Positions 1-64,000 of a stretch of 64,000 nucleotides of DNA are shown piece after piece. The notes beneath the pieces were generated by a model. It did not search any database. It had not been told where the DNA came from and worked only from the letters and a program-made list of their open reading frames with translations. A program made the translations under genes and the position numbers. Numbering within the stretch: the stretch's first letter is position 1; every line of letters begins with the position of its first letter. Source of the DNA: Mugil cephalus (taxonomy: Eukaryota; Chordata; Actinopteri; Mugiliformes; Mugilidae); NCBI RefSeq assembly GCF_022458985.1, contig NC_061789.1, positions 13,672,357 to 13,736,356 of the forward strand. Direction: 5' to 3'.

Positions 1-3000
1 ACCTGGCTCACATTCCCTACGCTCAACGACGCTTCAGTCACTTGAACGCCACAGCATTTCCAAAATGTTTGTTTGTACATGCGAAGGAGGAAATGCATTT
101 ATTTCAAGCATTTGACAGTAAACCAAAGAAATTGTTTGGCAGCATTCATTCATTTGAGTTTTGACTCTCTCTGTTGTTTCTAGACTCTGTGATTTGGGAC
201 CATGTCTTCTTCTCACATTTCACGAAAATCCTTTCTAATTCCTTGGCAATAGTTGAATGCTTTCTGCACTTCAGGATTTGAGTAAACAAACAAAAAGAGA
301 AGCATGGCAAGGTGTCAGCTGTTGAACAAATATTAAAAAGAAGTGTGAAGCAAAGCGTGACTGTGAAGTTTAAAAATGAGAAGACTAGAAGAAATCATTG
401 TCCCATCATGCGGACAGTTGTTTGCTGGTGTTGTGCTGCCAGCGAGTGTCAGTGGCCTTAGCTTTTAGCTTTTGAATGATAAACACAGACTACTGCCAAC
501 TGGAGTAGGAGGAGGTATCACCTTCGCAGAACTTATGTGTCAGCTGGGCAGTGCCAATAGTTTTTGTGATGCTTTTACATGCAATATTGGTTGTCCTTCT
601 CTGTCAGCCTCTGGTGACGATTATGTTTGTCTTAGGAGACTTCAGCTATGCTAGCAGCTCTGTGAGGCTGTTGGGTTTTAAGGGGTTGAGTAAGGCCTTG
701 AGTCTGTGTATAACACTGGGAAAAACGGGAAGAATGTTACTTCCTGCCACCTCACCGTATAAGGAGTGGTCCACTGCTTTGCTGGAACTTGCTCACGAGA
801 TTAGGGTACATCGCACTGTGATATTTCACACGTTGGAAATCAGCTAAAGCCGGTTTTGGCTACACATGGAAATCAATGAATACATGAAAGGCAGCATTAC
901 TCCCTTCGTCCACGGGCAGAGCCTAGGTAGAACAAGATGACTATGTATGCTTAGATGGGGGCTTCTATTTTTCTAACCTTAATGTGGATAGGCTGGAGTG
1001 TCAGTGCTGAATCAATACTTCTCTGTGTGCCAAATAAATACCCTAAACATGATATATTGTCGTGTGATTTGTGCATAGATGGACTATTCTTTCCAAAAGG
1101 TATAAAGATCTTGGGCTGAAGGAGCCTTCGCCAAGGCTATACTTGAGCTTCAGTAAATGCTACAACCCCTGACGTGCTCACAATTACAAAATATTGTTAT
1201 ATTGAAGAAAAGGGAATTTTAGTTTGGGGCACAGTTGGTTGGTTGCAGCCCACTGAACGATTAGCAGTTCCCTATGGAAACTGAAAAAGTGCACATCTAC
1301 AAAACAATGGGGAAATACTATCTGGCGTGTTTTTTGCCAGCCACAAAGGATGGTGTTTGCATAATAAATTGCACCATTTTGTCTTTGACCTTGAGTTGAG
1401 TTAGTTACTGTCTGTGAAGGGAACTCTTTTTTCACAAACTGTGTATTGATTTTACATGTCAGTATGTAGCAGAGGAACACGGCTACAAACACAGTGGTAC
1501 GCCAAAATCTGAGGTACAACAGTACATGTAAGAGGTGCAACATAAAATGAAGGAAAAACATGTGGTTCACCCTGTTTAGAGGTACCAGCCCTTCTAGTAT
1601 CAGAACGGTATGTCGGTGCTAACTAGCACTCCATCTTGAAGTATAGTACTGTAGCTGTAACTTTCATTATTTTGAAGGTATTTGGTCACAAACCATAAAA
1701 AGTACTTAACAAAAGTGAAAACTCTGGGCATCTTAAAGTCATTATATTAGTTTTTCCTACACATTTGATTATTAAATCATCTCAACATATTGTCAAAGGT
1801 ATTAGGGTTCAAAGGAAGGAGCTGGGTTCAAGACTGATTGACCTAATGATCCTGTCAAATGTGAATCATTGAGATGAGGCAAAGAAAAAGAGAGGGTAGG
1901 AATTTGGAAAGACTAAAGATGGAAATAGTCACTAATGTGAAGTAGATTAATGTTGGCAGAAAGAAAGGGTAGACGGAAGAAGTGATGTACATCAAGGAGA
2001 TTGCAGTGGGGAGAGCAGGACACATCTGTCCTCTGCCAAGTCCTCTTATGTAATGTCTCAACAGTTGGTTCCTGAGCATCTTTCTACAGCAACGCTTTCC
2101 TCTTCTTCTCCTTTTTCCCCCCCGTTCATCATTTCTTTATTTAATTTCCTTAACACCTCCAACCGGTTCTCACCCATCCCTCTGTTCTTGTTCTTTTTCA
2201 TCCCGCCTCTTGCGTGCATATAAATACATCACTCCAGTCGGCCACTCCATGTGCTCGCAGGCGGGTAGCGAAGGGGAAGCGTAGCGCAGTGATCCGTTGT
2301 GAGTGATCTTCATGTTATGTAACCTCTGGTTTAGCGACCTCGGACGCTGCAGAGATGCAAGATGAGAAGATGGGTGGAAAGAAACCAAGCAAGGAAAACG
2401 GGGAGAGAGAAAGACAAGCCCACCTGCAGTGATCAGTATTAATAAGTCACACCCCACCACACGTCTTGGCAAAGGTTATGTAACAGTCTCTTCTGCTCTT
2501 GGCAAGTGGCTCCAAGGAGGCCAGTCTTCAGATGTGGTCTAAGATCCACCTCAGTTCATTTATAGTAGTTGTTGTGTAATATATTTTATTCGTTGTCACT
2601 GTTAAGTTCACCATGTGGTACTTCTTTTTAAGGACCACAGATGAAATTCCCCTGCAGTGAAATGAGATGTAGGAGGAAATCTTAATTGGAAACAGGTTAT
2701 ACAAAATCATTTAATATAATATTATAATGCTGTTGCCCAGTGTACTGTGTTTGTCAGGGAATTTACCTTAAATGTTACCTTAGCTTTTACTCTAAAGAAG
2801 CATAAATTCTAAATATGTTTCTATCAGTGTTCCCTCAAAAAAAAAGAACTTGCTTTTTTCACACTTTAAAATGAAACAACTTACTTCGGGTACAAACTTA
2901 GAACAAAGTGATTTTCCAAACAAAGGTCAGAAATTGAAAAATGTACCTTAAGATTCTTAACTTTGATAAAATATGCTCAACAAATTAGCCACGGTACAGG

Positions 3001-3004
3001 CTGT

Positions 3005-3025
3005 AAGATAAGATAAGATAAGATA

Positions 3026-3056
<31 letters not shown>

Positions 3057-3069
3057 TGATAGTGATAGT
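3005..3069 (+). repeat. (GATAA)n microsatellite
   Basis: About ten GATAA/AGATA units pass into gtgatagtga and then aagcctttattcatcccata, with atggagaaattc after it. That flank resembles the conserved end of common fish retroposons, so the microsatellite may be an element's tail. Confidence 0.85.
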
Positions 3070-4244
3070 GAAGATAAGCCTTTATTCATCCCATAATGGA
3101 GAAATTCTTGATATTCTGATATTGACTTCTCTTTTAAATGTTACAGAAGAGTTGCTGTATAATGAAATCATGGAGCTGCTCTTTGACTCTGCCAAAAAAT
3201 ATATAATATATAAAGCTCATTAGTGTGATTCGAGGTATTGTAGCTGATTCGCATGCAGAGAATGTGCTCGAAACCACCTGCAGTTCCTTAAAGTAAGGAT
3301 TTGACACTTTAGACTATCTTGCTCCCTAAGTCCCTGTTTCTCTTCTTGACGCGCCAGATTGAGTGAGCCGATGAAATTAGGAAAGGCAATTCCCGTATAG
3401 TGTGGCACAGAATTCATTAACGTTAAGCTGCTTTTAACACATTGCTTCCCCGAGGCCAGCTGCCCTCCTTGGCATCCTCCTACGCTATCGCCTCTGTGGC
3501 AAGTGAATCTGTCAAACCTTTAAGGTAACACTCTCCTTCCCCTTTTGCTGAGTCAGTCACATGCGCTCGCTCTCAGCAGCATGCCCCGATTTCTGCTGAA
3601 ACAGCAGTGTGCCTCAGCTCGGGTCTTAAAGTACTTGTAAAGTAAAATGAGCAAACCCCGCCCGAGCATAGGAGTTGTCTTAGACTGTGAGCTTTTGTGA
3701 GCCCTTTCTTTCCTCTTTCTTTTCTTACTTGTGACACTTTGTCACAAGTTAAGCTGAACGGCTAGTCACAGTGATCCCTCTCACCAGTCTCTCTCTTTAG
3801 CACGTTTAATCGGCAGAAATATCACAGACGGTGCTTGTGCTAGAGCCAGCAGGACACCGATAGCCCCACACTGGACAATGGCCAGCTGCCCACTTGGCGT
3901 GGATCCACTACCCCAACATCAAAGAACTACTGGCAATAAAGGGCTTCTGCAGCAGGGAGGATAGGCAGAGGAAAACACGGCTGAGAGCCGGCTTCTACCG
4001 AAACATGCTGGTCGACAGTTTATTTACTCTACTTTGAATGTTCAGATTAGATGAAAAATGAGGGGAGCCTTCCGTGTAGATATCGTTTGCTTACTTTTGT
4101 CACTTCCATATCTCTTCTCGTGCACTGGTTTGCTAAGCCAAGCAGCCAGTCAGATTGATCTCCCTCATGTCACTCATTCTGCTGCCAATTCAGCACGTTG
4201 ATTTGGCTGGAAAGATGTTGACGGGGGTCCTGTTAGTGGTAATA

Positions 4245-4620
4245 GTACAACACACACACACGAGCTAAGGACACAGACCCTCACTAATGGCCCAACACCT
4301 GCAATAGTCAGAGGGTCTTATACCTTGATTGAAAAAATGGACAGAGATCAGTCTCTTATGAGAGTAGACCAAACCTTTGCTCTGTTTTTGAGCTGCTCGC
4401 AGCCCTGGAGCTTCTACAATGACACAGTCAGGCAGGCCGTCCAGTGACAAAATCAGAATGTTACATCAACCTCATCATGTAAATTAGCGGGCCGATGCGG
4501 CATTCCTGTTCACATCGAAGCCGAGCTGAGCTGATAAAATCCTGGGTCGATTGAGGTGACCCTTTCAAATCAGACCAAAAAAAAACGGGACGCAGGTTTT
4601 TCCGATGTGAAAGGGGATTT
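4245..4620 (-). repeat. Interspersed repeat, copy A
   Basis: Shares long matching blocks with the reverse complement of 12440-12830: ccctggagcttctacaatga, gtccagtgacaaaatc, cattcctgttcacatcgaag and ccgag. The right end has tttttccgatgtgaaagggg. Both copies end in gtgaaaggg-type sequence although they lie in opposite orientation, which hints at terminal inverted repeats and a non-autonomous DNA transposon. Confidence 0.65.
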
Positions 4621-4686
4621 AGTTTACACTGAATAATTAAATGGAAAAATGGTCACTGTCACTGAAATCAATGCAATGCAGAACAC

Positions 4687-5055
4687 ACACTGATCCGACA
4701 TAACATTATGACCATCTTCCTTATATTGTCTAGGTTTCCCTAGTGCCTCCAAAACAGATGTGACTCTTCAGAGAATGAACATGGGCCTTCTGAGGGTGTC
4801 CTGTCTCTGGTGTCTGGTAACAGGATGTTGTTAGTGGGGGGCCTTTGGGTCCTATGGGTTTTAGGGGAGGGGTCTCTGTGGATTATCCCACAGATACATG
4901 ACCAGTTTGGGGTCTAGTGAATTTGGAGGCCAGGTCTTGTGGTGTTTTTCATGTTTCTTTTTGTTTTTGTTTTAGTTGTTCCTAAACCGTTTTTGTGTGT
5001 GTCTGCATCCTGCGGGATATGGCTGCTGCCATCAAAGAGTGTCATTACTACCGCG
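4687..5055 (-). mobile_element. Tc1-like 3' fragment
   Basis: Begins on the plus strand with cactgatccgacataacatt, a terminal repeat. Read on the minus strand, it gives late-transposase text such as ctggcctccaaattcactag and atctgtgggataatccacag, with many mutations. Confidence 0.65.
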
Positions 5056-8000
5056 GAGCCAGGTATAAAAATGTCCCAGCAGAGTCCTCCTTGACAAATC
5101 TGTCTGTGAATTCATATTACTGAAATGTCCTCATTTCAAAATATGAATACTAACACTAACATTTCATATAGTTTTATTCTGAACAAAGCGTTTTCACATG
5201 CTCAACCATTTCCCTCACTGTGAGCAGCAATGTCCACCACTATGTCTCGACCCCAAGGATTTACACGATTCACACAATTTTCCGTGGGACTGTCTCTTCC
5301 CACTTGAACCAGCACTACCTCGGAGCGAAATGTTATTTACGACGTTGCGCGCTGAGCCTGTGCCGCTCCACCAGCAGGCCTGCTGATGGCATTTTTAATG
5401 GAGTTCTATGATCTGACGTACGATATTTGGCAGTCCCCTGTTTATCATGATTCAAGTCGCTTTCGTGAGATGAAGAAGCAAATAGAGTTCGCTCCCTCGC
5501 GCAGCCTGAAGGCACAAAGCGGTGTGTGTTTCATCTGCTGGGAGATTGTGAGACACTTCTGTTAAAATGAATTCATAGGCGTGTGTGCTGTCAAGCTTCA
5601 GATTAAGCCATAAAATGTACTTATCCAGTACAAATTTAGTAATGATTAATGGTGGTTAAAACCCCAACATGCAGCGCTACCAACACGAATAAACAGGCGC
5701 AATGCGAATTTGGAAATAATTAATTTGTGTTAAACTTGTGTGCAGTGCTGCTGTTGTAATACACAATGCTGAATGTGTTGATGGCCCACGTTTGGAATAT
5801 ATTTGTTACTTGCATACGTTCTGATAAATAACAATCACCCTTTGCCAGCATACATAGCTCTCCATTTAGATTTCTTTGGTTTTGGCCTGTGTTTTTGTGC
5901 ATCTGCTATGAGAGCCTGGGTGTTTGTATCTGATGTTGAAACCATGTGGACCGATGAGATAAGACAATATGAATGGACCGCATTTGGTAAAGATTAATTC
6001 AAAGCCGCATGTGTTGAAAACTGTACGCTGTAAATCATTATAATTCCTGAGGATTTTAAGCGTTTCACATGGAGATGACAAACAAACTGATTCAATGACT
6101 GGGATTAAAGTGTGACGCTTTATCAATCGACTGAGTGCGCTTAGATGAAGGATAATTTGCAGACCGGGCACGCTCCCCTCTCTTTCCCCCTCCGCCGTTG
6201 ACTCACATGCAGCCGAGGATGGACATCAAAACGCAGACGCTACTTATCTCAACAGGAGCTCAGTCATTTATCCAAGAATGCTGAGCGCTCGGAGCAGTAA
6301 TTACTCCGCCTGGTTGAATTTTAATTACATCTTAGCATTGTGCCTGGCACTTTCACGTGCGTGCAAGTGTGTGCGCTTTCTGTCAGGATTTCTATCTCGC
6401 ACTCACAGCAACGCACTCTTTGGCTGCGCCGCAATGACCACCACCTGCTTCTGTGTTAGAATAGAGGGCCAAGAAGAACAGAAAGAGACACAGTTTTATC
6501 TCTGTAAGGCTTAGTCTGTCCTTCTTGAAATGGTCCTTTACGCTGAACATTTGCATAATAAACCACAGGGACAGAGTCGTGCGTATTGGTAGAAGAAACC
6601 GGCATGTTCCTTGAACGCACTGCATCAACCAGTATGTGGATACCAGGACGTTGGAGACAGGATTGTGTTGCAGCAAAACCAGCAGCAGTTGTATTTCCAC
6701 AGGTGTTGAGCGGCCAAAGCTAAAAAGTGATTTCGGTTTAATTCTCGTGGGTTAGTGCACCCTGCTGGTCTCACTTTCGCCTCCCATCTCTGCCACTAAG
6801 TGTCTCTGTGTAATGAAACAGCAGCACTCACAATATTGGTCCCTTTCAGGTTGAGCAAAGTTTGCAGGCGAGTCAAAAGCAGGAGTTTAAAACGCTGTGT
6901 TAATGTGAAGTGACGATAAAGAGGAATTAGTCAGAAGGGCATAGAAAAAAAAACGTGGCAAATTGTTGAAATGGCACGTTGAAGAGAAAATGCAACAGCA
7001 CCTCGTTTTTTTCCTTTGATCCTTGCCTGTTGCCATTTGCGAGAGAAAGATTATTCATGCCTACTCCATCCTGAGTAAGAGCCACTTCTCCCTTCTAGTT
7101 ATTAGAATGAGATTTCCAAAGACAACAATGAGAGTGGCCCCTCATTCATCAAGGTGGCCAGCGGCCGGGGCCTAAACACAATTGCGGGTAGGAAGAACAA
7201 CAGCTGGCTTGTTTGCACAATATGTTTGAACCTTGAATTAATAGAGGAGACAGACATAAGATGGTGCTTAATGTTAATACACTGTTGCTAGCCATCAGAG
7301 GTCCCCTCGAGTGGGCGCTCAGCTTTGATGCTTTTCATCCAGCGGGGAGATTCATTTGCGCTCTTTAGCCATCTCTTTGCCTCTGGATCTGTGCAACAAC
7401 GTGCCTCTTCTTTCTTAAACCTCCTGCTGTTGTAATGTCAAATCGTGACAAAAATACGCAAATTTTACGCAAATACGTCAACGAGTTCGCGATTCTCACG
7501 TTTGAGGAGCGGGAACGAGCTCGTCAGATTTTTAAAAATTGTTTTTTAGTTACTGGTTGACAGATGAGTTGCGAGGAAGTATTTGTGCCTGTATGTCACT
7601 AAACACCAGTTCCTCCTCTGTCTCACCAAGCCCGCGGCTGTGTCACTGCGGCGGAAAAATTGTGCAGGACTCCAGCTGTTCAGTCACAAACACACCGCTG
7701 TCGACATTCCAGCTGGGAATTCTCTGTCGCAGCTCATTGCCCTCCTCTCATGGAGAGCAGATGGAAAAAAAAAAACGCCGTTAGGATTGTTGGACGTTAC
7801 ACTCTGTGCTTGTTGACTGGGATACGATAGACTTTTTATTTCCACTATGCTATCATATTCCTCTTCAGTCCACTGCTTGCTTTTCGTGGCAGGATGTGGA
7901 GTCACAAGTCAACATCCCAGGCGGTCCTTGTCCGTTTTTCCATTAGCTTAACACAGCTATCCTTGGGTTGGTGCACTGTGTGCATGTGTGTGTCCTATAT

Positions 8001-8841
8001 GACCCGTTGGCATTCCGGCGGAGGGGCGGTAGTCACCACCAGAGCCCTATCGGTTTCCCCGGATCGTAAAGCAGTCGGAAACCTCCGTCCCGCAGCATTC
8101 TCGCTCCGACGCCTGTCGTTTTCCAAATGCATGGAAAATAGTTGCCGCGTGACGATCCGCCCAACCTGTCGGAGCGGCCAAAAATGCCACTGCCGCTGGG
8201 CCAAGTGGGTCAGTCAGCGATGAGTGAAGGACTCCGGGTGCTGACTGATGTGTGTCACAAGGGGCCGTGGGAGGGAGTCACCTGACTGATGTCTGTTTCT
8301 GTTCCGTTGCTATTGTTGTGCTGCTCGACGCAGACCTGATGTGAGGCTTTTGTCACTATGCCACAGACGGTTCCTAATCCTGGAGCTTTCTTCACTATGG
8401 AGACTGCCCACAGGTGTCAGCACCACGCAGGAAGAGTAATCCTGGTATTTTCCCTTCCACATTTATTTTTATAGTTGCTATCAGATTATGTTGTTAAGCA
8501 GGAGCAATTCTAGGGTCAGAGCTTTAGGGCCGCTTTAATGTCAAACTAGTGTGTCGTAAAGCTATCAGTTGGATTAATTAGGGTTAGGGTTGGGGTTTTT
8601 ATCATCTGATCATGGATAAAAAAACAAAGAAAAGTTTTTCAACCTATGTTGTTGAGTCACGTGCAGGTCTTCAACCAAGAATCTACTCTTTCCATTGAAA
8701 GTGGCCTCTCCTGCCTTGTATATATAGAGCACACATACAATATAGCATGTGTCTGGTTGACCGCCTCATTTGTCTAAATAATTCAATAAAATGTCGAGCG
8801 TATATCAAACTGCTTACTCTTGTCTCCTGTCTGTTTTTCAG

Positions 8842-11800
8842 TATCGGATCGGCCAGCTGTATATGATCAGTAAACACAGTCATGAACAGAGTGAACGTGG
8901 GGAAGGCGTGGAGGTGGTGCAGAACGAGCCGTACGAAGACCCGGAACACGGATCAGGCCAGTTCACAGAGAAACGAATCTACCTCAACAAGTGAGTGTCT
9001 TGGTCCTACCATTTATTTATGATACAGCTGAGAGTTATATTATCAGCAAATTTCCATGAGGTTAATTTCAAATGTTAGGGCATCAAGACCTTGCCATAAT
9101 TTGAAGTTTTTAAGACTGACGTCAAAGTGTTGAAAGCTTGCTTACAATAAATGAAATAAACTCAACATGATAGATAGAAATGAAATGTATGGAAGCCCTA
9201 AGTGGCCATGCATTCACACAGTATTTTTTTCTGTTTTCCTGTGATAATGAATTCATTTCCTCTGTTTTATCGAAATAACAAGTTATTTATCTCGTTTTCT
9301 CAGGAAAACAAAGTTTTCTTTTCTCAAGACCTCGATAGATTTAATTTGAGAGAGCTCCGTCATGCTGACTGATGGATGCCCTTAACACTGTAATGTAGTA
9401 AAATAATAGACCTGTAATAGGCCTACTGTAAGGTGAGCCATTTGATTTGTGCTTTAATGTTTGCTAGATTAAGTTTAACTTTCAGGAGATCATGGGAAAA
9501 TGGAGGAAATAATGTGTATGAATGCATGGCCGCTTAGGGTTTCCGTAGTAATGTATTCACTCGTGTCATGAACTTTGTCTGTGGTTTCTCCGCCAGGGCG
9601 TGTGAATAAAAATTAATGACTCCCGTATCCTGGAAGCCCGCCCCAAACTTCTCCATCCCACAAACTTTTTATTGATGAAATCATTCTGTTGGGAACTTAT
9701 TATGCCGCGACATAGATCTTCTGGGCCAATCAAATTGTTTACGTGGTGATGGAAAGAAGAGAACAGTGGTCCAGTCATACTCGGTGGAGTTGAATCTTAA
9801 TTTTACCAATCTTACACTGATTGGTTGTTGGACTAACCAATTGCGAAACCCTTTAATCAGGTACCGTGGTTCGACCACACATGCTCGCATGCCAAACTGG
9901 GCTGTCCTGATTAATAACAAACATGTTAGTTAGGATTATAAGTCTGCATGATTAAGACAGTGTTGCTACAGAGTCTCTGTTTTCTTTACATTAGCTTCAC
10001 TTGAGATCACTTTGGGTGGTGCATTCAATGCTCAGTCATCTTGCACCATAATCTAAGTATCCGATGGTGAGTGCTGTCGTGTGTACACAGAACAGCTAAA
10101 TGAAGCTACTTCTAGGTGTCTATCTTAGAAATTGGATGCTACATTAAGATATTTTAAGTATGGCTTAAGTGCTCAATTCCTGCTGAAGACTTTACAATCT
10201 TCTAATATTTCATGTGACACAAGTAATCCCTAACTTTTAGACACAAGTCACCATTTATTAATCTGCTGCTGATAAAGCTGTCAGAGAGAGCTTTGACAAA
10301 GAGAAGACAACGTGTCATCTCTTCGCTGCATAGCTGCCACTCATTCCTCCAGCAATCCTTGCTGTAAACATATGGGAAGCCCTTGGACAGATGTCTAATG
10401 CTCACATGTTCACATCAACATCTGGTAGCGTGTAAACCAAAATAAAGAGCTGAGTAAAAATATGAGGCTGGATAATCAAATGTCAGATATGAAGAGATTT
10501 TTGGATGTCCATTTCATTGTTGTTGTGCTTCAGGAATTTATTCATTTGGTTCCCCCCTTTCATCTCCCTTCAAGCCTTCTTCCCAGCTCAGTGCTGGCCC
10601 TGTGCTTTGTTAAACTTGATAAGCGTGAAATTGAGTATTTGATTTTCTGTTATGTAAATTACAATTGAATTAGCTAGAATGTGCAGTCTCTGTAGTGTGG
10701 TTCCTTTTCATCCACTGAAAAGATTTTTTTGTGCAGTAAGAAAAAAAAAGGAAATCATGAATTTGTCAGAATATCATGGACTTTTTATTGATTGCACTAA
10801 TGTTATTTTTCAAAGCAGGGCTATTCACCACACCAATTCCCCTTACTGAAGATATGAAAATGAAAAATGAGAGAATGAAGAATGATCATCTGCAGGCTTT
10901 AGTCATAAAGTCTTCAAATCTTTCATTGGCTCTCTGGCCAGTATTTTTTTTTAATCATAGCTGTTTCTGCATCAATCAGTAGCTTACTGCTAACTCACTT
11001 AGCTCATGGCCAGTCATATACTGTAGGCTGGTCAACAAAGGTCAATAAATCCATGCCTGACACTTTGCGGGAACACAAATCCATCAATACAGCCAACTTC
11101 TATCAAAGTAATGTAATTTGAAGCTATTGATTTCCATAGAGATCAGAGCACAGGGTCAGACGCAGAGCACTTCAGCTGGTATGAACTATGCGCATTGCAT
11201 TCGCCAACACTGTCAACTGAACCACCTTGGGGCGTGAATAACAGTTCAAATCTGCAGAGCAGGACCAATATAGTGACTCCACGTCTCAGATTCATTATTA
11301 TTACATGTTTGTTTAGAAGGGACAAGTGGAAAAGGATGCTGACAGCAGTGCATGATGTAATGTAGGTGTGTGCACAGTCAAAGCTATTGATATTGTGGTT
11401 GTGGTGTTGCTGGATTATCAACACTGTTAGACAATAAATTAAGGAGAAACTTCAGCATGGGTCTGCTAATATGATGAAAATGCAAATATATCTGGATGAT
11501 GTTTGTCAAAACTAAAATGTAATATTAACATTGCATAAAGCTAACCACAGATAGGGGATTGGAAACACCTCCGTAAACTAGGGAGTCAAAGTCCTGTGTT
11601 TTGTTCACCCTACATCCACCCCAGTGTCTCTGTGTGCTTCTAGTGTCCTACAAAAATAATCCACACAGAGATTACATTTATCACCAGCATAGCATAATAT
11701 GGGTACTACATAAATCTAATTTCACTGAGCTAGTTAGCCTCTTACTTTTACTACATTCATCCTACACGTAATAGTTTCATAGTATTTTTTTTTCCATGTC

Positions 11801-12030
11801 CAATTTTTCGTGAAATCAGACAATAAGGTGCACAATTAGCACAGTCAAATTATGAACCAGATGATGGGGTCACTCAAAAGAAGAAAGACTACGAGGCAGA
11901 GAGGAAAAGGAAGCCAGATGGAGAAAGAGAGGGGTGAGGTGAAGTTTTGTGGTCAGAAGTGACAAGTAAGTAGGCTCATGGGAAATGTGAAGTGTCACTG
12001 ACAGACCCAGAGGAGAGGAAGAGACAGTGT

Positions 12031-12065
<35 letters not shown>

Positions 12066-15000
12066 GTGTGCGTGTGTGTGTGTGGGCAGAGAAAGATGAG
12101 GTCAGTGTAAGTGATGGATAATTTGAGCAGTCTCTGTCGGACGCCGAGCCCGTCTCCACCCACAAACCACCTGTTACCATGTTATAGCTGCAGTGTGTAT
12201 GAGTGTTATTGTAAATAAGTCAGTGTGATGACATGCAGTGTCTGGACACTCCCCTGGCTGTTTGACAGGCCATTGGCAATGGACCAGAGGGAACAGGCTG
12301 TCCCATGTCCCGGTAGCCTATGCAGATACTGGGTGGCTCCAGCCAAATCTGTCAGGCAGGATAATGGTGGCCATGTTGGACCATGTTGCATTGTGTTGGC
12401 TAAGGTGGTTAAATGCACGGTGTGCCCATTATACATTGTCATGAGCATTGAGGAACTGGTTCCTGTTGCTCAACAGGTGGTTTTCGCTGGTTTTCGACTC
12501 AGGTCGACTGACCCGGCAATCAACTCGGGATGTTATTAGCTCAGCTTTGCTCGGCTTCGATGTGAACAGGAATGACGTTGATGTACATGCCTATCCCATT
12601 CAGATTTTGTCACTGGACAGCCTGTCAGACTATGTCATTGTAGAAGCTCCAGGGCCGTGAGCAGCTCAACAAACGGAGCAAAGTTTTGGTAGTGTGAGAT
12701 GGAGGAAAAAATAGACACATAGCTCTCACAGCGGGAGGTCAGACCTGAGACTGCTGGCGTGAGAGTGCACCAAAGGCGAGTCGAAAATCTTGTGTCAGCC
12801 CGGGATTTTCAATGTGAAAGGGACAATGTGGTTATATATATATATATATGCATATGCATAAAAAACACCTTTCTTTCTCCTATTGGTGGGATGGTGCCTG
12901 GATGCCTCAGTTGAGAACCTGCCCATTCCACTGGGACATCTTTTAGACAAAGGACCAGAAGAGAGTAGGGTGATAATGCCGGGGTGTGAGGCGGGCTGTG
13001 TCAAATGAATCAATGGCTGGCTTAACAGATAATTATCCCGTAAGTGCAATCTGGTACAACTTAATGATGACTTTGTGTCCAATTACAATGCTACTAGCAA
13101 TGCTTGATTGGCTAATGTTTAGGCATCAGGAAACTGGATGTTTCTGATGGAAGACAACTGTACACTCCCCTTCCCCTTTTCTCTCGGCATCAGTTGCCAG
13201 TGAGAACTTCCGATGTGAAAAGCGCCAGTAAAATCAATTCTGTTCACCTACGAATTCACATATTTCTCACATCTGTGGCTGTGATTTTCCTCACAGTCTA
13301 CCACAGCCTTTCTTCAGTATTCGTTTGCACTTTGATTGGACGCTCAGTAGGCTCCTTGTATACTGCGGCTGCAGTAATAGCTGCTCCTCTGTATGCTCCT
13401 CTCTATATCTATCACGATGCATGCTCTGGAAGGACTCTCCTGCAGGGTTCAGGGGGTAATCAGTGTAATCAACTTCCCCAAGGGGCCATCACGGTTGCGT
13501 TGAGCTGCCTCAATTATGGCTGCACACAGCTGGAAGCTTCTCATTGCCCTATTGCTGGGTGATGGGAGAATGAGAAGCTTTAAGGAAGCACTACTTTGAC
13601 TGTTCTTTGATTGTATAGCACATGAGATATTTGTCATCATCATCTTGCCTTTGTTTTTTTTTTTTATATTTCTTCTCTAGTTCATAAACAGATGCACTGT
13701 TCTTTGTCTTTCTTGCAGCAAGCTGCCCAGCTGGGCCAGAGCAGTGGTCCCTAAAATTTTCTATGTCACAGAGAAGGCTTGGAACTATTACCCATACACC
13801 ATCACAGGTAATTCATTAATCATGCACTCATTATCCACATACTACATTATACTGTTTAGTGTAATAATAATAAAAAAAAAAACCTTGCTCAAAAAAAAGG
13901 AAAAGGAACCGTCTTTCGCTCTGGAACAACGTTCCTACGTCAATGACTTTTCTGCAGCTCTCACGGTCATGCTCACCTGCTGACAGCCATTGTTCGGGAT
14001 CAGTGGGAGGGCAAAAGGATATAAAAGCAATATTCTCTCCAGTACAGTTCTGGTTGGGATAAATAGCGAAGTGCAAGGCTGTAAAAACAAGCAAATCATT
14101 TTTTAATTGTATTTTCTATATGATTGTAACGGTTTCTACATAATTTTTCCGCAATTTCCATCGCTATTTTGCAGCCATTATATTTGGAGGGGCACTTTAA
14201 CTCAGGTCATCTCACAATACGTGGACACTGCTTGAAACACCAGATCAAAGGTCTGCGCAATGTGTTACATAAATGTGTAATCCGCAGCATCCAAAGCCGT
14301 ATTATATCATATTATCACACTGCACGTTAATGTCGCAAGTTTAATGCCTCATCCTGCGGTTTGTAAGGTTCCACAACAAACTGGACACAAACAAGATGTC
14401 AGTGTGGTTATTTCAGCCTCAGTGTCTCTCAGCACTGCGTCGTGCAACATAGAAGCATCTGTACAAGGTCACACAGCTCCTCTGTATGAACCCTATGTTT
14501 ATGTTACAAACAAGCGTGACAAAGCATGCCCCTCAGCAGGACCCTGCATGTTAAAAAATTGTCATGCAGATTTAAAAAAAAAATGTCTGTCACAGCAAAA
14601 TGGGTTTTCTCTTATGTGCTTTTACAAAGAACCGAAGTCCCAATGGTTTAATGGTCCATTTTCCATTTCGAACTAAATTATTTTCCCCCCTCTACTCCCA
14701 TCTCATACTGTTTCGTTTCTTTGTCCTCTTCTACTCGTCTGCCCCCGTCCCGTGCGCACCCCTCCCGCTCCTGTCCATTAAACCGATGGGCTCCGCGGAA
14801 AATCTGCTCAGAGTACACGGTGAGTAGTTTCCGACGTTTCTGCCCCCTGCACACGCGCACCCAACACTTTGAGGGGAGGTTGTGTTTTGCCTTTGTATTA
14901 ACGGAGACGACATGTAGTTCCTAAATTGTGTCAATAATGTTTCAATTAAATCCATGAGCTAAACATAAGGCATGGCTCGGAGTGTGTCGGTGGGGTATGC

Positions 15001-18000
15001 AGTGTCTGTGTGAGTGGGATGGGGCAAGTGCTAATCACATGGAACAATCCCAATCACAAACAACTTTAGCAGTCTTGACCATTACATTCCATGTTCATGA
15101 CAGATGCGGCTATAATTGAAATAACAAATCCCCAGATCGGCACTGTGCTATGTACAATATTTCCTGTAGCTGGTGGGAGTGACAATGTGCCCATACTAAC
15201 CCTGGAAAGCTCTCCTAAACCTCTGCACATTTACAATCTCAATGGGCACTTGATACAGTGGCAAAGCAGCGATTATATCACACAAAACACTCTGACATCT
15301 CTGACTCGCCGGAACGAAAGCAAACCGGAGCAGAGAGGACAGAGCATGTGGTCCACGTACGGTAGCCAAAAGCCTTATACGTGTAAAAGAAACAAAGTTC
15401 TCGTTTTTGTGACTTCATTTTCATCTGAATATTCAACAATGACGCGATCATCTAGAATGAACAGACTGTTCATTGCATGATACAGGAGAGGCCAGGTGTG
15501 TACGACGGTTTGTAGCTCTGCCTAGCTTCTATAGCTGCTCCTTTCTTTCTGAATGACGAACACAGACTTCTGTCACCTGCTTTCATGAAGAGTTGTTTTC
15601 TTTCACGCAGCCACCACCTGATCCCCGGATACCGGCCACAAGTTGCAACTTCACTTCATTGCGTCCGTTAGCTCTCTGATGCCGGCTTAGTGTTTCCGGG
15701 TCTTTAAGCATCAAAACCACTCAATTCATTCATTTTATTTACTCAGCCTCAATAACAATACAAACTGTCTCAAGATGCCCTTACAAAACAAAATACAAAA
15801 TAAGTACGACGAGCGGCAGTAAAGAAAAAGAAAACTTTTTAACAGGAAGAAATGTTGAACAGAACCTGTTTACTCAAGGCAGAAAAAATTTTGGTTAAGT
15901 TCAGGGAAAAGACTGTGGTTTTGGCTAAAATGTGACAACAACAAAGATATTAGCTGAGTGTTCGTTACATTTTTTCGCAAAATAAAAGCTATATTTCTGA
16001 AATTTGCGCTTTATACGCGTTTCCACTGATAGGTGTTTCGCGAATGAGCTGCAAATCTCGTCAAGTCTCATCTCGCGATCTCTTAAATCCTCTTCACGCA
16101 AGACTTCACTTTTGAGAACTTTTATATCGACATATCTGAGAGTTTTTTCGGAATGTAGGCTTTTCCATTACCATTTTTTTTATTTTTTATTACGCATTTC
16201 TAGGGCTAATGGAAACGCAGCGACTGCCTGATAGGGAAATACAGTGTATTATTTTCAAATCTGTGCTCCGAGTCATGACAATATGAAACTAAAAATCAAG
16301 ATGTCCAAGGACACAAAACACTTTAATTAAAAATCAGGAGTATTTCACAAACTCCCCTAAGACTCGGCCGGCTCTCAGCCGTAGAGGTGATAATTGACTG
16401 TCTCGGACAAAAAGCACTAATGATTTGCTCGGGGACATTAGGGGGACGTGCCCTGTGACATGTCCATCCACACACACACTCACACACATACACACACACC
16501 TCCTCCTCCAACACCTTATGTCCAAAGCAGCAAGAAAACATCAATGAAGCCGAAATAAAATTAGCTGCAGGCTGATGTCCTCTCCGACGATTACGCGTCT
16601 AGTTGAAGCATCTGGATGTGTGAGGAAGGTCGTGTCGGCTCACACGGAAGTCAGTAACTTTTTACTGCTGTGGGTGTACAAAGTAGCACACAGTGTTTTG
16701 AAAGCATCAGCCACTAACAAGACCAACGCGAAGCATGGTCGCGCTGATGCAGATGGGGAATGCTTAGTTACACTTTTGCCCACTGTGGGTGGTGATGATG
16801 CAGGGTGTGAAGATAAAGATTGGCTGTGGCAAGGTCAATTAAAAATAACTAGCTGCAATGGCGTACGCCGATTGCAGGGTTGGTTGTCAAGGGAGGGAAA
16901 TATCAGTCGATCTTAAGTGTCTATAGGGTCGGGGGGTTAGGATTGCCCCGACATTTTGAACAAACATTAATAGTCTGTAGAAAGAAGAAGCTTATTGATT
17001 TTGGTGGTTTCTCCATCCGTACATCCGACTCCACCTTCAGGCTTTTGGAAAATCGGTCCTCAGCGTGATGGATAAACAGCTAAAAAAACATGCACGGGTC
17101 CAGTTAACTCGACTGCTTGCGCAGTAGGTATATTAAAAAGAGGCATACACGCTCCCTGTCTCTCTGTTTGCTATGCATTCACCCTGAGCTACCAGCATCA
17201 ATCCTCGTACGCTCCTTCTTACCTCTGCTGCAGAATTGATCATTCCTGCTGTCTCCGTCCTGCTGTGCCACACAAACACACGCACTCACACACACAGAAG
17301 CTTGTACATCTTCAGCTTATGTAACCAACTTTCAACTTTTTGGTTGTGTAATAATTGGAACCACCGTTAAGCTGTTAGGTTAAGAGCTAATTGGACTTGG
17401 TTGGCGGCGTCGCCGCTCATCTGGTTTTGTGTAATGCAATTTGAATCACATGTCATCCTCCGTGTTGTGATCTGGCCCAAACAAAGCCCGCAGTCAAAGC
17501 AACGCAATTATCATCCGACAGTCGTCATTGAGCATATTGATTTGTCACTCTTCTCTCTCCCCTCCAGTGCTCCTTCCTGCCCAAGTTTTCCATCCACATA
17601 GAGAGCAAGTACGAAGACAACAAAGGGAGCAATGATAATGTGAGTGCCGCTCCGAGAGCTGAACGTTTGACTCTGTTTTTTCTTCTTCTTGTATTTCTAC
17701 CGAAATTGTCTGAAGGGTCGTTTTCATGCAATGTCAACGTCAAAACGTTTCTGTAGATTCAAGGCACATCTTTGTGGAGAGATATGGCAACAGAGAGCAG
17801 AGCCTGAGTAGAATAATCTTCTCACTTCGCATAACATACTGCACCTAGAGGTCACAGACATCATTTAGTCAGTCAAGTTAGATATATAGATATAAGTGTT
17901 GATTCGTTGTATTGAGTCCTCAGAGCGACAGCATCTTGATTGGCACTGGGGGGATTATCTCAGTTATGCAATACTGCCTCGGTCCACGGCGCAGCTGAAG

Positions 18001-19079
18001 AGGAAGGGCCGCAGCTCCACTAAGTGGCGACTGGCGGTAGCTGCAAATGCACTATGTCTCTTTCCCAGATGGCCATAATTTCACTTTTGCGAGTAATTGT
18101 AACAAGTGGGGGTGTAGGCATGTTCAACACAAAGACTTTGCTCCTTCCGCTCTCGAGATAACACGTCCCACCCCCTCCGCCATTTGTCCAGTCATGGCTC
18201 CTCTTTTCCACTAATGTCTTTGAGCTCTCAATCTCTCTTCAGCCACTCCTGTAAGCAGGTTTCTCGACGGTTTGGTCGAGAGTCGGCTTTGATGTGTCAC
18301 CCGCCGCGAGGCGTTAGTCACGACCATCCTCAGGGTATTGTCTGAGCCTAAAGCCTGAAGGACAGAATGTGTTCATCGTCTCCGCTACTGCCTAATTGTA
18401 AAAATCCAAACTCCTTTCAACTTCTGCTTTTTTCTGCCTCTCTGATAACTTCCAGCCCGCGCCCGGTCCACCTCTCACTGACTCACCAACACCTTTAAAT
18501 GCGTCCTTGATCTAGCTTCACTCAACTGTTCCTTGTTCTCCAGATCTTCAACAGCGGGCCCAGAGACGAGGAAACCGAGGTGTGCTTCGTGGACATTGCC
18601 TATGATGAGATCCCCGAGCGCCACTACAAGGAGTCAGAGGTGAGGGCGCTGACCTCAGGAATGAATGAATGTACACAGAGAGGCAGAGAGGAGGGCGGGA
18701 AGAAGGGCGAAAGAGGAGAATGCACAATGCTGACGGACAGAAGAACAAGCGAAGTGGGGGAGAAGAGACGTAAATGGCGAGAGTGACAAACGGAGAGAAG
18801 GGATACGAGCAGATAAACAGAATAGCGTGTTATCTTCCTCGAGCAGCGCCAGCTCCTTTCTGGCCACCAGCTGGCCATCTGCCTCCGCTGAGCGATGGAA
18901 CAGAGGGGCATATACGTTAGCGCCTGGGGAGGGAGGTGGTGGACATTAGCCGTGGTGATTTGACATTTGTATGCGCGCGTGTTTGCTCGTCTGTCAGGGG
19001 AGGGGGGCGGCCGCAAAAAGACGAGCTATTAATAACCTGGGACAGCGGTGCAGTGGTGTTTTATTATTGACACCTTCAC

Positions 19080-19160
<81 letters not shown>

Positions 19161-21179
19161 ACCTTCCGCTGGGTTTTACGGTCTTCTGCCGTTAAACGCC
19201 CAGGGTTAAGAATAGCACACAGATGATGTCCAGAGTTAAACGTGGACGTCAGACGGCCAATGCAAATATCATTTGATTTCAAGGACAGATGTGACGTGTG
19301 CGTGTCAGTTTATGTTCTTTGCTTATTGAATTAAAATACACAGATTTGCCAGCAGCGCGTGTTTATATCTTTCTGTCTGCCGATAAACTCAATGACACAT
19401 TTTGATGAGACAAATGCAACAGGCTAGCAGGGATGGAGAGAGCTGCTACCCCCACTCCGGGCGCATGACCCTGAGACAAATGAGCACCGTGGTATAATTA
19501 GTCCGTGCGGACCGGTGATAAATGCGTGTAAAGCATCTGATTAGAGACTGAGGCTGAGCTGTACTGTGCACAATGAATGCAGGTCATCTCAGTTCTGTAG
19601 CCAGGGAGAGAGAAACTGATGTTAGAGAGTGGAAGACAGTAAAGAGGATTTTAGTTATTTTTCCTTAATCTTTTTTTTATTGTCTCCTGGCCTTGTAGGA
19701 CCTTCGGTATTTTAAGTCGAAGAAGACGAGCCGGGGGAGTCTTCAGGAAGGATGGATCAACACCCAAGAGCCCATCATGTGTTCGTACAAACTGGTCAGC
19801 GTCAAGTTTGAAGTCTGGGGATTGCAAACCCGCGTGGAACAATTTGTACACAAGGTCAGAACTTTAAAAAATATATATTTTCTCTTTGTGGGGGTGGGGC
19901 AGACATAATGTAGATGCCATCACGGATGTTCCTTATTCAGACAAACTATTTGCCCTCTGTCGATTGGTGTCATTGCCAGGGGCGTCCCATTTTTCTGCAA
20001 GGTCGCGAACCTAATCAGCAGTTCCATTATCGCCCTTTAGCACATCTGACCTGTTCGCAGCTCACAGTTTACCGTGCGTCAACTCTTGACTCTTGCAGAG
20101 TTTAAACTTCATTTATATCTCCCATTTCCCAAATCTGTTTTGCCAAGCCCTCTGCAGCATCTGTCCCCGAGGCAAACTGTCCCAAGTTCTCTCCTTGCCC
20201 GAGGCAAACACATAAGCACACACACACAGGGAGGGCCATTACTCACTTGGTAACACCTAAAATAACTCATATTGATAGCATACCTCTAGAGGCGAAGTGA
20301 AACACTTAAAACCTTAAAGTATTTTCACACTCTGACTTTTTTTTCCTGGAAATTCATCTCTCTCTATCTGTTCCTCTCTGCTGATATCCCACCCCGACTC
20401 ACCTCTTTTGCTTCTGCCCAGGTGATCCGAGATGTCCTTCTCCTGGGACACAGGCAGGCCTTTGCCTGGGTGGACGAGTGGATTGGTAAGTGGTTTGGTT
20501 TTGTTAGGAGGCACTGACTCACCGCAAGATGTCTGTTGGCTAACAGAGAGAAAACCCTGATTCTTTTCGTGGCCAATTGAAACAAACTGATTTAGATGCA
20601 GTGATTTGAGAAAAATTGAAATTTGACGTGTGTGAGAGAGTGGAAAGAAAATTCCCTTCCCCTTAGCACCCGTTCTAGGTCCTCGTGTAGAATCCTAAGC
20701 CAGTAAAGATCCCAGCTCACTGGCCACCTTAGGTACACTTTGCTAGAACCAGGTAGAACCCCTTTCGTATTCTGAACTGCCTTAATTCTTCAGGACAATC
20801 GTTGCTCTCTTCACAAACCAAAAGGTTTTGTCTCTTAACGTTTGTACGTCTTAACGTTTTTTCAACAGATATGACCATGGAGGAAGTAAGGGAGTACGAG
20901 CGTGCCACCCAGGAAGCTACCAACCTTAAGATTGGCAGCTTCCCCCCGGCCATCTCAATTTCAGAGACCCCCCTGCCATCCAGCGCCCGCAGCGGACCCA
21001 ACAGCGCTCCATCTACTCCCCTCTCCACCGAACCTCCGGAGTTCCTCTCGGTGCCCAAAGAGCGACCCAGGAAGAAGTCGGCCCCGGAGACCTTGACCCT
21101 GCCGGATCCAGGCCGCAGGGATTCGATCTTCAAACTGCCCAGCTTTTTCTCCTGGAACTCAAGCCCGCAGCCAGAGTGA
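8842..21179 (+). CDS. pitpnc1: Cytoplasmic phosphatidylinositol transfer protein 1 (RdgB-beta), 5' partial
   Basis: Soluble class II PITP that carries phosphatidylinositol and phosphatidic acid between membranes. Exons: 8842-8990, 13719-13807, 14812-14819 (8-nt microexon), 17568-17639, 18544-18639, 19699-19854, 20422-20485, 20869-21179. They total 945 nt (314 codons plus stop); about 16 N-terminal residues are missing to the left. The translation is near-identical to the family: IGQLYMISKHSHEQS, FYVTEKAWNYYPYTIT, CSYKLVSVKFEVWGLQTRVE, RQAFAWVDEW. Thr and Lys in GQFTEK correspond to the inositol-phosphate contacts Thr59/Lys61 of PITP-alpha. The last exon encodes the long-isoform tail with the two 14-3-3-type regions (RSGPNSAP and RPRKKSAPE), but the final 22 residues (from GRRDSIFK) differ from the mammalian tail I recall. 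Large introns carry repeats. The gene converges on slc25a19. Confidence 0.95.
12035..12084. repeat. (TG)n microsatellite
   Basis: TG dinucleotide repeats with two CG interruptions. Confidence 0.9.
12440..12830 (+). repeat. Interspersed repeat, copy B
   Basis: Inverted partner of copy A, about 8 kb away in the same gene. It carries cttcgatgtgaacaggaatg and tcattgtagaagctccaggg, and ends in cccgggattttcaatgtgaa followed by aggg. Confidence 0.65.
14812..14819 (+). CDS. pitpnc1: 8-nt microexon of pitpnc1
   Basis: The exon ending at 13807 leaves one base (G) of a codon, and the exon at 17568 starts in phase with TGC TCC. Joining them directly breaks the frame and loses the family residues Glu-Tyr-Thr before Cys-Ser-Phe-Leu-Pro. 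The sequence AGTACACG at 14812-14819 is preceded by ctgctcag and followed by the consensus donor gtgagt. It supplies exactly G-AG TAC ACG (E Y T) and restores the frame. A long pyrimidine-rich stretch lies upstream (about 14685-14775), as is common where an exon is too small for ordinary exon definition. Confidence 0.9.
14820..17567 (+). other. pitpnc1 intron downstream of the microexon
   Basis: 2.7 kb intron. It includes a possible transposon relic at 15960-16225 with inverted GCGTTTCC/GGAAACGC ends. Non-repetitive stretches at 16320-16470 and 17330-17530 are candidates for conserved noncoding sequence. No coding exon was found. Confidence 0.6.
15960..16225. repeat. Possible miniature inverted-repeat element
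   Basis: GCGTTTCCACT near 16017 faces TGGAAACGC near 16211, about 190 bp apart in opposite orientation. AT-rich sequence lies between them. No target-site duplication was confirmed. Confidence 0.3.
19082..19158. repeat. (CA)n microsatellite
   Basis: Uninterrupted CA repeats, about 38 units, in a pitpnc1 intron. Confidence 0.95.
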
Positions 21180-22190
21180 GAATGGGGCCACTCCACCGAT
21201 GAACACCCTCAACCTGCGGATCGATGGAGGATGCCTGCCCAGCACATCCCACAACGCCCCATCACCTAGCCGAAGTGAAGGAGACTTTCACGATTCTGGT
21301 GATCCCAGCCTCTCAGCCAAGCCAATAGCTCTCCGATTGCCCTCACAGGTGCAGACAGACAGCCTGACCTCAACAGCAAAAAGTCCCGCAAGGTGTAAAA
21401 GTGTCGTACGTCCCAGCCGAGAGTCTGACAAAAGCAGCAACAGGCTTCTCATTCTTCTCTTCTTCTTGAAAAAAAAACAGCCAGCCTGCATTTATTGAAT
21501 CAAACGCTGTGGAGTCAAATTAGCCTGGGTGAGCGTAGCGTACATTCCTGAAAATGTTTTACCCCACAGCGCATCACTTTACTTTCATCCAAGCTCAGGG
21601 TGTGTCGAAAAATTACGTAGAGATTCAGTGACTGCACATAAATGTTACGTGTACAAAATTAGACTTCTATTCTGCTTTACCTTTAAACATATCTGGCTTT
21701 GTTTCCTGGAACTTGTGGTTTGATGTATCCGTTTATGTCGTTGGGACTTTTTTCACAGATTGTTGTTGGCCACTGTAACCGTTGACTTTTATGGTTTTCA
21801 GTCAGGTGCAAAGTGATCGTGTACTCTTGTATATACACTATGAATGATTATTTAACTGATTAAATGATGGTTCCATACCCAACGAGGAGGCTGTTGTGGA
21901 ATTTCTATGATGTATTTGAACAGACACTATCTTGTGTTTGTTTATGGCGAGTTCTGTTGGTCACGGTGTCTTCATGTGCATGATTTTGACTTCAGCTTTG
22001 ACATGTTAGTGAATGTTTTCTTCATATTTGATATTGTGTTTATAGTACCTGAGTTTTTTTTTTTTTTTTTTTTTTTTTTACAGACTGGCCATGTGGTGTT
22101 GTTTTGCTGTTACATTCATTTTGAATCGTTTACTGATGGGTTTTGTATTCAGTAAATTACATAAAATTAAACGCCGGTGCATCCATAACT
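21180..22190 (+). other. pitpnc1: pitpnc1 3' UTR
   Basis: Follows the TGA at 21177-21179. It carries a T26 tract at 22054-22079 and a variant poly(A) signal ATTAAA at 22166-22171. I place the transcript end near 22190 by inference. Confidence 0.6.
22054..22079 (+). repeat. Poly-T tract
   Basis: Twenty-six T residues in the pitpnc1 3' UTR. Confidence 0.9.
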
Positions 22191-22289
22191 GTGTGAGGAC
22201 CATTTCTTCATATAATTAACTTGAACTGAGTTGAGTTAAGTTCATTTGAAAGCCACAATGTACTGAGATCTTCTGGACCTGGCATTCGT

Positions 22290-22450
22290 GTGGATGTTAC
22301 GTAGACATGTGCTGCCACCACCCCAAAGAAATGAAACCCCCTGGCAGGAGCCTGACACAGACACACGCACACAAATGGTTTAGGAACAACTCAAAAAACA
22401 TGAAAACAGCTGAAGGTGTTGAGCTGGTCCCCAAATTCCCTAAATCCCAA
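22290..22450 (+). mobile_element. Tc1-like fragment between pitpnc1 and slc25a19
   Basis: The text tggcattcgtgtggatgtta, gacatgtgctgccacc and tccccaaattccctaaatcc follows the 3' half of a fish Tc1 transposase gene with gaps. Confidence 0.55.
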
Positions 22451-22587
22451 ACGGACCAAGACTGGACTAAATAAAAGAAACACATGTTTAATTCAGTCCG
22501 GTTTGTCAGCATCCCAAACAACATTGTCTAAAATGATCACACATTTGAATTACCACCTTGCTGAAGGTGTTTCAACATCAGCTGGAC

Positions 22588-22589
<2 letters not shown>

Positions 22590-22646
<57 letters not shown>

Positions 22647-22888
22647 TATATATATACATATATACATATATATATACATATATAATATACATATACATAC
22701 ACTATATACATATACATATATATATATACATATAATATAATATATACACATATACATATATATATACATACATATATATATATACACATATATATACATA
22801 TACATATACACATATATATACATATACATATATATATATATATATATACATACACACAAACATATATATATATATATATATATATATT
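22590..22888. repeat. Long AT/ACATAT-rich microsatellite
   Basis: About 300 bp of (AT)n interspersed with atacat and acatat units, flanked by pure (AT)n on both sides. It fills the gap between the two convergent 3' ends. Confidence 0.95.
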
Positions 22889-23014
22889 GTCATTAAGTGC
22901 AGGACTATTATATAAGATTGTATTGCTTTTCATTGGTGTGTGTGCATGTAAAATAGGTAAACAAGTGCACTTGAAACATTTACAAAGCCACTGTCCATGG
23001 ATCACACGGAATTC

Positions 23015-23499
23015 AGTCTTTACAAAATGAATAACTTTATTTAAAAAATAATGACTTGGAAAAATACAGGGCTTCACGGACACGTCAGCGCAACATTAGC
23101 TCACAACAGCTCACTCTAAAAATTCCTATTTAATTTATGTGCACCTTCAGAGTAGTTTTTTCCTACCACAATAGTGTATACACATGTACAATATCATTGC
23201 CTAATTCCTTTTTTTCCCCAATTTATTTAATTTTCCCAAAGACTAAAAGCCAGACAAAGTGCAATAAAAACAGCAAAGGTTAAATGACTGACGAACTGAC
23301 AAAAGGCTAACATTCAAACACCCAAAGTTCAATTTTGAATTTAACATCTTACGTGTCACAGCAGGTATCCATAAAAATACAGAAATAAATAAAAGAAAGT
23401 TGTATATTTCCTATCTTTATATACATTTGTTCAGTGCAAACAAACATAATGAGTGTAAGTGTATTTCCATTGTGCGTGATTGTTAACTTCTCTCCTTCA
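23015..23499 (-). other. slc25a19: slc25a19 3' UTR
   Basis: A minus-strand AATAAA lies at 23041-23036 (plus-strand TTTATT), putting the cleavage site near 23015. The AT microsatellite block (22590-22888) separates this end from that of pitpnc1. Confidence 0.55.
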
Positions 23500-25417
23500 T
23501 TATCTTTCCCTTGGGTCTTTGGTGACGCCGCTTGCTCCCTGTCTCTCCTTGATCTTACGCATTGTACTGAGGAAAAATTCATACCAAAAAAAGATGAAGC
23601 CTGTCGACAGCGCAGCCTTCACCAGACTGGGCGAGAGGCCTTTGAAGAAGCCTCGGATGCCCTCCTCTTTGGTTATTTGAACCATGCAGTCCAACAGGTT
23701 TCTGTAACTCCGCACCTGCACATGAGAAACAGGATATGACAGTTACACACTAGGCCATGATTGTGTGCGCCAGTGATGGGTGTATTATGCTGTGTAGGAT
23801 CTCACCTGTCCAAAGTGAACTCTGGCTTCTTCAAAGCCCCCCACCTGCAGTCTCTTTTTGAACAGGTCAAAGGGGTATGTGAGTGTTTTGCTTATCATTC
23901 CAGCTCCACTGCCACTGATCAGGCTTCTAAAGTTTCCTTGAAGGGAGAAACAAACAAAAAAAAAAAAAAATCAAAGGATTTTAGATTTATGTGTACATCA
24001 ACATGTACGTAACTGTGCGGCATGGTGCGGGTCTGCAAGCTAAATGTCCACTGACCTCCTGAGTTTCCGGTTTTGGGTGGCGGGTCCAGCAGCTTTTTGA
24101 AGACGTTGTAGAAGAAGAACTGCAGTCCGGCGTAGGGAAACACTGCCAGCAGTGTCGGAGACAGGCCGCGGTAAAATGTCAGCGCTCCCTCTGAGCGCCA
24201 CATTGTCGAGACGGCATGTCGCAGGTTCCTGTACACCTGGCAGAAGGTTACGGCCAAGTGCACAAAATTTTAATCCCAGCGGAAAATTACACACGTACGT
24301 AGTTTTTTTGTGCGCTTGACGACTTGGAGGATAGCCCCGAACTTCCCCCACCAACACAGTTGGTTCTGGGATTGTTATGTTGTTATTGATGATATAGCCA
24401 CGAGGTACGAGATGAAGCCACGAGGCCCAAATAAGTGTCGGAAAATGAACTGATGGGTTAACCATCAAAAATGAAATTGTGTTAAGGCAGAAGACTTTTA
24501 ATACTTCTTATTTTTTTAATATTTCTGAGGTCTTTTGCTAACCTGCAGATGCCCTGTGATAATTTTCTAACTTTTACTAAAGAGGTGGTTTCTTAAGTCA
24601 TACCTTAGGCTCTCCCTGAGCTGCAAAGCGTGTCCGCAGCGTGTCCAGAGGCTGGCAAACCACGGTAGCAGAGCAGGCTGCCAAGCCGCCACAGACAAAG
24701 TGAACCCCTGGTGTCCGGCTGTCATACGCCGTCGACTTATGGACCATCTCGGTCAGGAACTCAAAACTGGCAAACTGCAAATCACAATTAATCGTGTTAC
24801 TGGGGTTTTGTGAGAGAGAGACAGAGATATAATATATGTATGTGCGTCATCGTGCAGTCGTCCCACCTGGACAGCCCCGTAGCCGATGGACAGGAGCTGC
24901 GCTGGGATGTGGCCCTTCCAGAAAGCAGTGAGCCCCTCCTCTGAATAAATGCAGCGTGAAGCCTGAAAGATTCCCCAGTACTTCCCCTCTGGCCTTTTTG
25001 AAGACACATCCTCTATTTGCAGCTGTGGAGGGAACAAAATACTGATAAGCACTCGGGAAAAAAAAGAAGAATTTCTATTTTTGTGACAACATTTTCTACG
25101 ATTGCTCACATGCGATGCAAAGTGATCAAGAATCACACAAGCCAAATCAATGATGATGATTGCGTAGACTGTGTAGTATATACAAATAAATGCAAGTCAC
25201 TTTGAATTATCACTGAACTCTCTTCTGCCACAGCCTAAATTCAGCAGTGACATGTCAAGCAACACATACGCGGTTCAGTCATTACCTGAAATCTGATTTT
25301 AAGGACGTCGAAAGGACTGATGAGGGCTCTGGTGACCATCCCAGATGCTGACCCAGCCAGCACTGCCTCCTCTGTGGTGACAGCTACACCCTGAGCACCA
25401 GGGTCATAGCCCACCAT
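23500..25417 (-). CDS. slc25a19: Mitochondrial thiamine pyrophosphate carrier
   Basis: Inner-membrane mitochondrial carrier that imports thiamine pyrophosphate into the matrix for pyruvate, 2-oxoglutarate and branched-chain dehydrogenases. Six coding exons on the minus strand: 25417-25286, 25022-24867, 24774-24604, 24236-24056, 23936-23806, 23715-23500. They predict 328 aa (human 320). Start MVGYDP matches the family; the ATG context has G at -3 and G at +4. All three carrier signatures PX[DE]XX[KR] are present: [11 protein letters not shown] (residues 34-44), [10 protein letters not shown] (137-146) and [11 protein letters not shown] (234-244), one per two-helix repeat. [17 protein letters not shown] and KAALSTGF are family landmarks. 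Tail-to-tail with pitpnc1 and head-to-head with mif4gd. Confidence 0.96.
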
Positions 25418-27048
25418 GTCTCCACAAAGTTATGCAGGCTCCTGTTCACGCGGAAATGATGAATACTTTGGTATTTTGCAATCAAGTCACATTTTGATGT
25501 GCAAGTCACATCAAAATATATGCCATTATTTCACAACATATTACTAAAATTAAAACATAGCTCACTTGCAAGTGTGCACGCTTGTACTGCAAGTTTGCTT
25601 ACTCGTAAGGTTACAGTTATAATTTAGTACTTTCAATACAATACAATACAGTAACATACATGCGGGAGACAAGCTGCTGTCCTTAGGACTCAGCTTAACT
25701 AAGATAACAACAGATAAACTACAGAGCGCTACAAACCTGGCAGCGGTAACAAAGGAAGACATAGCTTACCTTTTAAACTAAATGATAAATATAACTCCAG
25801 CGGACGACCTCGACGCCCATAAGCTACAATTAATAGGACAACATGTCCCTTCTGCTCACCTCAAACCATTGAGTAAAATGTATTTCCGGGTCGTCGCACG
25901 CCGCCTTTCGAATCCGTAATATCGAAGCTGAAATATCGCGGCAAGATGAATCACAGCTTAATTTCTTGAGACCGAATACACGATATCCACAATGTGCATT
26001 TATTTTTTAGCTTTTGATTTTTTTGAGTTATTCGATGCGTGAGGTCTTCGTTTAAACAGACAGGACACAATATAGACAAACGTAAGGAGAGGTCGTTTTT
26101 TGTTTTATTTTTCTGCGGGCGTTACGTTTGTTTGGGTGGGGCGGCGAGAGGCAGGGATCTATCTTGCCGTTGACACAGCTTTGGTAGGCGGCGTCGAACG
26201 TCAGCTCTAATAGTCGAGCGGTATCATCCTGGATGCGAGGATTTATCGTTCAATAGTTACATTTGCGCTCATTATTCTCAATTAGTAAGTAAACGATTTA
26301 AAACACCTCTCTGAAAACTTGATATAGTCAATTTTTGCTCGTCCGTTATCTTTTAGTGAGTAGGTTTTATCGTAAGTTTGTCAGTAAACATGAACTGAAA
26401 CTCGTATAGAAGCTAGCCTCACGTTAAATGTATAACTGAGCAGAACACACTAGCTGATGTAACTCATAAATATTAATAAGATAACCCTAATTCCTCGTTT
26501 ATTGAGAGCTAAGAATTAAATCCGCTTCGTTATCTGTCGATAACGTAGTGACGAACCAAAACAACTGTGAGCAAGTAGCTGTTAGCTAAGATGCAACTTT
26601 ACATGTAACTTACCTGTAGTTGGACCATATCCTGTATTTGCAGCATGTTATTTTTATGTCATCGCTAGTTCTGCCTAAGTCTTTTTTAATTTTTCACAAA
26701 TATCATGCATAATTTGCCATTGGGCTTTCGTTGAATCTGTTTGGCTTTGGGTATTTGATGACGTTTCAGTTGACCTGCCATGTAATCCCCTCAGAGAAAG
26801 AGCTGTGGGCAGCAGCACATTTGATGGCTGTGCAGGATTGTGTGGTTATTGTTGTCAGACAACTTGCTCTGGGGGCCCGTGACTTTGATTGTACACTGTG
26901 CCGGGGATATAATTCTAACCAGTGTTTGGAAACTTCTGCATTCATATCTGAAAACACTTACTTTCAGCCAAAGGGCAACGTGCTAAAGAGCTGTCTGATC
27001 TTCACAGCGTGACCGCTCTCTGGTGTCGTTTGAATACAGTCGCCTGGA
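25418..27048. promoter_or_regulatory. Divergent promoter and 5' UTR region, slc25a19 / mif4gd
   Basis: The two start codons face away from each other, 1.6 kb apart. GC-rich, CpG-bearing sequence at about 25860-26230 contains a GC-box-like ggggcggcg near 26138. A donor-like GTAAGT at 26285-26290 and an acceptor-like tacag just before the mif4gd ATG suggest a noncoding first exon for mif4gd. An acceptor-like aacag before the slc25a19 ATG suggests the same there. Transcription starts were not determined. Confidence 0.5.
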
Positions 27049-29014
27049 ATGGAAAACTCTACAGACGACTACAGAATCCAGTCATTTGACCTGGACACAC
27101 AGATGCTACTGAAAACAGCATTAAAAGGTGCCGTATTTTACCACAGTTTAACAGGAATTACAGTAACATAATTCATTCAGATGTCTGTCAAAAACCTGTT
27201 GTTGGGTTTTACTGGGATGCCCCCATTCTCCAAGGTGAAACAAAGCACCTGACGTTCACGTCTCTAGGGTCTAGATCTGCTTTTGTTTTTTTTTTGATAT
27301 GCCGTGACCTGGATGACCGGAAATATTCACAGACATTGTCTAAAGGCTTTTTCTTCTTCTAGATCCAAGTTCAGTGAACCTAGAGAAGGTGTCCGATATC
27401 ATCATGGACCAGTCCTTAAAGGACACGTTGTTCAGCAAAGAGGCCGGACGCATTTGCTACACTATTGTGCAGGTTAGTCCTGACGGCGCTTTACTATTTG
27501 AGTGTTTAGTGAAGTGCACGGACCAAAACACTGGGCAATTCAAACGCAAAAAAAAAAAAAAGATTTGATTGAGTCTCTTTAACCAAATTCTTAATCCTGT
27601 TGCCTTATTAATGCCTTAAACGGGTAAGTTACACCGGAGCAGCAGGAGACTCATAAATCGGCTTACTCGCGCTGCTTCGTCTCCTGACGTCCCCGCTGCC
27701 AATCTCTATCTCAACCAAGCGTCACTCCTCCTCCTCCTCCTCCTCCTCCGCGCAGGCTGAGGCCAAGCAGAACAATGGAAACGTGTTCAGGAGGAACTTG
27801 CTGAACCGGCTCCAGCAGGAGTTCATGGGCCGCGAGGAGATGAGGGACCGCTCGCTGCAGGAGTGGGTGCGCTACGTCACGTTCATCTGCAACATCTTCG
27901 ACAACCTCAAAGTAAGAGCGAGGGGCGGTTCATTCACGTCGTCGCGTTTTAGTCTTTGTGAACCTTGAGCAACTTTGTTAATTTACTCAAAGTTCGCACA
28001 GAGTATGTAGGAACGGTCACGGTCATGAAGTAGGAAGTTGATGTCTGTGTGAAAGGGGGGTCAGAGTCAACAATATTTCCCTGTTGAACATTTTCTAAAA
28101 GAATTCCCTCTTTTGTACGTATTAGGTGAACAACATGCCGATGGTGGCCCTGGTCCATCCTGTGTATGACTGTCTGATGAGGTTGGGCCAACCAGATGCT
28201 CTGTTGAATGAGGAAGAGGTGAGCAGGAGTTCTTCTTGATTTAATTCTTATTTGCTGAATAAACTACTAAATAGATTAGAATAAAATGGTTGACACACTG
28301 AGTGTACTACTCTTCTCATTAAGGGAGCTGTGTTGCCATTACAGTTGGATACAGGCTTGTAACCACAGATTGCTTACGTCTTTGTACGTTTGCAACATGT
28401 GCGACATGAATTCCAGGCTCTGTTTGGATTTCTTTGTACATTTTATTAGCTCTTTGTGAGTTGTCAGCTCTTAAAGCTGCCATCTGGGAGGAGACTGGAG
28501 TCTTTAGGCCAAGACCAGCAGACTCAAGGACAACTACATCCACCAGGCTGCCAGGAAACTCAACTGTCTTCATTCAAGTCCCTGCAGACACTAACTAAGG
28601 ACTCTTAACTCTGGGTAGTGAGTTAGGTAGTGCAAAACACTGTATAAATTCACAACCCATCGGTGATTGATGGCATTCAGTTTCGTGGTACTCGGCTCAC
28701 ATCTAGATGGTGTGTGGATGGTATTACGGGGAGTATTTTGACAGTCGTCCAGTTTCCCTGAGCTGCGTCTCCTCCCTCCCCTGCAGGTGGACTGTCTGGT
28801 GCTGCAGCTGCATCGCATCGGGGAGCAGCTGGAGAAGATGAACGGCCAGCGGATGGACGAGCTGTTCTTCCTGCTCCGGGACGGCTTCCTGCTCCAGGAG
28901 GGCCTCTCGTCCATGTCCCGCCTGCTGCTGCTCGAGATCCTGGAGTTCAGGGCCGGAGGCTGGATGCTCAGCGGCACCGCCCACAAGTACTACTACAGCG
29001 AAATCGCAGACTAG
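27049..29014 (+). CDS. mif4gd: MIF4G domain-containing protein (SLIP1)
   Basis: Small cytoplasmic protein made almost entirely of one MIF4G HEAT-type fold. In mammals it bridges stem-loop-binding protein and translation factors on histone mRNAs. Exons: 27049-27127, 27363-27472, 27756-27911, 28126-28218, 28787-29014, giving 221 aa (human 222). The translation follows the family throughout: YRIQSFD, LFSKEAGRICY, RRNLLNRLQQEF, WVRYVTFICNIFDNL, NNMPMVALV, VDCLVLQLHRIGEQLEKMNG and the C-terminal HKYYYSEIAD. The third exon's acceptor uses a CTC microsatellite as its pyrimidine tract. The gene is head-to-head with slc25a19 and tail-to-tail with mrps7. Confidence 0.96.
27725..27749 (+). repeat. (CTC)n microsatellite serving as polypyrimidine tract
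   Basis: Twenty-five bases of CTC repeat end six bases before the exon at 27756, so the repeat is the only visible pyrimidine tract for that acceptor. Confidence 0.85.
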
Positions 29015-30245
29015 GACGGTGACAGGAGGACTAAGGAGGACACCTCTCCTTAGTCACCGCCACTGATTCTACTTAAAACCAGCAGCAGACTCTTTCCAGG
29101 TTATCATTGGAGGGGTTTGAGAAGACGGCTGTTCGTAAAACCGCCAAAAAAGACTTTGCTGGATTGCTCTCTGCGTTTGATAATATGTCTGAGGCATGGC
29201 GTCGTGGATGTGGTACGTGCAATAGTTCAGTTAACGAGGTTTAGCCACATTCAGGTGCACTTTGTTCAAAAGAAGTTTGTTTTATAATTTGTATAGAGAA
29301 GCTTTTTTTTTTCTTCCAAGTTTTTAACCTTACATTCCTGATTTGAGGAAACATTTCAGTTTACCCAACCCAAAGGAGTTGGAAGAGACATTTTGGTCTT
29401 TGCTTTAATATTAACTGCTGTTTTATTCAGTTGGAAATTGGGTTAATATTTTAGTTGGTGTAGAATTGCATTGTTACAAATGTTTGAATTGCAGTTCTAC
29501 TTTGTCCTCCTTTTACCATTTAGCAGAGCTGTGTCGTCATGGTCTTAATTCAGGGATTTTCTTTTTATCATTCCTGTTATTTTTATTTTATTTTGTTACA
29601 ACTTAACAAATAGACCAAAAGTGTGATTGAACGTAATATTTGGACCATTTTCTACAGACAGGTATTACATTTTTTGCAGTATTTGTTTGTTAAAACAGAA
29701 GTGTGCCAACATGAACAACATCCAGCGCAGATAAATCCACAAAATCAAGTGAAGGCGTTGATTTGCAGTCAAGGTGCTAGAGGAGTCCCTCTCACTTTTC
29801 CTTTTCGCGAGTCTGTTTTAAGTGTGCACTTAGTAGTGAAATGTTTTCATATCAATTGAGGTTTCATCAGCACTAGTTACACCCTGTAGTTGAACCGTCG
29901 ATGCTCAGTGGCAACTTTAAGGTCTTCAACTGGAGCTGTGCCTTGGATTCACTCCGATACAAATATACACTTAATGTCATGCTGTTAAAATACTACATCT
30001 GTCGGAAATGTTACACACTATAAACCCAGAAAATTTAAGTAAACCAATCTTAAACTGAAATTTCATGTCAAGGATGATTTTTTTTTAAAGGCTTACAGAA
30101 GCTACTGGAAAACTTGTTCACGGTGCGAGAAATGGATTAGATTCCTTCTTTCTGCTTCATGTATTTTATGACCAGGCAGATTAATGAACACATGCCAGAT
30201 CATTAGGTACACGGGTGAAAATAAATGGAGTCCCTCAAGGAGACC
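29015..30245 (+). other. mif4gd: mif4gd 3' UTR
   Basis: AT-rich sequence without coding potential. AATAAA signals at 30220-30225 and 30359-30364. The first places the end near 30240, touching the mrps7 3' end; the second would overlap it. Confidence 0.55.
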
Positions 30246-30249
30246 TGAC

Positions 30250-30649
30250 TGCAGTTTTTGCATCTGTATTTTATTAGTTTTATTACATTTCAACATTTTT
30301 ACTCACTTTGTTTTTTTTTTTATGGTTGTTTCATATTAAATGGAAATCTTTTTGTTCTAATAAACGTTTGGAAGGTTCTTTATTCGGTTTGTGTTGAATG
30401 TGCATTAGTCACAAGTACATTTAAACACTGCAACGTGTCGTACATGATGAAAGTTTTTGAATACAAAAAGCGACGGCGACTTCGGTTTCCTTTAACACGC
30501 ATTTCACTCCTCAGACAAACAGTCCTTCACCAAGAGCATTTTTCCATGTTGTTCAATATTTACAATAGAGCTTTGACTCTTTGCAACCGACGTAACGTCT
30601 GTCCCAAGATGTCGCTCCGCGGAAACATTTTCAAACTGTTTTTTTCCTG
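30250..30649 (-). other. mrps7: mrps7 3' UTR
   Basis: Follows the minus-strand stop at 30652-30650. Minus-strand AATAAA signals lie at 30284-30279 and 30275-30270. Confidence 0.5.
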
Positions 30650-32361
30650 CTACCACCAGCGGTAGTGGGCATAGGCTCTGTTGGATTCGGCCATCTTGTG
30701 CAGCTCATGCTTCTTCTTGACAATGTTGCCCTCCTTGATGAAGGCCGCCTGCAGCTCCTGGGACAGTTTTTCATACATTTTCGTGCGCCTGTGTTTGTTT
30801 TCCCGGCACTCTGTGATTATCCACTTCATAACGAGATAGCGCCGTCGGTTGTCTGAAAGCGGGATGGGCACCTAGGATCCAAACCCACCAGGATATAACG
30901 AATCATCTACATGTTTACCACAAGACTGTTTCCAAAGAACAAACTTTAAAGACGACAGAAACATCTCATTCTAAAATTGTTACTGACGTCAAACGACGGT
31001 TTCATGCTGAAAACCGCTTTCCTGTAATCAACCAAATGTACCTCTCTACTGACCTGGTAATACTTTCCACCTTTCTGCACGCTGGCCAGCCCAACAACAG
31101 GCTTACAGTTCTCCAGAGCCTGGTGAAAAATGGTGTACGGGTTGCACTCGATCTCGTGTTTCTTCTCCTCAGGAGATTTGTGGTATTTCTCCACCTGCTT
31201 CCTCTTTATGTGCTCTAATGTCTACAAAAAGAGGTGAAGTTCAGTTTTATTATATCACGCCAAAAAACCAAGCAACTCTGGGAGTGACCAGTGTCTGCTG
31301 TTTTACCTGCGTCATGATCTCTCTGGCCAAAACCTTGTCTCCGTGTTTCATAATCATGTTGATGAATTTACTGAAAAGCAAAGAGGAGAACGATCGCGTC
31401 ACATCCTCAACCGAACACGTGATTGTCTCCCGCCATGAGCTTTCGTTTGTCCTACCTTATGACTGGGTCGTTGAACACTGAGCTGGTCGCTCCGCCCGTA
31501 GCCGCCTTGATGGGTCTGAGCAGTTTGAGCTCACGCTGCTCCTTCTCCTCGGCGCTCAGCTCCGCCTCTGGTCGGCTGTAGGTCTCCTTGTTGAAGTCTG
31601 GCTCCAGATAGTAAGGGTTGTATCTGCTCCATCTCACCAGGAACACTCTGCAAACAAAGTACATGCGAGAGAGCAGAAAAACTATGAGAGAAGGTCACGT
31701 GTTGAGACTGGAAACAATTAATCCATGAGTAAAACGACAGAAAATGAAGCTGAGGCAGCAGGGATCATCAAGTGCCAACAGGTCTATAATATAAACACTG
31801 GAAAACTATTTTGACGCATTGCAAGTCACCAGATGTTTTCATGTATTTATTTATCGGTATTTTATTTTAGCTATTACAAAATAAATAAATAATGGTATTT
31901 AATTTTAACATTTATAAACCTATGAAAATAGAATTATACAAAAATATTCGTTAAATACAGCCGAAATTGACTTGTTTTCTTCTTTTACATGTTTAATGCT
32001 ATAATACATGAAATAATTTAAATAGCCTCATGCATGAAAACAAAAACGACAAAGGATGACATTTTTAAACGTGTGATATCCATTTGTGAAACTTCATCTC
32101 GTAAATTATAAGACGATCTATTACAAAAAAAAAAAAAAAAAAATGTAACTGCCGTATCCTTGCCACAATCTTTAAGTCGTGATGGGTAACACACAGGCTC
32201 GCAATGTGGCCACCGAAGTTACATTAGTAAGTTGGCACCGTATAACAAGACAGCATCGTAATATTAAAATAGTAATACTGCCTGTTAACATTTGTGTCTT
32301 AAACATGATAGAATTACCTGGGTGTCCAAGGTTTTAATAATCCTGAGATGGAGGCAGCCAT
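30650..32361 (-). CDS. mrps7: Mitochondrial small ribosomal subunit protein uS7m
   Basis: Component of the 28S mitoribosomal subunit that organises the 3' major (head) domain of 12S rRNA. Exons on the minus strand: 32361-32318, 31647-31456, 31370-31307, 31221-31054, 30871-30650, giving 229 aa (human 242). The N-terminus [20 protein letters not shown] is basic and lacks acidic residues, as expected for a matrix-targeting signal. The S7 fold is clear: [64 protein letters not shown] and [16 protein letters not shown] at the end. The start codon sits in a YY1-like context (AAGATGGCTGCC). It is head-to-head with gga3. Confidence 0.96.
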
Positions 32362-32622
32362 CTTGAAAATGTGAGCGTTGGTAAGGACCCCAGATTAGTA
32401 TGTCCTACAGCTGCCTTCGAGAAAAAGAAATACATAAACAGCAGGGATACACTAGGTTCAAAATCGACCTCTCATTAGATACATTTTAATATCAATAAAA
32501 ATTACGATTTAATATATTTTAAAAAATAAATAATGTTTCTTTTTGGTAAGGGGAAAATTCACGACCATTCATTTTGGACTCTCGCGGAGACGCCAGTGAC
32601 ATCACGCGATGTTTTCAGTGCT
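32362..32622. promoter_or_regulatory. Compact bidirectional promoter, mrps7 / gga3
   Basis: Only 261 bp separate the two divergent start codons. The interval carries a near-palindrome TCTCGCGGAGA (about 32579-32590, one base longer than the TCTCGCGAGA element common in bidirectional promoters) and a CRE-like TGACATCA at 32597-32604. An out-of-frame ATG at 32609 precedes the gga3 start at 32623. No TATA box is evident. Confidence 0.65.
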
Positions 32623-35600
32623 ATGGCGTACCAGGAAGGGGAGTCGCTTGAATCTTGGCTTAGTGAGTGATTAATCTCATTTTATGAATGGCTTAGCTTG
32701 AATAATTGGCTAGACGCGTTTTATCGGATGACGAGATTGAAAATCCGTCAGTGCCGGAGCTGTCAGTGCGTTAATAGTTGCTTTCAGCTCTTTGACAGCT
32801 ACTGGAGGTGTCATTCTAGGCAGTGTCTGCATCATTAGCAGGAGGGGTGGAGAGCAGTAATAAACAGTGTCTGGGGCTCATTTACAAGAGACAGCTCAGG
32901 AAGTGCAATGACTGATCAGAGGGATCAAGCTTCATGTATAGTTAACTCTCAGCGCAGCTCGCATGGCAGAAACAGATTTCGTGTGAATGATGAATGAACT
33001 GTAAACAATGAACAATACATCTGTTATTACCAAGAGGCAGAGTGACAACAATTACTGCACTGTCACTGGCACAATACCCAGGGGGAGACATAGTCACAGT
33101 GGGATGTGAGCAGTGGAAAGTCAACTTAAATACTTAAGTGCTTAAATAATGTTGTACTATTTATTATACCTATTTGACAGTAGATGTGACTGGCTTATTC
33201 ACATTATATAATTAAGTGCATTGCTCTGCTAAAATTGCACTGGTGGCAATTTTTAAGCGAGTGTTTGGTTCAAATCTACACATTTCTGACGTACATCTTT
33301 GTATATGACTAGTTAGCAGTTAACCACAAAAAGGGGAACTATGTTTAATCTCCAGAGATCATTACATTCAGATTCAATTTCCATTTATATAATTGCATAA
33401 AGCAAAGAAACAGGAATTTGTCCCAAGGTATAAATACAAATTTGTATCATTTAATTTTATTTCCCTGATTGCAGGCAAGCATGCCCGCCCGTTAGTGTGT
33501 GAATGGGTGAAAGAGAAACATTGTACAACACTAAGCTAAACACGTTTACAGACTCAACAACAATATGCAACCGTAATAATGTTCAGTTTATATTGAAACT
33601 GGCGAAATTACATAATTTTGGAGGATGAATTTTGTGGTGCTGCAAATGTGTATTTATAATTATTTATTTAGCCTACCCCACTGACATAAATGCAGCTGTG
33701 GAAATAATAGAAACAAGTGTCCATATAACGTAATACAAGTCAATAGTACTACAAAGCTGCAAAAAGGGAAACACAGTTGAATCAACAGCTCTCTCACTTG
33801 GTTGAAACTAACGCTGAATATCATAATGACATATAATATCCGTCATCAAAGCTAAGATTTATTTCAGGGCTGTTATATTTCAATGCATTTATTTTCACTA
33901 GTGCACCTAATAAACTGGCAAGTGAGTGTAAAGGTGCACACCAGTCATCACATCGACAATACAAAATTTACTGTTTGGTTCTCTTTGGCGCCACCTATAG
34001 GAACGCGCAGTAAGTGCGTTTTTTAACCTCACTACCCACAGACGCGGGCCATGTTGCCTGGGTAACGTTGCCCTTTCTTTGTTTAGCCTTTGTTTAGCCA
34101 AAGGTACATTTACTTGCAACTGTAACAAAGAAGATAAAAAAATCAACCAATGTGGAGGGAGTTTATCAAGGGAGCCCATCGTTTTAGCTCTGCCTAACAG
34201 CTGGTGTCATTAAATGTGCACAGCTATTGTGCGGAAATGTTGCCACAGATTTGTAATACTATAAATGCCTATGTACCATTTAATAAATAAGTGGGTGATA
34301 GACTCACCTGTGTTGCCTCACTTGGTGGTTGAATGTGACTTATGAAAATATATGGGCACTTAAAGACTTTTACTTGTAATGATAAATGAGGAGGACTGTT
34401 ACGTCGATAATGCACTTTTATTTAAGAGTTTAAGAGCCGTCCATTTCTGACAGACAAAGCCACCCATCCGGCAAACAGGCAAGAGGACTGGGAATACATC
34501 ATCGGCTTCTGTGATCAGATCAACAAGGAACTGGAAGGGTACGTTCAATACCAAAACGTTTGTGAAGATTGTTAGTCATCCATTCATGGTATGTTTGGTA
34601 ACAGGGAGTCTTTGTAACATTTTTGGGAAGCGTTTACTGATTCGTGGGGTCAGTGAGGTCAACAGTTGGGGTCATTAGTTCAATTGCTGACAACAGTACA
34701 GTCATTGACCATCATGTGGTCATCCAGATTTTTTTTGTTTTGCAGTCCTCAGATCGCAGTAACTCTACTCGTGCACAAAATCCACTCTCCTCAAGAATGG
34801 GAAGCGCTTCAGGCTCTGACCGTAAGAAACGATACAACGCAATGGCTAACGCGTGTCCTTTTTTTGTTGTTGTTGTTTTCTCATCTACTGAATGATCCGT
34901 TCACGGAAGCATCTTTTTTTCCAGGTGTTGGAGGCGTGTATGAAGAACTGCGGGAAACGGTTTCACAATGAAGTGGGGAAGTACAGATTTTTGAATGAGC
35001 TGATTAAAGTTGTCTCTCCAAAGGTCAGTTGTCTTCATCTTTGTTTTGACTTTACGCTGACTAGAAGCCTGCTGAATGATAGTCTACCGTCCTTATATCT
35101 CCAGTACATGGGTGACAGTGCGCCGGAGAAGGTGAAGAATAAGATCGTAGAGATGCTGTACAGCTGGACCGTTGCTTTTCCCAACGAAGCCAAGATCAAC
35201 GAAGCCTACCAGACGCTGAGGAGACAGGGTGGGTAGAGATGTGGATCAATCAAATGGTGTAAAGGAAATATATCTGCCTTAAAGGAAGCTCCATCATTTG
35301 GTCTTCACTCTCTTCGCCAGGCCTCGTGACACATGACCCGGAGCTACCGCTGGACAGGACTCTGATTCCGTCTCCTCCAACACGACCTAAACACCCGGTG
35401 TTTGACAACGAGGACATGGGCAAGGTGAAAATAAAGCACGTGTGGTTAAGGGTTTTTTTTTTCTGTATTTGACTGGCTCGTTTTTTGTTTAATAATTTGC
35501 TCTAGGATAAAAACCAGGTTGTCAGTTTATTAGCGCGTTATGCGGATATTTACGTGCTCCTGTGTTTGTGTCTCTTTAGCTCCTTGCTGAGCTTCTCCGG

Positions 35601-38600
35601 AGCAAAAACCCAGAAGACCTTCAGGAAGCCAACAGACTGATCAAAAACATGGTGAAAGAGGTGAGGCGAGCTCTTTGAACGCCACCAGGTGTCGCATGCT
35701 GAACATTTGACGCCAACATTTGACCACCTCAAACTTGTCAGGACGAGGCCCGGGTGCAGAAGGTGTCGAAGCGGCTGAACACCCTGGAGGAGGTGAACAT
35801 CAACGTCAAGCTTCTGACTGAGATGCTGTCCCACTACAATAAAGACAGCTCAACGGACTCAGACAAGGAGATCATTAAGGTCTGTGCACGCAAGCACGTG
35901 CAATTATCCCTAATCCACAGTCTTACAAAAGTGTAATAGTGGCGTCCTGTGTGCCTACTCTCAGGAGCTGTACGAGCGGTGTGACAAGCTCAGGCGCGCC
36001 GCTTTCAAAATGGCCACAGAGACGGAGGACAATGACACCAGTCTAGGTTTGCCATTGTGGCTTTGTTTATCTGAAGAATCCCAGATGATTCAGGGTGTAA
36101 CCTTTAACCACTGACCCTACAGGTGACATCCTCCAGGCCAGCGACGACCTCTCCAGGGTCATCAACTCCTATAAGAAGATCGTTGAGGGGCAGCTGATCA
36201 ATGGCGACAGCGAAGAACCTCAGTCCACGGCGGGTCACGGCGAGACCGGTGAGAGTTGATTCATTCATTCATTTTTTTGGTGTTTAACGTTAATTAAGCT
36301 GCTTCGGTCACTTTTCTGTTGTGTCTGTGTCGCTCCACAGAGACCACGGATACGCTGATCGACCTCGCCGGGCTTGACACGCCAAGCCCTCCTCAACCCG
36401 CCCCCCCTCCCTGCCTGACGTCGCACCCCATGTCCGCCAGCCCCCTGCCGTCCCCCATCCCCATCCCCGTCCTGCCTCCTCCGCCCAAACGCCTGCTGGG
36501 ATCCCATGGCAGTCAGAGCAGCAGCCCGAGTCACCCCCCCCTCGACAAGGCCTCCACTGCACTGTCTCTCCTCGACGACGAGCTGCTGTCTCTCGGTATT
36601 CTAATATTTTCTTATTGGTCCCCTTAAATATGAGGCTAAATACAGCTGTCGGTTAGCTTAACTTAACAGATTTAACGCTCACTGAAAAACACAAGTGGTA
36701 TACTGTTTGTTTAATCTGAATCCCTAACAGCTGCCTATCGCCCGGCAACTGCTGTAAACTCATAGTCCAGTATATACACCGATCATCTTACAACATTAAA
36801 ACCACTGACAGGAGAAGTAAATAACACTGACCATCTGGTCACAGTTCAATATTGAAGCCTTAGTGAAGCCTTTAGCCCTTTGCTACTTCGACATATACCG
36901 CCCACCTCGACCAGACCAGACGACCCCACCCCTTTTATAAAAGGAAAAAAACATCCAATAGGGGGGCTGGAATAGAATCGGTAGAGCATCAGACTTTTAG
37001 ACTTTTAGAGGGTTCAAGCCCCTGTTCAGGCGTCAGCGTTTCTTTAAACAACTTGCTTGAAGGATTGAGAAGGGTTCTGATTTTGATTAAACCAACAAGA
37101 CAATTAGCAAACTGTAGATAAACTGCTAGGCAGCATTCACGCCAGCAGGGCTTGCCCTTTCCTTCTTGTTCCCAGTGATTTGACTCCGCATCTCCTGGTT
37201 GTACAACAATAAGTTGTAATTGCAATTTATACATTTACATTTTTTATACAAATGGTTATACCTTCTTTCAGGACTCAATGACCCCCCGTCCTCTCTGAGC
37301 AGCCAGTCTAAACCCAGGTTGGATGAAATCTCCAATCAGTGGACTTCCTTACAGGTACATCTAAGACAGTTTACCACAGTGTTACGATTACTGATTCATG
37401 AGACACAGTCAACAATCTCCTGTCTTCTGCAGGCACCAGCAACAGGTGTGGATTTGTTCGGTAGCCTGGCCTGTTCAGGTCCCGTCGTGCCCCCAGCTGA
37501 ACCAGCTGCCACGTACAGTCTGCAGAACCTCCAGGACCTGGCTATGCTGGGGTTTTCTGATCAAAAGAGGTACTGTTTGTGTACTGTTCACGTACAATGT
37601 TGATTTTTTTCCCTCTTCTAATCATTCTTAGCATCTTTTAACAAAACTGATGTTGGTGCGCCAATGTGATCTTTTCTCAAACTACGGGTGTACTGTCTCA
37701 TAGAGGTTCATAAATGTGATTTTTCAGTTTGTCCAGCCAGATGACAGCCAGAGGAAACACCTTTGGGATCCCCGCAGCAGCGCCTGTCTTCATGCCTGGG
37801 CATGGCTCTCCTTCCTCAACCTCTCTTCTCCAGGGCACCATGCCCGGCTCTCCTGCCCTGTCCCATGCCAAGGCCCAGAGCCTGGGCTCGGCCCCCGGGA
37901 GCCCGCTGTTCCGCTCTCTGTCCCCCTGCCACCCTCCCCTTCAAGGCAGCCCGGCCAGAGGAACAGACATCTCCCTGAGCAATGTGCACGTCCCTCTGGA
38001 GGCCATCAGACCGAGTAAGGCTATAATCAGGGGGAGGGAACGAAACTAGCCAACTGAATTCATTTTGTTATTTAATTAATCGCCCTAAAACGGTGGATAG
38101 GTAGTTCATGCCAACCTGTTCCTGACTTCTGTGCCATCTTCGTGTCCATCCACAGGTAAAGTTTTGCCTGTGACCGCCTACGATAAGGACGGCGTTCGCA
38201 TGTTGCTCAACTTTGCATCAGACTGCCCCCCCGGCAGGCCTGACGTGTTGGTAATGGTGGTGTCCATGCTCAATACCGCACCCCTGCCTGTTCACAGTGT
38301 GGTCCTGCAAGCCGCTGTGCCCAAGGTAAAGACATCCTATCCTTGGTTCATACATACTGTACATTTTATGGTGACGTTTGCTTAGATATGATTTAGCACC
38401 TTGTTAGGTACGATAGAACTTTTCAAGACAAGACAATCTACTAAGGCTGAAACCGAATACTAGAATGTGGAAGAAAGTTGATTTAAGTGACTTTGAATGT
38501 GGTGTGGTTGTTGACGCTAGAGGGGTCGGTCTAAGTATTTCAGAACCTGCTGATCTACTGGGATTTTCCCACACAACCACCTCTGGGGTTGATAGAGAAT

Positions 38601-39844
38601 GGTCTGAAAACACGGAAATACCCAGTGGTTGGCAGCAGTTTGGGTGAAAATGTCAGAGTCAGTTTCTCCTGATACGTTTGCCCAGTGGGGATTTTGGCAT
38701 AAACAACATGAAAGCATGGATCCGTCCTGCGTTGTATTATAACAGTTCAGGCTGGTGGTGGTGCTGTAATGGTGTGTTGGATATTTTCTTGGTACACTTT
38801 GGGGCCTTTAGTACGAGTTGGATATCATTTAAATGCCATGCATACCCGAGTATTGTTGCTAGCCTTGTATATCCAGTTCCTTCGTGACCACAGTGTACCC
38901 ATCTATGGATGGCAACTTCCGGCACAATGACACTCCATGTCACAAAGATAAAATCATCTGAAACTGGTTTCCAGAACATGGCAATGAGTTGTACTCCGAT
39001 TGTTTCCACAGTCACCTCAAACCAATGGACTATCTTTGACATGTGCCAGTCAGGACATGCAAACCAAGCAATTTATTTGAAACCACTGTGAAAAACAAAA
39101 GAAAGGACCCCCCCCAGATAGCTGACTTGACAATCATAACCCCCCTTAAACCTATGGAGGCTCTATAACGCATTGACATACTCCAAAACCCAACCGAGGG
39201 GCCCCCTTTCCATTTATTTTGCGACATGGTGGGTGGCAGATGTGCATCTTTGCCTGCAACCTCTGGGAACCGAGGGTTACCATATTTTTTTAGGATGTGC
39301 TGGGACAGGATATTCACAAATCTGCAGCAATTGCTTGACTCTATCACGTCAACATGGACCAAACTCTCTCAGGAATGTTTCCAGCACCTTTGTGGATCTA
39401 TGCCTCAAAGAATAAAAGCAGTTCTGAAGGCAAACTGGGTTGTACCCTAGCACTAGCAACGTGTACCTAATAAGGTGGCATAATTGTAACCCATTGACTC
39501 TTCCTTTGTGTTCCACCAGTCAATGAAGGTCAAGCTGCAGCCCCCGTCAGGAACAGAACTGGCCCCGTTTAACCCCATCCTACCCCCAGCCTCCATTACC
39601 CAGATCATGTTGCTGGCCAATCCCACCAAGGTAAGGCATCACAACGCAAACACACGAGCAAATTACAAACCTGCAACTGTACTAGCGGAGAAAAGCCAAG
39701 GAAAAATGCTGAGATGTTTGTGCGCCCTTGCAGGACAAGGTGCGTCTGCGCTACAAGCTAGCTTTCACGCTAGGAGACCGTCTGTGCAACGAGGTCGGGG
39801 AGGTCGACCAGTTTCCCCCACCAGAGACGTGGGGTCACCTATAG
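32623..39844 (+). CDS. gga3: ADP-ribosylation factor-binding adaptor GGA3
   Basis: Monomeric clathrin adaptor at the trans-Golgi network and endosomes; it binds acidic-dileucine cargo, ARF-GTP, ubiquitin and accessory proteins. Exons: 32623-32662, 34454-34538, 34746-34821, 34925-35023, 35105-35228, 35321-35424, 35580-35660, 35742-35879, 35965-36046, 36123-36248, 36341-36595, 37272-37354, 37433-37569, 37728-38014, 38156-38325, 39520-39630, 39734-39844. They predict 702 aa (human 723). VHS domain at about 1-145 (EDWEYIIGFCDQINKELEG, WEALQALTVLEACMKNCG), GAT at about 170-310 (EDEARVQKVSKRLNTLEEV, ETEDNDTSLGDILQAS), then a proline/serine-rich hinge with an internal acidic-dileucine sequence LDDELLSL (396-403), and a gamma-ear (GAE) domain at about 560-702 ending EVDQFPPPETWGHL. 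Closer to GGA3 than GGA1/2 in hinge and synteny. Confidence 0.96.
32663..34453 (+). other. gga3 intron 1
   Basis: 1.8 kb of mainly AT-rich sequence with no coding exon. A stretch near 33495-33530 (gtgtgtgaatgggtgaaaga) resembles a common fish interspersed-repeat tail. Confidence 0.5.
36775..36900 (+). mobile_element. Tc1/mariner-like terminal fragment in a gga3 intron
   Basis: The text around 36778-36840 (acaccgatcatc, acattaaaaccactgacagg, agtaaataacactga) matches the terminal repeat and 5' leader of a widespread fish Tc1-like element. No transposase follows. Confidence 0.6.
36966..37035 (+). pseudogene. tRNA-Lys(UUU)-like relic
   Basis: Contains tcggtagagcatcagacttt followed by gggttcaagcccctgttcag. 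These are the D-arm/A-box, the anticodon-arm 5' half with TTT, and the T-arm/B-box of a tRNA-Lys. The anticodon arm is disturbed by what looks like a partial repeat of gacttttag, and the acceptor stem is imperfect, so it is probably a pseudogene or a tRNA-derived SINE head. Confidence 0.6.
38395..39482 (+). mobile_element. Decayed Tc1/mariner transposon in a gga3 intron
   Basis: Bounded by ttgttaggtac on the left and gtgtacctaataaggtggca on the right, the usual ends of a fish Tc1-like family. Interior text retains decayed transposase features (for example gaccacagtgtacccatcta, ccagaacatggcaatgagtt, aggaatgtttccagcacctt) with stops and frameshifts. Continuity breaks at about 39050-39290, where unrelated sequence with poly-C runs sits. 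The element lies between gga3 exons 38156-38325 and 39520-39630, in the sense orientation. Confidence 0.85.
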
Positions 39845-41573
39845 CGGCACGCGGGCCTGATACTGCTCAGCAAGGACAGGCCGGCTCATCCTCCATGATG
39901 GGGTGTGTGCGTTCATATCCATCCCAGAGAGAAGGCAGGGGAAGGTGGGGTAATTCAACAGCACCATTCAGCTTTACATTCCTCATGGTTGTTAATTTAT
40001 TTTTTTTGATCATTGTTAATATTGGCAAACACTTTAATGTACACAGTCCTAGCACTTTTTTGGCAGACAGCTAACAGCGAAGACCTGCACCGGTTGGTAC
40101 GATAGCCGCGGTGCTCACAGGTAGAGAGAAATATTTTCATGGATTTTCTCTAAAAATTAATCACAGCAGATTTACTCTAATAAATAATCAAGGCGTCGAA
40201 GCAATGCCTCAGACTGAAACACTGCATCTGAAAAGGAATGAATGCTGAAGTTCATGTTGTCAAAGAGCCAGCAGACGTGCTTATTATTCAGCCTGCGAGA
40301 TGTATACTTGAACATATCCAGAGATGTGAAAATCTAGATTTCTACAGATGATGGAGAATTCAGTGACATATCATTAAACGTACAAACGTAGACTGATTTG
40401 TGCATTTTTGTTATTTTAGCCTCTTGCTCTCGCTTGAGTAAATTGTCTTTAAACTAGTTAATAAAGGCCTGTGCTACTTTAGTGGACCAACAGTATTGTG
40501 CTGTAAAGGCAACGAAATCCATGTAAAGTGGTTGTGTAGTTCAACACTGGTAATTTTTTTTATTTTTTAAGTACATTTTATGCCCAGATCGTCTGCATCT
40601 CAGTCATGCTTTAAGCACTGGAGTTCTGGTTTTGTTCTATATTTAAATGTTTATTCTTCTACCTGTGTCAGTGTTGAGGGTATTTCTGTCATATTTATTA
40701 TTTTCTGTTCATAGAATTTTAATGCATCTCTCTGAACAAATTACAGTCCGTCACCAGGCAGATTGCTCTCCAGTTTGCAGCAGTGGTACTTTTACTGGTA
40801 CTGTTGTATTTTCATAAATCCTTAATCCTCCCTTACACTGGATTCATAAAATACTCAGACGACTTACTTTTTGCACACGTTTGAGTTGAAGATTTGTTTT
40901 TAAAGCGTCTAATTCAGCCATTTTTGTCCCTTTACTTACACTTTCTGTTCTGTTTAACTCTGTGGTTTGGCTGAGAACCGTCCCTCTGCCACTATTCATA
41001 GTTTTGCCTCATAGTTCCCTCTCTGCACTTTTATCGTTTTCTTTTCCTCAAAGACCTCGCTGGGTTTTGGTGCATTTCTCCTTTCCTCAGCTCTGACCAG
41101 TCTTCCCATCCCTGCTGCTTTTGAAGCGCCCCCCATAACAAACCATAGGACGCTCTCAATGTTCTCAAAGTCCTTTAAAGGAAGTTTGACAAAGGAGGCC
41201 TCTGTCTAGCACCGTAAAAGTCAGGTTTATTAAGTTTACGAGGGGGACGCTTACGCGGTCGTCCTTCTGGCAGATTTTGTGCGAGCAAAGGTTTTTCTGA
41301 CTCAGTGAAGAGCGACCTCTTGGCTTTCGACCATGTCCCTCACAAAGGACCTACTTACTTGTTACTTTCATTTCATAACATGAGCAAGAGTCCCAAAATT
41401 CTTCCTTTTTGCACTTATTAAAGCCTTTGATACAGTTGTATCTATGAAAGTATGTACTTTCTAAACTATGGCTAGATCCCCCACAGTTTACCACAAATGA
41501 ACTACAATCAGGTTATTAAAGCAAACAGGACTGGTTGACCACAATCTGGAGCAGCAGCAAAGGATCTGGATCC

Positions 41574-41604
<31 letters not shown>

Positions 41605-42035
41605 AGAGATTCCAGAGATGATTTTAAACTGTGCATTAGTGGTTAGGGGAACAGACGACACACTAAAATGCTTTTGTTTTGTCAGTATGGGCAAGTATGT
41701 GATCAATGTGCAATAAAAAATCAACAGTAAACTTTGTGCAAAAAGCAGAGGGGCCTGAACATTGCCTCCTCTGCTCCTCCCAGCTCATCGTCATATTGGA
41801 TGTACAGAGCCGTGTGTCTAATGTACATAGTATGTAATGTTACGTACCTGCCGTTTGTCGTACGACGAGTGACGTGAACATGTGACGTGTAGATTTTGGG
41901 AGAGTGTCGAGTCTGTACATAGCTGTATCATGTGCCATTTGTCTGCTGCATGACATGAATAAATAGATTTAAAAAAAAAAAAAATCTTTGTGGACGTTTG
42001 ATATCGTGTTCCAAATAAAGGATGGCACAAAAGTC
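39845..42035 (+). other. gga3: gga3 3' UTR
   Basis: About 2.2 kb after the TAG. Poly(A) signals AATAAA at 41958-41963 and 42014-42019, with earlier ones near 40177 and 40459. A T25 tract occupies 41574-41598. The end lies within a few bases of the nup85 end on the other strand. Confidence 0.6.
41574..41598 (+). repeat. Poly-T tract
   Basis: Twenty-five consecutive T residues inside the gga3 3' UTR. Confidence 0.9.
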
Positions 42036-42044
42036 AGATTTCAG

Positions 42045-42154
42045 TCAATGTCATGAAAAGTGTTTTTATTATCAAACAGCACACGTTGATTTCTTTGATA
42101 TTTATGTACAGTACAAAAATGCAAAAAGAAGAGCTTTCTTTTCAAGGTCCCACT
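42045..42154 (-). other. nup85: nup85 3' UTR
   Basis: Very short: minus-strand AATAAA at 42070-42065, only about 85 bp past the stop codon. Confidence 0.6.
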
Positions 42155-48530
<6,376 letters not shown>

Positions 48531-49438
48531 CAGGAAACAGTAATATGAATACAATATAACTTAAATTACGAACTATTTCGCTGTAACCATGCCGTTATCC
48601 AAAGCAGCGGTCAGGTGCCGCTTACGCGCCTCAGACTTTCGGTCGAAAGCCCCCGTGGCGCATGTGCTGTGACGTACCAGACTGCCCTTCTTTTTGCCTG
48701 TTTTTCCATCGTCGGCGCTTCTCGCTGAAAACGCCTTTGTCGCGATATTCAAATATAAAAAACACACAAATAATGAACTCTTAAACTTTAGAGAAGCGTT
48801 TTCTCCCATGGGACAGGAGTAGCACAAAACTACCGAACTGTTTGTGTTTGTTATCCACGTAAACGTCTATCGTGCAAATATTTTATCAGAGTCTGCAAAG
48901 AAATAGTGCTGTATACCGACATGACTTAAACGAGATTTTTTTGCGTACGTAAAAGTAATCATTCAGTTTTCTAGCATACATCTTCATCATTAGACAGAAA
49001 AACAAGATGGCCGCTGGGATTTAAATGGTTAAAATAAAAAGAGGAGCAAAAGGTGGAGATGTCGCCCTCCTCGTATGATTATTGTACTCTGTAATGATGT
49101 CGACTGATCCATGCAACATTGATATGACGTTAGCAGAGTAATAGGGTGCACATAGAAGGACAGTTGTCCCTTTAATCCGAAAAACAAAAGGCAAAATATC
49201 GCTGTGCGCGTGCATGTGAAACTGCCTGTCTCGTTAACGCGCATTGGGACTCTCCCGCCCATGTCCAGACTGCGCTTTCACCCTCGTGACTACTTTTAGC
49301 CATTCAACGCCCGTCGCTGTGGACGCGCACGAACACATGGCCGCGCACGTTCAGTTAGAATAATTTAAGCAGGCACGAGCACGTGCGCGTACTCGTATTC
49401 TTTGTGTGGCAGTCAAGAGAAGCGCCAAAAGAGTGACC
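48531..49438. promoter_or_regulatory. Divergent promoter region, nup85 / sumo2
   Basis: 908 bp between divergent start codons. A YY1-like AAGATGGCCGC lies at 49004-49014. GC-rich, CpG-bearing sequence occurs at 48595-48730 and 49205-49400. Each gene may have its own core promoter here. Confidence 0.5.
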
Positions 49439-52400
49439 ATGGCTGATGAAAAACCAAAGGTGAGTGGTTTACAGTGTATTAACAAACCAGTTTATTTCAC
49501 CGGATCTGTGATAAAGGGTTTCATAGAAAATGGCCATTTCTGCATGTTCGGTATTGTGTGTGTTTTTTTAAGTTGCGAGCTAAAATTCAACTACTGGCTA
49601 TACCTACTTAGACCGGAAGGTTTGTGAACGCGCATTCACAGGCGCGCAGATCGTTTTGTGCTTGATCGCACAGCCAACCAGCCGGTGTCATCCTCAGTGC
49701 ATGTCTCAATTTGTGTATTTGTGTGTCTGAATGCCTCATGCTGCCAGTGTGTGAGTGTTGATTTGTGCATCTGGGGGAGAGTTTGTGCACTCAGTAGCCT
49801 TATAATAGTTACAGTTGTTATAAACCACCAGTATTTGTCTGGATAATCTCTGGGCTGATATCAGTCTGGGCCATGTGCTGCTTGTGCAGACAAAATGTAA
49901 ACAAAGGAGAAATGCACCACAGAGAAAATGTAGAAGTTTACTATAAAATTAATTTAGGAATCATTCAGTTGCATATCTGAACTTGCATATATCTAAATGT
50001 GGTGGTTTCTTAAATTTAAATTCGTTATTTTATCACTACAACATCTTTGTTACATTGTCAGCCACAGTTTATAATACAGCACTGAATGGGTTGAGCTGTG
50101 TGGTTCATAATGACAGAGAGAAATGTGCAGCTCCTTGCAACTAGTTGTAAAGTTGCAACCACTGTGGTATTTTTGGTTCATGGAGTGGAGATGTTTTTTT
50201 TTTTTCTCAAACACACAGCTTGAGGGGCCTATAACTAATGAATCATAATTACAGCTCCGATTCCCTGCGTATCCATGCTCACTCTGTTTGTTTTTCTTTC
50301 CTTTTCTCCTTCAGGAAGCGGTGAAGACAGAAAACAATGAACACATAAACCTGAAGGTAGCAGGTCAGGATGGATCTGTAGTGCAGTTCAAGATCAAGAG
50401 ACACACGCCGCTCATAAAGCTTATGAAGGCCTACTGCGAGAGACAGGTGGGCACGGCCCAGCGTCAACACACAAACTAACACATCGCTGATTGTTCAGGA
50501 ATATTCAATATCGTGTCGAAAGGTTAATTTCTTTAAGCAATGGTTTACAAACTGGGACATAGGCACGCGGTACACACTATTTTCACTTCGGAAAGACAGT
50601 TTCAATCGTCCTCAATGACGACGCCCATCAGAAAGGCTTGAACATGATAACATTTTCTAGGGCAGCTGCTTTCCCACCACGGAGCACGACTCTCAAAGCG
50701 CTACGCTGCCTCAATGTCGTATGGAAATAATTATTGGAATTAGTTGATGTCTCAGATGAAACAACTTTGATGCTTCCACATGTTTAATCTCGTTCGAAGA
50801 CCAAGAAGGCTGTGATGAAAGTCAAATTTTTGTAGCCCTTGCAGGCCATTTATCACACATGCACTCTGTCACCGTTAAATGCAGCTTTCTGCTTTACAAG
50901 TAGCTATGTCTTAACATACCGGTACGAATGATGTGGTGAGAAGGTTTTTCATTCGTCATGAGGATATTACATTAGGGTAGATATTTAGCGTTTCTACTAG
51001 AGTCCCTAATACAGTAGCCTTGTTTCATACAAGGCATCTAAAGACCTTGCAGTGGCAAAGGTCAAACATAAAATGATGATAGTTTGATTTTTTTTTTTTT
51101 TTTAAATGATTCTCATTCTAGACTAATTACTCATTGTCATTTTTTCCTGAAGGTTATTATTCATTGCCTATGATCAAGCGCTTTCTCAGATAGCGCTACA
51201 GAGTCTGTGTAAATCTTCTCTCATTAGCTAAAAAGCCCATCTTAAGGCTTTACGGTGCGTCTCTCTCATCTTCCCAACCAGCGTCCTTTATCTACGTTGA
51301 AGATTCTACTTCAATCACGAGCCTTTTAACGTGTTCTTTCAGCAGTCTGAACTAAATCTCCGGCGAAGCATTTTTATGGCGTGCGTCTTCCAGTGGCTTA
51401 TTCTAATGAGCTAACATTGGAGCGAGTGCCAGTTCAGTTCGTACTGGTTACAGCTCTGATTAAATTGCTACAAAATCAATTCCGAGGCTTTGTTGATAAC
51501 GTTTAAATGCTGAAAGACTTAAAAGTTTAGACAGAAATATCTAAAAGAAAACAACATTTGATATTTGTCCTCATCTGAAAGTCAAACAACTTTCTGGAAG
51601 ACTAGAAACCCAACTCCAATACTGTCTATTCCCTGGACTCCAAGCAGAGGAAAAGACACATTTGTCATGCAGCTCATTTTTTAAAACTACAGCGAGCACA
51701 GATGCTTTCCATTATTCCTTCGCCTGTGTTTCACTGCATCACATTTTCCTACAACCCACAAATTTTATCAGACATATCTTAAACGAGGGAATACATGCTT
51801 TGCTGCTTTTCTTGGCTTTTGGTTGCCTATTTTCATGAAAGGCTCCACTTTTTACAACATTGCAACAAACCCCAAACAGAAATACATGTTAAAACTCCCA
51901 AATTAAATTCTGAATGATTGAAAGCACCCTTGAATTTACAGCCTACAGTAACATTCTTAATACGCCGTTCTATGTATTTATTTATTTATTTATTTATTTT
52001 AAATCATTGTAAGAACGGGGTTTGTTTTCTTGAATCTTTAGTAAAATCATAACATTCCTTTTCTCATTTCAGGGACTGTCGATGAGGCAAATCAGGTTCA
52101 GATTTGACGGACAGCCAATAAATGAGACAGACACACCGGCACAGGTAAGACTGAAGCCTCCAAGAAATGACTTTACCTGCTCTAAACGATTAACTGAATT
52201 ATCGGGGTGAGCTTACTGAAAGGACACTGCGTTGCCCTCAAACATATTTCATGTACCTTCAAATTCACCATGCTTAACCAGAAAGATGTGCATATCATGG
52301 TGCATTCATGTCTTGTTGGAATAATTGGAAAAGTGAGCTACCGACTGGGAAAATTTGCTTTCCAACTATTTGGGAAATCTGAGAAAGTTTTGGCACACGA

Positions 52401-53511
52401 GCTATGCTGGTAAAAGTAATTGCATTCTAATATAATTGCATTAGTACTTGACTTCATGTTATTATATTGTTATGATATTCAGCATTTGTTTGAAACCTGT
52501 ATCTTACTGACACATGTTTCTATTATTTTGACAACACAGTTTTCAGCACCACAAACTAAATCCTGCAAAACAGTTGTGCTATTGAATTGCCACTTTTCTC
52601 ACGCCGTTAACATAAACATTATAACAGTCATGAAGGGGGATTTAGTGCAGGGATATTATACTAGAAATCCATTACGTGAAACATGACCCTAACCCAAACT
52701 ACGCAGAGATTTATTCGCTCTTTGTTGTCATCGAAATACTGACAACGTCTGTCAGCACTTTGCTGCATCCGTGTTATTTCCATCTTAAAAACACACGAAC
52801 GCACCACAGTCGGAAAAATTACTTTGGAACTCAGGAAATGAGAGCGCCCGAGGAGCATGTGAATTCTGTTCACTCTCTCCGATGCCTTTTCATGTTTTAG
52901 TGCGCTTAGTTCTCTTACTTTTCTTTTCTGGACCATGTCAAAAGCGTTCGTTTAAATACACACACACGCACTGGTCATGAAGTCTTGACAAATACATTTG
53001 GAGGACACGAACTTGCTGTACACTATATTACGGTGCCTGTAGGATTTAAAGTGTTACACTCGAGTTCTTCGCGCAAGTGACAGCGCTGACACAGTGAGTC
53101 TGTAAATGCCGCAGGACTGCCAGAACACACTAAGCCTGTTTAGTCGCAGACATGCCAGTTATGCTCACTTCAGTTTCTGGTTTGAGGAGCCCCCCCGTCC
53201 TGCGTGTTATTGCATGTTATTGCAGTGTTAGCGGAGGTCGTCATTGAAGCCAAATGCAAACGCGGTGTGTCGTTTCGGTGACAGTATTTCCATTTTATGC
53301 ATGCAAACAACAAATTTGACTGAGCACACTGTCACCCCTTGTAGCACATATAACACAACTGCCTGACAATGGCATTTTCTCTTGCTCCTCTTTTCCCATC
53401 ACCATTTTCTTAATGATACTTAGTTGTCTCCTCTTTTTCTCTTAACAGTTGGAAATGGAAGACGAAGATACGATTGATGTGTTTCAACAACAGACAGGAG
53501 GCCTGATTTAA
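49439..53511 (+). CDS. sumo2: Small ubiquitin-related modifier 2
   Basis: Ubiquitin-like modifier conjugated to lysines through E1 SAE1/UBA2 and E2 UBC9; it forms poly-SUMO chains. Exons: 49439-49459, 50315-50446, 52073-52144, 53449-53511, giving 95 aa, the same as human SUMO2. The chain-forming consensus VKTE (Lys11) and the beta-grasp fold sequence are intact ([50 protein letters not shown]). Two departures from the usual protein: Ile at position 41 (codon 50414-50416, Ser in human) beside the SIM-binding groove, and a propeptide of Leu-Ile after Gly-Gly in place of Val-Tyr. SENP cleavage after Gly93 would give a mature form that keeps the Ile41 change. Synteny supports SUMO2 rather than SUMO3. 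Confidence 0.96.
50447..52072 (+). other. sumo2 intron 2
   Basis: 1.6 kb with no coding exon. A T-rich run lies near 51089-51104 and a (TTTA)n tract near 51977-52000. Confidence 0.6.
52145..53448 (+). other. sumo2 intron 3
   Basis: 1.3 kb with no coding exon or repeat I can name, apart from a tandemly repeated tgttattgca near 53205-53226. Confidence 0.5.
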
Positions 53512-54485
53512 TCAACCACGTGCAACCACCAGCATCCTCCTCAACACACACAACCGACTCCCGCCCCCCCCGGCCTGTGACACACAGCGGCTGCTTCTTT
53601 ACTACAACTGTTGGGTCATTTCAACGGAATTCCACGCAGAAGAAGTTTTCATTTCTCTGCCACACATACCTGCTGTATAGTATTTTCATTCTTGCCCCTG
53701 TTACTTTTCTGTCTTTGTACATAAACCACATCCAGATCGCCTTGAGTTCAGGTTTTGTTTGTTCATGCCTTAATGTGGTAAAAGTTAAGGACTTGCCTTC
53801 CCGTTCGGTGGGGTTTGTTCTCAAGATGAAGACGTGGACTGGTGACAGAGTGAGATGTAATACAGCTGACATCAATGATCGAATGCGGTTGGGCTAGGCT
53901 TGGTCAGTGTTAAACAAATCTGTTCTTAAAGGGACAGTTCCCCCAACAAGTTTAATATACATGCTACTCCTTTTACCCATAGTGCTATTAATCCATCTAG
54001 ATTGGTTTGGTTTTGCTTGTCATGCTCAAATGAACAAACTAATACACAGGCCTTGTTTTATGCAGATTCACGCTGGATTTTCTTTCTAGATGCATGTTTT
54101 ATCTACAAAAAACTCAGTAAATCCCATCAAAAGGATCTAGATGAATAAATAGCACTAACATTCAGAGGGAAAACGGGTATACTAAGGGTAAAGTGTCTCT
54201 TTAAGGTGTACAATTCTGGGGCTGGCATTTCTAGTCTGGAAGTGGGGCTAGGTTATAATTTGGTCTTGGTGATCTTCATTAAAAAAAAAAAAAAAATGAT
54301 TTTATACATTTTTTTTATATATATAAATATATATATATAGGAGTAGATGTGTAGAGATTTTGATTAATCATTTTACTAGGCCACTTCAGATTTTGGGAAG
54401 CCTGAAGAGATGTTTCAGTTTAAACAAACATCTGTATTGTTAAAAACATGCCTGTTAAAATAAAGCTATTGTCTTTTTTTTCCAA
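53512..54485 (+). other. sumo2: sumo2 3' UTR
   Basis: About 1 kb. It includes A- and T-rich runs near 54280-54340 and ends with AATAAA at 54459-54464. Confidence 0.6.
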
Positions 54486-54652
54486 ACTTTCATTTATTTT
54501 GTTTGCTTTACATTATTCCGCAATATGTTATAACAATAGTGGTTCAGTAATTACATTGACTTTTAAGACTAGAGTTTGATTCCAGTATTTTCGCAGATAA
54601 AAGTCAAACTTTGCCCAAAGTTTTTCTTAAATCTTGAGTCGCAGTTTGAATT

Positions 54653-54658
<6 letters not shown>

Positions 54659-54702
<44 letters not shown>

Positions 54703-54703
54703 G
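54659..54703. repeat. (AT)n microsatellite
   Basis: Near-perfect AT dinucleotide tract between sumo2 and the jpt1 promoter. Confidence 0.85.
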
Positions 54704-54828
54704 TTTTTATTATTAATGCTAATGGATAAAAAGCAGAAGGAAATAAATCCCAGGGGATGTGGACTCAGCTGAACGGTCTCTGGCATGAATCAGACCTGCC
54801 ACCAACAAGAGGGGCGACCGATGAGGCT

Positions 54829-54941
54829 CTGTCCAATCAGAGAAGAGTTCCGCTGCGCCCTGTCCAATCAGAGAAGAGTTCCGCGGTGCTCTGTCCAATC
54901 AGAGAAGAGTTCCGTGGCGCTCTGTCCAATCAGAGCGCGCC
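54829..54941 (+). promoter_or_regulatory. Tandem 31-bp repeat carrying four CCAAT boxes (jpt1 promoter)
   Basis: Three full 31-bp units (54829-54859, 54860-54890, 54891-54921) and a truncated fourth. Each begins ctgtccaatcagag and continues aagagttccg. CCAAT cores fall at 54833, 54864, 54895 and 54926, a constant 31-bp step. TCCAATCAG fits the NF-Y consensus. The array ends about 200 bp before the jpt1 ATG. No TATA box is obvious, and GC-rich sequence follows. Role as the jpt1 promoter is inferred from position. Confidence 0.8.
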
Positions 54942-55145
54942 GAGGGCTGGTGGGCTGGGTCTCGTGGGCTGGCACCGCAGAACCCTCGGATCTGGTCTTC
55001 GTTATGTTTTTCAGAGTCGGGTGGAGTCAGTCGACATCCCGTCGCATCCCTGCGGGCAAGGAGGAGGATTTTTCTTGATTAGTTTTTCATTGACTGTTCG
55101 TTTGTTTGTTTTTTTACCACCCGGACACCTTAGAACTCCTAAAAC

Positions 55146-58100
55146 ATGACGACGACCACCACCTACAAAGGAATGGAGCCCGGCGCTAAGAGCAGTTCCA
55201 GGTAAAAAAGGAGTCGAAAACCTTTTTTCGCGGAGGAACAAAAGAAGTGGGATGCGGGCAAGCCTCTCGGCTAGCCTCTCTTTCTGGCTGTTTGCTTCCT
55301 ACCTGGCTCTATCCGCTGGGGAGGGATTTTTCTGGATTGAGCTGAACTGTCACATAGTCTTGCTAATTGAGTTAATCTTATTGGGTGACTGATGCGCCAC
55401 AGCCTTTGGCTACACTTAGTTGCGTTAGCCTGCGTGGGCTTCGGGTATTTTAGTTAGAGAGAGAGAGAAAAAAAAAAGAAAAAAATCCCCGTATTTTTTT
55501 AGTAGAAGTGGACAAATACGTAAAGTGAGTTTTTTTTTACGGTTACCGACTAGTATATAACTTTTTTTTGTAGCTCAAGCTCCTCTTGTGTTGTCATTTG
55601 TAAATGTTGCTCTTTGAAGTTGCGCACAATGTTATCTGCACGTTTCTGTTTGTTTGTGTGAAACGCGGGACGACTTCATCCGCCCAACAAGTGACTGATT
55701 ACGCGGAAATGATCCTAGACTCGAATCTGCATGTGTCATTTTTTTTATTTTTTATTGTCATTATCATTATTTGGATTATCGCAGATCAGGGCCGGGAATG
55801 AAAGTTGAGAAGAAGAAGTCATGCGGCGCGGTCTCAAGTTCGACCCATCCGAGCCGACTTGCGAAGCAAAAATGTTTGCTTAAGGGGTTACTTTGAGGGA
55901 GAAAAACGCATTAAGACTCATCCACCGAGCATGCGGTCATTCCCTTCCTGTAAGTGATGCGTAGCGGCGCGGTGCATTCCTGCCCCCTTTTTTTTTTTTT
56001 TTTTTTTTTTTTTGCAGAAGAGCGCAAAGAAAATGCGTCCTTCCCTTAAAAATGAGGCGCATGCTTTTCTTTTTTGAAGAGGAGACTGGCGGTGTTAATC
56101 TGACGCGAGCACGTCAAATGTCGGTCGATCACCGAGCGTTTTTGAAGTCGCCTGCTGTTGTGAGTGTGATGCAGGGGCTTGGGTGGGGGGCTTTGAGCTA
56201 GCTAAGCCTGTAAATCTTTCCTTAGCTCTTTGCCCCCCCCTCCCTTCCCCTACGATCTGCTGGTCATTTCTGCTTCTGGCTGACCAGAAGGGGATCCGTA
56301 GAGCAGCTACTTGGGAAGCATTAGGGTAAAAAAAAATCTTTAGTAGGCCATCAAAGGCCTTCCTGCTCTGCCCTTATCACACATGCCATCTTTGGCTCTG
56401 GAGCTCTGCTGTCTGTCTGTCTGCCCTGGCTTCACCTGCCTCCAAAGTGCCCTGCAGCTTCCAAACGCCTGTACCCGCTTCATTGATAATATTTGCAGTT
56501 TCATTCCAGGGTGGGGTCTGCTGCCAGGCGGCTAAAAGCTTTTCTTTTTTTTTCTTTTTTTTCCGTCGCAATCCGTGTGGAAAGCATGAGCTCATCCTCT
56601 CTGGCCAGGAGGTGAAGTCTGGTTTAGGCATTACTGTCACAGCCAAAAGCGTGCGCATATAAGAAGACTGAGAAAAATCCACGCGGCGCGGATTCTCTGT
56701 GTTGCGGTTGCTCTCTTTGTAGCCGTGCTTCAAGAGCAAAGTTGTTGGGGTTCTATTTATTTTTTTTTTATTTGGTCTCCATCTGCCTGCCTGGCCCTCG
56801 GACAGCTGCTTAGTGTGTCAGCTGGTGGCTTCAGGGACTCTGTGGAGAGGAGAGTTTGCTGGAAAAGAGGGAGGGGTCCGGCAACGGCTTCGCAGGCCCG
56901 TCTGTGTCTGTCCTCCGCCCCAACTGTCCTTCACGCACAGCGAGAGAGAAAAAAGGGCTTCCCTGCTCGTTATTGCGTTCCTTTTGTTCAGCATGTGGCT
57001 GGAGGAATGTCTGTGGAAAGTGAGCTTTGTTTTTTTTTTTTTTTTCGCGTGCGGTCCGACGGGGTACATGACCCATATTAACTTTAGGCCTCAGATCTTT
57101 CGCTTCTGATGTGCAGCGTTAGCCCCCAAGTGAGCATATTAGATTTATTCATTTAATAATAGCACAATAACCCCACCAGAAATGGACACCGACCCCTGGT
57201 GTGTCACCGCAAAGGAATCCGCGCTGGAGCAGACGGCAGCTAGCCGGCTAACTATGTGATTATGTGCGACTGGAGTCAGCTGCAGGGCAGAGATTGCGAC
57301 TGTCTGTCAGAAAGGCCGATAGCCACAGCTTTAGAGACCTCGCTGCTATCACGGGCGCTTTTGTGCACGCGGCCTTTGTATGAATGGATAAGGGTGGAGC
57401 AGGAAGGAGGCTGCACGTAGCTTGCAGCGTGCTCATGATTTATTTGAATATTGATTTTATTTTATTTTTAACCGCGCAGCTGACGCACGGGCCTTGTGTT
57501 TTAGTTTAGGGGTGGGGGGGATTGGGAGCACGGTGGGAAAGGATGTCACTCAACCAACAATCTGTCATTTCATGGTCTCCAGGGTACTACGACCACCAGG
57601 CGGGGACTCCAGCATCTCTTTTGGCACAGATGACAACACGACTCCCCAGCGCAAGAACAAGATGGCCTCAAGCATCTTCGCAGAACCCGAGGACCCTCAC
57701 GCTCATCGGAGGAACAATCCGCCAAGTAACGCGACCCAGCGTAGTTTATTTGCCATGTCACATTTTTTCGCAGCTAAGGGAATCAAAGCTTTCGGGTTTA
57801 GAGTTACAAGATCACGTCGCCTGTGGTTTGTGCTACAGACGACGTACGAGCGCGTTTGCAGGTCGGCTTCAATCTTGTGAAATTGGAGAAAAGTACCAGA
57901 AGCCTTAAGTTAGGGGGAACAAATCTGAGTTTGTGAAAAAGTGGGAGAAACGCAGGGATAAACTCAACGCAAATTTGACTTAAACATGTTTGAGGCTCTA
58001 GTAGAACAAAATCCCGGACGAGTTTGAAGTTGTTACGAAGTTTGACACATTTTTAGGTCTTAGAGAGGACATGTTTGGGAAAAAGACGACATCTGGTCAC

Positions 58101-61100
58101 CCAACTTAAGTAAGCAAAAAGCCTCATGGAATTCGTCTATTTTCTTTTTTCTTTTTTCTTTTAACTTTATCTAGGAAAAGATGAAAACTGAAGTGTTATT
58201 TAGAATTTTCCATTTAAGTTGTCAGAAAGAACATCCCGCAAGTGTCATGCCCGAAACCTCTCAAGTACTGGGATAAGGGTAATTTGAAGCTGGGCTTTGT
58301 CGAATTGGGTTGAGGTTGAGAACCAGACCTCAGTGGAAACAAAACGGGTTAGCGAAAGAGTGTCAATTGGTGAAATGCGCGGCCTTGTATGGAGGCGGGG
58401 GGGGAGACTTTCGTCACGCGGCGCGAGGCAAAATGCAGCGGAGGAGGTCTGTAAAGGGCTCTGAGCTTTCAAGGTCACAGCAGGCTCACAGCCGCAGGGG
58501 TTAAAGTGGGGAAAAAAATGAAATTAGTGCGACTGAACGCCGGGGTGTTTAGAGTGACACCTGTAAAGGTTTGGCCGAACATGACTCGCGCTCGGCGCGT
58601 CTGCGCTTCATTTTTCCCTCCGGCCAGTCAGCATCGGGTTAAGGCTCAGAGATTTGCCAAAGCGCATAAACAGACAAACTCGGGCTCTGCAGCAGCAGCG
58701 GCAGAGCGGCTCCCTTTTTCGGCTCAGGGCCGTGAAGTAACTCACAAGCCGGGGATCACATGTTTTTTTTTTTTTTTTTTTTTTATTTACACTGACCTCT
58801 TTGTAGAAAACTGTTGACATGATGCATCAGATTTTCTGGCTGTATGGACAATGAAGCGTCGGGCCTGTAGCCGTCACTTCAGCTCCTGACCTGAACGGGC
58901 AGAAGCTCCGTAGAGCAAAACCTTTTCCTGCTCGCATTGTTTCGCTCGGTTCTAGGTCACATTCAGGGGGGTGAGGCGAGGTCTCGTAGTGGTCCCACTT
59001 TAACGGATACAGCTGGTTGATGCTAATTTCTGCTGTAGGCCTGTGTGTGACCTCTGCAGCTTTGTTTCTTTTTTAAGTAGATGGATCTTCATGTTTGTCC
59101 TTCATATCCCCAAGATTTTTCTCAACCGTTTAGAATAATTAAATGATATTTAATGACAATAAAATACAAATTCAGTTCAGAGTTTATGCAAATATTTGGA
59201 ATAATGAATGCAACAGTCCAAATCAGTGGTAAATGCCGTCCAGAATGAGCCTGTTTCCTGGTTTCCTGAGGTGACCGGGCGTCTCTGTTAGAATTTAACC
59301 AGCCTAGTCTGATACTAGTAGCGCAACTGCTGCTTTGATCACTTCCCGACTTCCCAAACTACGGCGAAGTCATAGCAACGGAACATGCCCGTGTTAATCT
59401 TGTGTTGGAGGTGTTAAAAACAATGCGCGTTACACATCGGCTACACACTCTCCAGTAAAGCTCTGTATATAAACTAGAGCTGGATAACGCAGATTCACAG
59501 ATGTGGGTGATGCAAATTTAGTTTTTTTTGTTTATTTATTTAGTTATTTTTGACTGCAGGGCGGGCGGCCTGTTAACGTCTCGCCCTAGTTCCTATAGTC
59601 GGTTAATATTTAATTAAGCTCGCCCTTATCTTTGTTCAAGTTTCCTGTGTGTGTGCCGACGCCGAATGAAAAATAAAGCCTTCTAATGAGAGCCGTGATT
59701 GACTGGAGGAATGTCTCCGCCTTCATCTTCCGTCCACACGAGGAGCACTTTGTAATGAGAGAGGAACCAAGACTCCCACTCCGCTCACGATTGTTGTTTC
59801 CTGCCTCGACGCTTGTTGACCGCCGGGTTTAGAGTTATGCCTCGGACCCATGAGATCCATAAAGTTAAGTAGGAGGCCATGTGCTGCAGCGATGGCAACG
59901 TAAATGCATCCGTCTTGCGCATCACTTTAATTTAATCCTCTCCCATTTCATATCTGAAAAGAAGGATTCGTTGCTCACTGCGCCGTGAATTGATCAGGCC
60001 GGGAGACGTGGAGCCGCTAATGAAGGAGCTTTTACTGAGTCTGTCAGAGACTCCCAACAGCGCTGATTCACTTCACTCCATTAGCAACAATGGCCACTCC
60101 TTCGCTTCTTTGGGCGCCGTTGTTCCCTCATGACAAAGACGGTCTGTCCCCTCCCCGGGCCCTCTGGGCCATGGCTGTTACCTTACGCGGTTTTTGGTTA
60201 GTGTGGCCTGCTTCGCCCGCTGCGAGCAAACACGGGGTTTTATGTGCTTTCTGCTCAAGGAGAATACAGGCACTAAAGGGTTTTTGTGAGTTTTGGCATT
60301 CAGGTCCTCTGCCTGGAAGCGTTCCAGGGCATTTCTGGGTCCGTTGCCGACACCCAAGCGGATTTGGTGATGTTTCCTGTTGGTTCCCAGTGATTTTTGC
60401 CTTGTGTTTTTTTTTTTGATTCCCTCATAAAGCTGATGTTGTGTCAAATCTGAGAAGATGAATCTTGTTGTGCGCACGGTTGCCACGTGGGTTACGGGAC
60501 CGGATTAGCGTCCATATGGTGTGACTCTGCTGCTCTGAAGCCCTTACTCATGTTTTGTCATTTCACTTCCCTCTCTGGCTTTAATATAATCTGTTCAGGG
60601 GGAAAAAGGGGAAACAACAACAACACAGTTTTAAAAGGTGCGTCTCTGTCTCTTTACCCACACAGCCGGCGCGCCCACGGGGACCCTGTGCGGGGAGCCC
60701 TCGGCCCCGCTGAGGCGGTGCCAGCAGCCTCTTCTTTTCCCCAAGAACCCTGAACCGGAACTGACAACCATCCACAACTCCGGGGCCGCCTTGGTGTGGA
60801 ACCAGAGACGAGAGGTACAAAACAGATCGTAGATTAGGCGCAGTTCTGCACGGTTCGTTGGAGGATGGGCGCATTTATCTGTGTGTTTGAATCAGACCCA
60901 GCGTGTTATGAGATATGTGTCCTCAGCTGACATTTCTAATCCCTGTTAAGGTTTTATTTATTTCTTTCCATGAGCGAGCACAGAGTAAACACCTGCTAGA
61001 TATATATAATATCATAAAGGTCAGATAGTTCACTGTTGTTGGAATAACTCAAGAAGCCATAGGGGCATCTATTTAAGCAAGTTTATTCTCTGAACATTGT

Positions 61101-62064
61101 TCTCACGTCAACAAATCTGCTTCCACGGTTTGATCTGAATATCTCATCTTGTGTTTTTACCCTCAGGTTGAAAATGGCCAAGAAAACGACGGTGAGTATT
61201 CTGAGCCCTTCTGTCGGCTGTTTATGAAATGGCTTTCAGGTTTCTGTCCGACTGTGCCTAAACAGCAGTGCATGACTTAGATTACTGGGTGAAAAGCTCC
61301 TTGGTAGGCTGTAACAGGTCGGGTAATTAAACGCTCGCCGCTCCCAAAAAAAAACAAAAAGTCAGGGTTTCGGTTCGACCGCTCTTTCCGAACTTTCCAC
61401 ACATGCTCTTGTCTTTTGGACGCGAACGTGTTCCACAGAGCGGGTCAGACAGCTGCGTGTCGTCTCGCTCCAGAACGGAGGGATTAAATAATGGAGCTTC
61501 TGGATCCGCGCTCGCATTCAGTCAGCCTGCTCATATAAAGTTAATGCAGGCGTCACGGCAGCACATTTCGCATCTGCTGTCAAGCGCAGAATAGTTTGGT
61601 GTCGAGTGTTTTTAAAAATAAATAAATATATAAATAAGGGGGGGATTTAAAAATGGTTGCAAATGAAGTGCTCCTCTTACTTACTAACATTTAAGTTGGA
61701 GAGCACCGGTTAGGGTGAGATCGCTGCGGTTATTCAGGCACTAATGGACAACAAGAGCCCGACACTTGCCGAGCTTAGCTGCAATTAGACTTAACTAAAC
61801 TGTTTCCAGAGAACAAAGCGATTCTCGTCTTGTTCAGCACCTCTGCAGTTAATGGGCTCTTGTAGATGAAGATAAATTGCACGATTCAGTCTCACGCGTC
61901 GTCTCTCGTGTCGTTGCTGTGTAGAGTGTCCCGTCGAAGCGGAGCAAGAGGAGCAAGAGCAGCAGGAGACGCCAGAGCCCTCTGCCCCGTCGGGAGGTGC
62001 CAACGCAGCCACGGGCGGCCGAAGAAACCCACCCGGCGGCAAGTCCAGCCTCATCCTGGGTTGA
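55146..62064 (+). CDS. jpt1: Jupiter microtubule-associated homolog 1 (HN1)
   Basis: Small, largely disordered protein related to Drosophila Jupiter; in vertebrates it is linked to microtubules, the cell cycle and growth signalling. Exons: 55146-55201, 57583-57725, 60666-60814, 61167-61191 (25 nt), 61925-62064, giving 170 aa (human 154). Family landmarks are [12 protein letters not shown] at the start, RVLRPPGG (19-26), [10 protein letters not shown] (42-51) and the C-terminal [14 protein letters not shown]. The middle is divergent, and the C-terminal third has a run rich in Glu and Gln. The central NPPTGAP (64-70) lacks the second glycine of the NPPGGK motif seen at the C-terminus. The gene lies in tandem behind sumo2, with a CCAAT-array promoter. 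Confidence 0.92.
55202..57582 (+). other. jpt1 intron 1
   Basis: 2.4 kb, GC-rich near its start, with a T26 tract at 55988-56013 and further T-runs near 56540-56560 and 57028-57045. Open frames here are not supported by any family match. Confidence 0.6.
55988..56013 (+). repeat. Poly-T tract
   Basis: Twenty-six T residues in jpt1 intron 1. Confidence 0.9.
57726..60665 (+). other. jpt1 intron 2
   Basis: 2.9 kb with a T22 tract at 58763-58784. No coding exon was recognised. Confidence 0.6.
58763..58784 (+). repeat. Poly-T tract
   Basis: Twenty-two T residues in jpt1 intron 2. Confidence 0.9.
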
Positions 62065-62109
62065 GACCACTCCTTTTTTTTTTTTTTTTTTTTTTTTTAA
62101 ATTCGAACG

Positions 62110-62151
<42 letters not shown>

Positions 62152-62520
62152 GAAGAAAAACACCCCCACGACTCTCTCTTCTTCCCTCCTCATCAGCATT
62201 TCACAGTCACCTGCTTCACATGCACTCGTGCCGTCGCGTCCACGGGCCCTCGCGTCCTCTCCCCCCTCACCCTTCGAACCTTTTGTTTTGATCCTTTTTT
62301 TTCTATCAAAAGAAGAAAAACTGTTGAAAGCACTTTATGTATTCTCCCCTCCTATTTCCATTTCAGCCCATCCTGTAGTGCATTGAGCCTGCTGGGAAAG
62401 GCATGACGTTTAGCTTGGCCCCCTCATTCTCCCCTGTTGTAAATGGTAAAGAGAAAAAAAAAGTGAAGATTTGATGCGTGGATTTCTAAATACAATAAAG
62501 ATTCATATGAATTTGCTGTG
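62065..62520 (+). other. jpt1: jpt1 3' UTR with long poly-T tracts
   Basis: T25 at 62074-62098 and T34 at 62111-62144 begin only ten bases after the stop codon. Poly(A) signal AATAAA at 62494-62499. Confidence 0.7.
62074..62144 (+). repeat. Paired poly-T tracts
   Basis: T25 and T34 separated by aaattcgaacgc, in the jpt1 3' UTR. Confidence 0.9.
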
Positions 62521-64000
62521 GCTGATTTAATGTTGTTTTTTTAATTTTTTTTAATGGAGATATAGCGTAGAAGGAGCGGTGACTAATAACTGGAGCTGAT
62601 ATTACTCAAAAGTTGAAGCTAAAGGATTGCAGCCGTAAAAACAAGGGTACTGTTAATTCTCATTTCAGTTTCCATGTGCGTAAATGTCTTGAAGCAAAAA
62701 GCCAAATTTTATTTATGCGCAGTCAAACGGAGCCTGAAAACGGCGGCCGTTGAGAGCAGAGACAGACTCTGGGACTGGAAACCTGCCCAGACGGAGTAAC
62801 CGTGATAGCTCCAGAGAGAAAGTGACTTTTCATGACATCATCCGTCGGATATTTGGATCTCCTTACAGTGGTCCTGGTTTTATATTGGCGGGGTTTGTTT
62901 TGTTCACAGTTGAGATTTTTGAAAGTCAGATTCAAAGGGTGAGAAGCGATCCATAAAATACGGACCATACTTGCTAACCTCACCAAACATTACCTTTAGC
63001 AGCTCTGCTAACATGTGACTTTATTTGCTGCCAGTGTAAACTTTTTTTAAGTGTCATTAGGAACACACAAATATTTTCTTTCCAGCTGTCCGTTAGTTTG
63101 AGCTTTGTTTAATCTACTCAAACCAATCAAGTCGGACTATATTTACTTTCTAAGACGGGGCTGCAGCATTTGGAGAACAGATTTTGTATCTGCACTTATC
63201 GTGAAGTGCAAAACGAAGCCTGTGTTTAACCCATGATGCTGCATTCAAATTTTGTAGTCGGGGAGAAGCTAGTGCCCCTACGTAATGAACGCATATCAGT
63301 TCGAATGAGGTGTTAGAAGACGGGACAAGAGGAAGGAGTTGAGTGGTTTTGGGGGCCGATCAAAAGTAGTCCAACGATGGAAAAGCAGTAAACCAATGAC
63401 AGGGGCAGCTAAGGCCATTTATCGGTCTATGTGGCAATCGAACCAAGTGTCCGACAAAAAAGAACGCTGGTGTCCGAAGCCACAGTGCATTGCATTACGA
63501 GGTTGCGTAGCCGCAGACCGGTCCGGATTCCAAAAGCTAATCCCTGTTCACTGCAAGAAACTTCGCAACGTGCACCAGAACCAGATCACAAAGACACAAA
63601 GGTGAACTGGTCTGATGTACCACGTTTTCCTTCACGTCTCCTGAACAGCCTGAGCGCTTCTTATCTGGCGAACACATGTTGCCGAGATGCCAGGGACGGC
63701 CGCTCTGCAGATGCCTCGGGGATTCGCTCGGCCCGCTGCAACGGTGATGAGCATCAAAGCAAACAACCGCATCGGTAAACGGACCCAGGTGTTTTCCAGA
63801 AGCTCATCGCCTCTTAATGAGCTCGTTAATGTTAAAACTAATGACGCCTGAAATTCTACATGGCGCTACAATCACCGCGAGTTAAGCCTTCTCGACATCG
63901 GTCCATACCTTTGATTGAATGGTTTGCTGACTCATTACGGAGCCGATGTGGTCTAGAAGGCAGAGCCGCGTGCAGGTGCCAGACGTGACTACGGAAAATA
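62521..64000. other. Intergenic sequence downstream of jpt1
   Basis: No gene was recognised. A Tc1-like transposase relic occupies 63290-63790. The last 200 bases show nothing I can name. Confidence 0.55.
63290..63790 (+). mobile_element. Tc1/mariner-like transposase relic
   Basis: A frame starting at 63339 and another at 63431 preserve decayed transposase text: GRSKVVQRWKSSKP, CIALRGCVAADRSG, then PVHCKKLRNVHQNQ. This corresponds to the helix-turn-helix end and the start of the catalytic region of a fish Tc1-like transposase. Frameshifts split it, no complete catalytic triad is visible, and the flanking terminal repeats were not found. Confidence 0.75.

Follow-up and report, generated by a model that had tools for sequence, protein, structure and literature searches.

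Exons of very small size are spliced with difficulty, and crowding between the complexes that assemble on their two splice sites is a possible reason (PMC4317164, PMC10250204). For exon 2 of MPC1, a constitutive microexon of 4 nt whose length is not a multiple of three, 67 nt of upstream and 6 nt of downstream sequence suffice, and the major branch sites lie at −68 and −64 (PMC9929638). A different arrangement is found in the distant-branch-point exons of Gooding et al. (2006), such as PTB exon 11, in which a long AG-free zone runs up to the acceptor and the branch point and pyrimidine tract lie toward the 5′ end of that zone (PMC1431707). Such zones are rare at the longer lengths: only 165 of 67,334 human exons, including exons of PTB and nPTB, have one of at least 150 nt (PMC1431707). 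The neuronal microexons dependent on SRRM3/SRRM4 combine a tiny exon with a strong 5′ splice site, a weak 3′ splice site and a UGC near the acceptor (PMC10250204).

Here, we describe an 8-nt exon in a pitpnc1-type gene that has points in common with each of these systems. Like MPC1 exon 2, it is shorter than 10 nt, breaks the frame if skipped, appears essential to the protein and has long flanking introns, and its splicing signals cluster in the 5′ splice site and immediately before the exon; it differs in that its AG-free zone extends to 172 nt, compared to major branch sites at −68 and −64 in MPC1, and in that its inclusion is inferred (PMC9929638). It shares with the distant-branch-point exons the long AG-free zone reaching the acceptor and the placement of its pyrimidine tract and candidate branch point near the zone’s 5′ end, and with PTB exon 11 the nonsense-mediated decay (NMD) predicted on skipping. 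However, those exons are not described as microexons in the account of them on which we draw, and the branch point here is a candidate only (PMC1431707). The resemblance to SRRM3/SRRM4-dependent microexons extends from exon size, splice site strengths and UGC (PMC10250204) to expression of the gene in brain, judging by the zebrafish pitpnc1a form (PMC6092267). Animal microexons mostly keep the reading frame, whereas the one in pitpnc1 breaks it and is seemingly indispensable (PMC8831610, PMC9929638).

The window, by which we mean the whole 64,000-nt stretch of Mugil cephalus contig NC_061789.1 that was analyzed, carries the second to ninth coding exons of a pitpnc1-type gene on its + strand, separated by GT-AG introns. 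A tblastn search of the window with a hand-entered human PITPNC1 sequence locates all of these exons except the one of 8 nt; matches with E values of 1.2 or more, on either strand, are at chance level and were excluded. The coding exons are as follows.

8842 to 8990, + strand: coding exon 2 (149 nt), YRIGQLYMISKH...YLN, from tblastn, with splice sites tttttcag and gtgagt
13719 to 13807, + strand: coding exon 3 (89 nt), KLPSWARAVVPKIFYVTEKAWNYYPYTIT plus G, from tblastn, 100% identity over 30 aa
14812 to 14819, + strand: 8-nt coding microexon (exon 4), AGTACACG, from the fit of frame, flanks and peptide
17568 to 17639, + strand: coding exon 5 (72 nt), CSFLPKFSIHIESKYEDNKGSNDN, from tblastn; holds the premature TGA if the microexon is skipped
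18544 to 18639, + strand: coding exon 6 (96 nt), from tblastn
19699 to 19854, + strand: coding exon 7 (156 nt), from tblastn
20422 to 20485, + strand: coding exon 8 (64 nt), from tblastn
20869 to 21179, + strand: last coding exon with a long C terminus (RPRKKSAPETL...), from tblastn; stop codon TGA at 21177–21179

A six-frame search of the window with the single regular expression M[LIV][LIMV]KE[YF] did not locate coding exon 1 (MLLKEY...). The reconstructed protein matches the Pfam IP_trans domain over residues 1–227 with 345.2 bits (profile positions 17–246 of 246), and solved PITP-α chains match it with E values of about 1e-50. PITPNC1 gives a better E value than PITPNM1 at all five exons matched by both in tblastn, a comparison in which both queries were entered by hand and PITPNM1 was represented by its N-terminal part only. 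The gene matches human PITPNC1, a protein of the RdgB-β class, along the tblastn exons. The long C terminus, including the RPRKKSAPETL segment, is held in common with the human long form, and the C-terminal exon is 69.8% identical to the human query. Because of this long C terminus, and since Pitpnc1a alone of the two zebrafish Pitpnc1 proteins retains the potential 14-3-3-binding serines, the gene is probably of pitpnc1a type (PMC6092267). The 64-nt length of exon 8 equals that of a mouse Pitpnc1 exon by its published coordinates, which is one sign of a common exon structure (PMC5063418). The guide used for zebrafish pitpnc1a knockout, assigned to “exon 2,” matches 17 of 20 bases at 13729–13748, within the third coding exon here, which shows that gene models number their exons differently (PMC6092267). 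The EKAWN segment of exon 3 would contain the residues E86 and N90 named in the same study (PMC6092267).

Elsewhere in the window are mitochondrial carrier exons (Pfam Mito_carr; 23919–25196, − strand), which lie downstream of pitpnc1, one or more VHS-domain exons (Pfam VHS; 34892–35236, + strand) and a Nup85 exon (Pfam Nucleopor_Nup85; 43259–43606, − strand). We take the carrier exons to resemble SLC25A19 and the VHS sequence to be GGA3-like. GGA3, NUP85, SLC25A19 and PITPNC1 presumably all map to human 17q24-q25, so the neighborhood may be an old chromosome segment. Among the nine proteins searched, three window open reading frames have no Pfam match.

The initial annotation had proposed that eight bases with AG and GT flanks join the exons at 13719–13807 and 17568–17639, that they restore the frame of a pitpnc1-type gene, and that skipping them shifts it. 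Position, sequence, flanks and frame are all confirmed (...ctgctcag / AGTACACG / gtgagtag...). Exon 3 stops one base into a codon (ACA G, phase 1), the microexon contributes AG TAC ACG and exon 5 opens with TGC TCC, such that the spliced product reads ...YTIT-EYT-CSFL..., with Glu-Tyr-Thr encoded by the last base of exon 3 and the microexon. In the human PITPNC1 query, the equivalent of exon 3 covers the protein through residue 95 and that of exon 5 resumes at residue 99, leaving a gap of exactly residues 96–98 (EYT). Thus, 14812–14819 is a short internal exon in frame with its neighbors and bounded on both sides by GT-AG introns, of 1004 nt upstream and 2748 nt downstream. The acceptor is a tandem AGAG (14810–14813), as the exon itself opens with AG, and a 2-nt slip is possible; the 6-nt version produced by the second AG breaks the frame. 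Donor scoring identifies the following 5′ splice site.

14820 to 14825, + strand: 5′ splice site GTGAGT (ACG/GTGAGT)

Scored with hand-entered weights, this donor ranks first of the 224 GTs in the interval 13808–17567; among the seven donors that the gene has in the window, it takes second place.

The octamer could in principle be a chance match, with exons 3 and 5 truly joined by another exon or through an alternative site and the eight bases left unspliced. We compared the 3760-nt interval 13808–17567 with 5000 dinucleotide shuffles of itself. An octamer of the form AG+[AR TAY ACN]+GT, encoding exactly EYT, arises in 0.18% of the shuffles, and in none of the 5000 together with a GTRAG donor; in the window, the EYT pattern occurs once when both strands are scanned. 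An octamer encoding a loosely similar tripeptide, [ED][YF][TSM], is not very rare, being present in 3.7% of shuffles, and this lends the chance reading some support. So does an 11-nt candidate at 16235–16245 ending in ...KYS, a vaguely similar tripeptide, which lies outside the best 12 of 295 donors. These 295 are the open, in-frame exons of up to 300 nt that could bridge exons 3 and 5; among them, the donor of 14812–14819 scores highest, and no other exon ends in YT. Thirteen further 8-nt candidates with AG..GT flanks are open in the interval but do not give YT, and no longer exon ending at 14819 and starting from an AG within 13808–14811 is both open and in frame. Direct joins of exon 3 to exon 5 were also considered (donors in 13760–13899, acceptors in 17500–17599): four are in frame without a stop, and each damages the protein by deleting or replacing residues. 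The rarity of the exact octamer, the rank of its donor, the lack of another YT-ending bridge among the 295 and the damage done by all four direct joins make a chance match highly improbable, and 14812–14819 is almost certainly a real exon.

The initial annotation further described Glu-Tyr-Thr as conserved in the family, and this stands in part. The tripeptide agrees with the human PITPNC1 query, and it is on this protein, rather than on exon boundaries in other species, that the conservation of the exon’s residues rests; PITPNM1 has R-Y-T at the same position. In the solved structures of PITP-α (1uw5, 8pqo, 1kcm, 1t27) and PITP-β (2a1l), V-I-T and I-V-T occupy these positions, with the Thr alone in common. 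Judged by its residues, the EYT exon matches its own subfamily, PITPNC1, and not all PITPs. A search for further relatives with six peptide patterns in two collections without vertebrate genomes gave 18 pattern matches in viral contigs and 136 in genome contigs, of which none was confirmed.

Skipping of the microexon would produce VLLPAQVFHPHREQVRRQQREQ, a stretch of 22 foreign residues, followed by a TGA in exon 5. Counted from exon 2, the stop of the skipped coding sequence starts at nt 304, ahead of four coding exon junctions at 310, 406, 562 and 626. Under the usual junction rule for NMD, a stop that precedes four coding junctions leads us to predict that the skipped mRNA is destroyed. The truncated product itself matches IP_trans over residues 1–81 only, with 128.3 bits compared to 345.2 bits for the full form. 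The microexon is very probably required for a functional protein.

Upstream of the microexon lies a feature that the initial annotation had missed, a long interval without AG that ends exactly at the microexon’s acceptor AG (14810–14811). The zone and the candidate branch points within it, all of which are matches to a consensus only, are as follows.

14638 to 14809, + strand: AG-free zone of 172 bases preceding the microexon, from an AG-to-AG interval scan
14651, + strand: candidate branch point TTAAT, a strict yUnAy match
14676, + strand: candidate distant branch A in CTAAA, 136 nt before the exon, a loose consensus match chosen for its position just before the pyrimidine tract
14705, + strand: candidate branch point CTCAT, a strict yUnAy match
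14781, + strand: candidate branch point TTAAA, a loose match at a conventional distance (31 nt upstream)

The + strand of the window has 4083 AG-to-AG intervals, and only two of them reach 172 nt or more; the other, which is the longest of the window, is an AT/ACAT microsatellite at 22580–22896. Eight of 1000 shuffles of the interval 13808–17567 hold an AG-free interval that long anywhere. The zone includes a pyrimidine-rich tract at about 14678–14777 that is displaced from the acceptor. An RNA hairpin that would shorten the distance from branch to acceptor was also considered and set aside: the segment 14670–14835 folds with z = −1.70, and 12 of 200 shuffles fold at least as well.

A long pyrimidine tract so far upstream of the acceptor suggests a distant branch point, a reading toward which we lean, and at 172 nt the zone is well above the minimum of 100 nt that serves as a sign of such branch points. 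The exon might instead be real but recognized in the ordinary way, from a branch point at 14781, some 30 nt before the exon, with the AG-free zone a by-product of the pyrimidine-rich stretch; a pyrimidine tract alone reduces the frequency of AG. The TTAAA at 14781 lies at a conventional distance, so a distant branch is not forced, and the favored distant candidate, CTAAA, is itself a loose match. Gooding et al. moreover estimated the share of AG-free zones of at least 100 nt that mark distant branch points at only one-half to one-fifth (PMC1431707). However, the region where such an ordinary site would need its tract is poor in pyrimidines. The near-acceptor region of the microexon has 12 in 23 positions, whereas each of the gene’s seven other acceptors has 15–21 in 23, and 14783–14811 has 14 in 29 (counted by eye). 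The zone also stands apart from the AG-free stretches of those seven sibling acceptors, which measure 25, 26, 33, 41, 42, 42 and 100 nt. Ordinary recognition is a real possibility, though one that we doubt.

A distant branch point would offer a route by which the exon could be recognized. Eight nucleotides would be too short for U1 and U2/U2AF to occupy both edges simultaneously. On one side, recognition might proceed via the very strong 5′ splice site and, on the other, via a branch point and pyrimidine tract about 100–160 nt upstream. With the branch point far off, U1 and U2 could both bind around the 8-nt exon, and at the second step the spliceosome would take the first AG that it meets, 14810–14811. 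The explanation that we hold with good confidence is that of a genuine 8-nt internal pitpnc1 exon, obligatory for the full-length protein, with this proposed route of recognition.

The initial annotation also suggested that inclusion of the exon could act as an on/off switch, and this idea fits the architecture of the intron, which resembles that of regulated microexons. The exon would be deliberately skipped in some cells, for example under PTB-type repression at the upstream tract that an SRRM3/4-type activator at the UGC would relieve elsewhere, and NMD would turn pitpnc1 off where skipping occurs. The premature stop with four coding junctions downstream is consistent with such a switch. 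In addition, a U2AF2-like motif lies 10–20 nt upstream of 96% of the constitutive micro-exons in human, and these are thymine rich at 5–20 nt, whereas alternative ones have less thymine there and more beyond 20 nt (PMC4317164). The microexon has the alternative pattern, with a poor near tract and more thymine beyond 20 nt upstream. Constitutive human micro-exons also tend toward short flanking introns, so the poor near tract and the introns of 1004 and 2748 nt count against plain constitutive splicing (PMC4317164). Alternative splicing is more frequent at AG-free zones of at least 100 nt, and in PTB exon 11 the same layout goes together with NMD on skipping (PMC1431707). A weak 3′ site, a strong 5′ site and a UGC near the 3′ site, which are features of SRRM4-dependent exons (PMC10250204), are all present here, with the strengths taken from hand-entered donor weights and pyrimidine counts and the UGC being only 3 bases long.

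14805 to 14807, + strand: TGC (UGC) at −7 to −5 of the acceptor, a motif match; two more TGC occur at 14740 and 14753

TTCT, TCTT and CTCTT elements at 14717–14732 and the UGC at 14805 could serve as the sites of repressor and activator, but these motifs are short and candidates only. Zebrafish Pitpnc1a protein was detected in brain only among the adult tissues tested (PMC6092267), as a neuronal switch would lead one to expect; however, brain-only expression can be transcriptional.

Several published observations run the other way. Microexons shorter than 10 nt whose length is not a multiple of three were constitutive in endogenous mRNA in all five of five genes sequenced, although HeLa reporter constructs in the same study did not fully reproduce constitutive inclusion (PMC9929638). 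About 81% of human micro-exons of up to 51 nt are constitutive across tissues, a share that falls with size (PMC4317164), and about 77–80% of human microexons are multiples of three (PMC9929638, PMC8831610). In mouse, one published Pitpnc1 splicing event maps close to the gene’s 3′ end and not to this position (PMC5063418). None of the papers searched joins the unhyphenated term “microexon” to PITPNC1 or pitpnc1a, and the single paper matching both “micro-exon” and phosphatidylinositol transfer protein concerns plants. One zebrafish study of srrm3/4 microexons does not contain the string “pitp” in its main text, nor do four other papers contain “pitpn” in theirs (PMC9929638, PMC1431707, PMC10250204, PMC4317164). 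We therefore regard deliberate skipping in some cells as unlikely. Still less probable, in our judgment, is its most elaborate form, an NMD-coupled gatekeeper that would restrict pitpnc1 protein to cells in the right splicing state, that of neurons, by setting PTB-type repression of a distant branch point against an SRRM3/4-type activator bound to the UGC. If a switch did operate, a lipid-transfer gene would join those gated by a frame-breaking microexon. Obligatory inclusion is the reading that we prefer, and wherever the gene is active, nearly all of its mature transcripts probably contain the microexon.

Exons of up to 15 nt are hard for automated annotation in plants (PMC8831610), which makes the caution attached to gene models in the initial annotation a reasonable one. 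A model lacking the microexon would contain either a spurious frameshift or an incorrect bridge within the PITP domain. Given this risk, it would be worthwhile to check how pitpnc1 is annotated in related animals.

Considered as a whole, the microexon is a further case of a known class, the frame-essential microexons, and the AG-free zone upstream of it is the most interesting new detail. This zone offers a compact example of how an 8-nt exon might fit the spliceosome, as a distant branch point would end the competition for space.
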